This document shows positions 1 to 64,000 of a stretch of 64,000 nt of DNA, piece after piece (the first letter of the stretch is position 1; each line of letters starts with the position of its first letter). The notes beneath the pieces are model-generated. The model was not told where the DNA came from and made no database searches. It worked only from the letters and a program-made list of their open reading frames with translations. The position numbers and the translations under genes are program-made. Origin of the DNA: Candidatus Obscuribacterales bacterium (lineage in GTDB: Bacteria > Cyanobacteriota > Vampirovibrionia > Obscuribacterales > Obscuribacteraceae); NCBI GenBank assembly GCA_020050835.1, contig JAGVKB010000127.1, positions 1 through 64,000 on the forward strand. Direction: 5' to 3'.

Positions 1-3000
1 GCTGTGATCGACTGAGTGACTGAGACAGAGCCACCCGAACTGCCCGTGACTGAACCGGCGGTCCCGGCAGTAGTGCTCGAGTCGGCGCTTACGAACGATA
101 TCGATGAGCCTTGTTGATCGACCGCCAGACTAATGGAACCACCACCGGTCGCAGATGTGATAGAGAGACTGCCGACGGTAATTAACTGACTGGCCTGCAA
201 ATTAATAGTGCCGCCTCCACCACCAGTCGAGGACGCGGACAGGCTACTGGCTGCAGCAGCCGTGATAGTGGAGGTCAGATTGGATGGATTAGCAATCAAA
301 TTTAACGATCCGCCGCTGCCAGCCACCCCGGAGGCCCCGAGATTGCCGCTGTCGATTTGAATGTTGCCTGCAAAGAGTGTGATCGCACCACCAGTGTTTA
401 CGGAAGCATTGACATTCAACTCGGCACCGTTTACCACTTTCAAAAGCGCGGTTGGGTTGGAGGTGTGAATGTTGATCGAGCCACCGGAGGTTCCGGACGC
501 ACTCAACGCTCCGAATGTACCATTTGCTAGGCTGAGCGCCCCATAGCCTATGGTAAATGTGAAATTAGCTGCCGATGAAATCGGGAAGATGGAGATCGCT
601 CCGCCAACATTGGACACTGAAGAAGCATCGATTGAGATTCCCGAGCCAAACGAAGTTTCACCAGTGATATTGGCACCGGTGCCGTAGATCGTTACAGCGC
701 CTCCGGCGGCGCCGCCGGCCAAAGCGCTCGAGGAGGCATCAATCGCCTCGATGGAAACAGTGCCATTACGAGCTGACAAGACGACATTGCCGGGAGTGCC
801 AGGAGCGGACGAGAGTATTTTGAATCCGGCTCCGTTAATACTGGTGCCGGCATCAAGAATAACGGTGCCAGCGGTTGCGGAGGCAGCGCTGACCGATGTC
901 ACCAGATTGTTAGCCAACGAGATTAAGCCGGAGGAGTTTGAAGCAATGATTGCTCCTGAGTTACCGGTAGCCGAAGATGTCAGCACCAGCCCAAGCGGCA
1001 GCCCTCCCTGTCCATCTGTATTGTTACTAAACACCGCCACCGGGCCTGACGAGCCAGCAACGTTGGCCGTCACTATCTGTGCCGGCGGAGTCGAAGCTGG
1101 CGCGAGCGTCAGGTTGACTCCTGACGTGAAGTTGCCGGCATTGGAGGCATCAGACAGTACGACCGGAATTGCCGGTCCGGCGCCGCCGGACAAGAAACTA
1201 AACTGACCGGCTATCAGAATTCCATAAGAAGTACCCGAACCAGTATCGCTGTTGTAACTAGCGAAACCGCCGAGACCCCCGCTGCCACCAACTGCAGAGT
1301 TGGTGGTCGAACGGTTAACCAGAGAACCGACAATCGCCCCACCGGTAGTTGCAACGGTAATCTGATTTCCAGAAGCATTGTTCAGTCCACCGGCATAGAT
1401 TGAGGAGACTCGCAGCTGATTGTTGCCCAATAACGTCACAGAGCCGGCGCGTCGGGTGCTACCGGTGGCGTATGCATCGACTTCGCCGAGCGCATTCAGA
1501 ATACTTCCACTCCAGGCGCCGACCGTAATTGTCGAGGCAGAAACCGCCAGGAGCGACCCGGCGTTGCCGGTGCCTGAGGAATTCGAGAGATCGATGCTCG
1601 CCTTGAGATTAGCTGGATTGCCTGCAGCACCGGTAATCGAGATAGCTGAACCGACCAACATTACACTGCCCGAGTTGCCGTTAGCCGCCGTGGCGCTGAT
1701 GCCACCACTGACAGTGAGCGACCCGAGAGCAGCCAGCACTACTCTGGCGGCGTCGCCGGCAGCGGCAGAGCTAGAGATGCTGTTGGTAATCGCTATCTGT
1801 CCGGTCGATAAAACAGGCAATGACGCAGATGGCACACCAGCCACATTGCCGTTGACAGTGCCGGCGCTGACGGCTCCCCCTACTAAAAGCGGAGCAAGAA
1901 ACGCGCGGGCCGGCGTCACGAATGTCAACGTATCCACCGTCAGACCACTCGTGAATGCGCCGAGCGACCCGGCCGGAAGATTGTAGTTATTGGTAGAGCT
2001 GGCTACCGGATCAAACACAGTGATCGTCGGGATTGCCGAGGGAAGCACGGTAATCGTCAGCGTATCCCCATGGGCCGGATCGATCAACGTATTGATATTG
2101 GCCGGTGTCAAAGTAGATGTTACGTTCTGGAATACACCGACATTAGCGTTTGGCATTGTCGGCGTGGATGTCAGCGAAAAGGTCCCTGCCCCGACAGCAA
2201 CCACGTAACCGGTGGTGCCGCCAAACGGTCCGGCCGAGACATTGGCACTCAGTGAAGAAGCCGAGACTGCTGAAGCAAAGACATTACCGCCACTGCTAGC
2301 TGCGCCGCTGTCTGTAGCATTGGCACTGACTGAACCATTTATCGCCCCGGAAGAGATCAGAGCAACTGAGCCGCCTGCTGTCTTACCGGAAGCGTTGATG
2401 TTCAATCCGGGCAGATTCGCCGAACTGGTTCCAAATGTGTTGAGAAGCACGGTTCCACCGCCTCCCAGGCTGGAAGAAACGTTAATCGCCCCGGACACTG
2501 AAATGCCAACGCCAGCGCTTCCTCGTGCCATGGCCAATACGTCTCCCCCTGAGCTCGCACCAGTCGCTGAGAGCGAACTACCTGAGCTGCTGCTGTTGAG
2601 AGTCAGCGAACCGTTGGACGAACTAAGAACGATCGCCCCGCCATAACCGTTAGCGGCAGAACTGTTCGCTTGCAGATAGCCGGCTACCAGATTCCCAAAA
2701 CTAGTGACGTTCAGTGTACCGCCCTTGCCATTGGTTCCGTTGGCCTGCAGAATCGCCTGCCCAAAAGTAAGATTCGTTGTCAACTCCAAATTGATACCAC
2801 CAGCTGACGAGGATAAACTGATATTGCCACCGTTTGCTCCGTTGGCGTATAGCGACCAATTGGTTGTAAGCCCGCCAGCCACTGAAACAGTTATGTTGCC
2901 GGCGTTGTTGTTTACGGAATTAGCGATAATGTCGAGATTGTCATCGTTAACGCCAGCAGCGGTGATATTGCCAGACAGCACATTAATGCTGACGTTTCCT

Positions 3001-6000
3001 GCGTTGCCTGAAACCGAAGATGTATTAATTGAAAGTTCAGATGTCCCGCTGCGCGAGCCTGTATTGTAGATACCTGGATTAGTGCCGGAAGTCTGGGCGA
3101 GCGTGATATCCACATTTCCGCCGTTGCCGGAGCCCCCCTGGGAATTGATAAATCTCTGGGTGCCGCCTGGTGAACCGAAGTAGCTGTTGAAGTTGAGGTT
3201 GCCGGTGCCATTGATTGCGATACTGACATTGCCACCGGAGACCGCCGAGGAGGTATCAATCTCAGCGATCAAACTTGATTGAGCAACCGGTTGTCCGCTT
3301 GGATTAAAGGTGATGGAGTTTAACGCATTCATAGTCACGTTGCCAGATCTTGCCGATGCGGATGTATCTACCAAGGTGTTGCGTGATGTCTTCAGTCCAA
3401 GAATAGTGACTGCACCGGCCGATGCCGTCGTTGAAATGTTTCCACCAAAGGTTCCACCGTGCGCATCAAGACCACCGGTGGTCAGAGCTGACGCAGTAAG
3501 CGAGATATCGCCCGCCCGCACTGCCGAAGCGCTGCTGTTGAAGCCGCCATAGGTCGTGAACGCCGAATTCGAGTTGATTGTGATACTGCCGCCGTTGGCA
3601 CCGGTGGAGCTGAAATATCCGTGAATCATGTTGGCAGTTCCCGACAGATTGAGCGAAATGTCACCACCATTGTCAGTAGAGGAATTGGCAATCATCTGCA
3701 GCAGATTATTGGTCTGGCTGCCGAAGTAGCCGAGCTGTCCATTGTCTATTCGCACTGAGATATCTCCGGCCAGACCGGAGCTGGAAGATGAGTTAAAAGA
3801 AGCTTCTATAGTTGAAGTCGGTGCACCAGTCAAATTGGTGGTAATTCCGGCTTCTCCCGAGCCGTTAGTAATCGACTGTCCAATCCCGATCCTGATCTCG
3901 CCCCCTGTTCCGGCAACGCCGATCGCATTAATGTACCGGCGCGGGCTGGCAACCGTACCCTTACCTTCGCCGGACCCGCTGAACCGCAAACTGCCCATCG
4001 TAATGGCAATCGAGACATCGCCCGCATTGCGTAAGCTCGAAGATGAGTTGATACCGGTGCTGAACGTGATGTTGCTGCCTGCCTTGAAGCTCATCGCGCC
4101 GCCCTGCACGGTGCCCACCGCTGATATATTGTCGTTGTTTGCTGCCGCACCATTGTTGTTGCCATTGAACAGCATGGAGCCGTATGGAGCCTGCATTAAT
4201 ATGTTGCCGCCATACGTCCCGCCATTAGCCTCGATGTAACTCGCCGGCTGGAAGCAGCAGGGAGTGTCGGTGCCCACGCTGCCCTGAGTAGAAGAGATCG
4301 AGATGTTGCCTGCTCGCTGGGCCTGGGCGCTTACCGCGTTGCTAACCAATTGACCAAAGCTTCGGAAACTCCCGATCGAGAACAGATTGATATCGCCACC
4401 GTTGGGTCCAGTCGTTATCAAATTCGTGCGGCCCCGAGTCAAACTGCCACCGGCAGACATGACGATCTGACCGCCTGAGCCGCTTGTCGAGCTGGTGATG
4501 AATTGATTATTGCCAGCTGAGCAATTGTCGCAGTCGCCGTTAGTGTTCGACCCGATAGTCGTTGATACTAATATGTTGCCACCATTGCCCGAAATAGAGC
4601 CGCTGTTGACAGATGACTCATTGCCGGCTGAAATATTACCGTTCATCAAGATCAAACCAGACTGATTGTTGATGGTAGTGCCATTGATGACGGTGCCGTT
4701 AATGAGCTGGGCGCGACCCATGATGAAGGAGAGGTTGGCGCCGTTGCCAGTTGTAGACATTGCATTGACGTAACGAGCCGGGCTCGGTCCGGCCGCGTTA
4801 CTAATATAAATGTTGTCACTGGTAGCAGTTAAGAAGACGCTTCCCGACGACAGGGCGGAAAAGGTGCTCATGCCATAGCCAAAGGCGATTCGGCCATTCG
4901 TGACAGCCAAAATGCTACCACCGGTCAGGCTTCCGCTAGTATTCAACATATAGCTACTAGACGAACAGCTGGAGCAACGGCCGTTGATCAAGCCAAGTGG
5001 CGACAACAACATGAGGTTGCCTCCTCTGGAACCACCGGAAGCATTGACGCTCCACGAGCTACTCGTGCTCTGATCGGTGACGTCGCCTGTAATGGACAGT
5101 AAGCTTACATTGCCGCCGCTGGCTGTACCAGAAGCGGTGATCGAATTATCCAGCGTTAACGACCCTCGAGAGGCGACGGCGATCGAATCAGCGGTCGTAG
5201 TATTGCTCGTGCTCATTCTAACTATCGCTGCCGTGCCAAGCGAGAGGATCGGAGCGATCAGATTGGAATCGCCGGCAGTATTGAAGACGAGGTTGCCTGA
5301 GCCGGTAACGGAAATGCTGCTGAAGCCCTGCGGATTGTAATTGGTAGGAGCGGCAGTCGGGCTTACGCTTACAGTGAATGTGCCGGACGTACTGATTGAG
5401 GCTGGACCGGTCACGCCAGTGAAAGCACCAGCAAATCCAGGAGCAGTCACGACATTTTGGGGGATAGTCCCGCTGGGCGCCGGTGTGATTGATGATGCGT
5501 TGCCTCCCGAAATCAAAATGACGCTACCGGAGGCAGAGCCATTGCCCACATTGTGAGCCAGTATGCTCGAGCTATAGGTGATGGCAGTTCCCGACGATAT
5601 GAAAACAGATCCAGACCTGGCTGGCTGAGAGGTTGCTCCAGCAAAGCTGTTTGTTGAATCGATCAAACCGGTAACATTTACCGCTCCCAGTGCAGCTATC
5701 CCAACCGCGCCGCCGGCTCCAGTACCGGCAGTTGCCCGCGTATCGATTGACGCCACCGTCACTGTTTTCTTTCCAGGATTGTCAATCGAGACAATTTCGA
5801 CCGCGCCGCCCATGGTGCCTGATGTATTGACATTGCCAATTACAATCGAAGCGCTGCCATTGTCGCCACCGCTGCCGACGATCACCGCTCCGCCTTTACC
5901 GCCCGTTGACGACGCGTTTAAATTTAGGGTGCCACCGCCATTGGTCAAGAGCGCTCCGCCGGCAGAAAGAACGATCGCTCCAGCATCAAGGCTGGCTGCA

Positions 6001-9000
6001 GTTGAAATACCTCCGACCGAGTTGGCCGACCCGGCCGATACTACTCCCATACCTGCCACTGTCACAGTTCCGCCAAAGGCTCCATTCAGTCCGCGTGCAT
6101 CGATCGACTGCACGGTTAGATTCCCGCCCACGGCATTCGTCGCCGACATCAATACCGACCCACCGTAGCTCTTGTTGCCGGAACCAGAAGCAATGATGTT
6201 TCCACTGACAGAGATGCCACCGGCTCCCCCGGCGGTAACGACGACACCGCCGGCTGATGCGGCAGCCGACGAAACATCAATACCGGCGCCGGCGTCCAGA
6301 CTGACACTGCCACCGGTCGAAATCAGTCCGACCCGGCCGCCGGTAGCAAATGTCAAGTCGCCACCTTGTCTGCCCATTGCGCTCAGAGTTCCTGATACTG
6401 TAATACTACCGGCGGCTGTAAGTTGAATCATTCCTGCATAGTTACTCGCGCTGACACCGTCCACCGTCACGCTGTTAGTGTTAATCCCACCGCCACCGGA
6501 AGCAGTTGCAGTCAACACACCACCAAATCCACGAGTGGCAGTGCTGTCGGCCGAGAGATCGATTCCGCCGGCAAATGAGATAGTGCCGGCATTTGACGTC
6601 GCAGTTAGAAAGCCGCCATTGGCGCCATTAAGCCCTCTGGATGAAACTGCTCCGCTGACGGCGATGGTCGAGCCGGCTGTCAATGTGATTGAAGCTGCTC
6701 TGGAGCCGGCACCAGTACTAGTGCCTACAGCATTTGCATTAATTGTTCCGACCGTCAAAGTGCCGGTGGTAGCCGCAGCCGTGCTGGCATTCAGCGTGCT
6801 CACGCTAATTGTGCCGGCGTTGGATGTATGCGGAAGATCTCCCGATGAGCCAACATTGGAGAAGCCGGATGCAGCCAGTCCGGTGAGGTCGATAGTTATT
6901 GCCTGAGCGGCAGTGCTGTGCGGGGCTACCGTGATGGTGCCACCGTAAGCCTGATTCAATCCATTGACGCTGAGAATTCCGGCCGTGACCGTTGTCGCTG
7001 CTACCAACGAGATTGCGCCGCCGGCTCGGAATGCACCGCTGCCGAGGGCGGAGAGATTGCCACGACTGGCTACGCCGTCGAAGGTAGAGATCGAGCCGCT
7101 GCTGGCGGTCAATGTAATCATGCCGCCAGTCAGCCCGTTGGCAGCGAAGTGTCCACCTCCGGCTGTTGTTACGGCGATCGAGCTCGGTGCGGAAACTGTT
7201 ATATTGCCACCGTTTCCCGCAGTCGAAGATACATCGATTGCATTGCCTGTAATTGATGTGCCTTGAATAGTGACGGATGTTCCGGCCGTCAATGTTACGT
7301 TGCCGCCGATGCCGGTGACAGAAGTTGCGGCGATGCCTTGCCCGATTGTTATGACGCCCGGCGCCGCAGCCGAGCCGGCACCAGCAGTGACGATTACTGT
7401 GCCGGCATTGCCGGAAGTGGTGGCATTTGCTGTAATGCTCTGAACAGTCACGGCGGAGCCGGCCTGATCTGTGGTAGCAAGGATTGTTCCACCGCCGTTG
7501 GGAGATGTGATCGACAGATGGGCGACACTGATGACCTGACTTGCCGTCAACGTAATCGTGCCGCTCAATCCCCCCGATGATGTTGCTGAGATATTGCTAG
7601 CGCCCAAACTCACGATCGAACTGCTCAAATTGGACGGATTGGCAATGATGCTGACCGTCCCACCGTTGCCGCTGACACCGGATGCGCCGAGATTGCCGCT
7701 GTCAAGCTGAACACTACCGGCAAACAAGTTGAGCGCACCGCCGGTGCCGGAGATTGCGTCCACGTTGAGAGCTGAGCCGTTGGCGATCTCCATCAACGAC
7801 AGGGTGCTGGGAGCATGAATATTAATAGTACCGCCCGATGTTCCGGACGCCTTCATAGCTCCAAATGTGCCAGCCGGCTGTGGCGACGCTCCATACCCTA
7901 GCACAAACGTGTAGCCCGGCGCCGTTGATACCGGAAAGATGTTGATACTGCCACCGCTATTGGATACAGACGATGCGTCGATCGATACTCCGCTGCCGAG
8001 TGCAGTCTCGCCGGTAATGTTAAAGCTGTTGCTGTAGATGGTGACGCTGCCACCAATGTTGCCACCGGTTAAACTCGTAGAAGCAGTATTGATTGACCTG
8101 ACCGAAGCGGTGCCGGCTCTGGCCGAAAGCACGACATTGCCTGGATTGGCCGGGCCAGAAGCGATCAAATCGAAGCTGCCACCATTGATGCTGGTGCCAG
8201 CATCTAGAATGATTGCCCCGGCAGTGGCCGCGGCCGCCGATACTGACGTGACCAGATTATTGCCCAACGAGATAAAACCGGAAGCATTGGCAGCAATGAT
8301 CGCCCCGGAGTTACCGGACAAGGAGGTCGTCAGGACCAAACCCAGCGGCAATCCTCCCTGTCCATCAGTATTGTCGCTGAAGATCGCTGCTGCGCCGGAG
8401 GAGCCGGTTGCGTTAGCAGTGACTATCTGTCCTGGCGGGGTAGAGGAGGCAGCCAGCGTCAGATTGATACCGGAGGTAAAGCCGGCATTGGACGCGTCGG
8501 CCAGCACGACTGGAAGCACCGGACCGGGAGCGCCGGAAAGGAAACTGAATCGACCGGCAGTAATCAATGCCCCGGCTGTTCCGGTTCCCGTATCATTGTT
8601 GTAGCTGGCAAATCCGCCTAGCCCGCCCGAACCATCGACAGCGGTTGCAGTAGTAGACCGGATTACGAGCGAGCCGACGGTAGCCGTACCGGTAGTGCCG
8701 ATTGATATGCTGCCCCCATTGGCATTATTAAGTCCACCGGCATAGATACTGGATGTCCTGACCGTCCCGGCCGCCAGGATCGCGACACCACCAGCAAAGG
8801 ACCCAACGCCGGAAGCATAGGTGTCGATTTCGCCAAAGCCGTTCAATATATTGCCTGTCCAGTCGCCAACTGTCACAGTCGAAGACGATCCAAGAAACAA
8901 CCGTCCGGCATTTCCAGCTCGAGCGGACAGATCTAGACTGGCGGCTGTATTAGTCGCACTGCCGGCCGACCCGTTAACGAGCACCGACGATCCTATCAAG

Positions 9001-12000
9001 GTGATATTGCCAGAGTTGCCGCTACCGCTGCTGGTAGCGCCGGCTGTATAGATACCACTGCCGCCACCACTGGTGACTGATAAGGAGCCGAGCGCAATTA
9101 ACGAAACATTAGCTCCGGCCGAGGTCGCATTTGAATTATTGATAGTACCTCCGATACTTATGTTGCCGGACGCCAGGATTGCAATCGAGTTAGCGCCGCT
9201 GGCAATTGTTGTTGCTGTCAACGAAATATTGTTATTGCTGCTCAGCGGTCCCAGGAAGGACTTGCTCGGTGTAACGAAGGTGAGATTGTTCATGGTAACG
9301 GCAGCATTGAGAGCCAATCCGGGCGACAACTTGTTGTTGACCGTACCGACTGTCAGATCCTCAAACAGCGGCTGAGCGCTGGGAGTAATGGTGATCCGGA
9401 AATCATGAGTATTGTTGACCCCGGTGTTTATATAGGTAGCGGTCATCAGGTTGGCTGACAGGCTCGGGAAGGAGCCGATATTTGCTCCCGGAGAGGCTAT
9501 CGAGGATCCGTTGATAGTCGATGCGCTCATCAGCACGGCAAATCCAGTTGAACCACCACTGCCACCGCTAATCAAAAGTTGAGTTGCAGGGTTAATGGCG
9601 ATCGCTCCGGTGCTGGAGGCAAATACATTCCCGCCACTGGAGCCTGCACCGCTGGCAGCGACTGAAATTGTGCCGCTGGCCAAATTGATTGTGCCGGTGC
9701 CAACGAGCGCGACCGAGCCACCACCGGTAACGCCGCTGGCGTTAATAGCCGGAATCAAAGTTACACCGTTGAGCACGATGTTGGCTCCGCTCCCAAGCGT
9801 ACCCAAGAGTACCGAGCCGCCCTTGCCGGCCGAGGATGAAACGTCGATCCGCTGCTGGGTCGTAAGTGACGAGCTAGACAAAACTACTATCTGCCCGCCG
9901 GCGCTCACACCGCTTGCAGAGAGCGAGAGATTGCTGCTGCCGCTGGACAAATTGAGAGTGCCGGTTCGAGACTCCAACAGGATATTTCCACCGACGCCCG
10001 AGCTGCCCAGACCGTTTGCTTGAACATACCAGCCTGATAAGTTGTTCTGAGCAATCGCTGATACATTGCCCCCAAATCCAGCCGTTCCATTGGCTGTAAT
10101 GATGCCTTGGCCGCTCCCGCCACCGCCGTTGATTAAATTGACTGCTCCGCTGGACGAAGAGATGTTGATATTGCCTCCGTTGGCTCCGTTAGCGCTGAAG
10201 GTCCAATTCGTCTGCAGATTACCGGCTACTGATACAGAGATGCTGCCGGCGCTGTTATTGGTCGAATTTGCAATCAGTTGCAGGAAGTCTTGAGAGGCGC
10301 TGGAGGAAGTAACTCCACCATTGGTGACATTGATTGTAATGTTGCCGGCATTGCCTGAAACCGAAGACGTGTTGATGGAGGCTTCACTTGTAGCCGAAAA
10401 TGAGCTGGTCGTCGAATAGACACCGGGGTTGATGCCGCTTGTCTGGTTGATTGAGATTGATACATTACCGCCATTACCGGAAGTACCTTGAGCATTGATA
10501 AATCTCTGAATAGTGCCGACGACCGGCGGGCTGCTGTAATTGCCCAGATTTAAGTTGCCGGTACCCGTAATATTGACCAACACGTTACCGGCCGAGACGT
10601 TGGCGGAAGTATCCATGGTGTTGGCAGTGCTGACCGACGTTGGGAAATTGATATCGAAGGCCGCGGTCAGACTGATGTTGCCACCTTTGGAAGAAGCGCT
10701 TGCATCCAAAATCGAGTTACGGGCGGTGACCGGTCCGACAAAGGTGATACCAGCCGTCGTCGAAGTGCTGGTTACGGAGATGTTGCCACCAAATGTTCCG
10801 CCATGTGCATCAATCGAACCAGCCGACAGAGAAGCAACATTAATTGTTACGTTGCCGGCCCGCACTGCAGTGGCGTTAGCCTGGAAGGTGCCGGTTGTAG
10901 TTACGCTCGATGGAGAGTTGATTGTGATATTGCCGCCGTTGGCTCCATTTGCTCGAAAGTTAGTCAGCAAGAGATTGGTCGTGCCGCTGAGATTGAGAGT
11001 AATACTTCCGGCATTATCAGAGCTCGAGTTGGCGATCAATTGCCACGGCAAACTGGTATTGGTCGACATCGGTCCAAGCTGACCGGAGTTAACCGTAATT
11101 ACGATGTCGCCTGCCTGACCCGACTGCGAAGAGCTGTTGAATGATTGTTCCTGCGTGGCAGAGAGCGAGCCGCCACCCAAGAGAATTCCGGCTCGATTCG
11201 AACCGTCCAATACAGTTTGACCAAGCGTAATCCTGATATCCCCTCCCGACCCGGCCGTACCTTGAGTATTGATGAATCGCGTCGGGTTAGCCGCCGTTGC
11301 TAAACCTGCACCAGCGCTGCTGAAGATCAAATTGCCGCTAGAGATCGCAATTGATACGTCACCGCCATTCCTCAACGTAGAGTATGTGCTCAGCCCCTTA
11401 TTGAGCGAGATGTCGCCGTTGGAAAGCAAGACGATTCCACCGCCTTGAACCGAGCCGGTGCTGACCAGATTGTCGTTGTTCGACGTAAAGGCGGTCAGAT
11501 TGATTGTGCCATTTGGAGCTTGAATCAAAATGTTGCCGCCGACAGCACCGCCACTGGCATCGAAGTAGCCGGTGGTGGTAAACGGCGTGGCAAAAGAGCC
11601 GGCCGTGACCGTAAAGCGAATATTGCCGGATTGCCCGACCGTTGCGTTGGTCTGAATGTTGCCTCTGCTGCTTGACGCGCTGGTAGTGTACAAGGTGGCA
11701 TTGCCACCGTTTACACCTTGCGTTTGAATCACGAACTTAGGCTTGCCAAACACCCCGCCGGCGCCAACAGTCACGGCTCCGCCATTGCCGTTGGTCGATT
11801 GGGAAATAAACTGCAGTTGAGCCTCGGCCGAACCGCTGCTGAAATCACCGGTGGGACCAACGATAATATTCGTCATGATGTCCCCGGCTTGACCTGACGT
11901 CGACGAGGTGTTGATTGACTGTTCCGATTGCGATCCGATTCCCGGTCCGAGCGCTACCAGTCCGGCTTTGTCGGAGGTATTGTTGCCAAGCACGAATGTG

Positions 12001-15000
12001 CCGCTGGGATCAATTGCTGAATTTCCAATCACTATGGAAACATTACCGCCTGCACCGGTACCGCCTACCGCATCGATGAAGCGGGGAATTGGTGGCGGAA
12101 TGGCATTGAAGAGATCGACGAGATAAATATTAGAATTTGCCGAAAGCAGGCTGACATCACCAGCCGTGCCAGCCGAACCAGTGAGCAAGCCTTTGTTAAC
12201 GCCCATTGCCAGCCTGCCATTGGTGACAGCAAGCAGATCGCCTGACTGTAATGTGCCGCTCGTGTTCAACGGACTCGATATGCCACTGGTTGTGCGCACT
12301 TCGTAAGACCCCAGCGGAGCAAGAACCGATATGTTGCCGCCGGTACTGCCACCGGCAGCGGTGATGCCGGTAGTGCCGCCGCTATTGTTCAAAATAGTAC
12401 CGGTCAGCGAAAACAAGGAAACACTGCCGCCGGATTGGGTGCCGGCGGTATTGATGCGACCTTGAATCGTCACGTTGCTAGAGGCAACAAGCGTGAAGGC
12501 ATCCGAGGTCGTAGCCGTGTTGGCTGAACTGACCGTGTTAATACTCGCCGGCGTGCCGACAGATGAGAATACAAGAATTGGGGCGACCAATCGGGGGTCG
12601 CCGGCGGTATTGATAGTAATGGTAGTCGCGCCTGCCACCGAATTGTACCCCTGTGGGTTGTAGTTAGTAGGAGCCGAAGTCGGGCTCACCGAAATTGTCA
12701 TCGAGCTGCCGGTGAGCGCCGCCGGTCCGGTTACTCCGGTAAACGCACCTTTCAAGCCGCTGGCGGTTACGACATTGGCAGGAATGGTGCCGGTCGGTGC
12801 CGGCGTAATCGAGCTGGAGTTGCCGCCAGAAATTAGCACGACCGAGCCGGAGCCCGAAGCATTGCCGGCGTTGAATGCTGTAATGGTAGATGTGTAGTTA
12901 ACAGCCGTGCCAGAAGACATGAACACCGAGCCCGACCGCGCCGGCGCGCTGGTCACTGCCCCGAACGTATTGGTAGTGTCGACCGCTCCGTTGACCGTAA
13001 GAGCTCCCAGTACAGCCACCCCAACCGACCCGCCAATCCCTCCGGCTGCCGAAGCCTGGGTCGTAATAGCCCCGAGCGACACGGACTTCTTGGCGGCATC
13101 CATCGACGCAACCAAGACTTGACCACCTTGAGTACCGGCAGAGTTGAGGCTGCCGACAACAATTGAGTCGGTACCGTTGTTTCCAAAGGCGCCAATACTG
13201 ATAGCACCGCCCTTTCCCGCTGACGATGAGGCGTTCAAAGCGAACGTTGCTCCGGGATTGGTCAGAACTGCTCCTGCTGCCGACACGGTAATAGCGCCGG
13301 CTCCATCGGCACCACTGGTCGAAAAGCCACCGACGGAATCGCTCGAGCCGGCTGAGATGCTGCCGGCTGCAGCCACCGAGATGAAGCCACCACGGGCACC
13401 ATTCAAGCCACGGGCGTCGATCGAACCGACGGTAACCGGACCGCCAGTGGACACCACAAAGACAGGAGCAGCATTGTTGCCGGCTCCTGAAGCCGACGCG
13501 ACAATATTGCCGGCGACAGTAAGTCCGCCGCTTCCGCCGGCTGTCAATACAACCCCGCCGGCAGAGCCCCCGGCCGATGATACATTTACTCCGGCACCGG
13601 AGTTAAACTGCATCGCTCCAGTAGTGGATGTAATGCTCACTCGACCGCCAGTGGCATAGCCGGCAGCCGGTGTCCCTTGCAACCCCTGAGCGTTGATGTT
13701 AGCCGATAAAGTGACATTTCCACCACCTACTATCTGGATGATGCCGGCATAGCCATTAGGTCCTACGCCATTAGCCGAAATCACACCGGAAGACGTGAAG
13801 GTTCCCGAGCCGGCAGTAGTGGCTGTAAGCATTCCGCCGAAGCCGCTGGACGAGCTGGAATCAGCCGATAGATTCACGGTACTTCCGAAAGACAGATTGC
13901 CACCATTGGAAACCAGGCTGAGGCTGCCGGAATTTGCCCCATTCAATCCCCTGATCGAAACCGGCCCGGTCACTGAAATGTCTGCACCAGCAGTCAGACT
14001 GACAATTGCTCCTTTCGAGCCGACGCCATCGGCGCCGACCTTAGTGAGTCCCACCGCATTGGCAGTAATGCTGCCGATGGTAATTGAACCGGTGATAGCA
14101 GTTATCGGGCTAGCCAGCGCGCTGGCAATCGTGACGGTGCCGCCATTGGATGTAGTAGTCAGATCGCCGGCTGCCGCTACGTCTAGATAGCCGGAAGCTG
14201 CTACGCTGCTTAGATCGATACTGATATTGGCAGTAGACCCGGTCGGTGGTCGTACCGTTATGCTGCCACCCGATGCCACATTGAGACCGCTGGCATTCAA
14301 TGCACCGGCGGTGATATTGCCTGTTGCATTGACCGTAATGGCGCCACCGAGATTGCGAGCCCCGCTACCTGTTACCGAAATTCCGCCTCTCGCCGATACG
14401 CCATCGAAGGTCGAGATCGAGCCTCCCGTGGACAGCAATGTCACCAGACCGCCGTTGGCTCCATCGGCATTTACTTGTCCGCCACCGGCGGACGTTACCG
14501 ATATCGCACCGCCGGCAGTGAAGGAGACCGTACCGCCGTTACCGGTTGTTGATGAGACATCGACCGCCGTACCGTTACCGTTCAATCCGACGATCGCAAT
14601 TCCTGTTGCCGAGCTGATAGTCAATGCTCCACCAGTGACAGACTGAGCCGTGGCGCTGAAATTGCCCAGCTTCACCGAATTGAAATGAGTGGTTAAGGTG
14701 CCGGTACCAGCATTGCCGGTGGTCGAGTTGGCTGCAAAACCACCAGAAATATTGATGCTGTTGGCCATCGCTCCGCGTCCAACAATGTTTACAGTGCCGC
14801 CATTTCCGGAGGCACCGGCAGAAAGCGAGACTGTCCCGCTGTTAAGAGTAAATTGCCCGGAAATGACGCTGAAAGATCCACCACTGCTGCTGCTGGCCGT
14901 GAGATCCAGTTGCGAAGCGGACGTAACCAGCAGATGATTGGCAGAATTTGGGCTTACATAAGTAAATTGTCCGCCGGCAGTACCGGTAGCCAAGATCTTT

Positions 15001-18000
15001 CCAAATGTCCCGGGCGAAACAATTCCAGATCCCACTGTAAAAGTGCTTGCTCCAAACGGATAGATTTTGACGATGCCGCCAGCGGCGCCCACCGACGAGG
15101 CGTTAATTGTCACGCCGGCTTGTGAGCCGGACAAAGTCAGATCGCCACCGTACAAGCTGACACTACCACCGGCCGCACTATTAGCTGCAACGCTGATTGA
15201 GTTGAGACTGAGATTGCCGTTACGCGATGAAACCACCACAGCGCCAGGGTTGCTACTTAACCCGGCCGAGGCATCGAGCGCAAATGATCCGCTGACCGAG
15301 CCTGCGGCATCTAAAGTAATGCTGCCAGCAGTCAGACCAGCAGCGGTGACAGAAGTATTCAATGCTGAACCGAAACTCAAAGCACCGCCTGTGTTAACCA
15401 GCGTGAGATTGCCAGTATTGCCGGATGACGAAGTAGCGCTGATGGTGCTGAGAGAAAGACCACCGGCGGCATTCTGAATTACACTGATGGAACCACTGCT
15501 ACCGGCGGTGGCAGCAGCGTTGTTCGTGACAATACTGCTAGGCGCCAAGCTTGCCGGAGCTAGATCAAGTCGAACGGCAGCTGTGTGGTTGGAGGTGTTG
15601 GTGGCATCAGCAAGAACTACCGACCCTGTGAGGAAATTGAGCAAGCCGCCAGTTACAACCCCTCGTGCAGAGCCGCTACCTGTATCAGAGCTGAAACTGT
15701 TGAAAGCAGAAGTGGTCGCCCCGGAAGTAGAACGAACTACCAATGAGCCCAAAGAGATCGGTCCGCTCGCGGCGATCGCGATGCTTCCACCGGTGTTGTT
15801 ACTGAGACCTCCCGCCCACAGATTGCCCACTCTAATGTCATTCACGGCCGGTTGACCAGGGAAAGTGCCAAGCGCAATCAAACTTACTCCACCAGCGCGG
15901 CGCGCGCTCCCCCTAGCGTATGTTGTGATATCACCCAGGCTGTTCAAGGAGTTCCCGGACCAATTACCGATAGTGATGCCGGAGATGGACAATGCAGAGA
16001 CAGAGCCGGCGTTGCCATCTGTCGTAGACGTATCGACAGTTGCATTGGCATTGCCGCCACCGGCAGCGCCGACGATGGAAATGGCTGAACCCCGCAACAT
16101 CACGTTACCGGAATTGCCGCTACCAGATACTGTAGCACCGGCGGTATTGATGCCTCCGGCCGTGATACTGACCGCGCCTAGTCCAAGCAGTGCAACATTC
16201 GCCCCAGCAGCAGTAGTGTTGGAGTTGTTGATGGTGTTGGCAACCGTTATGCTTCCAGACGAAGCCACTGCGATTGCCGCTGTGCCACTGCCGATCAACG
16301 AACCAGTGACGGCGAAATTGCCGTTGACCACCAAGGGAGCAAGGAAGGATTTGGAGGCGGTCACGAAAGTGAGGTTGGCCAATGAGACAGCTCCCGACAA
16401 AGCGACGCCAGGAGCGAGCTTATTGTTGACGGTGACATTAGTGAGATCTTCGAACAGCGGTTGACTGCTAGGTGTAATAGTCACCCTGTAGTTGTCACTG
16501 GGATTGGAGTTGATGTATGACGCACTCATCGTATTGGCGATCACTGATGGGAAGAAACCGATATTGGCACCGGAGACAGCACCATTGGTTATGGTGCCGG
16601 CGCTCAGCACAACTCCAAATCCGGTAGCACCGCCGGCACCACCAGTCAAAAGAAGATTGCCGCTCACCAACGCCAGGTTGGTAGTACTTCCCTGTGAAAC
16701 AAATATGCTTCCTCCCGCTTGACTGCTACCGCTGGCGGTCGCTGACAAGTTGGCGGTAGCGCCAATTGTAATCAGCCCGGAGGCGATAATGGCGACAGAC
16801 CCCCCGGCTCCTGTCGCAGCACCGCCGGCGGTCGATCCGTTAGCATTAACTGCCGGCGAAACACTGCCGTTGATAGTTAAATTGGCGCTTGTGCCAAACG
16901 TGTTGAGAAAAACGCTTCCACCGGGACCATTCGTCGCTGCTACGCTGAGCCGATTATTGAGAGTCAATGCACCACTGGACATGACAACAATCTGTCCGCC
17001 GCCAAGCGTCCCGGTAGCTGAGAGAGTCAGGTTGCTCGCTGCATTGGTAGTAGATAAGGTTCCAGTTTTGGCAACGAGATAGATATTGCCACCGTGTCCA
17101 TTTGTACCGGAACCGTTCGACTGCACATAGCCAAGCGAGAGATTGCCGTTGGCTACAACAGCTATGTTGCCGGCGCTACCGTTGGCTGCATTAGCCTGCA
17201 GGATGCCGGTACTGGTAGAGCTAAAGGGGAAAGTCACGCTGCCACCGGCCGAATTTACAAGGATGTTGCCAGCGTTAAGTCCGTTGGCCTGCAGATTCCA
17301 ATTCGATTGAATGTTGCCTGTAGCATTGACTGTAACAGTGCCGCCATTGCCAGTGGTCGAATTGGCTATCAACTGAAGCGCATTTGTGGTGGTGGTCGAC
17401 GTGGAAGGTCCAATATTGCCAGCAGTGTTGATAGAAATGTTGCCCGCACTGCCGGACACTGAGGAGGTATTGATTGAAACCTCATTGGTCGCCGATATGC
17501 TTGCCGGGCTGAAGGACGAGATAATTCCAGCACCGCTGGTAGTTGGAGCAGGCGAATTCCTGATGTCTATCAATACATTGCCACCGTTTCCGAGGTTGCC
17601 CTGAGTGTTTATATAACGCCGAGTGCCTGAAGGCTGGGTACTCGTAAATACTTGGGCGCTTCCGGAGACTGTACCGAAATCAATACTGCCTGTTCCAGTC
17701 ACCCTCAGATCGACATTACCGCCGGACACATTGGAGGATGTATCGATCAGCGCGGCGACCGAATAAACAGTCGAGGCATTATTAAAAGTCATGTCCGTCT
17801 CAGAACTCATAGTGACATTACCGCCTCGAGTCGTGCCGCTAGCATCAATCAAATTCGATTGAGTATTGGGTGTGCCTCTCACTGATAGGGAGCCCGTAGT
17901 AGCTCTTAGCGTGACATTGCCACCAAAAGCACCGCCTCTAGCCTGCACCATCGTGGCGGTAATACTGGGTGCAACGATCGATATATCTCCGGCTCGCACA

Positions 18001-21000
18001 GCAGTTGCATTAGAATTGATTTGGGGTCCGTTGGTGTTAGAGCTGCTTGAACCGGAAAGGAAATTGGTGAATGCACCGGTGCTGCTGAGCGCAATGTTGC
18101 CGCCGTTCAATCCGGTCGATTGAAAAGCCCAATTGGTGCGAAACTGTCCACTCACATTCAGTGAGATTGCGCCTGCATTGTTATTGGTCGAACTAGAATT
18201 CAAGTAAATGACATTCTGGCTGGTGGTAGCCGTGCCAAATTGTCCGAGCCCGCCGAAGCCGAGGAAGACATTTATATCTCCAGCTTTCGCGAAAACGGAT
18301 GCGCTGGAGAAGGATGCTTCCCGTGTATTTGATATTAGAGTGTTGGTGGTACTGATTCCAATCGAACCGTTACCTGTCAAATCTAGCCAGGAAGCACCGA
18401 TTCTGACATCGATGTTTCCACCGTTGCCGGTGCCACCGACAGCACCGATAAAGCGAGTGGGATCGGATGCCGTGCCGGCTCCACCGCCCCCGACGTTGCT
18501 CGTGAAAGTCAAGGTGCCTTGGGTAATAGTGACGGCCACATTACCGGCTACTCCGGCCGATGAGGCGTTCAGCCCACGGTTCAAAATTATGTCAGAGCCG
18601 CTGACCAAACTGATCGCGCCCGCTTGCCCGACTCCGGACGTATTGATATTCCAGGGAGTCTCATAGGATGCCGGGTTCAACGCACTCAACGAGATGCTGC
18701 CGTAAGGTGCACGAATCGAGACGCTGCCGCCGGTCGTAGCTCCGGTTGCATCAATGAAAGCCTGGCTCTGGAAGGAATTACAGGTAGCGCACAACGAGAT
18801 CTGTCCGGTCTGAGAAAGCACATTGATGCTCCCTCCCTGTCCGCTAGCGGAAGTAGCCAGCCAATTGGCGCCAAGAGAATTGGTTAACCCGTTGGAGATA
18901 TTGCCTGCTACATTGACTGCAATGTTGCCGCCGCTGGTGCCACCGATCGAAGTCAGATACAGTTCTTGCACCAGATTTCCGCCAACGTTGACACTTATCT
19001 TGCCAGCCGCTCCCTGGTTGGCGGTAAACGCTGTAGAGCCGGTTACGAGGTTGAGCTGGCGCAAGGTCGACCCAGAAGTCCTTCCTTGATTGCCGGACAG
19101 AACACTTAAAACGATGTTGCCGCCAGTCGCAGATGTCGATGCAGTGCTGATACTATATTCAGAATTCGTCCCTGGTGTATTGTCGTTTAGATTGATCACG
19201 CCTGCCATTAGCTGAGTACCATCAGTGACGGATTGGCCGATGATTAACGATACATTTCCACCGGCGCCGGTGCCACCGGTTGCATTTACATAGCGAAATA
19301 GCGCGCCAACAGAAGTATCGGTGTTGCGGAGATAAATGTTGCCGGTATTTACGATCGACAAGATATTGCCGCCGGTCCCGGCTGATTTGGTATTCAGTGA
19401 CAGGGTGAAATTAGCGTTACCGCCTGTCAGCGTGTACAGATCGCCGCCCCTCGTGGTCCCGCTTGTATTCACAAAAGAGGTTTGCCCGGCGCCGACGGTC
19501 GAAGTCAGGCTACCCAGCGGTGCCACTAAGGAGACGCCGCCGCCAACACCACCGCTGCTCGAGCTGTTAGCAAATGAACTTACTCCGCTACCGACAAACT
19601 GCTCGCTCAGTGTAATATTGCCAGTTAAAGAGTAGAGTCCAATCCTTCCCGACTCGATACTTCCAGATGTCAGCGATTGTCCGGATTGAGTAATGTCGCC
19701 TCTAGCCACAACTACTACTGACTCGGAGGTAATCGAGTGAACACCTTTCAAAGTGTCCCAAGCGGCGGTCGTTTGTGACAAGAGTGGAACCAGCAAAGAC
19801 GGATCAGAATTGGTGTCTAGCTGCAATCCGGTATTTGAGACACCGGTTGAGTTTTGCCTGGCGAGGATAACGCTGTATCCGAGCGGGCTGTAATTTGTCA
19901 CGGCAGTCGGCTTGACCGTGACTGTCACAAATGTTCCGGAGGTCATCGTGCCGTTGTTGATCGTCGTTCCCACAACATTCTGGAAAGCACCTTGCAATCC
20001 AGCTGCAGTCGTAACATTTTGAGGAATATTGCCAGTGGGAGCTGGGGTAATAGTACCTCCGGCTACAAGAACCACGGTGCCGGAGCCAGATCCATTGCCG
20101 GCATTAAAGGCATTGATGGTGGACGTATAGTTCAAATTCGCTCCAGCGGAAAGAAACACAGAGCCAGATCTGGCCGGCGAACTCGTAGCACCCACAAAGG
20201 TATTGGTCGTATCGACCGCACCGTTTACGGAGACCGAACCGATGCCTGCCACGCTCACCGAACCGCCGACGCCATTGTTTGCAGTGGCGCCGGCGGTAAT
20301 CGAACCAACATTTATGCTTCCAGCATTGCCGCTCGTCTGCACTGAAGCCAGCAAAACATTGCCGCCAGAGGCACCGGTGCTGTTGATATCTCCGACTTGA
20401 ATTGAGGCGCCAGCACCATTGTTTCCGGCCGCCGTCAGGGCGATCTGCCCGCCTCTAGCTGTTGGCGATGAGCTGTCGATATTAAACGTGCCATTAGTCA
20501 AAATTGCCCCAGTATTGTTGCTCGCGTTGCCGGCTGATACCGTCACGTTGCCTGAGCCGGCGACTCCCCCGGTGGCGATTCCAAAGATTCCGCGCGAGTT
20601 GGCAACGTTTGATCCGACGGTGAGAATTTGGGCCGAAATTAGAACAACGTTTCCGCCATAGGCTCCCGAAAGTCCTGCGCTGTCCACCGATGAGACAGTC
20701 AGACTGCCGGAGCCGGAGCCATTGCTGCTCGAGATAATCACGTTGCCGGAGTAAGCCAGGCTGCTTTGGGCTGTGGTTCTAACATCACCAACTTGCAATA
20801 TGCCTGAAGAATTCGAGTTGATATAGATATCACCGGCATTGCTCGACGTCGAGCTGGTGATTATCTTTCCAAGCGTAACATTACTTGCGCCTGGTGTAGC
20901 AGTGAGCAAAACCACCGCACCGGACAGGCCCGAGCCAGTGTTGCTCGTGGCGATATCTCCCAGCGCAAATGTGCTCGTCAAGGTCAATCCAACTCTGCTG

Positions 21001-24000
21001 GTCGAATCGCTGCGCGAACCATCTAACAGGATGGCGCTACCGCTGGCCAGCGCTACGTGAGCATTAGTTAGCAATGAGCCGACATTAGAGGTGGAAGTTG
21101 TTCTTACTATCGGCATCACGACATGGGCAGTTGTTGTCGTACCACCCGTGGTCAATTGATCGATTCCTCTTAAAGCATTGGTTGCGAACTGTAATAGTCC
21201 GGCTCGGCCGCTTCCCGAATCGCCATTCCATGAGGTCACGTTCGACCCGGTAGTCGAACGAGTGACTAACGAACCCAAGGTGAGACTGCTGCTACCGCTG
21301 TCGAGGAAAACATCTCCACCATTAGCATTGTTGAGTCCACCGGCGATCAGATTATCGGCGAAGATACTTCCCGGTCCAGTCCCTGTCACCACTGTTGTGC
21401 TCAGGGTGTTGTCTGCTTCGATCCAGATGTTGCCAGCTTGCTTGCCTGCTCCGGAGCCTGATGTATTGACTGTTCCTACTACTGCGTTGCTGCCGGCATA
21501 GATGCCGACCGATCCACCGTCATTGCCGGTGCCGGATACCAATTGCGTATCCGTCCTGACATTGCCGACAGACAGGACTGTTCCCTGAGAAGACGGAACA
21601 AAGGGGACCAACAAGGTGACTGCACCAGCAGAGCCGAGACCACTGCCTCGACTGATGATGTCTCCATTGACGGTCACTCCGCGAATAGCCGCACCGACAA
21701 AAACATTGCCAGCGGTAGAGTCGACGGTATTGCCAACACTGCTCGTGATGATCACCGGGGTACCCTTACTGGCCGCCCCAACTGTCACCCCGTTGCTGGC
21801 TGCTCCTGCTATCACGAGCGTGCTGCCGGCACTAGCTCCGGCGATACCAGCGGTCATCGCGGTCGAGACAGTGTTGGCAGCGCTGCCATTAGCGAGTGTC
21901 ATGTCTGCGTTGCTGACTAATACTACCGATGAAGCTGAGCCAGTGGCCGCTCCGGATCCAGCCGCTTGGCCAACGACATTGCCTTTGATTGTGGTTTGCG
22001 GCATGACAATCGGCGCTAGCAATCTGCTATCGCCGTTGGTTTGCATCGTCAACCCACCGGTAGTGTTCACTGATTGATTCGAGGCAAGCGTTTGAAAACC
22101 ACCAGGGACAAGTTTGAAAGTTGTCGTGCCATCGAAGAAACTGGGTAATGTCTGTGGAGTTACAGTAAACGTATAACTCTTGGCATCACCACTGGCGGTA
22201 AAGCCGGCGAAGTCATTGACTACACGTGCGAAAACTCCGAGCCCACCCTGACCGGCAGGAGCTGCACTTGTGCCTGTGTATGTTGTATTGCCGAGTTGTA
22301 CGTCGCCACGAGCCAGCAATACAACCGAGGCATCCGAGTTAACTGCCAATGGAGTCGTGTTAGCGCTCGAGCCGATGTTAACTGCTTGAGTCACTCCCTG
22401 ATTCGTGCTTGCACTGGAAACAAAGACGCCGCCGCCCTTGAGCGAACCGACGCCACTAGTATTTATCGCTGCTCCGGCGGTTAGCCCGGCTGCGATCTGA
22501 ATTGTGCCGGGACCCGATACGGCTACACCACCAGCATAGCCGCTGCTCGCAGTCGAGTGGGTATCAATCGAACCGGTCACAATCGAGCCGCTACTGCCGG
22601 TATTGACTATCACTACATTGCCACCGATAGTGCCGGAAGTGTCAATGTTGGTCAGACTGATTGCATTGGCACCGCTACCGGTGTTGTTAGCCGTAATGAT
22701 GACCTGACCGCCCCGACCGTTACTGCCGCTGGTCTGGATATTGCCGAGCACACCGATGTTAAATCCGAAACCATTGGCCAGAGTCTCGAAGACCCCTGCC
22801 TGTAAGATCAAATCGCCACCATTGCCGGTAGTCAGCAATGGGCTTGTGTTGATACTGCCGGTTATCTTGATCGCTCCCAGTGGTGCTGAGATTGAAAGAA
22901 TGTTTCCTTGAGTCGAAATGTCACCGATCAAGATGTTTCCAGAGGGAACAAAGATGACTGGATCTCCGGTTACATGCAGATTCTCCAGGTTGAGGCTGCC
23001 AGTCTCTACTTGGACGAAAGCAGCGCCGCCGGAGGCGTTTACTCCGCCGTCGAGGCGCTTGACTGCGACATTGATAGTGCCGGTCGGGCTTTCGAAGAAT
23101 ACTTTGTTAGCTGCAACCAGGCCATCGGTGAGGTTAATGCCATCCTGGGGTCCAGAGCCGGAGACATAACCTGGTCTGGCTATGGTAGAAAAGTCCAATT
23201 TCTCTTTAGCCAGAATTGCCCCGAGCGCATTGTTGACCGAAAGCGCTGCACCGGTAAGATTTTGAATTGCGGCATTGCCTTGCATAGCCTGAATAGTCCC
23301 GGAGTTGACCAAGCTGGCCAGATTGGCATTTAGATTTCCCACCTGACTGATAATCGCCGCTTGATTAATAACATTGGGAGCTTGAAGGTTAAGATTGTTC
23401 AGAGCTTGTATGAGCGGATTCGGTCCGGCAACTCCGCTGGGCAGAGCATTTACAATCGAGCCGCCGGCAGTGATGGATAAATTGCCGGAGCTGGCGATTT
23501 TGCCGGCGTTGATTACGTCGTTGACGGCAGAAAGATTCAAGTTGACTGAAGTTAGCGTATTTGTTATGCCGGGCAGGCCTGCTGCCGGTAGAACGGAAGA
23601 AAGCACAGCACCAGTCTGGTTGATGATATTTAAAGCTGAAATAGAGGCGGTATTAACTGCTTGGCTGGTGGAGACGGCATAAAAGGCCCCAGAGTTGGTC
23701 AAGCTACCCGCTAAATTCAAGGCCGGCGAGTTTGCCGCATTCAAGATCGCCGTCACTCCCTGAGGAATAACGAGATCACCGATGTTGTTCGCCAGCCGAC
23801 CGGGAATGTTAAAAGTGCCGCCGACAGCAGCGCCTTCTGCGTTAAGCTGGATTGCCTGGTTGCCGGTATTTAGCACCTGATAGACCGCCACCTTTTCGGC
23901 GTTAGTAAGCAGCTGACCAGCCGTCACTGTCCGGCTGACGTCTCCAGCCTGAATTGTTGCGGACTCGAACCCGGCACGCTGGACAGTCTGGTCACGCATG

Positions 24001-24146
24001 GTCGAACTGAGATCGATATCCCTCGGAGCTGCGGGCACCGGTTGAGCGTCTGTGGGTGTAGAACTAGCTGCAACTTGGGCCCAGACTTGGCTGGGCAGTA
24101 TCAATTGCAAAACTAACAGGAGCGCTAGAATCCGTCCGGTAAGCAT
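1..24146 (-). CDS. giant secreted beta-strand-repeat (adhesin/filamentous-haemagglutinin-like) protein, C-terminus beyond left edge
   Basis: The frame starts at an ATG (24144-24146) behind a weak purine stretch and stays open to position 3, giving at least 8,048 residues. I checked the frame at landmarks near 19890, 5340 and the edge, and all agree. The first ~23 residues are a signal peptide (MLTGRILALLLVLQLILPSQ, then a VWA cleavage site). The mature part is almost only Ser, Gly, Thr, Asn, Ala, Val and Ile, in short units such as GGNISL or SGNAGNI. This is typical of right-handed beta-helix surface proteins. Cys, Trp and charged residues are scarce. Long-range repeats of 7.1-7.35 kb are described separately. 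No two-partner-secretion transporter gene lies in the window, so the export route is unknown. A surface or exported adhesin is the likely role. Many proline/alanine-rich plus-strand frames here are artefacts of this codon use. Confidence 0.9.
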   Translation of the reverse strand, partial: MLTGRILALLLVLQLILPSQVWAQVAASSTPTDAQPVPAAPRDIDLSSTMRDQTVQRAGFESATIQAGDVSRTVTAGQLLTNAEKVAVYQVLNTGNQAIQLNAEGAAVGGTFNIPGRLANNIGDLVIPQGVTAILNAANSPALNLAGSLTNSGAFYAVSTSQAVNTASISALNIINQTGAVLSSVLPAAGLPGITNTLTSVNLNLSAVNDVINAGKIASSGNLSITAGGSIVNALPSGVAGPNPLIQALNNLNLQAPNVINQAAIISQVGNLNANLASLVNSGTIQAMQGNAAIQNLTGAALSVNNALGAILAKEKLDFSTIARPGYVSGSGPQDGINLTDGLVAANKVFFESPTGTINVAVKRLDGGVNASGGAAFVQVETGSLNLENLHVTGDPVIFVPSGNILIGDISTQGNILSISAPLGAIKITGSINTSPLLTTGNGGDLILQAGVFETLANGFGFNIGVLGNIQTSGSNGRGGQVIITANNTGSGANAISLTNIDTSGTIGGNVVIVNTGSSGSIVTGSIDTHSTASSGYAGGVAVSGPGTIQIAAGLTAGAAINTSGVGSLKGGGVFVSSASTNQGVTQAVNIGSSANTTPLAVNSDASVVLLARGDVQLGNTTYTGTSAAPAGQGGLGVFARVVNDFAGFTASGDAKSYTFTVTPQTLPSFFDGTTTFKLVPGGFQTLASNQSVNTTGGLTMQTNGDSRLLAPIVMPQTTIKGNVVGQAAGSGAATGSASSVVLVSNADMTLANGSAANTVSTAMTAGIAGASAGSTLVIAGAASNGVTVGAASKGTPVIITSSVGNTVDSTAGNVFVGAAIRGVTVNGDIISRGSGLGSAGAVTLLVPFVPSSQGTVLSVGNVRTDTQLVSGTGNDGGSVGIYAGSNAVVGTVNTSGSGAGKQAGNIWIEADNTLSTTVVTGTGPGSIFADNLIAGGLNNANGGDVFLDSGSSSLTLGSLVTRSTTGSNVTSWNGDSGSGRAGLLQFATNALRGIDQLTTGGTTTTAHVVMPIVRTTSTSNVGSLLTNAHVALASGSAILLDGSRSDSTSRVGLTLTSTFALGDIATSNTGSGLSGAVVLLTATPGASNVTLGKIITSSTSSNAGDIYINSNSSGILQVGDVRTTAQSSLAYSGNVIISSSNGSGSGSLTVSSVDSAGLSGAYGGNVVLISAQILTVGSNVANSRGIFGIATGGVAGSGNVTVSAGNASNNTGAILTNGTFNIDSSSPTARGGQIALTAAGNNGAGASIQVGDINSTGASGGNVLLASVQTSGNAGSINVGSITAGATANNGVGGSVSVAGIGSVSVNGAVDTTNTFVGATSSPARSGSVFLSAGANLNYTSTINAFNAGNGSGSGTVVLVAGGTITPAPTGNIPQNVTTAAGLQGAFQNVVGTTINNGTMTSGTFVTVTVKPTAVTNYSPLGYSVILARQNSTGVSNTGLQLDTNSDPSLLVPLLSQTTAAWDTLKGVHSITSESVVVVARGDITQSGQSLTSGSIESGRIGLYSLTGNITLSEQFVGSGVSSFANSSSSGGVGGGVSLVAPLGSLTSTVGAGQTSFVNTSGTTRGGDLYTLTGGNANFTLSLNTKSAGTGGNILSIVNTGNIYLRNTDTSVGALFRYVNATGGTGAGGNVSLIIGQSVTDGTQLMAGVINLNDNTPGTNSEYSISTASTSATGGNIVLSVLSGNQGRTSGSTLRQLNLVTGSTAFTANQGAAGKISVNVGGNLVQELYLTSIGGTSGGNIAVNVAGNISNGLTNSLGANWLATSASGQGGSINVLSQTGQISLCATCNSFQSQAFIDATGATTGGSVSIRAPYGSISLSALNPASYETPWNINTSGVGQAGAISLVSGSDIILNRGLNASSAGVAGNVAVTITQGTLTFTSNVGGGGAGTASDPTRFIGAVGGTGNGGNIDVRIGASWLDLTGNGSIGISTTNTLISNTREASFSSASVFAKAGDINVFLGFGGLGQFGTATTSQNVIYLNSSSTNNNAGAISLNVSGQFRTNWAFQSTGLNGGNIALSSTGAFTNFLSGSSSSNTNGPQINSNATAVRAGDISIVAPSITATMVQARGGAFGGNVTLRATTGSLSVRGTPNTQSNLIDASGTTRGGNVTMSSETDMTFNNASTVYSVAALIDTSSNVSGGNVDLRVTGTGSIDFGTVSGSAQVFTSTQPSGTRRYINTQGNLGNGGNVLIDIRNSPAPTTSGAGIISSFSPASISATNEVSINTSSVSGSAGNISINTAGNIGPSTSTTTTNALQLIANSTTGNGGTVTVNATGNIQSNWNLQANGLNAGNILVNSAGGSVTFPFSSTSTGILQANAANGSAGNIAVVANGNLSLGYVQSNGSGTNGHGGNIYLVAKTGTLSTTNAASNLTLSATGTLGGGQIVVMSSGALTLNNRLSVAATNGPGGSVFLNTFGTSANLTINGSVSPAVNANGSTAGGAATGAGGSVAIIASGLITIGATANLSATASGSSQAGGSIFVSQGSTTNLALVSGNLLLTGGAGGATGFGVVLSAGTITNGAVSGANIGFFPSVIANTMSASYINSNPSDNYRVTITPSSQPLFEDLTNVTVNNKLAPGVALSGAVSLANLTFVTASKSFLAPLVVNGNFAVTGSLIGSGTAAIAVASSGSITVANTINNSNTTAAGANVALLGLGAVSITAGGINTAGATVSGSGNSGNVMLRGSAISIVGAAGGGNANATVDTSTTDGNAGSVSALSISGITIGNWSGNSLNSLGDITTYARGSARRAGGVSLIALGTFPGQPAVNDIRVGNLWAGGLSNNTGGSIAIAASGPISLGSLVVRSTSGATTSAFNSFSSDTGSGSARGVVTGGLLNFLTGSVVLADATNTSNHTAAVRLDLAPASLAPSSIVTNNAAATAGSSGSISVIQNAAGGLSLSTISATSSSGNTGNLTLVNTGGALSFGSALNTSVTAAGLTAGSITLDAAGSVSGSFALDASAGLSSNPGAVVVSSRNGNLSLNSISVAANSAAGGSVSLYGGDLTLSGSQAGVTINASSVGAAGGIVKIYPFGASTFTVGSGIVSPGTFGKILATGTAGGQFTYVSPNSANHLLVTSASQLDLTASSSSGGSFSVISGQFTLNSGTVSLSAGASGNGGTVNIVGRGAMANSINISGGFAANSTTGNAGTGTLTTHFNSVKLGNFSATAQSVTGGALTISSATGIAIVGLNGNGTAVDVSSTTGNGGTVSFTAGGAISVTSAGGGQVNADGANGGLVTLLSTGGSISTFDGVSARGGISVTGSGARNLGGAITVNATGNITAGALNASGLNVASGGSITVRPPTGSTANISIDLSSVAASGYLDVAAAGDLTTTSNGGTVTIASALASPITAITGSITIGSITANAVGLTKVGADGVGSKGAIVSLTAGADISVTGPVSIRGLNGANSGSLSLVSNGGNLSFGSTVNLSADSSSSSGFGGMLTATTAGSGTFTSSGVISANGVGPNGYAGIIQIVGGGNVTLSANINAQGLQGTPAAGYATGGRVSITSTTGAMQFNSGAGVNVSSAGGSAGGVVLTAGGSGGLTVAGNIVASASGAGNNAAPVFVVSTGGPVTVGSIDARGLNGARGGFISVAAAGSISAGSSDSVGGFSTSGADGAGAITVSAAGAVLTNPGATFALNASSSAGKGGAISIGAFGNNGTDSIVVGSLNSAGTQGGQVLVASMDAAKKSVSLGAITTQASAAGGIGGSVGVAVLGALTVNGAVDTTNTFGAVTSAPARSGSVFMSSGTAVNYTSTITAFNAGNASGSGSVVLISGGNSSSITPAPTGTIPANVVTASGLKGAFTGVTGPAALTGSSMTISVSPTSAPTNYNPQGYNSVAGATTITINTAGDPRLVAPILVFSSVGTPASINTVSSANTATTSDAFTLVASSNVTIQGRINTAGTQSGGSVSLFSLTGTILNNSGGTTGITAAGGSTGGNISVLAPLGSYEVRTTSGISSPLNTSGTLQSGDLLAVTNGRLAMGVNKGLLTGSAGTAGDVSLLSANSNIYLVDLFNAIPPPIPRFIDAVGGTGAGGNVSIVIGNSAIDPSGTFVLGNNTSDKAGLVALGPGIGSQSEQSINTSSTSGQAGDIMTNIIVGPTGDFSSGSAEAQLQFISQSTNGNGGAVTVGAGGVFGKPKFVIQTQGVNGGNATLYTTSASSSRGNIQTNATVGQSGNIRFTVTAGSFATPFTTTGYFDASGGAVGGNILIQAPNGTINLTAFTSNNDNLVSTGSVQGGGIVLLSNGDISLNKGLSTYSTLRNGGDVSIAISSGNLIFSSAGAGLATAANPTRFINTQGTAGSGGDIRITLGQTVLDGSNRAGILLGGGSLSATQEQSFNSSSQSGQAGDIVITVNSGQLGPMSTNTSLPWQLIANSSSDNAGSITLNLSGTTNLLLTNFRANGANGGNITINSPSSVTTTGTFQANATAVRAGNVTINVASLSAGSIDAHGGTFGGNISVTSTSTTAGITFVGPVTARNSILDASASSKGGNISLTAAFDINFPTSVSTANTMDTSANVSAGNVLVNITGTGNLNLGNYSSPPVVGTIQRFINAQGTSGNGGNVSISINQTSGINPGVYSTTSSFSATSEASINTSSVSGNAGNITINVTNGGVTSSSASQDFLQLIANSTNNSAGSISVSVAGNLQTNWTFSANGANGGNINISSSSGAVNLINGGGGSGQGIITANGTAGFGGNVSAIAQNNLSGWYVQANGLGSSGVGGNILLESRTGTLNLSSGSSNLSLSASGVSAGGQIVVLSSSSLTTQQRIDVSSSAGKGGSVLLGTLGSGANIVLNGVTLIPAINASGVTGGGSVALVGTGTINLASGTISVAASGAGSSGGNVFASSTGAIAINPATQLLISGGSGGSTGFAVLMSASTINGSSIASPGANIGSFPSLSANLMTATYINTGVNNTHDFRITITPSAQPLFEDLTVGTVNNKLSPGLALNAAVTMNNLTFVTPSKSFLGPLSSNNNISLTATTIASGANSIAILASGNISIGGTINNSNATSAGANVSLIALGSLSVTSGGGSGIYTAGATSSGSGNSGNITLIGSSVLVNGSAGSATNTAASLDLSARAGNAGRLFLGSSSTVTVGDWTGNILNGFGEIDTYASGVGSFAGGVAILAAGTVRTSSIYAGGLNNANGGSISIGTTGTATVGSLVIRSTTATAVDGSGGLGGFASYNNDTGTGTAGALITAGRFSFLSGAPGPVLPVVLADASNAGFTSGINLTLAASSTPPGQIVTANATGSSGAAAIFSDNTDGQGGLPLGLVLTTSLSGNSGAIIAANASGFISLGNNLVTSVSAAAATAGAIILDAGTSINGGSFDLIASGPANPGNVVLSARAGTASVRSINTASTSLTGGNIGGSVTIYSNSFNITGETALGSGVSIDASSVSNSGGSINIFPVSTAPGYTFVLGYGASPQPAGTFGAMKASGTSGGTINIHAPSTLSLMEIANGSALNVDAISGTGGALNLFAGSVQLDSGNLGASGVSGNGGTVSIIANPSNLSSSIVSLGASNISATSSGGLSGTITLTASQVISVAHLSITSPNGGGTILATTDQAGSAVTVQSITANATTSGNAGTVIVTAGAGSAAAPGVITIGQGIAATSVTGIGGNVTLTAGTSVTIQGTSITGNAIDVSSTAGNGGNITVSAPSSIAVTTAGGGHFAANGLTGGMITLTASSGSISTFDGVASRGNLSALGSGAFRAGGAISLVAATTVTAGILSVNGLNQAYGGTITVAPHSTAAQAITIDLTGLAASGFSNVGSSGDLPHTSNAGTISVSTLNASTAAATTGTLTVGTINANAVGTSTGAGSRAASITLTAGSTIAVSGAVSSRGLNGANGGFLTATSNAGTISFAGGIDLSADSTATRGFGGVLTATASGGGGINTNSVTVDGVSASNYAGMIQLTAAGSITVSGTLSAMGRQGGDLTFATGGRVGLISTGGSVSLDAGAGIDVSSAAASAGGVVVTAGGAGGISVSGNIIASGSGNKSYGGSVLMSATNAVGGNLTVQSIDARGLNGAFGGTVTVAGMGVVSAGSANSVGGISTAASLDAGAIVLSAGGALLTNGGGTLNLNASSTGGKGGAVIVGSGGDNGSASIVIGNVNTSGTMGGAVEIVSIDNPGKKTVTVASIDTRATAGTGAGGAVGIAALGAVNVTGLIDSTNSFAGATSQPARSGSVFISSGTAITYSSSILAHNVGNGSASGSVILISGGNASSITPAPSGTIPQNVVTAPGFAGAFTGVTGPASISTSGTFTVSVSPTAAPTNYNPQGFSSISVTGSGNLVFNTAGDSNLIAPILSLGTAAIVRMSTSNTTTADSIAVASRGSLTLDNSITASGTASGGNVSLLSITGDVTDQSTSSSWSVNASGGSRGGNLMLLSPLGLINGRCSSCSSSSYMLNTSGSLTGGSILAVTNGRIAFGYGMSTFSALSSGSVFLTATSDNIYISNAAGPSPARYVNAMSTTGNGANLSFIMGRAQLINGTVINGTTINNQSGLILMNGNISAGNESSVNSGSISGNGGNILVSTTIGSNTNGDCDNCSAGNNQFITSSTSGSGGQIVMSAGGSLTRGRTNLITTGPNGGDINLFSIGSFRSFGQLVSNAVSAQAQRAGNISISSTQGSVGTDTPCCFQPASYIEANGGTYGGNILMQAPYGSMLFNGNNNGAAANNDNISAVGTVQGGAMSFKAGSNITFSTGINSSSSLRNAGDVSIAITMGSLRFSGSGEGKGTVASPRRYINAIGVAGTGGEIRIGIGQSITNGSGEAGITTNLTGAPTSTIEASFNSSSSSGLAGDISVRIDNGQLGYFGSQTNNLLQMIANSSTDNGGDISLNLSGTANMIHGYFSSTGANGGSITINSNSAFTTYGGFNSSASAVRAGDISLTASALTTGGLDAHGGTFGGNISTTASAGAVTILGLKTSRNTLVDTSASARSGNVTMNALNSITFNPSGQPVAQSSLIAEIDTSSAVSGGNVSIAINGTGNLNFNSYFGSPGGTQRFINSQGGSGNGGNVDITLAQTSGTNPGIYNTGSRSGTSELSINTSSVSGNAGNVSINVLSGNITAAGVNDDNLDIIANSVNNNAGNITVSVAGGLTTNWSLYANGANGGNISLSSSAGGINLELTTNLTFGQAILQANGTNGKGGTLNVTSFGNLVAGYLQANSSAANGYGGAIVLSSSNGSLTLNSSSSGSSLSATGASSGGDVLAMARGSAGVGISVSGAINVSSSLGGGGTVLLNTFGTSSANLPGLNINASGKTAGGSVALISSGAINGSVSANATDSGAASSGGNVFASAVSASSLSANVSAGPFGGTTGYVVAVGAGTFSLTSTPTMPNANVGVFQNVTSTLTPANINTLIDPAHGDTLTITVLPSAIPTITVFDPVASSTNNYNLPAGSLGAFTSGLTVDTLTFVTPARAFLAPLLVGGAVSAGTVNGNVAGVPSASLPVLSTGQIAITNSISSSAAAGDAARVVLAALGSLTVSGGISATAANGNSGSVMLVGSAISITGAAGNPANLKASIDLSNSSGTGNAGSLLAVSASTITVGAWSGSILNALGEVDAYATGSTRRAGSVTLLGNNQLRVSSIYAGGLNNASGNQITVATTGGAIVGSLVNRSTTNSAVGGSGGLGGFASYNSDTGSGTSYGILIAGQFSFLSGGAGPAIPVVLSDASNAGNFTSGVNLTLAPASTPPAQIVTANVAGSSGPVAVFSNNTDGQGGLPLGLVLTSSATGNSGAIIASNSSGLISLANNLVTSVSAASATAGTVILDAGTSINGAGFKILSSAPGTPGNVVLSARNGTVSIEAIDASSSALAGGAAGGAVTIYGTGANITGETSFGSGISIDASSVSNVGGAISIFPISSAANFTFTIGYGALSLANGTFGALSASGTSGGSINIHTSNPTALLKVVNGAELNVNASVNTGGAITLFAGNIQIDSGNLGASGVAGSGGSLNLIANPSNLTSTITAAAASSLSASSTGGGGGTINLQASQLITVGSLSITSATGGGSISLAVDQQGSSISFVSADSSTTAGTAGSVTGSSGGSVSVTQSIT
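991..22170 (-). repeat. three long super-repeats (about 7.1-7.35 kb) plus a divergent partial copy inside the giant gene
   Basis: Landmarks recur in the same order. The 14-mer CCTCCCTGTCCATC is at 1003 and 8353 (offset 7350 = 2450 codons). The segment encoding PTNYNPQG/PTNYSPLG lies near 5335, 12658 and 19890 (offsets 7323 and 7227, both multiples of three). The segment encoding FEDLT followed by VNNKL is at about 9364 and 16453 (offset 7089), with related sequence near 2050 and 22165. Copies have clearly diverged at base level. The copy nearest the N-terminus, above about 19.9 kb, is shorter and less regular. Confidence 0.8.
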
Positions 24147-24582
24147 AGAGGCTCCGTCCACCACGCAGGTAGACTGGTTCCGCACTCTATGCCTGGGAAA
24201 CTACAATCCGAACCTAAGACCCATGAAGCCGCTGCCCCTCTAGCCCCAGAACATCATCGCCCGAGAAGCGATCGTCGATACCAGCCCACTAGTCTTACCT
24301 ACCCCAATATAGAAGAGATCAAACTCTCTATATCCAACAGGTATACAGCTAAAGGTGCAGCATAGGTTGAGTTCTAAAATACTTCTGCAATTAGATTAAA
24401 TGTGAAGATGCTCTGTGACCCGCAAACGGCGAGCCGCCAGGACGAATCGGAATCGCCCAAAAGATTTCGCCAAACTGCAGCCGGCCTGCCACCAGCTGCG
24501 GTCTCACTACTCCGGCTTTCGACAGACGACCAGTTATAATGCCCAGAAAGTTCTCAGTTTGGTGTGGCACAGGAAGTGTACG
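24147..24582. other. divergent intergenic region between the giant gene and the hydrolase
   Basis: These 436 bases should hold promoters for both divergent genes. The clearest element is an AT-rich inverted repeat at 24307-24333: arms ATATAGAAGAG and CTCTCTATAT, six-base spacer, one bulged base. It is about 160 bases upstream of the giant gene's ATG and could be an operator. I see no convincing -35/-10 pair. An in-frame extension of the hydrolase upstream to 24415 exists but reads as an Arg-rich, low-complexity peptide, so I treat it as non-coding. Confidence 0.4.
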
Positions 24583-25464
24583 TTGACCGAATCCCCGCAA
24601 GCTCCTAAACCCCAATCATTCGCGCATCAGCTGATCTTGCTTTTTTGCTATGCGCTTGCGGCTTATTCGGTTCTGATAGCGATAATGTATTCGCCTCTCT
24701 ACACTGCCATTGTTTTGAGACCGGATCGCAACGATAGCAAACTTTATGCGATCGACAAAATTCTAGATGGGAAGCGAGAGGAGTACTATTTCGACAGCCG
24801 AGGCAGCAAGCTGCATGGGTGGCTATTTCGCAAACCGGGTAGCACAGCGATTGTAGTCGTGCATCACGGCAATGCGGGCAATATTGTACATCGCTTACAC
24901 ATCGCGAAAGCCTGCCTGACGGCTGGAGCATCCGTCTTTCTCTATGACTACCGCGGTTACGGTAAGAGCGGTGGCACCGCCACTATCAGCGGTATCCTGG
25001 AAGATGGGCTCGCGGCTGAAGACTTCATCTTGGCAAATCTTCAGTTTCCGGTGACAATCAACTATGGCGAATCAATCGGATCGGCTGTGGCATGCCACGT
25101 CAATGCCAGCGGTAAGGCAAACGCACTGATTCTACAGTCCGGTATTGCATCACTTCCCCACGTGGCGAAAGACGGAGTAGCCATGCTGAATGTCTATCCG
25201 GACTTGATTTGGCCCCAGCCACAACTCGACAATTGCCTGCTTCTGTCCAAATCAAAAGTGCCCTTGCTTTTAATGCACGGAGAACGTGACAAGATAGTGC
25301 CAGCGAGCAATTCTGGACTCTTATTTGGCGCGTCAGCAGCACCGAGTAAGACCATGATTAAACTACCTCATTGTGGTCATAACGACGTCGGACACTTCGA
25401 TCCCGACTTGTACCAGAACGCCATATCGCAGTTCGTGAAAGACAATTGCGCAACCAAACAGTAG
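24583..25464 (+). CDS. membrane-anchored alpha/beta hydrolase (serine hydrolase, S33/BEM46-like)
   Basis: This is a 293-residue hydrolase of unknown substrate. I chose the TTG at 24583 because AGGAAG lies six bases upstream and the protein then begins with a short tail and a hydrophobic anchor (residues ~12-38) typical of this family; the frame runs further upstream but looks non-coding. The oxyanion segment HHGNAGN, the nucleophile motif GESIG, the acid in HGERDKIVP and the final His in HCGHND form a complete triad. Such proteins are usually single-pass inner-membrane hydrolases with the catalytic domain on one face. It stands alone, divergent from the giant gene. The exact substrate cannot be read from sequence. 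Confidence 0.8.
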   Translation: MTESPQAPKPQSFAHQLILLFCYALAAYSVLIAIMYSPLYTAIVLRPDRNDSKLYAIDKILDGKREEYYFDSRGSKLHGWLFRKPGSTAIVVVHHGNAGNIVHRLHIAKACLTAGASVFLYDYRGYGKSGGTATISGILEDGLAAEDFILANLQFPVTINYGESIGSAVACHVNASGKANALILQSGIASLPHVAKDGVAMLNVYPDLIWPQPQLDNCLLLSKSKVPLLLMHGERDKIVPASNSGLLFGASAAPSKTMIKLPHCGHNDVGHFDPDLYQNAISQFVKDNCATKQ

Positions 25465-25736
25465 TAGCGTAGCCAAATAGAGAGCTCGACAACACGATTC
25501 AGCCGTTCACTCCTAACCGACTAGACCGAAATTGCCACTACCGATAATGCTCAAGTTCAACAAGCCAAAGCGTGCAATCGCCTGTTAAGTAGCGGTTGTC
25601 ATCAAGCCCGATAAATTTCTCTACAGCACCACTGCTTGAGAACTGCATTCACCGTCCGCTCGATTGAATTCAAAGGTATACTCATCAAGTTGGGTGTAAT
25701 GTAATTTCGCACATGTTGACTTCAAGGTAGGTACTT

Positions 25737-27191
25737 ATGCAGACTGTCAGAAAGGCGCGGTTGACAACCTTGGCAGCTCTGACGTTACTGATGGTGGCAG
25801 CTCCGGTCCGTGCCGAGTTGCCCGAACTTTTCTATAAAGCATCCGGAGTCGATGTCTCTTTTCCGGCTATCAATGGACGCCCAGCTGAGACTAGACGCTA
25901 CCTTTATCATCCGATCTTAGGAGCTTATACAATCGGTCCGGATGCTTATATGAAAGACTTCGGTCCAACCGAAAAGCTCTTTATGGAGTCGCTTCTACCG
26001 AAAGGTGACCCATACCTCAATGGCAACATTATTCCAAATGCTTCCGGTCCGATCATTCCGCTCGATCAAAACCGCATTCAGATCGACGAAGGCATGAACG
26101 AAGCAGCTCCCCAAGCTTTCAAGAATCGCGATCGACAAAAACCTTGGTACTCGGTATTTGATGAACAGGTTTGTTCCAGTGATTTCGAAAATGCGTGGAC
26201 ATATACGTCCAAAGTAATCGCTCCGGAAGTTGAAGTATTTGCGGTTCGATTGCCAAATCAGAAGTTCACTACTGAGGCGCTGTTTATCGGTGCGCGCAAG
26301 GGTAACTTTCCGATCTTAGTACCGACCGCCTTCGGACAAGTGCTGCTCAAGGACGGCGCTAAAGCGTTAATCTGTCGCTCAGCTGACAGTTTGCGCGTGT
26401 TCAATCTAACCGGTCGAAGGCACAGTGTAATGGTCAAGCTAGTGTCTGGAAAGATAGTAGCAATCGGACCCGGCACCGAACTTGTGGCAGCAAAATCGAA
26501 GGAACAGCTGCAAGCTGTAGCGCTTGATGGAATTGCTCGTCGTGGTCTAAGCCAGGCATTTGCAGCCGGAGACAACTTAATCGCTGTCAACGAGTTCTGG
26601 CCATCTAGTGTACTCAAAGCTACTGGCTTTCATCATGTCATAGCGGAGTCCGGCGCTAAGCGCGAGCAAAAATTCTGCAAGAGTGTACTGAAGAGCTCTG
26701 CCGTTCTCGCTGTCATGAAAGGCGGCGGTGGCTATCGAACTGGTCCGGAGCAACTTGCAGCTCTTAAGCACCCAGCGAGAGAAGCTACAGATAAGTCGAC
26801 AGAGAATCATCCAGCAATCGACGTTAATAAAAATACCAAAGCCCAGACAGTCTCATCCAGCGAATCAGCAGCCGTAGCCAAGAAAAAGGGGCTGATGAGA
26901 TTCAACAGACAGCAAGCAAAAGCCAAGACCGAGCCGGCACACGCAACCTTGCCAAAGACGGCGGAGAAGCTGCCGCTCAAAACAACTAAACAGCAAGCCA
27001 AGACACAGGTAGTCTCTTCGAATGAGTCTGATTCGATTCAAGAAGACAGAATGCCTGTCAGTACCAAAGGCAACAAGCTAGCACAGTACTCTAGTAAGGT
27101 TCGAAATTATTTGCATAGCTCGACAAAGGTCATTCACTTCGGCAAAGAGAAAACCGAGAGTGCAGCGACTACTCAATCGACTCAGCAGTAA
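25737..27191 (+). CDS. secreted protein of unknown function with Lys/Ala/Ser-rich tail
   Basis: This 484-residue protein starts at an ATG preceded by AGGTAGG five bases upstream. A signal peptide covers residues 1-26 (cleavage after APVRA). Residues ~27-200 hold a Tyr/Pro-rich region I do not recognise. Residues ~195-320 (GQVLLKDGAKALICRS, then VKLVSGKIVAIGPGTEL) resemble the short beta repeats of FecR-like periplasmic domains, but this is a weak match by eye. After about residue 340 the sequence is low complexity, rich in Lys, Ala, Ser and Gln, and probably disordered or cell-wall associated. It has its own ~270-base upstream region and a hairpin downstream, so it is probably a single-gene unit. 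No function is assigned. Confidence 0.75.
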   Translation: MQTVRKARLTTLAALTLLMVAAPVRAELPELFYKASGVDVSFPAINGRPAETRRYLYHPILGAYTIGPDAYMKDFGPTEKLFMESLLPKGDPYLNGNIIPNASGPIIPLDQNRIQIDEGMNEAAPQAFKNRDRQKPWYSVFDEQVCSSDFENAWTYTSKVIAPEVEVFAVRLPNQKFTTEALFIGARKGNFPILVPTAFGQVLLKDGAKALICRSADSLRVFNLTGRRHSVMVKLVSGKIVAIGPGTELVAAKSKEQLQAVALDGIARRGLSQAFAAGDNLIAVNEFWPSSVLKATGFHHVIAESGAKREQKFCKSVLKSSAVLAVMKGGGGYRTGPEQLAALKHPAREATDKSTENHPAIDVNKNTKAQTVSSSESAAVAKKKGLMRFNRQQAKAKTEPAHATLPKTAEKLPLKTTKQQAKTQVVSSNESDSIQEDRMPVSTKGNKLAQYSSKVRNYLHSSTKVIHFGKEKTESAATTQSTQQ

Positions 27192-27349
27192 TCAGACGAC
27201 CGATCAAAGATTTGCTGGATTTGCTCTTAAGTCCAGGGTGTTGCTTAGGCAACGACTGTTTCGTCTAGACTGCAGGCTGGAAAGAAGCCGGTAGCAGTTC
27301 GTCCGAGCGCTGACACGAATCGCCCTGTAAAGTGCGGCAAGGATCCAGC

Positions 27350-27372
27350 CCTTAGCCTTTGACCGGCTAAGG
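27350..27372. terminator. hairpin between convergent genes
   Basis: CCTTAGCC and GGCTAAGG form a perfect 8-bp stem with a 7-base loop. It lies between the ends of two convergent genes. Neither side carries a strong T-run, so it is either a bidirectional weak terminator or an mRNA end stabiliser. Confidence 0.45.
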
Positions 27373-27397
27373 ACCACCTATTGCAAAAAGCTCCAGG

Positions 27398-28717
27398 TTA
27401 GCCGTGCAGATTCGGCAGTACTCGAGTCGATTGCTGTGGTGCCTCTGTTTGATTTGATTGGCCTGGCTGCTGCAACCTCACCAGGATGAACTGTTCGGTT
27501 TTATCCTTTCCAAAATGCACAAGAATAGGGCTTTGGGCATCCATCAGATTGGCTACACCGGTATCATAGACAACCTTCTTGACGCCGCTGACCGTCCAAC
27601 AAGCGCGCATCGTTTTCTTGTCGATCGCTCCGTTGATCGGTTTAGTTTCGTCCGTCAAGGTATTGACATAGTTTCCGCGCAGAATACCATCCTTGTTTAC
27701 AGCAATTTGAAACAAAGTGGTCGAATCGGTCTGGCCGTTTTGAACCAGTGAAAATACTCCAAACGGCTTCCATTCGTCTTGCTTTGGTTGCTCGTTTGCA
27801 GGGATTGCTGGAGCTGATTCGGCCAGATTCCAGGCTTGCTCGTAATACTCAGGCGCAGTTGCAACTTGTTGCGAACCGTAATAGACACCACCATTTTGAT
27901 AGGTAATGTTATTGCCGTAGTCGTACTCCACTGGCGCATTAACAACAGTGGTCGATGATCCATTTCCGCCACCGCCACCACCGCCACTGGCAAGAGCACC
28001 CATCCCCATCCCAAACATCATCCCGGTTGTCATTCCAAGGAATGGAGCCATTACAGCCCAGGCAGTAGGATTGTAGCAATAGCTGCCAGGCCACCCGCCA
28101 TACCAGCAGCCCCGATGCGCGCCATACCAACCATCGTTGAATGCTCCGTAATGGTTGAAGTTGCCGCGAACCATGTTGCCATTGTTTACAAGCGTATTGC
28201 GGTTGATGTTGTAGGTGTTATTGCCTATGTGTCCGTAATTGTTGAAATTAGGATGGTTAGCAATTCTACCGAAGCCGCCATCGGTTGCAATCGGCTGATC
28301 TTTCCAACCATGGTTTGCAGTTGGATGATCGTTCCAATTATGGTTCGCCCAATTGTGATCGCCGCCACCCCAGTCACCGCTGTGGTTTCCCCAGTCTCCG
28401 CTGTGATTCCCGAAGTCTCCGCCACGATTCCCGAAATCACCGCCGCGATTCCCGAAGTCTCCGCCGCGATTCCCGAAGTCTCCGCCGCGATTCCCGAAGT
28501 CTCCGCCGCGATTCCCGAAGTCTCCGCCGCGATCTCCGAAGCCGCCGCCACCCATATCCCCACCACGGAAGCCACCGAAGCCGCCGCCACCGCCACCGCC
28601 ACGACCGAACCCGCCGCCACCACCGAAACCACGGGCGAAAGCGGAGTTACTTACCACTGAGCTACACAATAAAAGCATCACTGCAGCTCTGGAAATTCGA
28701 CTTCTAGAATCAAACAT
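27398..28717 (-). CDS. secreted glycine-rich repeat protein with planctomycete-type C-terminal domain
   Basis: This 439-residue protein starts behind GGAGG five bases from the ATG. A signal peptide (residues 1-28) is followed by a Gly/Arg-rich stretch and then about six GGDFGNR heptads encoded by perfect 21-bp repeats. Next come Asn/His/Gly-rich sequence (~110-200) and a short hydrophobic Gly/Met segment (~220-245). Residues ~310-425 form a compact domain (WKPFGVFSLVQNG ... GILRGNYVNTL ... RACWTVSG ... LVHFGKDKTEQ). I recall this domain from planctomycete proteins loosely labelled mu-protocadherin. The gene is 14 bases downstream of the NTF2-like gene, so the two form an operon. The role is unknown; a surface or matrix component is plausible. 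Confidence 0.75.
   Translation of the reverse strand: MFDSRSRISRAAVMLLLCSSVVSNSAFARGFGGGGGFGRGGGGGGGFGGFRGGDMGGGGFGDRGGDFGNRGGDFGNRGGDFGNRGGDFGNRGGDFGNRGGDFGNHSGDWGNHSGDWGGGDHNWANHNWNDHPTANHGWKDQPIATDGGFGRIANHPNFNNYGHIGNNTYNINRNTLVNNGNMVRGNFNHYGAFNDGWYGAHRGCWYGGWPGSYCYNPTAWAVMAPFLGMTTGMMFGMGMGALASGGGGGGGNGSSTTVVNAPVEYDYGNNITYQNGGVYYGSQQVATAPEYYEQAWNLAESAPAIPANEQPKQDEWKPFGVFSLVQNGQTDSTTLFQIAVNKDGILRGNYVNTLTDETKPINGAIDKKTMRACWTVSGVKKVVYDTGVANLMDAQSPILVHFGKDKTEQFILVRLQQPGQSNQTEAPQQSTRVLPNLHG
28405..28530 (-). repeat. six tandem 21-bp repeats encoding GGDFGNR heptads
   Basis: Six consecutive 21-base units run from 28405 to 28530. The four units 28447-28530 are identical, and the two earlier ones differ at a few positions. 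Each unit encodes one seven-residue repeat, so copy-number change keeps the frame. This is the kind of tract prone to slippage length variation between strains. Confidence 0.9.
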
Positions 28718-28731
28718 AAAACCTCCAAATG

Positions 28732-29670
28732 CTACTTAGTTGCAGTGTCTCTAACAACCTTAATCTCATTGGTGTCCGGCTGCGCCGCACCATCCAGTGT
28801 TCTGCTTGCCGATTGCCAGGTGAAAGCGTCTTTGCCAAGCGACTTGATCCGGTAGATAGCACTAGCTTTTGCACCTTCCGGGGTGACTGCCCACGCCTGT
28901 CTAACCCAACTCTGTCCATCTCTAACCCAATGAGCCTGACCAAAGCCGCCACCGGCTCCAAAGCTGGAAGAAAAAATCTCCTTTCTTACCGGGTCCCAAC
29001 CGATAATCTCTGCATCTGAAATCTTGTCCGGATCTGCACCATCAAAATGATAAGTACAAAGAATGAAATGCTTGTCTGCCACCCAACGAGCCCTGAAGTG
29101 CAACTTGTCTTTCTCGCTGGCAGCTGACCAATCGCCGAGCAACCAGTTAAGATCGTTCAGATACTCAGCACTCGATTTCGGCACGTAAGCTGTTTCGGTT
29201 GCATTGGAGATCAGCCATTTGCCGTTCTCTTTGACATGCACGACAGTGTAGCGACTTGCGCTGTCCGGTGAGGGTGATTGTAAGGATCGAGTTATACCCT
29301 GTTCAATTGCGACGTTCGGTGCCGGAAATCGAACCGATTCAACCTCAACTTGCAGCGGCTGCCGCCCGCCAGCTGAAAACAACTTATTGAAAGACTTTTC
29401 AATCTCATCTCGTCCATGAAGCTCATGCCCTTCGAGATCGAGAAATGTAGCGTCCTTTGTCCACTGATCGGCGATAGTCTTGGCATCGCCCATTGCAAAC
29501 GATTTGGCATACTGTTCCGCTTGAGAACGAATCGCCTTTTCGTCGTCTGCATACTTCGAGCTGGATGAATCCGACTTTTGCGCAATCGCCCCCAGCTGGC
29601 CAGTCACGGACACCATCGATGCCAGGAGGGTTGTCGCAATGCCCAAAACGAGCTTTCTCTTGACAGTCAT
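28732..29670 (-). CDS. secreted SgcJ/EcaC-type (SnoaL/NTF2-like, DUF4440) protein
   Basis: This 312-residue protein has a signal peptide (residues 1-30, ending near GAIAQ). Residues ~40-165 form an NTF2-like domain (DEKAIRSQAEQYAKSFAMGD, then ATFLDLEG, then GRDEIEKSF). Residues ~170-305 form a second beta-rich domain (LNWLLGDWSA ... FRARWVADKHFILC ... IIGWDPVRKEIFSSSF), which I recall accompanying the first in planctomycete-type proteins. NTF2-like folds bind small ligands or act as dimers, and no catalytic residues are obvious. It is the first gene of a two-gene operon with the glycine-rich protein. The substrate is unknown. Confidence 0.8.
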   Translation of the reverse strand: MTVKRKLVLGIATTLLASMVSVTGQLGAIAQKSDSSSSKYADDEKAIRSQAEQYAKSFAMGDAKTIADQWTKDATFLDLEGHELHGRDEIEKSFNKLFSAGGRQPLQVEVESVRFPAPNVAIEQGITRSLQSPSPDSASRYTVVHVKENGKWLISNATETAYVPKSSAEYLNDLNWLLGDWSAASEKDKLHFRARWVADKHFILCTYHFDGADPDKISDAEIIGWDPVRKEIFSSSFGAGGGFGQAHWVRDGQSWVRQAWAVTPEGAKASAIYRIKSLGKDAFTWQSASRTLDGAAQPDTNEIKVVRDTATK

Positions 29671-29784
29671 TCTAAATACCCTTTGAAACCGTAATTCGAG
29701 TCTTTTAAATGTAACCGGTATTTCTTCCTGAGAACTACTGTCTTACATTGATCTAAACGGTAACATTAGTTGCCAGGGGCACCG

Positions 29785-30663
29785 CTAGCCATGTTGCTCG
29801 ATCGGCTCGCTCGGCACAAGTGCATCAAGCACTGCTGGCAGGATATGCCGCAACTGGAAATGCCCTTCTCCCGGAACAATTCGTAGCTCGGCCTTAGGAA
29901 TAAGCTCCGCCAGCTGTCGAGCATGGGAGAGCGGACAGATTTTGTCATCTCCTCCCTGCCAGAGAATTACAGGAACCGCAATATCCTCCAGCCGAAATCC
30001 CCAGGAACCTCCGACCGCCCAATAATCATCCAAGTTGCCCTCAGCTCCCTGCCGCATACTTTCATACATGAACTCGGTCGCGTCATCATCGGAAAGTGCC
30101 ATGACAATCTCTCTATCACTCTTGGCTGAAAGTTCCCGCAAAAGGTCCCACTTCACGAAGGACGGCGGCATCAGGGCCGCCAATTCGAGCGCTCTGGCCA
30201 GTATCCAGCGCAGCCTGCGCGGCCAGGTAAACACCAGACGGTCGATGTCCAACTCCAGCTCCGCAATCGCCTCTTGATTGGTAAGCGGAGCCATTCCACC
30301 ACTTGTGCCGACCAAACTCAAACGGTCGGCCAGTTTGTTGGCGCATACTAGAACGTATGGCCCGCCAAGCGACCAGCCCAGAATGGAGACTTTCCCGAGA
30401 TTCAAGATTTCGAGGAATTGCGAAACATCATCTGCCCAGTCCAGTAGAGTGCGATCCGCTTTACGGTCGGATTGCCCTATGCCTGGTCGATCTGGCGCGA
30501 TCAGCCTGATGCCACGTTCGGCACACAATTTATCAGCAAATGCCAGATCAAGCCTGCTGCAGAAGCCACCATGGAAGTACAAAAGCGGCTTACCTGTCTG
30601 CTCTCCATACTCAGCGTAGCTGAGTCTTCTGCCATCGGAAAGCTGTACGCTGTGACAATCCAT
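29785..30663 (-). CDS. alpha/beta hydrolase (soluble, fold-1)
   Basis: This 292-residue protein has the oxyanion motif YFHGGFCSR, the nucleophile elbow GWSLGG, the acid in WQGGDDKICP and the final catalytic His in GEGHF. Residues ~135-215 form a variable lid. There is no signal peptide or membrane segment, so it should be cytoplasmic. It is separated by ~110 bases from the next upstream unit and ~90 bases from the DUF2156 gene, both on the same strand. It could be an esterase, lipase-like enzyme or C-C hydrolase; the sequence does not decide. Confidence 0.8.
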   Translation of the reverse strand: MDCHSVQLSDGRRLSYAEYGEQTGKPLLYFHGGFCSRLDLAFADKLCAERGIRLIAPDRPGIGQSDRKADRTLLDWADDVSQFLEILNLGKVSILGWSLGGPYVLVCANKLADRLSLVGTSGGMAPLTNQEAIAELELDIDRLVFTWPRRLRWILARALELAALMPPSFVKWDLLRELSAKSDREIVMALSDDDATEFMYESMRQGAEGNLDDYWAVGGSWGFRLEDIAVPVILWQGGDDKICPLSHARQLAELIPKAELRIVPGEGHFQLRHILPAVLDALVPSEPIEQHG

Positions 30664-30749
30664 CGCTCTCTATCTCTGACCGGAAACTCTGCGTTTTCTT
30701 CGATGCCATCCGGTAAGACAGATAGACTCAATCAACGCGCCAGAATCTC

Positions 30750-31964
30750 TTAAGGTGCGGTATCCGAACACTCGGCTTTCTGGCTTTCGAACTTGCTCTT
30801 GAGCCAGCTGGAAAACTGACTTTTTAGATGGCTAATCGTCTGACGAAATGGATGCAGTCCAAGCACATGATAGACATCAATCATTCGCACCAACAAAAAG
30901 CGCGTCTTCATGGAGCAGTAGACCTTTTCCTCACGCGCACCGGGAAGTTCCGGTCTATACAGACTCTTGTGACGCGCAAGATTCTTGAAGTTGTACAGGA
31001 AGTTTGCTTTTTCGTAAGCGTACTTAAAGTGCGCCGTCAAAAGCTTGCTGTGGCGAAATTCATTGGAATCACCCACCTTTGCAAACGGTGACAGACCCAG
31101 TGACAATAGCCTCTTACCTTCCGATTTGAACTTCTCGATCGCCTCAATGACGATGTAATCGACAACCGAGTATGTTCTGTTCAAGTTGCTTCGTAATTGA
31201 TTGGCGATGTAGCCGATTACTTTGCCTTCCTCATACATCGGATCAAAAACCACAAATCCGACGATCTCACCATCTTTGATGGCAACAAACTTCCGAACAT
31301 CTACTTCGTCGACATAGACCATCGGGCGAACGATAAAACGCATTTCGCTCGCGCCCGCCACCTTCTCCTGCATCCAATCGTCGCTAATTTTCTTGAGCGC
31401 ATTCAACATTTCGTCGTTCATCTGCTCGACTTCGACCACCTGCAGCCGATCGTTCTTTCCGCCGTTGCGCGCATTACGCAGCTGTTGCTTCTTGTTGCCG
31501 ACCAGATTGAAATCTTGGAGCTCGATGAATGTCTCGACGCCGAGCTCGTTTACGCTAAAACCTTTCTCGTTAAGCAACTCGGCCGTCTCATGCGTAATGT
31601 GCAAAAAGATCGGATCGTTTTTTGCCTTCAAAAAAGCTTCAAGAAACGCCTTCCGGTTCTCCTTACTGCAGATCGGATCCGAAAGCACAACTACTGAGCC
31701 AGGCGCATCGTCGAGCTGCTTGAAGGCAACAAATCCAAGCTCATGGTTAAAGTATTTCAGCCCCTCTTGCAGCGCCGAATAAGCAAGCGATCCGCTGCCA
31801 TGAATGTGCAACTGCTCCATCCGAAAACCTTGCGTAGCCGTTTGCTGGCCGGCATGAGCCACAGCCGACGGCAACGCTTCTTGCTTCGCCTTTAGTGATT
31901 CCAAATCATTGCCAGAACGGTTTGGCAATGCATCCGAACTCGAATCACCTTTTGAATCGCGCAC
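30750..31964 (-). CDS. DUF2156 / phosphatidylglycerol lysyltransferase C-terminal-type protein
   Basis: This 404-residue protein has no transmembrane segments. Residues ~50-360 resemble the tandem-GNAT catalytic domain (DUF2156) found at the C-terminus of MprF/LPG synthetases: a first half with HITHETAELLNEKGF and a second with FVAIKDGEIVGFVVFDP, YSVVDYIVIEAIEKF and LLSLGLSPFAKVG. In MprF the domain moves lysine or alanine from tRNA to phosphatidylglycerol. Free-standing copies without the flippase half are common, and their acceptors are often unknown. The first ~45 residues look disordered. It is divergent from the dienelactone hydrolase gene. An aminoacyl- or acyl-transferase role is likely, the substrate is not known. 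Confidence 0.7.
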   Translation of the reverse strand: MRDSKGDSSSDALPNRSGNDLESLKAKQEALPSAVAHAGQQTATQGFRMEQLHIHGSGSLAYSALQEGLKYFNHELGFVAFKQLDDAPGSVVVLSDPICSKENRKAFLEAFLKAKNDPIFLHITHETAELLNEKGFSVNELGVETFIELQDFNLVGNKKQQLRNARNGGKNDRLQVVEVEQMNDEMLNALKKISDDWMQEKVAGASEMRFIVRPMVYVDEVDVRKFVAIKDGEIVGFVVFDPMYEEGKVIGYIANQLRSNLNRTYSVVDYIVIEAIEKFKSEGKRLLSLGLSPFAKVGDSNEFRHSKLLTAHFKYAYEKANFLYNFKNLARHKSLYRPELPGAREEKVYCSMKTRFLLVRMIDVYHVLGLHPFRQTISHLKSQFSSWLKSKFESQKAECSDTAP

Positions 31965-32226
31965 TTATACCATCCCCCAAACCCGGAAAGAAAGTCGACT
32001 TTCTTTCGACCGCACTGAACGATTCCTGAAAGATTTCCGACAGCCGCAAACTTACAAGCGTAATTTACTATTATAAGACGGACTGGTCCAAACACTCATG
32101 AAATTATCCAACTAGACACCCCGGACCGGAATCGGTCAACTGGCTGGAACTTTGCTCTCGGAACAGGAAGGTCGGTTCCTGCTAAAATCTTTGCCTGGCG
32201 AAAAAGCCAACAAAGGAGGTCAAGCG

Positions 32227-32943
32227 ATGGTTGGTGACTGGATCTCGATTAATTCGGCCGATGGAAAGACGTTCAAGGCGTACGTCTCGGCGCCGCCGGT
32301 TCCAACTGCGTCGGCAGTGGTGGTGATTCAAGAGATCTTCGGAGTCAATCCTTGGCTCAGGTCGGTCGCTGACTGGTTAGCAAATGAAGGCTATCTCGCG
32401 ATTGCTCCCGACCTGTTTCATCGCCAGGAGCCGAACGTCCAACTGACGGACAAATCTGAAGCGGATTGGCAAAAGGCATTCGAGTTATACAAGGGATTCG
32501 ACGAAGATAAGGGCGTGGAAGACCTCAAGTCCACAATTGCAGCGGCTGCCACGCTACCGCAATGCAACGGAAAGGTGGGCTCGCTTGGATTCTGTCTGGG
32601 CGGTAAACTGGCATACTTGCTGTCCGCCCGTTCGAACAGCAACTGCAATGTCAGCTTCTACGGTGTAGGCATCGAACAAAATCTGAGCGAACCGGTGCGC
32701 AAACCACTCCTGATGCATATTGCCGAAAAAGATGCTCATGTACCTCCGGAAGCGCAGGCGGCAATTCATCAAACGCTCGATCGAAATGAATTGGTGAGCA
32801 TTCGTGTTTATGAAGGTGCCGGCCACGCATTTGGACGTCCGGGCTCCCAGCATTACGACGAGAAGTTGGCAGAGCTCGCGCGCCTACGCAGCCTGGAATT
32901 TCTCGAGCAGCATTTGGTTTCAGAAGTTGGAGCAGCTCATTAG
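32227..32943 (+). CDS. dienelactone hydrolase family protein
   Basis: The ATG at 32227 is chosen because a perfect AAAGGAGGT lies upstream with good spacing; a longer in-frame extension has no such site. The 238-residue product has the DLH pattern: VVVIQEIFGVNPWLRSVADWLA near the N-terminus, the nucleophile elbow GFCLGG with Cys as the nucleophile, an Asp in AEKDAHVPP and a His in GAGHAFG. The family hydrolyses dienelactones or related carboxymethyl esters in the cytoplasm. It lies alone upstream of a secreted protein on the same strand, with a ~90-base gap. Confidence 0.88.
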   Translation: MVGDWISINSADGKTFKAYVSAPPVPTASAVVVIQEIFGVNPWLRSVADWLANEGYLAIAPDLFHRQEPNVQLTDKSEADWQKAFELYKGFDEDKGVEDLKSTIAAAATLPQCNGKVGSLGFCLGGKLAYLLSARSNSNCNVSFYGVGIEQNLSEPVRKPLLMHIAEKDAHVPPEAQAAIHQTLDRNELVSIRVYEGAGHAFGRPGSQHYDEKLAELARLRSLEFLEQHLVSEVGAAH

Positions 32944-33051
32944 AGCGGTCAACTCGACTCTGGCTGAGCAGCAGTCACCCCTGGCTGTAATACCTAAGGT
33001 AATACCACCGCCATCGACTGAAAAGTAACAACCGTGACTGTCGATCAAATC

Positions 33052-33993
33052 ATGCGATTGAGAACACCTTTCACAACGCTTGGCCTGTTAATTTGCATAA
33101 TCCTGCAAACTAGTCCTGCCGTCGGCAACGGACCGCCTGGACTACGGAAGGAGCGTGCGCAAACGGACAATTCGAATCTATTGCCGCTCCCATCGCCCAC
33201 GCCCGCCGCCGCTCCAAACGCTTCAACCGCGCCCAACAGCTCGGCACCGGCAGTGCAATCACAACCGCTCGTGTTGCAGGGCGGTATCGAGCACTCGGAA
33301 CGCCTACAGCCGGTCGCGCCAGAGCTACAAGCGGGAGCAATTTATAACGAGCAAGCGCTGCCACCAATCGAACCGAACAACGACTGGTACTGGATTCCTT
33401 ACTGGTACTCCGGACTGAAACATGTGGACACTGAAACTGTTTTACAGGATTACGACTTCAATACAGGCAACGTGATCAGACCGGACAGAGTAATTCTCAA
33501 TCGGCAAGATCTCGCAATCGGTTTCCAGGCTGACCGCAATGGACAGGTGTGGGAGTTCAAGAGAGCACCATATCGTACAACGGTCGAAGGCGATAAGGTG
33601 CTGTCCGTTATGATGGTTCGCAATCGAGATCCGCTGGCAGTCTCGCAAGAACGGGTGGTCGTGAGGCTCATTCAAACTTGCTTGACCGTCGACAAGTATT
33701 CTCGTCAAATTATGAAATCGGAGCAAACCGAACAGCTGAATACCTACGTACCTTCTGCACCTGGTGTGATGAACCTGCAAAGTTCGATCAAATCATTCGG
33801 ACCGGATGGCGCCCCGCTCGTCGAAGAACAGAGCTCGCGAGTGGTCGTAGATAGAGCTCCATTTCAGCCGATTGACAACTACGAGGGCAGAGACATGAGA
33901 AGCTTGTTTAGCCAATTCATGATGTCTCATGGCTATGGAAACCTGCTTCCAGACAGCCTGCAACCACAGCAAGATCAGCAATCGTTTCGCTAG
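33052..33993 (+). CDS. secreted protein of unknown function
   Basis: Starting from the ATG at 33052, this is 313 residues; a GTG at 33034 is an alternative and neither has a clear ribosome site. A signal peptide (MRLRTPFTTLGLLICIILQT) is followed by a Pro/Ala/Ser linker (~30-80). Residues ~90-290 form a beta-rich domain (NDWYWIPYWYSGLKHVDTETVLQDYDF ... WEFKRAPYRTTVEGDKVLSVMMV) that I do not recognise. It has no Cys pairs or catalytic motif that I can see. Its stop overlaps by four bases the stop of the convergent membrane protein gene. Export to the periplasm or outside is the only inference I make. Confidence 0.7.
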   Translation: MRLRTPFTTLGLLICIILQTSPAVGNGPPGLRKERAQTDNSNLLPLPSPTPAAAPNASTAPNSSAPAVQSQPLVLQGGIEHSERLQPVAPELQAGAIYNEQALPPIEPNNDWYWIPYWYSGLKHVDTETVLQDYDFNTGNVIRPDRVILNRQDLAIGFQADRNGQVWEFKRAPYRTTVEGDKVLSVMMVRNRDPLAVSQERVVVRLIQTCLTVDKYSRQIMKSEQTEQLNTYVPSAPGVMNLQSSIKSFGPDGAPLVEEQSSRVVVDRAPFQPIDNYEGRDMRSLFSQFMMSHGYGNLLPDSLQPQQDQQSFR

Positions 33994-34646
33994 AGAATGT
34001 TTACGGCCCGTGCCGCCAGAAGTGCAATGATCGCCAACGAAACCGATGATTGAATCATCATCAGTACCTTGGCCCAGGGGGAAAGTACCGGCGTGTCAGT
34101 TGGAGACAGAGCGGTGCTGGTGTTAAAGGCCAGGAAGAGATAATCAACAAACGTTGGCGACCAGTTTTCTTGTTTCATCAGCTTTCGCGTTCTGTCATCG
34201 AGCGTCATAGCCGGAAAGAGGAAGGCCCCATCCGAATGGCCAGGCTCTCGGTCACGCATGTGCGGGCCACCCGCATCCAAACGCCAGTACCAGAGAGCAA
34301 ACACCAGGATATTGGTCGCCCAGAGAGCAGCGGCGGAACGGAGCAACGCTTCCGGCGTCTCGACATGAGCCGGAATAGCCATTACCAGTGCCACTAGCGA
34401 ACGCAACAAACCAAAGGTAATAAAGCCGAGCAAGGCAAATCCAAGATTTCGGCTCAAGCGATGACGACCACGGCGGAACGCCAATCTACCCGGCACCAAA
34501 AGTGCGATTGCGACCGCTATGCCTGCCCAACGCGGGTGAAGCGCAAGCGAATCCGGCAAGGCATAGTACAAACCACCGACCGCAACTACGGCGATCAACG
34601 GAGGCCAGAGCGGCTCTTGTAGGATCTGATTGGGAACGCTTTCCAT
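33990..34646 (-). CDS. five-helix membrane protein with degenerate ion-channel-like last segment
   Basis: This 218-residue protein has about four hydrophobic helices in the first 125 residues and a last segment at ~165-218. That segment reads YLFLAFNTSTALSPTDTPVL followed by a hydrophobic helix. The spacing and tone match the pore loop and second helix of two-TM potassium channels (YxSxxTxTTVGYGDxxP), but the filter TVGYGD is replaced by TALSPTD. DUF1345-type proteins are similar. It is probably not a potassium-selective channel. Its end overlaps the convergent upstream gene by four bases. Confidence 0.6.
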   Translation of the reverse strand: MESVPNQILQEPLWPPLIAVVAVGGLYYALPDSLALHPRWAGIAVAIALLVPGRLAFRRGRHRLSRNLGFALLGFITFGLLRSLVALVMAIPAHVETPEALLRSAAALWATNILVFALWYWRLDAGGPHMRDREPGHSDGAFLFPAMTLDDRTRKLMKQENWSPTFVDYLFLAFNTSTALSPTDTPVLSPWAKVLMMIQSSVSLAIIALLAARAVNIL

Positions 34647-34684
34647 CTGAGTGACCTCACAAATGGACCATTTTAGAAGCCGAA

Positions 34685-34708
34685 AACTGGAGCCTCAAAA
34701 GGCTCCAG
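34685..34708 (-). terminator. intrinsic terminator for the small secreted peptide gene
   Basis: ACTGGAGCC and GGCTCCAGT form a perfect 9-bp stem with a 6-base loop. Read on the minus strand it is followed by TTTTCGG. It lies about 115 bases downstream of the 64-residue peptide gene, which it should end. Confidence 0.7.
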
Positions 34709-34822
34709 TCTATCTAGCTTGCTTTTCGGTGCTTCCTTAGTACTTCGAACAACCGGTCCATAATCAGAATCGATTGGCCCTAACAGCGCTCTAAATACGC
34801 TTCAAGCCGGTAGCCCGGGAGT

Positions 34823-35017
34823 TTAGCCCTTGCCAACCATCTTCTTCATGCCATTGCCCATCGCCTTCAAGCCTTGACCCATCTTCTTGAAAGGCCAGAC
34901 TATCGCGGAACCAACTTTTTTCGCGCCTTCTTGCATCTTATTGTCTGCCGCGAAAGCCGCATTGGCACTGGACAGTAACACGATCGATGCCGAAAGCAAG
35001 GTCAAATACTTCTTCAT
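34823..35017 (-). CDS. 64-residue secreted cationic peptide
   Basis: The ATG at 35015-35017 has GGAG six bases upstream; a longer frame from 35068 lacks one. Residues 1-23 are a clean signal peptide (MKKYLTLLSASIVLLSSANA, then AFA). The mature ~41 residues carry nine Lys against two acidic residues and no Cys: KMQEGAKKVGSAIVWPFKK, then MGQGLKAMGNGMKKMVGKG. Gly-rich, Met/Lys-rich and partly amphipathic, it could bind membranes or nucleic acids or be an antimicrobial-like peptide. No immunity or export gene is adjacent. It is a single-gene unit with its own terminator. Function is unknown. Confidence 0.7.
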   Translation of the reverse strand: MKKYLTLLSASIVLLSSANAAFAADNKMQEGAKKVGSAIVWPFKKMGQGLKAMGNGMKKMVGKG

Positions 35018-35068
35018 ATGTAACTCCAATAATTTGAGCAGCCTGTTTGGCCATAGAATTAATAACAT

Positions 35069-35333
35069 AGAGGCTGAACAATCACATTAAGAAAAAGCTC
35101 CTGCATCTCGATCATTGCCGACTGGACTCAGCCACTAAAACTTCAGTTGCACAATCCGCATAAACATCAGCCGTAGACTTGGATACCAAGTAGATATCTC
35201 AATAGCGCTCGGTCTCCTCCTTGCAACACCTGCCTGTGCTAACATTTGTGTCCCAATGTCAATCTACGACTGTTATTGCACTATACGCTAGTGTTTTCCA
35301 ACCAACCGGTGCCATGCGCTCGAGAGGAAGAAA
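35069..35333. other. divergent promoter region, small peptide gene and aldehyde dehydrogenase
   Basis: These 265 bases separate two divergent genes. I see no convincing paired promoter hexamers or inverted repeats. The only clear signal is the GAGAGGAAG ribosome site just before the aldehyde dehydrogenase ATG. Confidence 0.3.
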
Positions 35334-36836
35334 ATGAGCTCTACTGTCCAGTCTCCCAAGCTAAAAGTCGATCGCCAATGGCGATCGTATATTAACGGTC
35401 GATTTCAAGACGGCAAACTGACTCGCACTCTCTTGAATCCAGCCAGCGGTAAAGCGCTCTGCCAAGTATCGGAAGCATCTTCTCAACAGGTAACAGAGGC
35501 TATAAAGGCTGCGCGAGCGGCATTCGATCATGGTCCTTGGCCGCGACTGACCGCCCTGGAGCGCTCGCAATTCCTGCACAGGTTCGCCAACAAAATTGAA
35601 CAACGTGCTGAAGAACTTGCGACCGTCGAAACTCTCAATGCCGGAAAGCCGCTTCGCGAGTCACGCTTCGACGTCAGCGATGCAGCAACGTGCCTGCGTT
35701 ATTACGCCGGGCTGATCACCAAACCGACAGGGCAAACGGTCGACGTTCCAGCTCCTTCAATAACGCGGATAGTTAAAGAGCCGATTGGAGTATGTGGACA
35801 GATCATCCCCTGGAACTATCCGATCCAGATGGCAGCGTGGAAACTTGCTCCTGCACTTGCAGCTGGCAACACCTGCGTACTGAAGCCGAGCGAGTATACT
35901 CCTTTAACAGCGCTGCTTCTGGCAGAAATACTTGACGAACTCGAATTGCCTCCCGGAACCGTCAACATCGTATTGGGAGATGGACCGCAAGCCGGTCTAC
36001 CACTTGCCGAAAGCGGTCTGGTAGACAAGATAGCCTTCACCGGTAGCGGAAGGACCGGCAGACTGGTCGCCCAGTCTGCGCTTGGGAACTTGAAGAAAGT
36101 AACGCTTGAACTTGGTGGCAAGTCACCGATGATCGTTTTCGATGATTTCGATCTTGAAACAGCGGTCGACTACGCCCTTTACGCAATCTTTTGTCACGCC
36201 GGACAGGTCTGTTCAGCTGGGTCGCGATTTATTGTTCACAGCCGGATTTATGACCAATTTGTCTCTCGGTTCATCGAGCGCAGCAAGAAGATCAAAGTAG
36301 GACCAGGCCTAGACAGCGAGACCGAAATGGGTCCGCTCGTAAGCAACGAGCATCGCAATCGAGTATTGGAGTACATTGCAATCGGCAAACGGGAAGGAGC
36401 CACCCTGGCCTCAGGCGGAGAGACGCTACAGGGCGGGAAGTATCAGAACGGATTTTATCTCTCACCGACGATTTTTACCGATGTTCATCCCAAAATGCGG
36501 ATCGTTCAGGAAGAGATTTTCGGTCCAGTGGCCGTAGTCGAGCAATTCACCACCGAGCAAGAAGCACTGGAGTTAGCCAACGGAACACGCTACGGATTGG
36601 CCGGAGCGGTCTTCACCAACGACATTACGAGAGCCTATCGAGCAGTGAAAGCATTAAGAGCAGGAGTCACCTGGATTAACGGCTTTCATAGCTGTTACAA
36701 CGAGTGTCCCTTCGGCGGCTACAAGGAGAGTGGCTGGGGACGAGAGTGCGGGACATACGGACTGGATGCCTATACTGAAGTCAAACAGATAAACGTAAAT
36801 CTGGATCCAAGCCCAATCAATTGGTTTAGCCGTTAG
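35334..36836 (+). CDS. aldehyde dehydrogenase, betaine-aldehyde-dehydrogenase-like
   Basis: This 500-residue protein of normal family length oxidises an aldehyde to its acid with NAD(P)+. The fold is complete: IIPWNYP and KPSEYTPL in the cofactor site, FTGSGRTGR, the general base Glu in LELGGKSP, the catalytic Cys at residue ~293 in GQVCSAGSR, and EEIFGPV near the C-terminus. The best resemblance by eye is to the betaine/gamma-aminobutyraldehyde group (ALDH9/BADH). It is tail-to-tail, six bases apart, with a Rieske oxygenase resembling choline monooxygenase. That context supports betaine aldehyde as substrate without proving it. GAGAGGAAG precedes the ATG. Confidence 0.88.
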   Translation: MSSTVQSPKLKVDRQWRSYINGRFQDGKLTRTLLNPASGKALCQVSEASSQQVTEAIKAARAAFDHGPWPRLTALERSQFLHRFANKIEQRAEELATVETLNAGKPLRESRFDVSDAATCLRYYAGLITKPTGQTVDVPAPSITRIVKEPIGVCGQIIPWNYPIQMAAWKLAPALAAGNTCVLKPSEYTPLTALLLAEILDELELPPGTVNIVLGDGPQAGLPLAESGLVDKIAFTGSGRTGRLVAQSALGNLKKVTLELGGKSPMIVFDDFDLETAVDYALYAIFCHAGQVCSAGSRFIVHSRIYDQFVSRFIERSKKIKVGPGLDSETEMGPLVSNEHRNRVLEYIAIGKREGATLASGGETLQGGKYQNGFYLSPTIFTDVHPKMRIVQEEIFGPVAVVEQFTTEQEALELANGTRYGLAGAVFTNDITRAYRAVKALRAGVTWINGFHSCYNECPFGGYKESGWGRECGTYGLDAYTEVKQINVNLDPSPINWFSR

Positions 36837-36842
36837 TTTGCT

Positions 36843-37913
36843 TTACACCAGAGCTGTTTCTCGAGCTTGCTTGACAGGTCCGCCCTGCTCAACAGCCTGC
36901 CGAACCAGGCTTTGATAGTATGCCACGCCATTTTCCCGGCGCGGATTCAATATTCCGTCCTGGTAAATACCGGATTTGAGATTCTTTTGCACCGCCTCGC
37001 ACACATTTATATCCTCAGAGGTAATCTGATCGACAAACTGGCGAAACTCTTCAATTGTCTTAGTGTCTTCAGTATCTCGAACATGGAAAGTGTATTCCAG
37101 TTTTGTTCTATCTACAGCCAATGGATTGACCCGCAAAGTATAGTAACAAGGCTCATAACATGGCATTCCAAGATTCGGATAAACCCAGAGCCAGAGGCCA
37201 TTGAAGCTACCAGAGGGCGATTCTACTTTGCGTTCGCAGCTATGGATCGAAAAGCGATCGACATTCTCAATTTTGTATTTCTGCAGGGCGAAATCCTTGT
37301 TGAAAATCGGATGAATGGTCATGCAGTGATAACACTCCTGATATCCATCCAACCAGACTTTCCAATTGAAACTACCTTCTCGAGTCAGCTTCGAATGAAG
37401 CTTGTATGATTCGAGACTGCAATCAGAATCATTCATAACTTCTGTCAGACTACCGAATGCATCAACAAACGGTATCGCCTCAGCCGACAGATTGACAAAG
37501 ATCAATCCACGGTAGGTATTTACCTGCACATCGTAAAGCGATAGTTCAGCCCGCTTTAAGTCCGGTAGCTCCTCAAAGAGCGGTGTAGCGGCCAGGCATC
37601 CTTCCTGATTGTAAGACCAGCCATGATACCGGCAGGAGATTAACTTGCCTTCCAGCTTACCGGTTTCAGCGGTCAAGAGCGGCGCGGCACGATGCCGGCA
37701 CACATTGTGAAAGGACTTTAGATGTCCTTCTGAATTGCGTAGAATGATGATCGCGTATCCGGCAATCTCCAAGGTTATGTAGTCACCGGCGCAAGGAAGC
37801 TCGCTTTCGTGGGCTGCATAAATCCATTCCTTGGCAAAGATCTCCCGGCGCTCACGCTGATAGATCTCCTGGTCGCAATACCACTGTGACGACAAAGTCT
37901 TGATCTCTTGCAT
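36843..37913 (-). CDS. Rieske non-haem iron ring-hydroxylating-type oxygenase, choline monooxygenase/GbcA-like
   Basis: This 356-residue alpha subunit has a Rieske [2Fe-2S] domain near residues 45-145 (CRHRAAPL and CRYHGWSY supply Cys-His pairs). The catalytic mononuclear-iron domain has the NWKVWLDGYQECYHCMTIHP segment giving the bridging Asp and two iron His. The following EN-VDRFSIHSC region resembles plant choline monooxygenase and bacterial GbcA. These use reduced ferredoxin to hydroxylate choline or demethylate betaine. No reductase gene is in the window. Together with the convergent aldehyde dehydrogenase it could oxidise choline to betaine in two steps. A 14-bp perfect palindrome lies 27 bases upstream of the start. 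Confidence 0.78.
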   Translation of the reverse strand: MQEIKTLSSQWYCDQEIYQRERREIFAKEWIYAAHESELPCAGDYITLEIAGYAIIILRNSEGHLKSFHNVCRHRAAPLLTAETGKLEGKLISCRYHGWSYNQEGCLAATPLFEELPDLKRAELSLYDVQVNTYRGLIFVNLSAEAIPFVDAFGSLTEVMNDSDCSLESYKLHSKLTREGSFNWKVWLDGYQECYHCMTIHPIFNKDFALQKYKIENVDRFSIHSCERKVESPSGSFNGLWLWVYPNLGMPCYEPCYYTLRVNPLAVDRTKLEYTFHVRDTEDTKTIEEFRQFVDQITSEDINVCEAVQKNLKSGIYQDGILNPRRENGVAYYQSLVRQAVEQGGPVKQARETALV

Positions 37914-37939
37914 TACATTTCTCCAGACAACACTTTACC

Positions 37940-37953
37940 TTGTTAATTAACAA
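37940..37953. promoter_or_regulatory. perfect 14-bp palindrome (TTGTTAATTAACAA), probable operator
   Basis: TTGTTAATTAACAA is its own reverse complement. It sits in the 66-base gap between malate synthase and the Rieske oxygenase gene, 27 bases before the oxygenase start. That is a natural position for repressor binding over a promoter. The cognate regulator is not encoded nearby. Confidence 0.5.
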
Positions 37954-37979
37954 CCGGGCGAATCGCCGTTATCTCCGAA

Positions 37980-39563
37980 TCAATTGTCGAGGTGCTGATA
38001 GGCAGGAATCGTGAGGAACTCGACATACTCAGGCTGCAACACCAAACCATCTAATATCTCAGCAGCAACTTCGAACTTGCCGGTACCGCCCTGGCTCAAA
38101 ACCGTCAACTCTTCTGCTTTGATCTTGTTGTACAAGTCCATTGAAATCGGAGTGCCATCGGCCAGTTGCGATTCGTTCCAGAGCCACTGCCACAATTGCG
38201 AACGAGATATCTCGGCCGTAGCCGCATCTTCCATTAGATTGTAGATCGCCGCCGCTCCCACCCCGCGCAGCCAGGATTCAATGTATTGCAATGCGACACT
38301 GATATTATTTCTCAAGCCGGATTCAGTAATGCTTCCTCCTGTAATTTCGGTGTCAAGCAAGTCGGCAGGGCTGACCAGATCTGGCTCTACTGGCTTGTCC
38401 TTTTGATGCGGTCTCGTTCCCAATACCCTGTCAAACACTTCTCTGGCAACCGGAACCAGATCCGGATGAGCAACCCATGTGCCATCGAATCCCTGATCGG
38501 CCTCGCGCTGCTTGTCCTTCCGCACCGCCGACAGTGCCACCTCATTCACTTCCGCATCCTTGCGGCTGGGAATGAAGGCGGCCATCCCTCCCATTGCGTG
38601 AGCGCCACGGCGGTGACAAGTCTTTACCAACAGATTGCAATACGCTCGCATAAACGGCACTGTCATAGTCACTTGCGAACGATCCGGCAAAATGAACGCC
38701 TTGTGATTTCGGAATTTCTTGATCATGCTAAACATGTAGTCCCAACGACCAGCGTTCAATCCGGAGATGTGGTCCTTGAGTTCGTAGAGAATTTCATCCA
38801 TCTCGAAAGCAGCCAGAATAGTTTCAATCAATACGGTGGCTCGAATTGCTCCTCTGGGAATATTCAGCTCATCTTGAGCAAAATTGAACACATCGTTCCA
38901 GAGCCTGGCCTCAAGATAGCCTTCCAGCTTCGGCAAATAAAAATACGGACCGCTGCCGTTAGCTAACAGCAACTGCACATTGTGGAAGAAGAAGAGGCCA
39001 AAATCGAACAGGCTCGCCGAAATCGCCTGCCCGTCAACCAGAACATGCTTCTCCACAAGGTGCCAGCCGCGCGGTCTGACTACCATCGTGGCGATCTGAT
39101 CGTTTAGCTTGTAGTGCTTGCCTTCAGGACTAGTAAAGGACAGCGTGCGTCTCGTCACAGCCATCAGGTAGATTTGTCCTGCGACAACATTGGCCCATGT
39201 CGGTGAAAGTGAGTCTTCAATGTCTGCCATGAAGACGTTGGCACCGGAGTTAAAGGCATTGATCATCATCTTTTGCTCAACCGGACCGGTAATCTCGACG
39301 CGACGGTCGAGCAAATCAGCCGGACATGGCGCAACTTGCCATAACGCGGACCTCACACCGGAGGTCTCGGGAGGGAAGGTGGGCAGCTTGCCGGCATCGA
39401 GCTGTTTCTGACGCTCATGGCGTCTTTTGAGTAACTCAAGTCGAATCGGGTTGAAGGTCCGGTGCAATTTGCCAATGAATTCCAGCGCTTCGACCGTGAG
39501 CACTTGGTCGTACTCAGGCACGAGCGTCCCGAGAAGCTCGATATCCTTTACCGCTTTCATCAT
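37980..39563 (-). CDS. aceB: malate synthase A
   Basis: This 527-residue protein condenses glyoxylate with acetyl-CoA to malate. It carries the family landmarks: [25 protein letters not shown] with the substrate Arg, the metal-binding Glu region [33 protein letters not shown], and the C-terminal [25 protein letters not shown] with catalytic Asp near [10 protein letters not shown]. Length matches isoform A. I chose the ATG at 39563, six bases after AGGGAG; a TTG just before it is also possible. Isocitrate lyase, its usual partner in the glyoxylate shunt, is not in the window. It may feed on glyoxylate from the neighbouring oxidative genes. Confidence 0.95.
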
Positions 39564-39749
39564 CAATCACTCCCTCTGCTCGAGCGTACAACTGGAATCG
39601 CTCCGCGCTCAAAGACTTAAATATATCAATCGATAAACTGTTTGCGGTCGGATAACCGTCAAAATGAGCGCCGAATGAATATTGACTAACTTTGCCTCTG
39701 CCAGCTACTTGAGCGTTATTCAGCTCATGCGCTGACGGCAACTGCCAAG

Positions 39750-39761
39750 ATTAAGCTTAAT
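39750..39761. promoter_or_regulatory. 12-bp palindrome (ATTAAGCTTAAT) upstream of the aldo/keto reductase
   Basis: A perfect 12-bp inverted repeat lies 57 bases before the aldo/keto reductase ATG, in the ~250-base divergent region shared with malate synthase. It is AT-rich enough to arise by chance; it is a weak operator candidate. Confidence 0.3.
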
Positions 39762-39817
39762 GTCGACTCAACCGCGAGCCGCTAAAATGGTTATCCGCTG
39801 TTTGAGGAGAGGCTGGC

Positions 39818-40927
39818 ATGTCGCTTAATCACTACGTTACGCTCGGAAACTCCGGTCTGCGGGTAAGCCCGCTCTGTCTAGGCACAATGACCTTTGGGCT
39901 TGATTGGGGTTGGGGTTCATCGGAGGAAGAATCATTCAGCATCCTGAAGCATTTCATCGATCAGGGCGGCAATTTCATTGATACGGCCAATCTATACACA
40001 AAAGGGCATTCGGAGTCGATTATTGGCGACTTCATTACAAGAAAGGGATTCAGAAGAGATCAATTAGTAATCGCCACAAAGTTTTTCGGGTCGCTCTATC
40101 AAGGTGATCCCAATGCTGGCGGTGCCAGCAGAAAGTCGATGATGGCAGCGCTCGATGCTTCCCTGCGCCGCCTGAAAACTGACTATGTCGACCTTTATTG
40201 GATGCACTGCTGGGATCAATTTACACCGATCGAGGAAACGATGCGTGCGCTCGACGATGTAGTGCGCTCTGGCAAGGTGCGTTACATAGGATTTTCAGAT
40301 ACCCCGGCCTGGAAAACCGCCCAGGCCCAGATGATCGCCAATTTTAAAGGCTGGACTCCGCTGATTGCGCTACAGATCGAGTATTCGATGCTCGAACGAA
40401 CAGTGGAGGGCGAACTGATGCCGATGGCATTGGAGCTCGGTCTGGGAGTTACACCCTGGTCTCCGCTCAAAGGCGGAGTCCTGACCGGCAAATTCACCCG
40501 TGAAACTAGGGGAAAGGTGGAGCCCGGACGTGGCGAATGGGTGTCCACTCATCTGTCTGAAGAGAACTACCAAATTGTTGACGAATTGATAGCCGTCAGC
40601 AAAGAGCTCAACACTACACCAGCACGTGTAGCGCTGGCCTGGGTACAGTCAAGACCGGGAGTCGTTTCATCAATCATCGGTGCCAGAACTATGTCTCAAT
40701 TGGAAGACAACCTTGGTGCGCTCAAGGTAAGACTGACGTCTACCCAAATCGATCGGCTTGACTTGATCTCAAAGCCAAAACTCAACTTTCCGGCCGACTT
40801 TATTTCACGCTCAGGACCGTTCTCGTCGGGCGGAACGATCATCAACGGCGAAACCAACTCACTCAATCCCTTGGCGCCTCAAGATGATTCTGAACGGCAT
40901 GACCGGCCGGTAGTAGCAAGTCGCTAA
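39818..40927 (+). CDS. aldo/keto reductase
   Basis: This 369-residue NADPH-dependent reductase has the family core: CLGTMTFG, the Asp in FIDTANLY with catalytic Tyr, Lys in VIATKF, His in YWMHCWD, and the cofactor segments PWSPLKGGVLTGKF and IIGARTMSQLEDNL. Substrate class is not decidable; it resembles the YghZ/AKR13-type group. The C-terminus extends ~40 residues beyond the usual end and is polar. GGAGAGG precedes the ATG. It is followed by a strong hairpin shared with the convergent gene. Confidence 0.85.
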   Translation: MSLNHYVTLGNSGLRVSPLCLGTMTFGLDWGWGSSEEESFSILKHFIDQGGNFIDTANLYTKGHSESIIGDFITRKGFRRDQLVIATKFFGSLYQGDPNAGGASRKSMMAALDASLRRLKTDYVDLYWMHCWDQFTPIEETMRALDDVVRSGKVRYIGFSDTPAWKTAQAQMIANFKGWTPLIALQIEYSMLERTVEGELMPMALELGLGVTPWSPLKGGVLTGKFTRETRGKVEPGRGEWVSTHLSEENYQIVDELIAVSKELNTTPARVALAWVQSRPGVVSSIIGARTMSQLEDNLGALKVRLTSTQIDRLDLISKPKLNFPADFISRSGPFSSGGTIINGETNSLNPLAPQDDSERHDRPVVASR

Positions 40928-40930
40928 AAG

Positions 40931-40964
40931 CCAGAGACTGATACTTAAACATATCAGTCTCTGG
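40931..40964. terminator. bidirectional terminator
   Basis: CCAGAGACTGATA and TATCAGTCTCTGG form a perfect 13-bp stem with an 8-base loop between two convergent genes. On the minus strand the stem is followed by CTTTTAG, so it is the better terminator for the 110-residue secreted protein. It could also end the aldo/keto reductase mRNA. Confidence 0.75.
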
Positions 40965-41010
40965 ACAGGGCACCGCGATTAGCTTTCAGCTGTGAGAGGC
41001 AATCACTCAA

Positions 41011-41343
41011 TTAATACCTGAAGTAATCATTGTAGTGACGATAATGTCTCCGCTGATTCCAATTAGGCACTACGCGTTGACTATAGGGTGTGGTTCCTGA
41101 CCACCAGTTCTGCGAAGCCGCCCATTGCGATGACTGCATTGCAGCCATCTTCTGCTGTTCGGCTGCAATCTGCTGCGCCACCAACTGTTGTTGAATAGCC
41201 ATATTTTGTGCGTATTGTTGCACCGCCAGCTCATTCAACGCTCTGCTCATGTCGTTCTTTGCATCAGCCGGAGATGCCAGTGATCCCAAGCCCAGCATCG
41301 AGGCTCCAAGCAGAATCCCTACTAGCATCTTGTACCGTTTCAT
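41011..41343 (-). CDS. small secreted Gln/Ala/Met-rich protein
   Basis: This 110-residue protein has AGGAG eight bases before its ATG. A signal peptide covers residues 1-28 (MKRYKMLVGILLGASMLGLG, then a PADA cleavage region). Residues ~30-75 are a Gln/Ala-rich helix (QYAQNMAIQQQLVAQQIAAE) likely to coil. The last ~30 residues are Trp/Arg/Tyr/His-rich (NWNQRRHYRHYNDYFRY). I do not recognise the family. A periplasmic or exported structural role is possible. Confidence 0.65.
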   Translation of the reverse strand: MKRYKMLVGILLGASMLGLGSLASPADAKNDMSRALNELAVQQYAQNMAIQQQLVAQQIAAEQQKMAAMQSSQWAASQNWWSGTTPYSQRVVPNWNQRRHYRHYNDYFRY

Positions 41344-41474
41344 GGTTTATACTCCTGTGTCTGCGTCTAACCTGAGCAAACAGACGCGAGCGTCTTGAAC
41401 AAGTTGCAATACTCACATTAGAATGCCTTAATCCACCTCTCGAATCACAGCCAGGACGACATTTCACAGCTCGA

Positions 41475-42503
41475 ATGTTGAACGGGGAAACAATTCACCG
41501 GGTTATGAACACTACCAAAGCGCTCCAAGTTGTGGTTGTCGGTGGAATCGGAACCGATGTTACCGGTCTCGAGCTGGATCGTTTGGTCGGTCCAGGAGAG
41601 TTAGAGTTCGGTGGGAATCTCAAGATTGGAGCCGGCGGTAAATCCAGGAATATCGCTCAAATGCTCGCTACTTTGCTTGGACCTGGCAGTGTAGCGATGG
41701 TCGGAAAGACATCGCGAGATCCGTTTGGACTATGGAATGTGCCTATCTCCGCCTTGCAGAATGCCGGGGTCAACGTTAACTACGTCAAAATTCTTGAGTT
41801 CGCCGAAACAGGAAAGTTTCCTCAGGTCGCGCTCATTGCCGTGGACAAGAATGGTCGCAATCAAATCTATGTGATACCAGGTATCAATAATGACTTTTCG
41901 CCGACCGATATTGCTGAAGCTCGTGAAATCTTCGAATCGGTCAAGGCCGCAGGCGGTATTGCGGTGTTATCTCTAGAGCTGCCATTGGCAACAGCAGTAG
42001 CGACAGTTGCTTTAGCTGATCAACTAGAATTGCGAGTTCTTTTGGATCCCGGCGGTATCCGCTCCGGGCTGGACTATAGCGCACTCTTCGCATGCCCGAT
42101 CTATCTCATCAAGCCTAATGAACATGAGGCGCACATGCTAACCGGCATTGAAGTAAAGGACTTAAACTCAGCCAGGAAAGCGGCACATGTTTTCATGGAG
42201 AGAGGCGTTCAAAATGTCTTGATTACACTGGGTGCTGACGGTGCGCTCTTTTTCGACCGGACCGGTGATCGACCGATTCCGCTTCCGCTCGTGGAAAGCA
42301 ACGGCACTCACGACGAGACTGGCTGCGGCGATCAGACTATGGCTACTCTTTGTGCTCGCTTGTTGTGCGGCGACGACCTTTCATTGGCCGTAGAGCGGGC
42401 AATTCTAGCTGGCACCATGCAGTTTAACCGGCTCGGCATCGTGCCAGTGTCGGCTGCAGAGTTGGAGCAGCAGTTTGAGTTAATCTGGACTAGCCAAACT
42501 TGA
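41475..42503 (+). CDS. PfkB/ribokinase-family sugar (or nucleoside) kinase
   Basis: This protein is up to 342 residues; an ATG at 41505 is an alternative start and would remove ten residues. PfkB kinases phosphorylate sugars or nucleosides with ATP. The two signatures are present: GGNLKIGAGGKSRNIAQMLA near the N-terminus, and the C-terminal DETGCGDQTMATLCARLL with the catalytic Asp in the anion hole. LKPNEHEAHMLTG-like sequence (IKPNEHEAHMLTG) is typical of ribokinase relatives. The Lys where ribokinase has Gly-Asn (GGKSRN) is a variation. Its end overlaps the convergent sbcC end by 14 bases. Confidence 0.82.
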   Translation: MLNGETIHRVMNTTKALQVVVVGGIGTDVTGLELDRLVGPGELEFGGNLKIGAGGKSRNIAQMLATLLGPGSVAMVGKTSRDPFGLWNVPISALQNAGVNVNYVKILEFAETGKFPQVALIAVDKNGRNQIYVIPGINNDFSPTDIAEAREIFESVKAAGGIAVLSLELPLATAVATVALADQLELRVLLDPGGIRSGLDYSALFACPIYLIKPNEHEAHMLTGIEVKDLNSARKAAHVFMERGVQNVLITLGADGALFFDRTGDRPIPLPLVESNGTHDETGCGDQTMATLCARLLCGDDLSLAVERAILAGTMQFNRLGIVPVSAAELEQQFELIWTSQT

Positions 42504-45500
42504 AGCTTGCCACGCTGCCTTGTGCGCACGGTACCACTTCCAGCCGGGCGTCGATGCGCTCTTGCAATTCAGGTACATGGGAGATGATGCCAACCAAACG
42601 TCCTGATTTCTGAAGATCCCTCAGCGCTCTGATGGCGAAATCCAGAGATTCGGGATCCAAGCTGCCAAATCCTTCATCGATAAACATCGTCTCCAGATGT
42701 ATTCCACCGGCATACGATTGCACTACGTCGGCCAACCCGAGCGCCAGGCTCAAGGATGCCAAAAAGCTTTCACCACCGGAAAGTGTTGCTGCGGCACGAG
42801 TGGTGCCAGTGTATGAATCGAGAACCTCGAGCTCCAGCCCACCAGCCTTACGAAGGTCCGTCGTACCGCAAACCCTCTGCAATCGATATCGCCCTTGGCT
42901 CATGATAGTGAGACGTTCGGAAGCTGCTAAGAGCACATCATCAAGCAGCGCTCCCAACACGTATCTTTGAAACGTAAGTTTACGTCCGTTGTTGCCATTT
43001 GCCACTTCAGAGATTCTACCGAAGCTCTCGAACTCCTTTTCGAGCGCAAGACTCTCTTGCCTCGACCGCTCAAACTCGCTGACATAGCTGTCCAAATGCT
43101 TCAACTTAGCTTCCTGCTCTGCCGCAGTCCGAACCGCCTCCTGGTTGATATTTTTGGCATCGCCTAATGCGGTTTGAATAGCCACCAGATCTGGCACTGC
43201 CACCGCGCTGGCCGCTTCTCTAGCCCGGCAAGCTCGTTCTTCGGCAGATCTAAATCCGGAATCGAAATCTTGAATCTCTTGCTCCAGACTCAACAGCTCT
43301 GACGAACTCAATTTAGATGTCCGATATCCCTCTTCATCAGCGAACCCCGCCCCAGCCAGCAGCACTTGAAACTCGTTGACAGCGCTTTCAACTGTTGCCA
43401 AAAGACCATCCACGAGCTCGGTCGCATTGCGGCGATCAGCTTCACATGAGGCGAAAAGTTGATTCGCTTCACCGGCACCAAGCTGAACGACCTTAAGCTT
43501 CAGTTCCAAATCCTTGAGCTTGCCGGACAATTCGTTTTGTCGAGTTCGAAGCGCTACCAAATCTCGCAGCTCCTCCGGAATGATGCTTTCTTTCTCCTTA
43601 ACTATTCCCGACAATTGAAACCGCCTGGTATTTTCAGCCTCGACAGACTGCTCGAGCAACGCCAACTTCTCTTTCGAGCGAGCGTGAGCCGTCTTTAGTT
43701 CGTCGCTCTCCTTATTGAGTGCCTGAGCCTCGGATGCTGCTTCCTGAGACCCGATCACAGCTGCCTTCGTCTCCCTTATCCGCTTCTGCAATAAGGGCAG
43801 ATCTATGAAAGCATCGTCCCCAAGCGCTTCGGTCAGAGCATGCACCTGCGATTGAAGTTTCACGACTGAACTTTCGTAGTCAAACTTCTTCTTGCTCGCC
43901 TCATCTTTGGTAGTTTCTTTCACCACCAGGAGATCTCGATGCCTGTTCAACTCCGACTCAGTCGGCACCTCCACGTAAGACTCGGCTGGCGCCGGATGAT
44001 CGGCCGAGCCGCATACCGGGCATGGATTGCCCTGAACCAGTTGCATAGCCAGAATCGCTGCTTGCCCAAAAAGCCAGGAACGCTCCAATTGCTCCAATGA
44101 CTTTCTATCAGTCAATAACTCCGCCTCTTCCTTTTTGAATGCCACCCGTGCAAGCTCAGCCTCGACAGTTGTCTGAGTCAACTCCTGGCACGCTAAATCC
44201 AGCGAACGTCTGCTCTGAAAAACCTTCTCAGCAGTCTGGGCCATCTGACGATTGGCTTCCAACATGGACGCGGTCAATTCCAACTTCCGAAACTGCTCGA
44301 GTTTCACTTCTAGAGACTTCTCGACCGCTGCGATCGCTGAAGACAGCTTCTCCTTGTCCTCAAACAATGATCTCGACTTCAGTTCGGATGCCTTCAACTC
44401 ATTGCTTGCCTTCTGAAACTCGTCGACTCGACCGGACAGATCGCCTAACTGCCGTATCGATCGACGCAGCTCTTCTCTTTCCGGCTCACGTCCTTCCTCC
44501 TGATTGAGCGCAAGCACAGCGCCGTCTCTCTTGCAATGCGCCTCCTTCAGAGCTGATTCGGCAGACTGCGATTTACTCCGCGCTGCAGCTAGCTCGGTTC
44601 GTCTTTGATTCAAAATGTTTTCCGTCGGGATCAAGCGAGCCGCCTCTTGCGCCCCTTTCAATCGCAATCGCCTTTCTTCAAAACCAGCAGCTTGCTGCTT
44701 CAACGCCTCAAGCGCACTCTCTGCTAAAGCCAGCTCCTTCCATACCCTCTCTGCTTGAAGCGCGGCAGCTAGTTGTTCTTGACAGGTATCCAGCCGCAAT
44801 CGAGACATCGACACCGCTGCTTGCGCAGCCTCGAGCTTCGCTGCAACTGCCTTCTGCACTTCCAATAGCTCTTCATAGGTTGCAACGTCGGCTTGCCTAA
44901 GAATTACTTCGGACTTAGTGCCGGCCTCGCTCCATTTATCCTTAATCTCCTTCGAAGCCGCTTTGAGCGCCTCTTCTATGCGCCGGTAGATTTCAGTTTT
45001 GAAAAGCGCTTCTAAGATCTCCTGACGCTCGACAGACTCAGCCATGAGCAATCGCCGGAACTGTCCCTGGGGAAGAATTACGACCTGCCTGAACTGTCCG
45101 CTTTGAAAGTTAAGCAGCTTCTCTATTTCGCTGGTGACTTTGTTCGGTTGGCTGGCCAGCACCTTGCCGTCATAACTCTCATCTAATATTGACTCACGGC
45201 GCCACAACGTGCCTTGCGCTTGCTCAACTGTCAGTCCGCCCCCTTTTTTCCGTGGGCGCTCCTGTTGAGGAGAGCGGGCGACTCGGTACACTTCTTGCCC
45301 AACTGCAAAATCGAATACTACTTCAGTCCGCACAGAAGCATCTGCATGATGGCTGCGCATGTCCCGGCCGGCTCGCTCATCACCGCTGCTGTCACCATAC
45401 AACGCAAAGCACATAGCGTCCAGCAAGGATGTCTTTCCGGCACCGGTTCGCCCATGTATCAAGAAGAAATTGCGCTCTTTGAGATCGCGAAAATCAATTA

Positions 45501-45555
45501 CCTGAGTACCGGCGTAAGGACCGAAAGCACTGATTGTGATCTTGATCGGTCTCAA
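42490..45555 (-). CDS. sbcC: exonuclease SbcC (SMC-like ATPase subunit)
   Basis: This 1,021-residue ATPase works with SbcD as an ATP-dependent nuclease on hairpins and DNA ends during repair. The Walker A motif GRTGAGKTS is at residues ~34-42, long coiled coils run on both sides of a zinc hook (CPVCG near residue 510), and the C-terminal half has the signature LSGGESFLASLSLALGL and Walker B FIDEGFGSLD. I read TTG as the start, because the protein opens with RPIKITISAFGPYAG and GGGAGG lies ~6 bases upstream inside the end of sbcD. One base separates it from the sbcD stop, so the two are translationally coupled. Confidence 0.95.
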   Translation of the reverse strand: MRPIKITISAFGPYAGTQVIDFRDLKERNFFLIHGRTGAGKTSLLDAMCFALYGDSSGDERAGRDMRSHHADASVRTEVVFDFAVGQEVYRVARSPQQERPRKKGGGLTVEQAQGTLWRRESILDESYDGKVLASQPNKVTSEIEKLLNFQSGQFRQVVILPQGQFRRLLMAESVERQEILEALFKTEIYRRIEEALKAASKEIKDKWSEAGTKSEVILRQADVATYEELLEVQKAVAAKLEAAQAAVSMSRLRLDTCQEQLAAALQAERVWKELALAESALEALKQQAAGFEERRLRLKGAQEAARLIPTENILNQRRTELAAARSKSQSAESALKEAHCKRDGAVLALNQEEGREPEREELRRSIRQLGDLSGRVDEFQKASNELKASELKSRSLFEDKEKLSSAIAAVEKSLEVKLEQFRKLELTASMLEANRQMAQTAEKVFQSRRSLDLACQELTQTTVEAELARVAFKKEEAELLTDRKSLEQLERSWLFGQAAILAMQLVQGNPCPVCGSADHPAPAESYVEVPTESELNRHRDLLVVKETTKDEASKKKFDYESSVVKLQSQVHALTEALGDDAFIDLPLLQKRIRETKAAVIGSQEAASEAQALNKESDELKTAHARSKEKLALLEQSVEAENTRRFQLSGIVKEKESIIPEELRDLVALRTRQNELSGKLKDLELKLKVVQLGAGEANQLFASCEADRRNATELVDGLLATVESAVNEFQVLLAGAGFADEEGYRTSKLSSSELLSLEQEIQDFDSGFRSAEERACRAREAASAVAVPDLVAIQTALGDAKNINQEAVRTAAEQEAKLKHLDSYVSEFERSRQESLALEKEFESFGRISEVANGNNGRKLTFQRYVLGALLDDVLLAASERLTIMSQGRYRLQRVCGTTDLRKAGGLELEVLDSYTGTTRAAATLSGGESFLASLSLALGLADVVQSYAGGIHLETMFIDEGFGSLDPESLDFAIRALRDLQKSGRLVGIISHVPELQERIDARLEVVPCAQGSVASFKFG

Positions 45556-45556
45556 A

Positions 45557-46705
45557 TCAAGCCTCCCGATCCTTGACGCTCATTTTCTCAATTACAGCCC
45601 GATAGGCAGATGCTTGCTCGTCTAGAATTTCGTCGCCGGTAACTTCGGTAAAAAAACTTCGAAAGAGATCGAAATCACTTACCTTACGGTGATCGGCTCT
45701 GGTTGAAGCAGAGTTGCCGTCAGCGAGAAATTCCGGTCGGCGTAAATGCAAGAGGTTCGGATAGACCTCCCGCAGCTTTCCAATCGGATCTAGAACCGCC
45801 CCCTTATCCAACAAGGTAATCTCCAAGTAATCTTCTCGATTGCCAGTACTGCTCATGCCATTGAGGAGAGCACCGATTGTGCCTTGCATTCTGCGTACGT
45901 CACGTCGCGGATTCAAACTTATCTCTTCTATCTTGACCTTGCCCAACTTGTCCAGGTCCACAATCTGAATGCGTTTCTTGTGATCTGCTTCCGAGAAAGA
46001 ATACTTCATGAGCGAACCCGAATACGTAACATTTTCCGCGCCGGCAGTTTGCGGTCTGTGCAAATGACCTAGAGCCACGTAGTTGAATCCGGAGAAAATC
46101 CTGGCATCGACCGATCCGCTCCCGCCAACAGACAACGGACGTTCTGACTCGCTCTCTTCACCGCCCGCCACAAATGCATGCGCAATCACTACCGAGCGTG
46201 CTTGACCGGGATGTGCCGCATTGACGCGATCTACCATCAACTTCATGCCAGCACAATGATCGACTGCCGAATCATCTTCGAATTTTTCACGAACAACCGC
46301 AGGCTCCGCATATGGTATCAAGTAAAAGTTAACCGGACCGTGCTCGTCATTGAGCACCACCGAATTAACCTGCGGCGTCACGGACCCAACCACATGAACT
46401 CTGCGTTGAGAAAGCACTCTCGAACCAAAGGCTACTCGCTCTGGGCTGTCATGATTGCCGGCGATCATCAAGACTGGAATTTCGAATCCGACGGCGATGC
46501 GTGAAATTACATCGTCTAAGAGTAATACGGCATCAGGCGGTGGAACAGCCCGATCGTATATATCTCCAGCTACTACTACCGCATCTACTTTTGCATCACG
46601 CACCAAGCTAACGAATTCATCAAGGATATGCGCCTGATCGCCAGTCAGATGCATGCCATGAAAAAGTCGCCCAAGATGCCAGTCAGATGTGTGAACGAAC
46701 CGCAT
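45557..46705 (-). CDS. sbcD: exonuclease SbcD (Mre11-like nuclease subunit)
   Basis: This is the calcineurin-fold nuclease partner of SbcC. It carries the metal motifs of the family in order: DWHLG, GDIYDRAVP, AGNHDSPERV, HAFVAGGEE and LGHLHRPQ. The ATG at 46705 matches the family start MRFVHTSDWHLG; a GTG 30 bases upstream is an alternative, and neither has a strong ribosome site. It gives 382 residues. It is the first gene of the two-gene sbcDC operon. A terminator (46830-46855) lies upstream and separates it from the next unit. Confidence 0.95.
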   Translation of the reverse strand: MRFVHTSDWHLGRLFHGMHLTGDQAHILDEFVSLVRDAKVDAVVVAGDIYDRAVPPPDAVLLLDDVISRIAVGFEIPVLMIAGNHDSPERVAFGSRVLSQRRVHVVGSVTPQVNSVVLNDEHGPVNFYLIPYAEPAVVREKFEDDSAVDHCAGMKLMVDRVNAAHPGQARSVVIAHAFVAGGEESESERPLSVGGSGSVDARIFSGFNYVALGHLHRPQTAGAENVTYSGSLMKYSFSEADHKKRIQIVDLDKLGKVKIEEISLNPRRDVRRMQGTIGALLNGMSSTGNREDYLEITLLDKGAVLDPIGKLREVYPNLLHLRRPEFLADGNSASTRADHRKVSDFDLFRSFFTEVTGDEILDEQASAYRAVIEKMSVKDREA

Positions 46706-46824
46706 TGGTGAATAAAATGATCCGGAATTCCCCACATTATCCGCTACTGACTACCCTCGCGTCCAAACGAAACTGTGCCGCACGGCTGGTATTTGATTAG
46801 ATTTCAACTGGACTACTGCTTCAT

Positions 46825-46972
46825 GGCAAAAGGGGTGCTCGCAAGAGCACCCCTTCCGTCTTCGGTGGCCGGTTTACCGAACCCTTTCTTACCTTAGTCT
46901 CAGCCGATAGTCAGGCATTGACTTGGTTTAGATTAATTTGGATGTTTCCATCTCCAGCTCCACCTCATCCAT
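46825..46972 (-). ncRNA. candidate ~148-nt small RNA driven by a PHO-box-like promoter
   Basis: Read on the minus strand, a TGTCAC-N5-TGTCAC repeat (47011-46995) is followed by exactly 10 bases and then TACACT (46984-46979), the same geometry as the E. coli phoA promoter as I recall it. A start near 46972 would give a transcript of about 148 bases ending at the terminator at 46830-46855. It contains one short frame at 46972-46928 (MDEVELEMETSKLI), whose ATG coincides with the predicted start, so it could be a leaderless micropeptide. This is inference from sequence signals only. Confidence 0.45.
46830..46855 (-). terminator. strong intrinsic terminator
   Basis: AAGGGGTGCTC pairs perfectly with GAGCACCCCTT (11 bp) around a 4-base loop; on the minus strand it is followed by TTTTGCC. 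It ends whatever is transcribed from upstream on the minus strand: the 1,412-residue protein gene and/or the candidate small RNA. Confidence 0.88.
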
Positions 46973-46994
46973 GTCCTTAGTGTATTCAGGTGAA

Positions 46995-47011
46995 GTGACA
47001 CGCCGGTGACA
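46995..47011 (-). promoter_or_regulatory. PHO-box-like direct repeat, site A
   Basis: On the minus strand the sequence is TGTCACCGGCGTGTCAC: two TGTCAC units with an 11-base period, lying just downstream of the stop of the 1,412-residue gene. TACACT follows ten bases later. PHO boxes bound by PhoB-family regulators have this form. Confidence 0.5.
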
Positions 47012-47020
47012 GCTTTGTCG

Positions 47021-50000
47021 CTAGTTCTTTTGTGCATCCAAAGACTCGTCGACAGCGAAGCGTGAAGGCTCGCAGTAAGCCGACTTCTTGGCTTTCCTGG
47101 CAGACTCGAGCACGCGATAAGCTTGAAGCATCTCAGCTCTATACGTCGACTTCGCTTGCTTTCTTACGATCGGAGCCGATTGCTTGGCTTTGACGATCTC
47201 TACCTTGTACCGATCTTCAACAGCTGTCTTTCGGGCATCATAGCGGTCTTCAGCCAACTTCAAAGAGTTCTTGTAAACCCCGTCGGCCGCTTCATATTCT
47301 CCTTTCGCCCACGGTGCTACATCGGCGATCGCGGCATCAAAGGCGCGATCACAATATTGAGAGACAGCATCATCAATCCCCGCTTCCGCACTTTCATATA
47401 CGGACTGCGCTTCCGTCAAGGCGGCATCGCGGATCTCCTTTGCGGGATCGGTGGCGAGTTTGAATTCTCTTTCAGCACGCAAGAATGCCTCGCCATAAGC
47501 CATCCTCGCTTCGCGGCTGATACCGTTTGGTCGTCCGCTGGCGCTTTTGGTTGATTCGTCACGAGTTTCTTTGGCGAGCTTGATGGCAGCTTCGTAAGCT
47601 TCTCTGGCAGGCTTCGTGGCGGACTCGAACGACTCATTAGCCCTTTTCTCAGCCAGCTGCCTGGCCTCCTTGGCTGCCAGCAGCAATGATTCCTTCGCCT
47701 GATTGTAAATTCGGTCGAAAGTTGTCGATTCCCGCAACTCCCTTTCCGCTGCAATTCGTTGCCGTGTCTCGCGCAGGACAGTTTCAGCTTGGTCCTTAGC
47801 AGCCTGATACTCTTGCAGCGCTTGCCTTTTCTCCGTTTTTGCAGTAGACAGAGCAGTCTCAATATCGGTATTGCGCACCGCAGTTGTCGCCCTTAGGATG
47901 TTCTGGAGCTTTTCCGCTGAAAGGCGATTGGAGCGCTGAAACGTGTCAATGTCCGGGCGCATTTCGTCCTGATAGGCCTTAAGCGCCTTCGCATCATGCC
48001 TGACTCTGACCCGATCGAGGTTTTCACCTAGCACCACCTGCGATTCACTGTCCCGGTAGCCACCAAAATCGCGCGGCGGCTTGAGCGATTTCAGACCAGC
48101 CATTTGCCAACCGGAAACATCGATATCGCTACATTTTGTTCCCAGTGTCACCGTATGGAACATGGACGTGAGATCCTGTCCGGCTTTCCTATAAATAGCC
48201 GCAACCATCTCCTTACGACTGCCGAGGATCTTGCCTTCGACGTTATCGAAACATAGCCCGCCATTGTCGGATACCCAGGCCCATGACTGAGCCACGATTT
48301 TCCCCTTCCTATCCTCTACGACAAAGAATCCGCTATTGACGGACTCCTGCCCGTAGTAGGCGCAGTCGCTGCCGGCTCCGTCCGGATGCTGACAACAATC
48401 AGTATGCTCACCAAGGAAAAGTCCTCGAGGGTCCTTGCGAGAGATAAATCGCCCGCGCAATTCGCCTTCGCTCCAACCTCTATCCAGCGGCAAAGGTGAA
48501 GGAACTTCCGCTGAAGCCAGATAGCGACTTTCCAAATAGACATACCGCTCTGGCTCAAGTCCCCAGCGGCTGCACTCAGCTGCGAAGTCTCCGTCGCGAA
48601 TCTGTCCATATTGCTCGCTTCGAATCCGCCGAACCAGAGAGCCGCAACTGAGCTGTCGCTCCTCCGCAGTCAAAGTGTGCCATCGTCGAGCGGCCAATCT
48701 CAGCTCATCTTGCCCACTTTGTGTATGACGCAGCAGCCACTCTGACAAGCCGCGGCCCTGCTCTACCGTACGCAGCGGCAGCCAGTAGGTTGCATCATGA
48801 TTGTTGTTGCCGGCTGCATTCATCTGTCTCATCCACTGCGGCCAAGCCTTTCCAAACGTTAAAGTTAGCTTGAGCGCAGCTTCGACTGAATCATTAGCCT
48901 GAACAAAAGAACGCATCTCTTCTTTGGACGGCAGCGCCGTTTCTCCACCTCTTAAGTACTTCAAAGCCTCCATGAACTCCTTTGGTTTGAATCCGTCCAG
49001 CAACCGAAATGGGTTAGCTTTACCACTAGCGGCATCCCGCTCTTGAACCATAACCAAAAGTGTGTGGAGAAGGTCGGCGTGTTGCGCATCGAAGTTCTTC
49101 AGAAGCCCAATGTATCCGCGCAAGTCTCCCTTCTCTTCGAACGCGTTGCCAGCACCGCGCCTGCCTGATTTCAAAGACTGCTGTTCCCGCTCCGCTGACT
49201 CCGGAAGCCTGGTGTGGCCGGTCAGAGCATCAGATTTGGCCAAAGTCGCTTCCTTCAATTCGGCCGGATGCTCAGTCGACTCAATCCTTTCTTGCGCCAA
49301 TTCGGCTGCCGTTTTCTCAACCGGCAATGTCGATCTATCTAGACTTTGTCCTGCTTCCTGTGTGCTAACAGCAGTAAGTTCGGTGTTCGAGTCAGCACTT
49401 TCAGGCATTCGCTCTGGTGGATGTTCGAGCGGCAAAGGAGCAGGCTCGACGAGGGTGGAATCTTGCACCACTGTCGGTAGCGCAATGTTTTGAGCGGCAT
49501 CGACCTGGTCATTGGGCTGCCTTTGACCGCTCGGGACAGCAACGCTCTGATCCGAATTGAGCGCTGCAGTCTCTGGCTCGGCTCGAGTCGCGTGGACTTT
49601 TGTTGAAGATGACTTCATTAGAGCAAGTCTTTCGGTCAATCCAGACTTAACACGGTCTCTGCTGAGCACACTCACACCTAAATCAACCATCCCTTTCTCT
49701 CTGCCACTTGGAACAAATTGCTCGAGCCGCTCTGAAATACGTGAGCCTGCATGCCCTGAAAAGCGATAAGTTAACGGCGACACCATCGCCACCGGCAAGG
49801 CTGACAGAGCCGCACTGTCGGCCATATATCCAGGCAATCCTCTCCAGTTCATATTCTTAACAACCTCTGCCGTGCTCAATTCCTCCGGTTTTACTCCCTT
49901 CTGAGCTGCCAGCCGCTCGCGCTCGGATTCACCGTAAGAGAAAACAGCAGTGGACCCACCGTAAGTAATTGCACTGATCGTGCTTTCAGAACTATGCAGC

Positions 50001-51259
50001 AATCGCTTGATCAACTCGGCATCCTTCGTGAATCTGGACAACTGGGTCCTTAAAATCGGAGTTGATGCTCTGCCAATCAAGTTTCCAGCCAGCATCGCAG
50101 CGCCACCGATCGTCAAGTTTTGCCAACTGAGTGCATCCTTATCGCCGCGAGACCTTGCAGCCACGGCAAATCCCAGAGTTTGAACGGCGGTATCACTCAA
50201 GCAAAAGAATGCCTTTGCGGCCGTGGAAGCATCTTTGATTGCACGCGCACCGATACCGCCGGCAACGAACAATCCTGATTCAAGCGCTCCAGACAACTTG
50301 TTGCGCATCACTTGCTCGCGATCGTCTCCAGGTGTCGCCCTGAAAAGTGCCGACAATTCTGCACCACCATACATGGTGGCGAGCGCGCGCAGACCAATCG
50401 CAGTTCGTCCGACACTGGCAGCACCGGCTACCCAGGCACCTGCCGGCGCTGCAGCTAGTGTGAGGGCGGCGATATAGGTCGATTCATTAATCTGCTTTTG
50501 GATTCGGATGCCTTCAGAGGCTAACTCCACCGCATCCGTGCTCGTGCTTGCCAGTGAGCCAGCCAGCTTTTGCGTTGCCCGTACAAAACCGGATAGCTTC
50601 TCACCATCCAGCTTACCTTCGACCAGCCCTTGCGAAAAGGCCCGGTCGAGATCTCCCTTCAGCAACTTAGATTGCGTTTCGAGATTATCCTGCAAACTTT
50701 TGATTGAGCTAGAGCGGTTCCCCATACCAAACCAATTCGACTCAGCAATCCAGCTGGTAAGCATCGGAATCTCCCTTAAATACTTACCCTGCGCTTTGGC
50801 TGCATCGAGCTCTGAATTAGCAGCCGCTACCAGTAACTGCTTAGCATCAACTAGCCTGCCTCCGTTCGCCTTACCCGACTTACCTGTATCCGGCTCGACT
50901 GAAAATAGCCTGTGAATCTCCGGATTGTCTGCGATGGTAAATTGGAACAAAACATTTTTTTGACTGGCCAACGCAACCGGTTTTTCATCATTAAGACGAA
51001 CGGTATAGTCTGAGCGAAGCTCTCCCACCGGAGCGTTCGTACTCGAGCCGGCTGCCTTGTGACCGAAGGAATAAAGTTGCCCGTTTTCTACATCATAGAG
51101 CTTGTCACCGATTCGCAAGGTGCCATTTACTTCAGCCGCCCTTGCCGCTGATGGCGCTTCCGATGGACTCGAGAAAAGACCGTACAAAAGACTCTCTCCT
51201 ACGGCTTGATTGAGCGCTAGCTCAAAACCAGTTTCACGCATAGAACCCCGTTCGGTCAT
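47021..51259 (-). CDS. 1,412-residue multidomain protein: Gly/Ala-rich hydrophobic region, Cys-rich domain, coiled-coil tail
   Basis: Function unknown. The ATG at 51259 follows AAAGGGG-TAGGT. Residues ~1-260 are mixed; ~262-330 and ~355-420 are Gly/Ala-rich hydrophobic stretches that could be membrane-active. ~540-690 is a low-complexity, probably disordered linker. Residues ~850-1110 form a folded region with a distinctive Cys core: EHTDCCQHPDGAGSDCAYYG at ~950, then FVVEDRKGKIVAQSWAWVSD and GGLCFDNVEGK. I have a vague memory of this pattern (CCQ..GGAG..C, AQSW.W, FDNIE) in phage, giant-virus and bacterial proteins, but cannot name it. Residues ~1140-1412 are Ala/Lys/Glu/Arg-rich coiled coil. 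A PHO-box-like site lies 60-76 bases upstream. It could be a large effector or structural protein. Confidence 0.75.
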   Translation of the reverse strand: MTERGSMRETGFELALNQAVGESLLYGLFSSPSEAPSAARAAEVNGTLRIGDKLYDVENGQLYSFGHKAAGSSTNAPVGELRSDYTVRLNDEKPVALASQKNVLFQFTIADNPEIHRLFSVEPDTGKSGKANGGRLVDAKQLLVAAANSELDAAKAQGKYLREIPMLTSWIAESNWFGMGNRSSSIKSLQDNLETQSKLLKGDLDRAFSQGLVEGKLDGEKLSGFVRATQKLAGSLASTSTDAVELASEGIRIQKQINESTYIAALTLAAAPAGAWVAGAASVGRTAIGLRALATMYGGAELSALFRATPGDDREQVMRNKLSGALESGLFVAGGIGARAIKDASTAAKAFFCLSDTAVQTLGFAVAARSRGDKDALSWQNLTIGGAAMLAGNLIGRASTPILRTQLSRFTKDAELIKRLLHSSESTISAITYGGSTAVFSYGESERERLAAQKGVKPEELSTAEVVKNMNWRGLPGYMADSAALSALPVAMVSPLTYRFSGHAGSRISERLEQFVPSGREKGMVDLGVSVLSRDRVKSGLTERLALMKSSSTKVHATRAEPETAALNSDQSVAVPSGQRQPNDQVDAAQNIALPTVVQDSTLVEPAPLPLEHPPERMPESADSNTELTAVSTQEAGQSLDRSTLPVEKTAAELAQERIESTEHPAELKEATLAKSDALTGHTRLPESAEREQQSLKSGRRGAGNAFEEKGDLRGYIGLLKNFDAQHADLLHTLLVMVQERDAASGKANPFRLLDGFKPKEFMEALKYLRGGETALPSKEEMRSFVQANDSVEAALKLTLTFGKAWPQWMRQMNAAGNNNHDATYWLPLRTVEQGRGLSEWLLRHTQSGQDELRLAARRWHTLTAEERQLSCGSLVRRIRSEQYGQIRDGDFAAECSRWGLEPERYVYLESRYLASAEVPSPLPLDRGWSEGELRGRFISRKDPRGLFLGEHTDCCQHPDGAGSDCAYYGQESVNSGFFVVEDRKGKIVAQSWAWVSDNGGLCFDNVEGKILGSRKEMVAAIYRKAGQDLTSMFHTVTLGTKCSDIDVSGWQMAGLKSLKPPRDFGGYRDSESQVVLGENLDRVRVRHDAKALKAYQDEMRPDIDTFQRSNRLSAEKLQNILRATTAVRNTDIETALSTAKTEKRQALQEYQAAKDQAETVLRETRQRIAAERELRESTTFDRIYNQAKESLLLAAKEARQLAEKRANESFESATKPAREAYEAAIKLAKETRDESTKSASGRPNGISREARMAYGEAFLRAEREFKLATDPAKEIRDAALTEAQSVYESAEAGIDDAVSQYCDRAFDAAIADVAPWAKGEYEAADGVYKNSLKLAEDRYDARKTAVEDRYKVEIVKAKQSAPIVRKQAKSTYRAEMLQAYRVLESARKAKKSAYCEPSRFAVDESLDAQKN

Positions 51260-51533
51260 ACCTACCCCTTTAGATCCCTGAGCATCGCCTATCAGCTTGC
51301 TATCGTCGTCTTACAACGGTGACATCGCGGTGACAACCGCCGGGCAGATGCACACTAAAAGTGGAGTTTATTCCCGCTCAGCCAGAAGGAGCCGGCGATT
51401 CAAGCTGGGCTTGCCGGGAGCGCGTCTGCCAGCCGGCTCCTGCCAGCGACTTGCTCCACCCGCAGCCGCCAAGCTGGCGCGCCAAGAACGATCAGCTGCA
51501 AAGGAAACGGTATTGATTCTAAGCCTTCGCCGG
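51260..51533. other. intergenic region with PHO-box-like site B and a long inverted repeat
   Basis: The 274 bases separate the histidine kinase stop from the 1,412-residue gene start, both on the minus strand. They hold site B (51319-51335) and an inverted repeat GGAGCCGGC/GCCGGCTCC at 51388-51396 and 51432-51440, whose 35-base spacer makes it a weak terminator for the kinase gene. Nothing else stands out. Confidence 0.45.
51319..51335 (-). promoter_or_regulatory. PHO-box-like direct repeat, site B
   Basis: On the minus strand the sequence is TGTCACCGCGATGTCAC, two TGTCAC units with an 11-base period, ending 59 bases before the ATG of the 1,412-residue gene and preceded by T (TTGTCAC). I do not see a good -10 hexamer at the usual ten-base distance (CGACGA), so the promoter itself is less certain than the repeat. 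Confidence 0.5.
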
Positions 51534-53075
51534 CTAAGTTTTGGCTGCTTGAATTTCGGCTACAGGCTGAGCAACAGGCGGATTGACCGGCACACTAAAC
51601 CAGAAGGTGCTGCCTTTACCATCTTCACTTTCAACTCCGATTCGGCCGCCGTGCTGTTCGACGATCGCCTTGCAAATGGCCAAGCCAAGCCCGGTTCCAC
51701 CTTTTTGCGTGGCATCGGTGGCGCGCACCTGCCTGAACCTTTCAAAAATAGTCTCGTGATAGGACTTCGGCACACCACAGCCTTGATCTGTGACTCTCAC
51801 TTCGATGAAGTCACCGGCTGGTTTCGCGGAGATAGTGATATTGCCGTCCACAGGCGAGAATTTAACAGCATTGGAGATCAGGTTTACCAACACTTGAATC
51901 AAACGATTGCCGTCAGCATACACCGTACAATCCATCGGATCTGACAACAGGTTAACCTTGTGTTGTTCAGCGAAAACTCTAACCGCCTCAATCGAACGAA
52001 TTACCACTGGCTCAAGCGGAATATTCTCCGGAATCAACTCCAGCCTTCCCGATTCCAGCTTTTCCATATCAAGCAGATCGTTGATTAGGGAGATCAACCT
52101 TGATATGTTCCGCTCTGCCAGCTGAGTACGCTTCTGCCCTTGCTCGGAAAGAGAGCCGTAGGCTCCATGTTGCAGCAATTCGAGAAAACCGCAAACAGAG
52201 GTAAGCGGTGTTCTCAGATCGTGACTGACCATCGCCACGAACTGCTGCTTCATCTCCTCGACTTCCTTGAGAGCCTTCACCATTTCATGAAATGACTTAT
52301 CCAATTGCGCAATTTCGTCAAAACCAGTAAGACGCTCATTAAGCGGCTCATGTTTTACGAGCCGGTTGGTGTTGTCAACAACCAACTCAAGCCGGCGCGT
52401 GATACCACGCACAAAGAACAACCCTAAAGCAATTGCAAAGACGATATTCAGCGCGATGCCACCCATCAATAACTGCTTGACGGTCTGCCTGGAACGGGCT
52501 TGAGCTGCCGGCATTTCAGCAATGATCTTCTCCTGCTCATTCATCAACTCTCGCAAGTCCGTGAACATGTCGTCCTGGAGCTTGGAGAAAACCGGCTTGA
52601 CCTTTTGAGCGAGCCCGAGCGCTTCCATCATTCGCCCGCTTTCGGCCAGGGCCATTAGTTTCGTAACGATTCGAACGGCAGAGCTGCTATTTTTGTCAAC
52701 CCGCTCAACGAGATCGTGGTATCGCGGATCTTCTCTGACGAGCGCAGTAAGGCGCGCCATCTCTTGAGGAATCTTGTCGGCAGCAGTATGAAACCGCGCT
52801 GCAGCCGGTGGTCCGCCATCTTTCATCTGGTAATCGGCTGCCGCCGTACCGGCATCATACACGAGCTGAAAGATATGATTGGTAATTCCAACTATCTCTT
52901 TGGAATGCCGCTCTTTGGCTGCTTCCTGCTCGGCACGCGTGAGCAACATCGATAACGCGCCGACAAAGAGCAGCTCGAGAGTTAACAATACCCCTACTAA
53001 TATCAGCCCTTTGTGAGAGAGCTTCAAATTGACCCGCACTAGCTCGCCAACGCCCCCTGGAAGTTCATTTGACAA
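51534..53075 (-). CDS. membrane sensor histidine kinase
   Basis: This protein is up to 513 residues; the first codon here is TTG and a GTG at 53039 (VRVNLKLSHKG) is a good alternative. Two membrane helices (~25-47 and ~205-228) bracket a ~155-residue helical sensor domain. A HAMP-like linker follows, then HisKA with the phospho-acceptor His at residue ~285 (MVSHDLRTPL), N box VNLISNAVKFSP, G1 DQGCGVP and G2 GGTGLGLAIC. All catalytic motifs are intact. It lies 60 bases downstream of the response regulator gene, so the pair forms one operon. The signal is not evident; no PAS domain is seen, unlike classic PhoR. Confidence 0.92.
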   Translation of the reverse strand: MSNELPGGVGELVRVNLKLSHKGLILVGVLLTLELLFVGALSMLLTRAEQEAAKERHSKEIVGITNHIFQLVYDAGTAAADYQMKDGGPPAAARFHTAADKIPQEMARLTALVREDPRYHDLVERVDKNSSSAVRIVTKLMALAESGRMMEALGLAQKVKPVFSKLQDDMFTDLRELMNEQEKIIAEMPAAQARSRQTVKQLLMGGIALNIVFAIALGLFFVRGITRRLELVVDNTNRLVKHEPLNERLTGFDEIAQLDKSFHEMVKALKEVEEMKQQFVAMVSHDLRTPLTSVCGFLELLQHGAYGSLSEQGQKRTQLAERNISRLISLINDLLDMEKLESGRLELIPENIPLEPVVIRSIEAVRVFAEQHKVNLLSDPMDCTVYADGNRLIQVLVNLISNAVKFSPVDGNITISAKPAGDFIEVRVTDQGCGVPKSYHETIFERFRQVRATDATQKGGTGLGLAICKAIVEQHGGRIGVESEDGKGSTFWFSVPVNPPVAQPVAEIQAAKT

Positions 53076-53135
53076 TTCTAGCGCATGTCTTCAAGAGCCG
53101 CGGAGCGCTCGAAGGACGTAAGCTCGAGATACAGC

Positions 53136-53813
53136 TTAGAGTGAAGGATTGATCCGGTATCCAAGTCCATGCACATGCTCGACTACCGAAGGCTGGCCTT
53201 CAAGATCGATCTTCTGCCTGAGTCTCTTGAGACAGGTTCGAAAGGATTCCGGGGTTGACTCGGAATCGGAAGGCCAAACACGATTAAGTATGGCCTCGGA
53301 CGTGAAAGCTTGCCCCTTGTGTCTCATAAAAAATTCCAACAAGGCAAACTCTTTGGGAAGCAGCCGGATCTCCTCTTCGCCTCTTGTCACTCGAAAGATT
53401 CCTGGCTCCAAGACCAGATTGCCTGCCTTCAAGACATTATCCGTATATCCGGTCGGACGGCGAAGCAGAGCTCGCACGCGAGCATGCAACTCCCTCATTT
53501 CGAATGGTTTCGTGACGTAATCATCAGCCCCGGCATCTAATCCGAATTCCTTTTCCTGAATCGCTCCCTTGCCGGTCAGCATGATTATTGGAGTCGTTCC
53601 ACCACGATTTCGATACTCCTTGCAAATCTCCACCCCGCTCAGCCCTGGCAATTGCCAATCTAGAATGACAAGGTCGAATTCGAAAAACAGCAATCTTTCT
53701 CGTCCTTCGGTCCCGGTATGAACCACCTCAACCAGGTGCTTCTGCAGGGTCAAAGAGTCTTCGATGATTACGGTCAGATCTTTATCGTCCTCAACAAGCA
53801 GAATCTTTGCCAT
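53136..53813 (-). CDS. OmpR/PhoB-family response regulator
   Basis: This 225-residue protein has a receiver domain (acidic pocket EDD at residues 8-10, phospho-acceptor Asp52 in VILDWQLPG, Lys in KPFEMREL) and a winged-helix DNA-binding domain at ~130-225 (LLPKEFALLEFFMRHKGQAF ... SFRTCLKRLRQKID ... GLGYRIN). It is first in an operon with the histidine kinase. Three 11-bp-period TGTCAC repeats lie within 7 kb on both sides of the operon. One (53971-53987) is 158 bases before this gene, so regulation of these sites by this protein is the natural hypothesis. Confidence 0.93.
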   Translation of the reverse strand: MAKILLVEDDKDLTVIIEDSLTLQKHLVEVVHTGTEGRERLLFFEFDLVILDWQLPGLSGVEICKEYRNRGGTTPIIMLTGKGAIQEKEFGLDAGADDYVTKPFEMRELHARVRALLRRPTGYTDNVLKAGNLVLEPGIFRVTRGEEEIRLLPKEFALLEFFMRHKGQAFTSEAILNRVWPSDSESTPESFRTCLKRLRQKIDLEGQPSVVEHVHGLGYRINPSL

Positions 53814-53970
53814 TTAAATTGAAATCCGTAAAGCAGTCAGGACTCAAAACGCTCGACAATTGTCCAAGAGGCAAGCTCTCGCCATCGCCTGCATTATTCT
53901 AGCCGACGCTTCCCCCTGACAGCTCTCGCTTCTAATCGCTAGACCGCACAAGCGGCTGGAGATTTACCGG

Positions 53971-53987
53971 TGTCACCCAGATGTCAC
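53971..53987 (+). promoter_or_regulatory. PHO-box-like direct repeat, site C, with candidate -10
   Basis: The plus-strand sequence is TGTCACCCAGATGTCAC, two TGTCAC units with an 11-base period. GATACT (53999-54004) lies 11 bases further on and could be a -10. The plus-strand 57-residue gene begins at 54039. On the opposite side the response regulator gene begins at 53813, so the site may also affect it. Confidence 0.5.
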
Positions 53988-54038
53988 TGCGGTCCGCCGA
54001 TACTGCAATCGTCGGGAAGGGATTTGAGGTCAAGACTG

Positions 54039-54212
54039 ATGCCAGTCAAGCAAGTAGATGAAATGAAACCGGTCGTTGCTCTGACTATCAATGAGATCGA
54101 AAGCAACCGAACGGATGTCAATTTCGATCAAGTGCACAGCGCCTTGACCGAACTTGGTTTGTTGCTGGAATTGGCAATGGACAAACTAATAAAGGATTCG
54201 ACAGCCCACTAG
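54039..54212 (+). CDS. 57-residue protein of unknown function
   Basis: The ATG at 54039 has GAGGT eight bases upstream; an in-frame extension to 53970 overlaps the PHO-box-like site and reads as Cys/Arg-rich, so I reject it. The peptide has no signal sequence or membrane helix. A helical C-terminal half (FDQVHSALTELGLLLELAMD) suggests a small soluble helical protein. A candidate promoter and a downstream hairpin bound the gene, making it a discrete unit divergent from the response regulator operon. Coding status is likely but unproven. Confidence 0.5.
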   Translation: MPVKQVDEMKPVVALTINEIESNRTDVNFDQVHSALTELGLLLELAMDKLIKDSTAH

Positions 54213-54251
54213 GCTAAGAACAGATTCTGTGGGGGCGCAGAAACCGAAACG

Positions 54252-54273
54252 CCAGTCTATCAAAGTAGACTGG
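54252..54273 (+). terminator. intrinsic terminator of the 57-residue gene
   Basis: CCAGTCTA and TAGACTGG form an 8-bp stem with a 6-base loop, about 40 bases after the stop; TTTTT follows at 54293-54297 after ~20 bases, so it is an imperfect but plausible terminator. Confidence 0.5.
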
Positions 54274-54310
54274 TGAATTCGGCTTTTTGTAGGAGCCAAT
54301 GTCCTTTTAG

Positions 54311-54613
54311 TTACGCCGCTGTGAGAGCACGTTCTAGCTCGGCTACGACTAGATCGATCTCCTTCAGCAAGGGATGTTGGCTCGGAAGGATTCTAAGCAA
54401 CCGGCCCAACATATTTCGAGCTTCACCTTCATGATCGAGCACGGCATGGATCATCGCCAGCTCGTGAATGAACGGCGCAATGGCAAGATTGTCGCGTCCA
54501 ACGGCTCTCTCTTGGATCATCAAGGCTCTTCGAGCGTATTCGAGAGCAGTTTCGTAGTCACCGCATTCAACGTGTGTGCTGGCCAGTGTTCGAAGTTCTT
54601 CTGCACGGTTCAT
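54311..54613 (-). CDS. TPR-like small protein
   Basis: The ATG at 54613 is preceded by TAGGAGGT five bases away, which beats a longer frame beginning at 54760. The 100-residue product contains two TPR-like helical pairs (RTLASTHVECGDYETALEYARRALMI and HELAMIHAVLDHEGEARNML). Proteins of this type mediate protein contacts. The function is not evident. No clear operon partner. Confidence 0.65.
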   Translation of the reverse strand: MNRAEELRTLASTHVECGDYETALEYARRALMIQERAVGRDNLAIAPFIHELAMIHAVLDHEGEARNMLGRLLRILPSQHPLLKEIDLVVAELERALTAA

Positions 54614-54953
54614 GGCAGACCTCCTATAAAGCGAGACTAAGCCACTGCTTAAAACAGCAGCGTCTCTGTTACCTGACTTCTTAAACCTGCCTCCATCCCT
54701 CCGACGATTCGGTGGTGTTGGTCTTTGCACCGGCGGTGATACCGCCTCGCAGAGAGGCAAGAAGGCTATGTTTGATTCGAAGTGGTACGATTCTAAGCCG
54801 CCTCTAACCTTTTGCCAAGGCCTCCAATCCTATAGAAGGTTTATCACCATCGCATATATCGGAACGCCTCAATGCCCACCTAGCCAGAGCCAGAAAGATT
54901 GGACACCAGCGATCAATTTGGATTAACTCTCAAAGCCGAGCGACATTAAGTGC
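54614..54953. other. 340-base intergenic region upstream of the TPR gene
   Basis: I see one short hairpin, GGCGGT-GAT-ACCGCC, near 54733-54747, in what would be the TPR gene's leader, and no recognisable promoter pair. The longer in-frame extension of the TPR gene into this region looks non-coding (Arg/Pro-rich). Confidence 0.35.
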
Positions 54954-55523
54954 TCAATGCCCCCGCCAGTCCTTCCTTGTACGCAGTTTGTAGCAAACAA
55001 ACGACCTGAGCTCCTCAGTTGTCAGGCTCTTTGCTAACGCTTGCCAGAGGACTTTGCGTGACTTATCTCGAAAACCGCGTGCCAGTCCGAAAAAATCCAT
55101 CAACTCGATCGCTTCTTCGCGCCAGAGTAATTGAGCGAGCGCAAGCGGATCGAGATCCCGATTGCGAATAGCCGGCCAGATTTCATTGGCATACGGCTGG
55201 CCGTCCTTTCTGCCGACCGCGATTAATCCCCAACAGGGCGGCACAATCCTGACGGCATGTTCAACGTGCTTTTCGTCGGCTACCAGAGTCATCCGATCGA
55301 ATACCTTTTTGTAGGCCGCCTGCTGCGCCGGCAAGCGCTCTAAATTGTCGGACTCACTTTTGATCTCATAGCCATGCAGGCTATCATTGATCACCGCCAC
55401 GTCCACCCTCACCAGTCCACGCAGCAACACCAGCTCGTCCACCATTCTGGAGTCCGGGTGTTCGCTCTTGATCTTCTTAAGTTCCGTGCGATACAAGAGA
55501 TTTCGGACGTCGGATTCTTTCAT
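54954..55523 (-). CDS. sce7726-family protein (nuclease-like core)
   Basis: This 189-residue protein matches the sce7726 pattern by eye: DVAVINDSLHGYEIKSESDNLERLPAQ, then KKVFDRMTLVADEKHVEHA and PPCWGLIAVG. The D-x(n)-E-I-K arrangement is that of PD-(D/E)XK nuclease folds, with a conserved His-Gly-Tyr before the Glu. Family members are thought to act in DNA metabolism or defence, but no biochemistry is known to me. It stands alone, divergent from the oxidoreductase, with no methylase or toxin partner nearby. Confidence 0.75.
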   Translation of the reverse strand: MKESDVRNLLYRTELKKIKSEHPDSRMVDELVLLRGLVRVDVAVINDSLHGYEIKSESDNLERLPAQQAAYKKVFDRMTLVADEKHVEHAVRIVPPCWGLIAVGRKDGQPYANEIWPAIRNRDLDPLALAQLLWREEAIELMDFFGLARGFRDKSRKVLWQALAKSLTTEELRSFVCYKLRTRKDWRGH

Positions 55524-55713
55524 GGCTGTGGTGGCTCATCTGGTGGCACACTCATTCTAACTGAATCTGCCGAATGGCAAAAGTAGTCCGTGCACTGCAC
55601 TCCGTTGTCAGGGCATTGGCAAGAACTTAACCGACTGCTGTTTCAAGGAGGTACAAACCTAATACAATTGCGGTAGAAATTTCGCGTACCTTGACTGCTG
55701 AAGGGATTGGTTT

Positions 55714-56679
55714 GTGAAGAAACTAAAGTGGGGAGTGCTGGGTTGCTCATCCTTTGCATTCCGGCGCGCTATTCCGGCATTGTTACAGGCGGAGTTGTCC
55801 GACCTCGTCGCTGTAGCCAGCAGAACTCCGGACAAAGCCGAGTCATTCCGCTCTACCTTTGGTATCAAACGCGCGTACGGAACTTATGACGAACTCCTAA
55901 GCGATCCCGAGATTGAGGCGATTCATATCACCACAGTCAACGGACTGCACGCCGACTGGATGGTGAAGGCGCTGGAGAACGGCAAGCACATATTGTGCGA
56001 AAAACCATTTACCGTAAATCTGTCACAAGCCGAGCGAGTCTACGCCTTAGCGAGCGCTTCCAAACTGCAGGTTATGGAGGCATTCGTCTGGCGCCACCAT
56101 CCGCAACATAACTCTGCCATGCAGGCGATCGAGCAAGGAGCAATCGGCGAGGTACGCTTGGTACGACCGGCATTTACATTTCTACTCAAAGATCCAAGTA
56201 TTCGCTGCGACCCGGTTCTCGGTGGCGGCAGCGTACTAGATGCGGGTTGCTACCCAATCAGTTCAGCCCGTTACTATTTCCGCGCTGAGCCCACTACTGT
56301 TAACACCCGAGGCTTCATTCACCCCGAGTACAAGGTAGACATGAACGTCGCAGGTATGCTGGAATTCAGCGACGGCGTAGCACTTATAGACTGTGGATTC
56401 GATTCACCGTTTCGAACAGACTTGGAGATCGTCGGAACTAAAGGGCGAATTTACTTTCCAAAAGCATGGCAGCCTCCGGAGAGAGCCACCATCTTTATAA
56501 ATGAAGAAGCAGTCGTGCTGCCTCCTTGCAATCAATATGTACTCCAGGTCGAGCAGTTCTCGCAATGCGTGCTCAATCAGTCGCCGGTCGGACACGGCAT
56601 TGAGGATGCCTACAAGCAGATGAAAACAATCGCCGCAGTTCTAAGGTCAATTGAAAGTGGCAAGCCGGAGGCCGTCTAA
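55714..56679 (+). CDS. Gfo/Idh/MocA-family oxidoreductase
   Basis: This 321-residue protein begins with GTG, with AAGGGA eight bases upstream. The Rossmann entry is KLKWGVLGCSSFAFRRAI, and the cofactor-binding EKPFTVN is intact. The C-terminal domain carries VLDAGCYPISSARYYF, matching the GFO C-terminal domain with its His/Tyr/Asp active-site tone. Family members oxidise or reduce sugars and inositols with NAD(P). It ends in front of a hairpin shared with the convergent amidohydrolase gene. The substrate is not determined. Confidence 0.88.
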   Translation: MKKLKWGVLGCSSFAFRRAIPALLQAELSDLVAVASRTPDKAESFRSTFGIKRAYGTYDELLSDPEIEAIHITTVNGLHADWMVKALENGKHILCEKPFTVNLSQAERVYALASASKLQVMEAFVWRHHPQHNSAMQAIEQGAIGEVRLVRPAFTFLLKDPSIRCDPVLGGGSVLDAGCYPISSARYYFRAEPTTVNTRGFIHPEYKVDMNVAGMLEFSDGVALIDCGFDSPFRTDLEIVGTKGRIYFPKAWQPPERATIFINEEAVVLPPCNQYVLQVEQFSQCVLNQSPVGHGIEDAYKQMKTIAAVLRSIESGKPEAV

Positions 56680-56696
56680 TCAACCAACAGCGCAGC

Positions 56697-56717
56697 GGGC
56701 GATGCATGGCATCGCCC
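56697..56717. terminator. hairpin between convergent genes
   Basis: GGGCGATGC pairs perfectly with GCATCGCCC (9 bp) around a 3-base loop between the oxidoreductase and amidohydrolase stops. No T-run follows on either side, so it is a weak or factor-assisted bidirectional terminator. Confidence 0.5.
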
Positions 56718-56768
56718 ACAGAACACCATAAATATGCAGCTTGACGCTCGAGAGGAAATCTACTTGAG

Positions 56769-58487
56769 CTAATTCGCCAGCATTCCATCGCGATAAACTT
56801 CCTTGCCTGCGAAGAGCGTCAGTAGGACTTTTGTCGTATGAATCTGTTTGGGCAGAATCGAAAACAGATTCCTGTCCAATACTGTCAAGTCGGCAGACTT
56901 GCCGACCTCAATCGAGCCGGTCTCTCGCTCCAGTCGATTGGCATAAGCGGCATTAATCGTATAGGCCGCCAGAACTACCGGCAAGTCCACTTTCTCGGCT
57001 GAATTCCAGGACGAGCTCTTGGTATCGCCAGGGTTTCGATGCGTAATTGCAACTTCAATCGCGTCGAGCGGATTTAAGCTGGTGACTGGCCAATCGCTGC
57101 CGCAGACAATCATTGCGCCGGTTCGGTAGATGGAGGCAAACGGGTATTGCAGTCTTGCCCGGGCCGGACCTAGAACCGGCTCGGTCAACCGCATCATGTA
57201 TTCGTCACTTTGCATCCAAAACGGTTGGAAGTTCGCAATGACGTTTAGCTTTCTGAAGCGTTGCCGATCGGCCGGATCGATCACTTGCAGGTGGGCAATC
57301 TCATGGCGGGAGTCTCGACGACCATTCGCATTACTTGCTAATTCAAGCGAATCCAAAGCTACCTTGACGGCTCGGTCACCGATCGCATGGATGTGAATTT
57401 GGAACCCTTCTTTGTCGAGCGCCTTAGTCAAGAGTGCGAAGTTATCCGGTTCGAAATTGAGCGTTCCGCTCTGGCCGTGGCCGCCTACATATGGATGCAA
57501 CATCGCCGCAGTATGCGCCTCAATTACTCCGTCCGCAAACATTTTTGCCGAGCTCGCCCGAACATTTTTTGTAGTGGCCTCCGAGCGAAGTTTGACCAGA
57601 TCCACAACCTGCTTCTCGCCCTTGGACGGATCGACCAAGAGGCATGCCACTACTTTCAGTGTCAACTCGCCCTGCCGATCCAATTGCTGGTACGTCTCCA
57701 GCTCCCGGCGAGAGACACAAGCATCTTGAACGGCTGTGATTCCTAGCCGATTCAAGGTGGACTGAACACTCTTCAACGCTGCCAGGCGCTTCTCCAGCGA
57801 AGGCTTGGGTACATGCCTGCCGACTAATTCGCAGGCACTCTCACGCAGGGTGCCGGTCGGTTCGCCGCTCTTCGAGTCCTTCTCAATTCGTCCGTGCGGT
57901 GGGTTGACACTGTCTTTCGTAAGACCGGCCAGCTTTAGCGCCGAACTATTGACCCAGCAAGAATGACCATCTTCCGACTCCAGATAGACCGGCTTATCCT
58001 TTACTATTTTGTCGAGATCCGCCTTGTTTGGGTTCGCATTCGGGAAGACTGGCAGCTTCCACCCGCCGCCGATTATCCATTCCTTTCGAGAATTCTCGCT
58101 GACATATTTTTCGATCGCCTTGAGTATGGCTGCTCTAGTCGAAAAGGCACTGAGATCGAGCTCCAATCTCTCTATGCCGCCGGTAACAGGATGAACATGA
58201 CAATCCTGAAAGGAAGGCAAAACCATTTTGCCGTTCAGCTCAATTACCTTGCTATGCCAGTCTTGATAATCCTTGACGCCTTCGTTCGATCCAACATAGA
58301 CAATCTTGCCGTCAGCCACAGCCACAGCCTCTGCCCATCGGCGTGACGCGTCCATGGTATAAATGGCGCCGCTGGAAAGTATAAGATCGGCCTTCATTTT
58401 TTCGCCTGCGGCCGCACATGGCAAAATCTGAGCGCAGAAGCAAAGCAGGCTGGCTACATAGTAAATAGACTTCGACTTCATGATCAT
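56769..58487 (-). CDS. secreted amidohydrolase (YtcJ-like, metal-dependent TIM barrel)
   Basis: This 572-residue protein has a signal peptide (residues 1-27, ending near LPCAAA). It shows the ADLILSSGAIYTMD beta-sandwich entry, the HxH metal motif in DCHVHP, HIHAIGDRAV, the HEIAHLQ His, and CGSDWPVTSLNP with the catalytic Asp. The C-terminal GSIEVGKSADLTVLDRN closes the composite domain. This YtcJ-like group hydrolyses amides of unknown substrates. Export to the periplasm is expected. It is convergent with the oxidoreductase. Confidence 0.88.
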   Translation of the reverse strand: MIMKSKSIYYVASLLCFCAQILPCAAAGEKMKADLILSSGAIYTMDASRRWAEAVAVADGKIVYVGSNEGVKDYQDWHSKVIELNGKMVLPSFQDCHVHPVTGGIERLELDLSAFSTRAAILKAIEKYVSENSRKEWIIGGGWKLPVFPNANPNKADLDKIVKDKPVYLESEDGHSCWVNSSALKLAGLTKDSVNPPHGRIEKDSKSGEPTGTLRESACELVGRHVPKPSLEKRLAALKSVQSTLNRLGITAVQDACVSRRELETYQQLDRQGELTLKVVACLLVDPSKGEKQVVDLVKLRSEATTKNVRASSAKMFADGVIEAHTAAMLHPYVGGHGQSGTLNFEPDNFALLTKALDKEGFQIHIHAIGDRAVKVALDSLELASNANGRRDSRHEIAHLQVIDPADRQRFRKLNVIANFQPFWMQSDEYMMRLTEPVLGPARARLQYPFASIYRTGAMIVCGSDWPVTSLNPLDAIEVAITHRNPGDTKSSSWNSAEKVDLPVVLAAYTINAAYANRLERETGSIEVGKSADLTVLDRNLFSILPKQIHTTKVLLTLFAGKEVYRDGMLAN

Positions 58488-58806
58488 TCAAACCGCCCGT
58501 TTATTTACACTGGACCGTCCAAGCAACGAAACAATAGCATGAGCCTAAAAACAGCCTGGTGGACCACTGCCGAAAGAAGCGACCGAAGTTGTCTCGTCCC
58601 GTGGTTTATTAATCGATTCACGTTGCAAAGAGTAGATGCAATCGTTAAACTCAAGTCTGAGCAAGGTTCGGCTACTATGTGCGGTCCAAATGAACGCGAA
58701 CAGCCTTTCTGACTGCCAGCCGAGGCATGCTGTGAATCCTGTGCTCTCCGGGCGCCCGGCCGGGCACCGGTACAAATTGGACGATGGCGTAAGGGGCTTC
58801 TGACGG
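58488..58806. other. divergent intergenic region with two overlapping GC palindromes
   Basis: The 319 bases separate the amidohydrolase and the cyclase-domain gene. CCGGGCGCCCGG (58748-58759) and GCCCGGCCGGGC (58754-58765) are two perfect 12-bp palindromes that overlap by six bases. In an RNA only one could form at a time. They lie 42-59 bases before the cyclase-domain ATG. I see no other element. Confidence 0.45.
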
Positions 58807-60276
58807 ATGTTGTTGAGCATGTTCGGCGAACGAGTTGGACCAGCTGACAATCTGCACTTCAACGAATTGGCTATGCCGATTCTGATCTTTCAAGTGATCG
58901 AAGGGCTGCGCCGCGGCTTGTCACGATTTATGGGACAGAGCCGGGTGGCGCTTCTATTGTCCAATCAAGAAGACGCCCCTGTCTTTATATTTGACCCGCA
59001 TGGGCTGCTATCCACTTACAAAACCGACTTGAAACACTTTTATCTTGACTCGCATGAATGGCGCAAACACCCGCCGTTCTCAGCGGGAGCCGGTTCGGCA
59101 TACAATTGCACCGGGCCTGCCTTGCCCGGCTTGATCTCATGCGGCCGGCAGTCATCGGCAGTGTCTTATCAAATGTGGTTTGCGGCAGCGCACCCGGCGC
59201 TCTGCTCAGACGGGCCGATTGAGGAATGGCTGGCGAAAGCCTCCTGGATTCTCGCTCACGAGCTGGCGGTCGGCACCAGCCTGTTCACCAGCTCGGCGAC
59301 GCACACGCTCGAGTCGTATGGACGCTACGCCATTTCAGATTACCTCCTTTTCCAACTGCGCAAAATTCTGCGCGCCGAACCTGGATTTCGCCCGGAAGAC
59401 ATCTTGAGCTCAATTGCTTCGATTTCGACCACCTACGAAGAAGGCAAGCTTCCGACCGGCTCCTTAGTCTATGTCAGCAGCAAAACTCTGGCATCGCTTG
59501 ATGCAATCGTCCGTTTCCCTGACGGTACCGGTCCATCGATCAAAGAACACAAACATGCCAGAAAACTTTTAACGATGGTGGAAAGGACAGATCGTTATCT
59601 AATCTCGGACGGGCAAACCGTACTCGGGATCGGCTCTGGCCCCATTCCAGAAAGTGCCGTAGCTGCGCACTTTCGGCATGGTCATGGCGAAGTCTCACTG
59701 GGACAGAAACCGATCTGCACCTTTAATGAAGGTGAGTTTTCGGGTCTTGGCCGGATGCCTCAGCTGCAAGAGCTTCAGGCTTCCATCTCACGAAAGTTAG
59801 CTGATCCCGCCTCCGGCTCTCAGTTGCTGCATGGCATCGCCAATCTAGTGCAGGTAGCCCAGGACCTCGGGCATGGCTGCACTGTCGTAGTAGATTTTGG
59901 TAACCCGATGCGATCCATACCGGGGCAGACGCTTGAGCATCCTTTGTTGCTATCAGAGAATCTCGACCTGGTTGAAGGAATGTCCAAGATCGATGGTGCA
60001 CTGCACCTCGATGCCTCCGGTAGGCTCCATGCCTTCGCCTGTTTGCTCGACGGCAAGGCGGTCGAAGGTGAAGATCGCGCCAGAGGAGCACGCTATAATT
60101 CCGCCCTGCGCTTCACCGCCGACTGTGAGCAATCACTTGCTGTCGTCGTATCGGCTGACGGCCCGGTGGCAATTCTGCAAGGCGGCAAACAGATCAATCT
60201 GCCGCCGGTCTGGTCTGCGAAAGACAGTGTCTACATGGAACCGCCCACTCTCGACTCCTGGCTCGGCAGCAAGTAA
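58807..60276 (+). CDS. DisA_N/DAC-domain (diadenylate cyclase-like) protein with N-terminal sensor-like domain
   Basis: This 489-residue protein has a C-terminal domain (~385-465) matching the DAC fold: the DGA motif in SKIDGALHLDASGRL at ~396, then RGARYNSALRF at ~424 where typical enzymes have GTRHRAA, followed by LAVVVSADGPV. DAC enzymes make c-di-AMP from two ATP. The RHR-to-RYN change may alter activity. Residues ~1-240 form a large domain without membrane helices; I recall DACN-type sensor domains fused to such cyclases but cannot assign this one. An immediate in-frame stop upstream fixes the start, but its ribosome site is weak. No adjacent effector gene. Confidence 0.75.
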   Translation: MLLSMFGERVGPADNLHFNELAMPILIFQVIEGLRRGLSRFMGQSRVALLLSNQEDAPVFIFDPHGLLSTYKTDLKHFYLDSHEWRKHPPFSAGAGSAYNCTGPALPGLISCGRQSSAVSYQMWFAAAHPALCSDGPIEEWLAKASWILAHELAVGTSLFTSSATHTLESYGRYAISDYLLFQLRKILRAEPGFRPEDILSSIASISTTYEEGKLPTGSLVYVSSKTLASLDAIVRFPDGTGPSIKEHKHARKLLTMVERTDRYLISDGQTVLGIGSGPIPESAVAAHFRHGHGEVSLGQKPICTFNEGEFSGLGRMPQLQELQASISRKLADPASGSQLLHGIANLVQVAQDLGHGCTVVVDFGNPMRSIPGQTLEHPLLLSENLDLVEGMSKIDGALHLDASGRLHAFACLLDGKAVEGEDRARGARYNSALRFTADCEQSLAVVVSADGPVAILQGGKQINLPPVWSAKDSVYMEPPTLDSWLGSK

Positions 60277-60348
60277 GGCGCGATCGGCCGGCTTTCAATC
60301 CACTATAGTTCTACATCTACATGTTGTTTCAGGTGACAGTGGGCAAAT

Positions 60349-60537
60349 ATGATGAATCAAATTCGAGTAGCCATTATTGGCGCAGGCGGTTACACCGGAC
60401 AGGAATTGAATCGCCTGCTCGCCCAGCATCCAGTCGTTCGCCTCGAAGCTCTGCTTTCTCACACTTACGCCGGCAGGTCATTCATCTTTGGATGTCCCGA
60501 AACGACCGGTCTTACACAATCGGCTGCTTCTCCATAG
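60349..60537 (+). pseudogene. argC: argC 5' stump (N-acetyl-gamma-glutamyl-phosphate reductase)
   Basis: The 62-codon frame begins with NQIRVAIIGAGGYTGQELNR, then LLAQHPVVRLEALLSHTYAG, the typical start of ArgC with its NADP-binding GxxGYTGxEL. After about codon 43 homology ends and a stop follows at 60537. A full ArgC is ~345 residues, so the gene lost its reductase domain with the catalytic Cys. The same region shows a possible argJ stump further on. A functional argC must be elsewhere if the organism makes arginine from glutamate. Confidence 0.8.
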
Positions 60538-60571
60538 TTCTCCAATTGTGAACGATATTCAAAACTACTCG

Positions 60572-60600
60572 TTGACAAATACGCAAGCCCGCATTAGTTT
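60572..60600 (+). promoter_or_regulatory. sigma70-type promoter of the arginine leader
   Basis: A perfect TTGACA (60572-60577), a 17-base spacer and TAGTTT (60595-60600) precede the leader peptide. Transcription would start near 60607, about 35 bases before the leader ATG. Confidence 0.6.
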
Positions 60601-60641
60601 AGTTATCCTGTATCGATTCGTTCCGCCAGAGTTTTCAAACG

Positions 60642-60731
60642 ATGGTTATTCTCAACCCACTCAGCACTCAACAACCTCGCCGCCGCCGCGTTCGTCACCC
60701 TGCGAACTCGGGGCCATTATGGCTTAGCTGA
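60642..60731 (+). CDS. arginine attenuator leader peptide (29 residues)
   Basis: This short frame starts at ATG 60642 with only a weak ribosome site and contains QQPRRRRVRHP: four CGC Arg codons in a row, Val, then CGT (60678-60695). Its stop (60729-60731) is 26 bases before a terminator stem, and a competing antiterminator stem can form inside it. This is the layout of amino-acid leader peptides such as trpL or hisL, here for arginine, upstream of argFGH. A role in sensing charged arginyl-tRNA is inferred. Confidence 0.7.
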   Translation: MVILNPLSTQQPRRRRVRHPANSGPLWLS

Positions 60732-60787
60732 TACGAATCCCAAAAGTCGTCACAGTCCCCCCGAGCTCAGCAGACTCGGGGGCTTTT
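60707..60787 (+). terminator. attenuator: terminator stem and competing antiterminator
   Basis: The terminator is CCCCCGAG (60758-60765) pairing with CTCGGGGG (60775-60782), 8 bp, 9-base loop, followed by CTTTTCATTTT. An upstream CTCGGGG (60707-60713) is complementary to CCCCGAG (60759-60765), so the two structures are mutually exclusive. Also, GTTCGT (60690-60695) can pair with GCGAAC (60702-60707), possibly sequestering the antiterminator arm. A ribosome stalled at the Arg codons would leave the antiterminator arm free and allow read-through. Confidence 0.7.
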
Positions 60788-60812
60788 CATTTTGCATAGT
60801 GAGGCAGTAGCA

Positions 60813-60857
60813 ATGACAAACGATACTCAATTCATCGAAGGCGGTATGACACTCTAA
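60813..60857 (+). pseudogene. 14-codon stump resembling the start of argJ
   Basis: The frame begins with ATG eight bases after GAGG, so it has a real ribosome site, and reads MTNDTQFIEGGMTL then stop. The IEGGMT part resembles the conserved I-x-GGVTAPxGF opening of ArgJ (glutamate N-acetyltransferase). This is a weak match of few residues; it could also be a second leader peptide. It sits between the leader terminator and argF. Confidence 0.35.
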
Positions 60858-60918
60858 TTTCAAATGGTCCGATCATCAAAGCCTCATAGGCATGCCCTTA
60901 AATTCCGGAGCAAACAAA

Positions 60919-61935
60919 ATGAACAGCCCTCTTCTCAACCGATCTACTCAGACCATCAATTCACAGCGGATGGCACCGCCAACCGGTCGCTCGCCATTGT
61001 TGCCGATCCTCACCCAGGACAGCCTGCGTGGTCGAGACATACTGGGGATTGAGGATTTATCCGCTCAAGAATTGGAGATCATACTTGGTGTCGCCTTTTT
61101 GCTAAAGCAGCACAAGTTCGATGATACGCAAACGCTGTTCGCCCGGGGTCAATCGTTAGCGATGCTCTTCGAAAAGCCCTCACTGAGAACGCGGGTCACC
61201 TTCGAAGCCGGCATGATTCAGCTTGGTGGCAGCGCCATCAATCTCGAAGGAAAACTGGGCGAGCGTGAATCCGTAGCCGATGTCGCGAGGAATCTCGACC
61301 GGTGGCTCGATGGCATTATGGCCAGGGTCTTTCAACATGCAACCTTGTTAGAACTGGCACAACACGCAAAGATTCCCATCATCAATGGCTTGAGCGATCT
61401 CGAGCATCCTTGCCAGGCGCTGGCGGATTTCCTGACAATTAAAGAGGCCAAAGGACAATTCAAGAAGTTGAAAGTCGCCTTCATCGGCGACGGCAACAAC
61501 GTCGCTAACTCGCTGGCTCTGATGGCCGCAAAGCTTGGGGTAGACTTCACCATCGCCTGTCCAAAAGGTTACGAGCCGAACCAGGAGCTCTGGCAGAAGG
61601 CTCTCTCTTTCGCCAATGTAACCGATTCATCGCTTGTCATTACGCACAGTCCAACCGAAGCCGCAACGGCAGCCGACGCGGTTTATACTGACACCTGGGT
61701 CTCGATGGGTCAGGAAGAAGAGAGCGACAGGCGCAAGCTCGAGTTCCAAAAATACCAGGTAAACTCCGCCTTAATGTCCCATAGCAAGCCGGACGCTATC
61801 GTAATGCATTGCCTCCCGGCACATCGTGGAGAGGAGATTACCGACGAGATCATCGATGGTAATCAATCGGTCGTATTCGATCAAGCCGAGAATCGGCTGC
61901 ACGTGCAGAAGGCACTCTTATCCTTGATTCTATAA
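60919..61935 (+). CDS. argF: ornithine carbamoyltransferase
   Basis: This enzyme makes citrulline from ornithine and carbamoyl phosphate, the step before argG. I chose the ATG at 60919 because GGAG lies eight bases upstream; an earlier ATG (60892) lacks one. It has 338 residues. Motifs: the carbamoyl-phosphate site EKPSLRTRVTFE (the usual S-x-R-T-R), the HPCQALADFLTI segment, GDGNNVANSL and HCLPAHRGEE with the catalytic Cys. The first ~40 residues are an unusual polar extension. It is followed 27 bases later by argG. Expression probably depends on the upstream leader attenuator. Confidence 0.95.
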   Translation: MNSPLLNRSTQTINSQRMAPPTGRSPLLPILTQDSLRGRDILGIEDLSAQELEIILGVAFLLKQHKFDDTQTLFARGQSLAMLFEKPSLRTRVTFEAGMIQLGGSAINLEGKLGERESVADVARNLDRWLDGIMARVFQHATLLELAQHAKIPIINGLSDLEHPCQALADFLTIKEAKGQFKKLKVAFIGDGNNVANSLALMAAKLGVDFTIACPKGYEPNQELWQKALSFANVTDSSLVITHSPTEAATAADAVYTDTWVSMGQEEESDRRKLEFQKYQVNSALMSHSKPDAIVMHCLPAHRGEEITDEIIDGNQSVVFDQAENRLHVQKALLSLIL

Positions 61936-61962
61936 AACTCAATCTCACCAGGGAGAACTGAA

Positions 61963-63183
61963 ATGAAAAAGATATTGCTGGCATACAGCGGAGGGCTGGA
62001 CACCTCTTGCATGCTTCAGTGGCTGAAAGACAAGTATGCTGTTCCAATCGTTGCCTATTGTGCCGACGTCGGACAAAACGAAGACCTGAAGCTGGTCGAG
62101 CAAAAGGCACTGGCTGCCGGCGTCGAGAAATGCATCATCGAGGATTTGAAAGACAGCTTCGTAAAAGACTACATCTTTCCGGCAGTGAAGGCTAACGCTC
62201 TCTATGAGGGTATCTACCTCATGGGCACTGCCTTGGCACGGCCCTGTATAGCCAGCGGGATGGTCACGGCGGCTCTTAAAGAAGGCTGCGATACGATTGT
62301 CCACGGAGCCACCGGAAAGGGAAACGATCAAGTACGCTTCGAGCTCGCTGTCAAAGCTCTCGCTCCCGAGCTATCAGTTGTCGCCCCATGGCGAAACTGG
62401 GAGTTCGACAGCCGGACTGCGTTGATTGACTATGCCGAGAAGAACGGCATTCCGGTCGGTGCAACCAAAGAAAAACCATATTCGATGGATGCCAACATTA
62501 TGCACATTAGCTACGAGGGCGGCATCTTAGAGGACCCCTGGCTGGAAGCGCCTCAAGATATGTTTACTTGGACAAAGAGCCCGGAAAGCGCACCGGACAC
62601 TGCTGAATACGTGGTGGTTGACTTTGCCGCCGGTGAGCCGGTTGCACTCAACGGAAAGAAGCTAAACCCAGTAGATCTTCTGACAGAGCTCAATCAGATC
62701 GCCGCCGGTCATGGCGTAGGCCGGGTCGACTGCGTGGAAAATAGATACATTGGCATCAAGTCCAGGGGCGTCTATGAAACTCCGGGCGTGACGGTTCTGA
62801 TGGCTGCCCATCGAGCAGTCGAATCAATCACCATCGACAAAGAAGTAGCGCATTTGAAGGACAGCGTCGGACAGCAACTTTCATTGCTGATCTACAACGG
62901 ATACTGGTTCGCGCCGGAGCGACAGCTGCTTCAAAACTTGATCGACCAGTCGCAGCTGAGCGTCACGGGCAGCGTCAAGGTCAAGTTATTCAAAGGCTGC
63001 GCCTCGGTTGTGGGCAGAAAGGCGCCGAATTCACTTTATGACGAGAAGGTTTCCAGCTTTGAAAGCATGAATGAATTTCTTCCGTCCGATGCCGGTGGTT
63101 TCATTAACATCTCCGGACTACGACTTACTGCATGGAGCAAAAACAATGCCAGTCTTAAGAAAAGCCTACTCCCAAGCGCTTGA
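61963..63183 (+). CDS. argG: argininosuccinate synthase
   Basis: This 406-residue enzyme joins citrulline and aspartate using ATP. The ATP-binding P-loop AYSGGLDTSC, the segment YCADVGQNEDL, HGATGKGNDQVRFE and WSKDANIMH-like (YSMDANIMHISYEG) are all intact. AGGGAG precedes the ATG. It starts 27 bases after argF and overlaps argH by 38 bases in another frame, so argF, argG and argH form an operon. No frameshift or missing residue was seen. Confidence 0.97.
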   Translation: MKKILLAYSGGLDTSCMLQWLKDKYAVPIVAYCADVGQNEDLKLVEQKALAAGVEKCIIEDLKDSFVKDYIFPAVKANALYEGIYLMGTALARPCIASGMVTAALKEGCDTIVHGATGKGNDQVRFELAVKALAPELSVVAPWRNWEFDSRTALIDYAEKNGIPVGATKEKPYSMDANIMHISYEGGILEDPWLEAPQDMFTWTKSPESAPDTAEYVVVDFAAGEPVALNGKKLNPVDLLTELNQIAAGHGVGRVDCVENRYIGIKSRGVYETPGVTVLMAAHRAVESITIDKEVAHLKDSVGQQLSLLIYNGYWFAPERQLLQNLIDQSQLSVTGSVKVKLFKGCASVVGRKAPNSLYDEKVSSFESMNEFLPSDAGGFINISGLRLTAWSKNNASLKKSLLPSA

Positions 63184-64000
63184 CCCGCTTGTTGCAAATT
63201 TCATTACCTCGATTAAGGAGGATAGCGAACTGGTCGCAGCAGATCTCGCCGGCAGTCTCGCGCATTGCAGAATGCTTGAAGCAAGAGCGCTGATTACACA
63301 TGAGCAAGCAGCAAATATTGCCGGCGGACTCAAACAGTTATCAGAGCTGGTTGCCAATGGCAGCCTTGAGTTGTCAGCCGAATTTGAAGACGTACACATG
63401 AACGTTGAAAAACAGCTCGAAAAGCTAATCGGCGAAGATGCGCTCAGACTGCACACGGCGCGCAGCCGCAACGACCAGGTAGCGCTAGACTTTCGACTCT
63501 ACGTGACGGCCTGCATCGATACAATTTGCGGCTTGATCCGAGCACTTCAAAATGCACTCTTGAACAAAGCTGCTCAGTATCCTGAAACCGTCATGCCAGG
63601 CTACACTCATCTACAGAGGGCTCAACCGGTACTTTTCTCACATGCGCTGCTGGCGTTTTTCCAGATGCTCGACCGTGATTTCGAGCGCTTTCAGCATGCT
63701 CGGCTGACAACCAGCGTCAATCCGCTTGGAGCTGGGGCGCAAGCCGGATCAGCGCTGGACATCGATCCGTCTCTTGTCACTTCCTGGTTGAAAATGGCTT
63801 CGACTTTCAAGAATTCAATTGATGCCGTAACGGACAGAGACTTTGCGGCAGATTTCTTGATGGCGGCATCGCTCTGTTCGACTCACCTCTCCCAATTGAG
63901 TGAGACGCTGATTGTCTGGAACACCAGCGAATTTGGTTTCATCAAGTTCGCCGACAGTTGCACCACATCATCGAGCCTGATGCCGCAGAAAAAGAATCCC
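63146..64000 (+). CDS. argH: argininosuccinate lyase, 3' end beyond window
   Basis: The ATG at 63146 lies inside the end of argG (38-base overlap, different frame) with TGGAG nine bases upstream. The visible 285 residues include EDVHMNVEKQLEKLIGED, HTARSRNDQVALDFRLY, GYTHLQRAQPVLFSH and the SSLMPQKKNP loop of the fumarase/aspartase superfamily, where the catalytic Ser lies, right at the edge. It releases arginine and fumarate, the last step of the pathway. Confidence 0.96.
   Translation, partial: MPVLRKAYSQALDPLVANFITSIKEDSELVAADLAGSLAHCRMLEARALITHEQAANIAGGLKQLSELVANGSLELSAEFEDVHMNVEKQLEKLIGEDALRLHTARSRNDQVALDFRLYVTACIDTICGLIRALQNALLNKAAQYPETVMPGYTHLQRAQPVLFSHALLAFFQMLDRDFERFQHARLTTSVNPLGAGAQAGSALDIDPSLVTSWLKMASTFKNSIDAVTDRDFAADFLMAASLCSTHLSQLSETLIVWNTSEFGFIKFADSCTTSSSLMPQKKNP

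Follow-up and report, generated by a model that had tools for sequence, protein, structure and literature searches.

Leader-peptide attenuation is the textbook mode of control for trp, his, phe, thr, leu and ilv operons, and arginine biosynthesis is known for control by ArgR and T-boxes. The argFGH locus of a Candidatus Obscuribacterales bacterium, a member of a non-photosynthetic lineage of Cyanobacteriota, raises the question of whether an arginine operon can also be governed by a ribosome translating a short leader. We analyzed a contig stretch of 64,000 nucleotides (hereafter the window) from the 7.0-Mb assembly of this organism. A first-pass annotation had proposed that a promoter, a 29-codon frame with a run of five Arg codons, a terminator and an alternative pairing between the leader and the terminator lie ahead of argF, argG and argH. 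Rereading the sequence, we found every one of these parts where it had been placed, and the sequence together with NCBIfam assignments bore out their order before the three genes. The features are as follows.

60572–60600, forward strand: predicted sigma-70-type promoter, with TTGACA at 60572–60577, a 17-base spacer and TAGTTT at 60595–60600
60642–60731, forward strand: 29-codon leader peptide frame and stop codon (MVILNPLSTQQPRRRRVRHPANSGPLWLS), with ATG at 60642 and TGA at 60729–60731
60678–60695, forward strand: Arg codon run CGC CGC CGC CGC GTT CGT, read from the sequence; proposed stall site
60683–60695, forward strand: segment 1, the protector strand toward segment 2, overlapping the Arg run (from folding)
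60702–60713, forward strand: segment 2, the partner of segment 1 or of segment 3 (from folding, covariation with segment 3 and a swap test)
60714–60757, forward strand: spacer that includes the stop codon, predicted by folding to pair with itself within the antiterminator
60758–60768, forward strand: segment 3, either the terminator 5′ arm or the antiterminator 3′ strand (from folding and covariation)
60775–60787, forward strand: segment 4 (terminator 3′ arm, 60775–60782) and U run (60784–60787), from sequence and covariation
60892–61935, forward strand: argF, ornithine carbamoyltransferase (NCBIfam TIGR00658 and NF001986, above cut-off), starting at ATG 60892 or 60921
61963–63183, forward strand: argG, argininosuccinate synthase (NCBIfam NF001770 and TIGR00032, above cut-off)
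63071–64000, forward strand: argH, argininosuccinate lyase (TIGR00838, above cut-off)

Within the leader frame, CGC codons at 60678, 60681, 60684 and 60687 and a CGT at 60693–60695 place five Arg codons in six positions. The predicted terminator pairs CCCCCGAG (60758–60765) with CTCGGGGG (60775–60782), followed by a C and then TTTT at 60784–60787. CTCGGGG at 60707–60713 is the exact complement of CCCCGAG at 60759–60765, so that the same terminator arm has two possible partners. We saw no obvious Shine-Dalgarno sequence before the leader ATG at 60642. When the window was scanned for short frames that are enriched in any of several amino acids and have a terminator behind them, this locus was the single candidate, and Rfam holds no family for the leader element.

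The genes around the leader suggest a curtailed pathway. The argH frame extends past the window to contig position 64513, and its true start probably lies later than 63071, since the frame from that position overlaps argG. Directly upstream of the leader, at 60349–60603, is an N-terminal remnant of argC with in-frame stops, which the earlier annotation had not mentioned. We found no intact argC or argJ in the genome. De novo ornithine synthesis by the argC/argJ route thus looks lost, and with argC lost and argJ absent, ornithine and citrulline are probably the only substrates from which the organism can make arginine. The leader was retained with argFGH. Further upstream, an open reading frame at 58807–60276 matches an anti-phage protein family (NF053872) over residues 197–457, below cut-off.

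We searched for similar leaders in a sample of 50 genomes from 24 genera of the same family. A degenerate pattern gave 39 raw matches, partly overlapping, in 18 genomes, compared with 5 for a reversed control pattern, and all but one of the matches (in G021) were leaders of this kind at arg genes. A covariance model built from 30 leaders matched strongly (E<1e-5) ahead of arg genes from 11 genera; the window element scored E 1.1e-14, a value that is not independent because the 30 include this very sequence. Pattern and model together place the element upstream of argF, argG, argC, argJ or argB across these 11 genera. Upstream of argF, genus after genus shows a short frame with R-R-R-R (or R-R-T-R-R), a segment 2 that reads GAACTCGGGG or GAACCCGGGG, and a terminator with a 5′ arm complementary to segment 2. 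TTGAC-N17/18-TA occurs at the corresponding place in most leaders of the relatives. Among the pattern matches was a second group of leaders, located before argC, and inspection added others before argJ, argB and argG, as well as a divergent one before argC in G015. NCBIfam confirmed the downstream genes for representatives. A single cluster in G025 carries three leaders, arranged as leader-argC, leader-argJ-argB-argD, another gene, and leader-argF-argG-argH. One match (G032, C290) is a genuine leader truncated where the contig ends.

Several other matches were set aside. Weak model matches in G005, G027 and G069 were dismissed on inspection, and those in the phylum sample were partial, beginning downstream of the Arg run. 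The sole full-length match with E<1e-5 in the class outside the family, in G049, is a branched-chain-rich leader and not an arginine leader. This leader (G049:C2:411763-411879, minus strand) encodes MLSRSIIILTVVVLVLIGSTG and is followed by a CCCCGAG/CTCGGGG terminator; the frame downstream of it, in a genome from another family of the class, had no NCBIfam match. The model is tuned to the family, and more distant arginine leaders would escape it. Separately, argF was absent from about 15 of the 36 family genomes examined, suggesting that arginine biosynthesis was lost repeatedly in the family; of the 15 genomes that lack it, G001 alone carries a leader.

The Arg run itself is under coding constraint. 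Across its four codons in ten argF and argG leaders, all 59 pairwise differences fall at third positions and none at positions 1 or 2. When the two members with R-R-T-R-R are added, the differences at codon positions 1, 2 and 3 number 20, 20 and 105. Outside this R-R-T-R-R clade, which carries a Thr codon, the run changes only synonymously. Its Arg codons are exclusively CGC, CGA or CGT, all of which are read by one tRNA-Arg (anticodon ICG); CGG, AGA and AGG together make up 43 of the 96 Arg codons in five window open reading frames. In every argF and argC leader the first Arg codon precedes segment 2 by 23–27 nt, a spacing that would let a stalled ribosome hide segment 1 while leaving segment 2 free.

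Both alternative helices are conserved as well. In the alignment of 30 leaders, the antiterminator helix has 91.8% of its cells paired, compared with at most 62% after a one-column shift, and its covariation is 0.336 against 0.210 ± 0.018 in shuffled alignments. The terminator helix has 91.6% of its cells paired and a covariation of 0.325 against 0.212. Because segment 3 belongs to both helices, changes run through three segments: argF leaders, for example, combine GAACTCGGGG and CCCCGAGTTC, and argJ leaders combine GCGCTCGGG and CCTGAGCGC. In a swap test, segment 2 paired with the segment 3 of its own leader at a mean of −16.9 kcal/mol, versus −13.9 kcal/mol with those of other leaders (0 of 20000 permutations); as the 30 leaders are related sequences, neither the covariation nor the swap figures are independent probabilities. 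The earlier annotation had called for an alignment of homologous loci and for covariation between the leader segment and the terminator 5′ arm. The relatives answer both points, with the frame, the Arg run, the spacing and the two helices kept in 11 genera and the antiterminator covarying beyond shuffles. The outcome that the earlier annotation had named as refuting its proposal, a short frame or Arg codons that relatives do not conserve, thus did not occur.

Folding adds a third helix, absent from the first account, in which segments 1 and 2 pair. In the window this protector hairpin joins 60683–60695, over the last Arg codons, to 60702–60713. Over the 30 leaders, the probability that segment 2 pairs upstream is 0.67–1.00, versus 0.42–0.72 in shuffled sequences, and the pairing is weak in some argJ and argB leaders. 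The stop codon lies within the spacer between segments 2 and 3 in 28 of the 30 leaders, and the spacer is predicted, from folding run without a shuffle control, to form a structure of its own. The argC leaders of different genera (L035, L047, L060 and L066–L071) share a spacer motif, TAGCTGAT..TTAGCACCATT.TCGA, around and after the stop codon, and its small stem shows compensated variation (GCTGTTACAGC, GCTGCTAGCAGC).

These parts suggest how the switch would work. RNA polymerase would start near 60607, with a ribosome translating the 29-codon leader behind it. At low levels of charged tRNA-Arg, this ribosome would stall on the CGC run at 60678–60689 and mask segment 1, so that segment 2 (60702–60713) could join segment 3 (60758–60768) as soon as the latter is made. 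This 2:3 antiterminator would block the terminator, and argFGH would be transcribed. When arginine is plentiful, the ribosome would reach the stop codon, opening the stem inside the antiterminator; behind it the 1:2 hairpin would re-form, then the 3:4 hairpin, and transcription would end at 60784–60787.

Constrained folding of the nascent transcript reproduced the logic originally proposed, in which a stall at the Arg codons favors the antiterminator. When the transcript reached 60771 and a ribosome footprint covered the first, second or fourth Arg codon, the antiterminator was the best fold, pairing approximately 60702–60712 with 60760–60771. For the full transcript, either free or with a ribosome at the stop codon, the best fold combines 1:2 and 3:4. 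A ribosome stalled at the CGT at 60693 masks segment 2 by half, disrupting the antiterminator; therefore, stalls should be effective at the first four Arg codons. The minimum-energy fold of the full-length RNA favors the terminator once segment 4 exists, even with a stalled ribosome. Because this holds in every case modeled, the predicted switch must be kinetic. Overall, we conclude that the element very probably controls argFGH by ribosome-mediated transcription attenuation, with charged tRNA-Arg as the signal that it senses. It is best read as attenuation of the trp/his type with arginine specificity, part of a leader-peptide regulon; from parts, conservation, coding constraint, covariation, gene context and the absence of ArgR, all legible in the sequences, we infer stalling, tRNA charging as the signal, termination and read-through.

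Other mechanisms could in principle use the same parts. A nascent Arg-rich arrest peptide might sense free arginine or ornithine, with tRNA charging not the signal; the ornithine-sensing SpeFL and the fungal arginine attenuator peptide are precedents, and Arg-rich peptides are able to influence ribosomes. The recurrence of NSGP.W after the Arg run in several leaders might be taken for a conserved arrest motif, but its NSGP part is the in-frame translation of segment 2 and is therefore explained by RNA pairing. An arrest peptide would require conserved residues, whereas beyond the Arg run these peptides vary in sequence and in length, from 16 to 37 residues, and the fungal peptide works by the opposite logic. 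We consider this reading quite unlikely.

An arginine-binding RNA or an RNA-binding protein might instead select the hairpin, the short frame being incidental. A conserved structure with alternative helices ahead of biosynthesis genes, and matching no known Rfam family, is what such a riboswitch or protein target could look like. The preserved frame, with Arg codons that vary only at third positions, speaks against it, as does the fact that the leaders do not all share a conserved unpaired core of the kind an aptamer requires, making this explanation very unlikely. That the locus is a plain terminator preceded by a chance GC-rich frame, free of any regulation, is extremely improbable: the genome is GC-rich enough to yield CGC runs and the adjoining argC remnant marks a rearranged place, but conservation over 11 genera with coding constraint and covariation contradicts coincidence, as do the few matches to the reversed pattern and the lone candidate in the window. 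We therefore retain the tRNA-Arg attenuator as the reading to be compared with known systems.

In Proteobacteria, ribosome-mediated leader attenuators govern the six kinds of operon named at the outset. They have also been described for trp, cys and branched-chain genes in Actinobacteria (PMC1262725) and for his genes in bacilli (PMC2965389). The element shares with trp/his-type attenuators a run of end-product codons in a short frame, the order of protector, antiterminator and terminator, and an intrinsic terminator before biosynthetic genes. Here, an Arg-codon-rich frame, predicted to be translated and constrained as coding sequence across relatives, precedes argFGH; a predicted intrinsic terminator at 60758–60787 separates it from argF; a mutually exclusive antiterminator uses the terminator 5′ arm; and the protector 1:2 hairpin overlaps the control codons. 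By every feature that sequence can address, the element thus belongs among the ribosome-mediated leader-peptide attenuators, differing in its arginine specificity, its occurrence in non-photosynthetic Cyanobacteriota and its copies before several separate arg units.

The closest arginine-related leader is orf34 before Salmonella speF, whose Arg codons act through Rho and RNase G (PMC6386406). There too, consecutive Arg codons of a short leader make downstream expression arginine-dependent; however, orf34 has only two of them in succession, lacks an intrinsic terminator, relies on Rho and RNase G, and precedes an ornithine decarboxylase gene of polyamine synthesis. The window leader has argFGH downstream and an intrinsic terminator, which places it outside the orf34/SpeFL group. 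In Pseudomonas aeruginosa, a leader peptide and attenuation were proposed for carAB at the arginine/pyrimidine branch point, but that attenuation was ascribed to pyrimidines and involves no Arg-codon switch of argF, argC or argJ (PMC4997734). ArgR and arginine T-boxes share the target genes and physiological purpose of the element, but ArgR is a DNA-binding protein that is absent from the window genome, and T-boxes bind tRNA directly; an Rfam T-box model gave no match in 59000–64000 at E up to 5. Surveys describe His leaders and no arginine case in bacilli (PMC2965389), no arginine attenuator in Actinobacteria (PMC1262725), and eight leaders, none for arginine, in S. lividans (PMC8079986). None of the open-access papers we searched describes attenuation by Arg codons at arginine biosynthesis genes. 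Three aspects appear to be new: the specificity for arginine, the lineage in which the element occurs and its deployment at several arg operons.

The distribution of ArgR (PF01316) bears on how the leaders are used. ArgR is absent from the window genome, whereas 6 relatives and 9 of 14 control genomes encode it. Wherever a leader precedes argF, argG or argC in the genomes examined, ArgR is missing. Among 21 argF-bearing family genomes examined, none of the 14 with a leader at these genes encodes ArgR, compared with five of the other seven. This inverse pattern is suggestive only, because the genomes share ancestry. Three genomes (G007, G023 and G033) have ArgR without a leader. Strict mutual exclusion is contradicted by three covariance-model hits in genomes with ArgR, where the only leader precedes argB (G013 and G030) or argJ (G001). 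In two genomes with argF, G034 and the 65% complete G003, we found neither a leader nor ArgR.

Taken together, the sequences suggest that the attenuators form an arginine regulon in the family, covering argF, argG, argC, argJ and argB, mostly where ArgR is absent. We lean, with moderate confidence, towards the view that in Obscuribacterales duplicated leaders, one per arg unit, replaced ArgR, leaving a regulon that depends solely on tRNA-Arg charging and translation. A conserved Arg-codon attenuator before up to three separate arg units per genome would extend leader-peptide attenuation to a new specificity and a new lineage. Moreover, because one family holds genera with ArgR, genera with leaders and a few with both, it may offer a natural series for how repressor and attenuator regulons replace each other.
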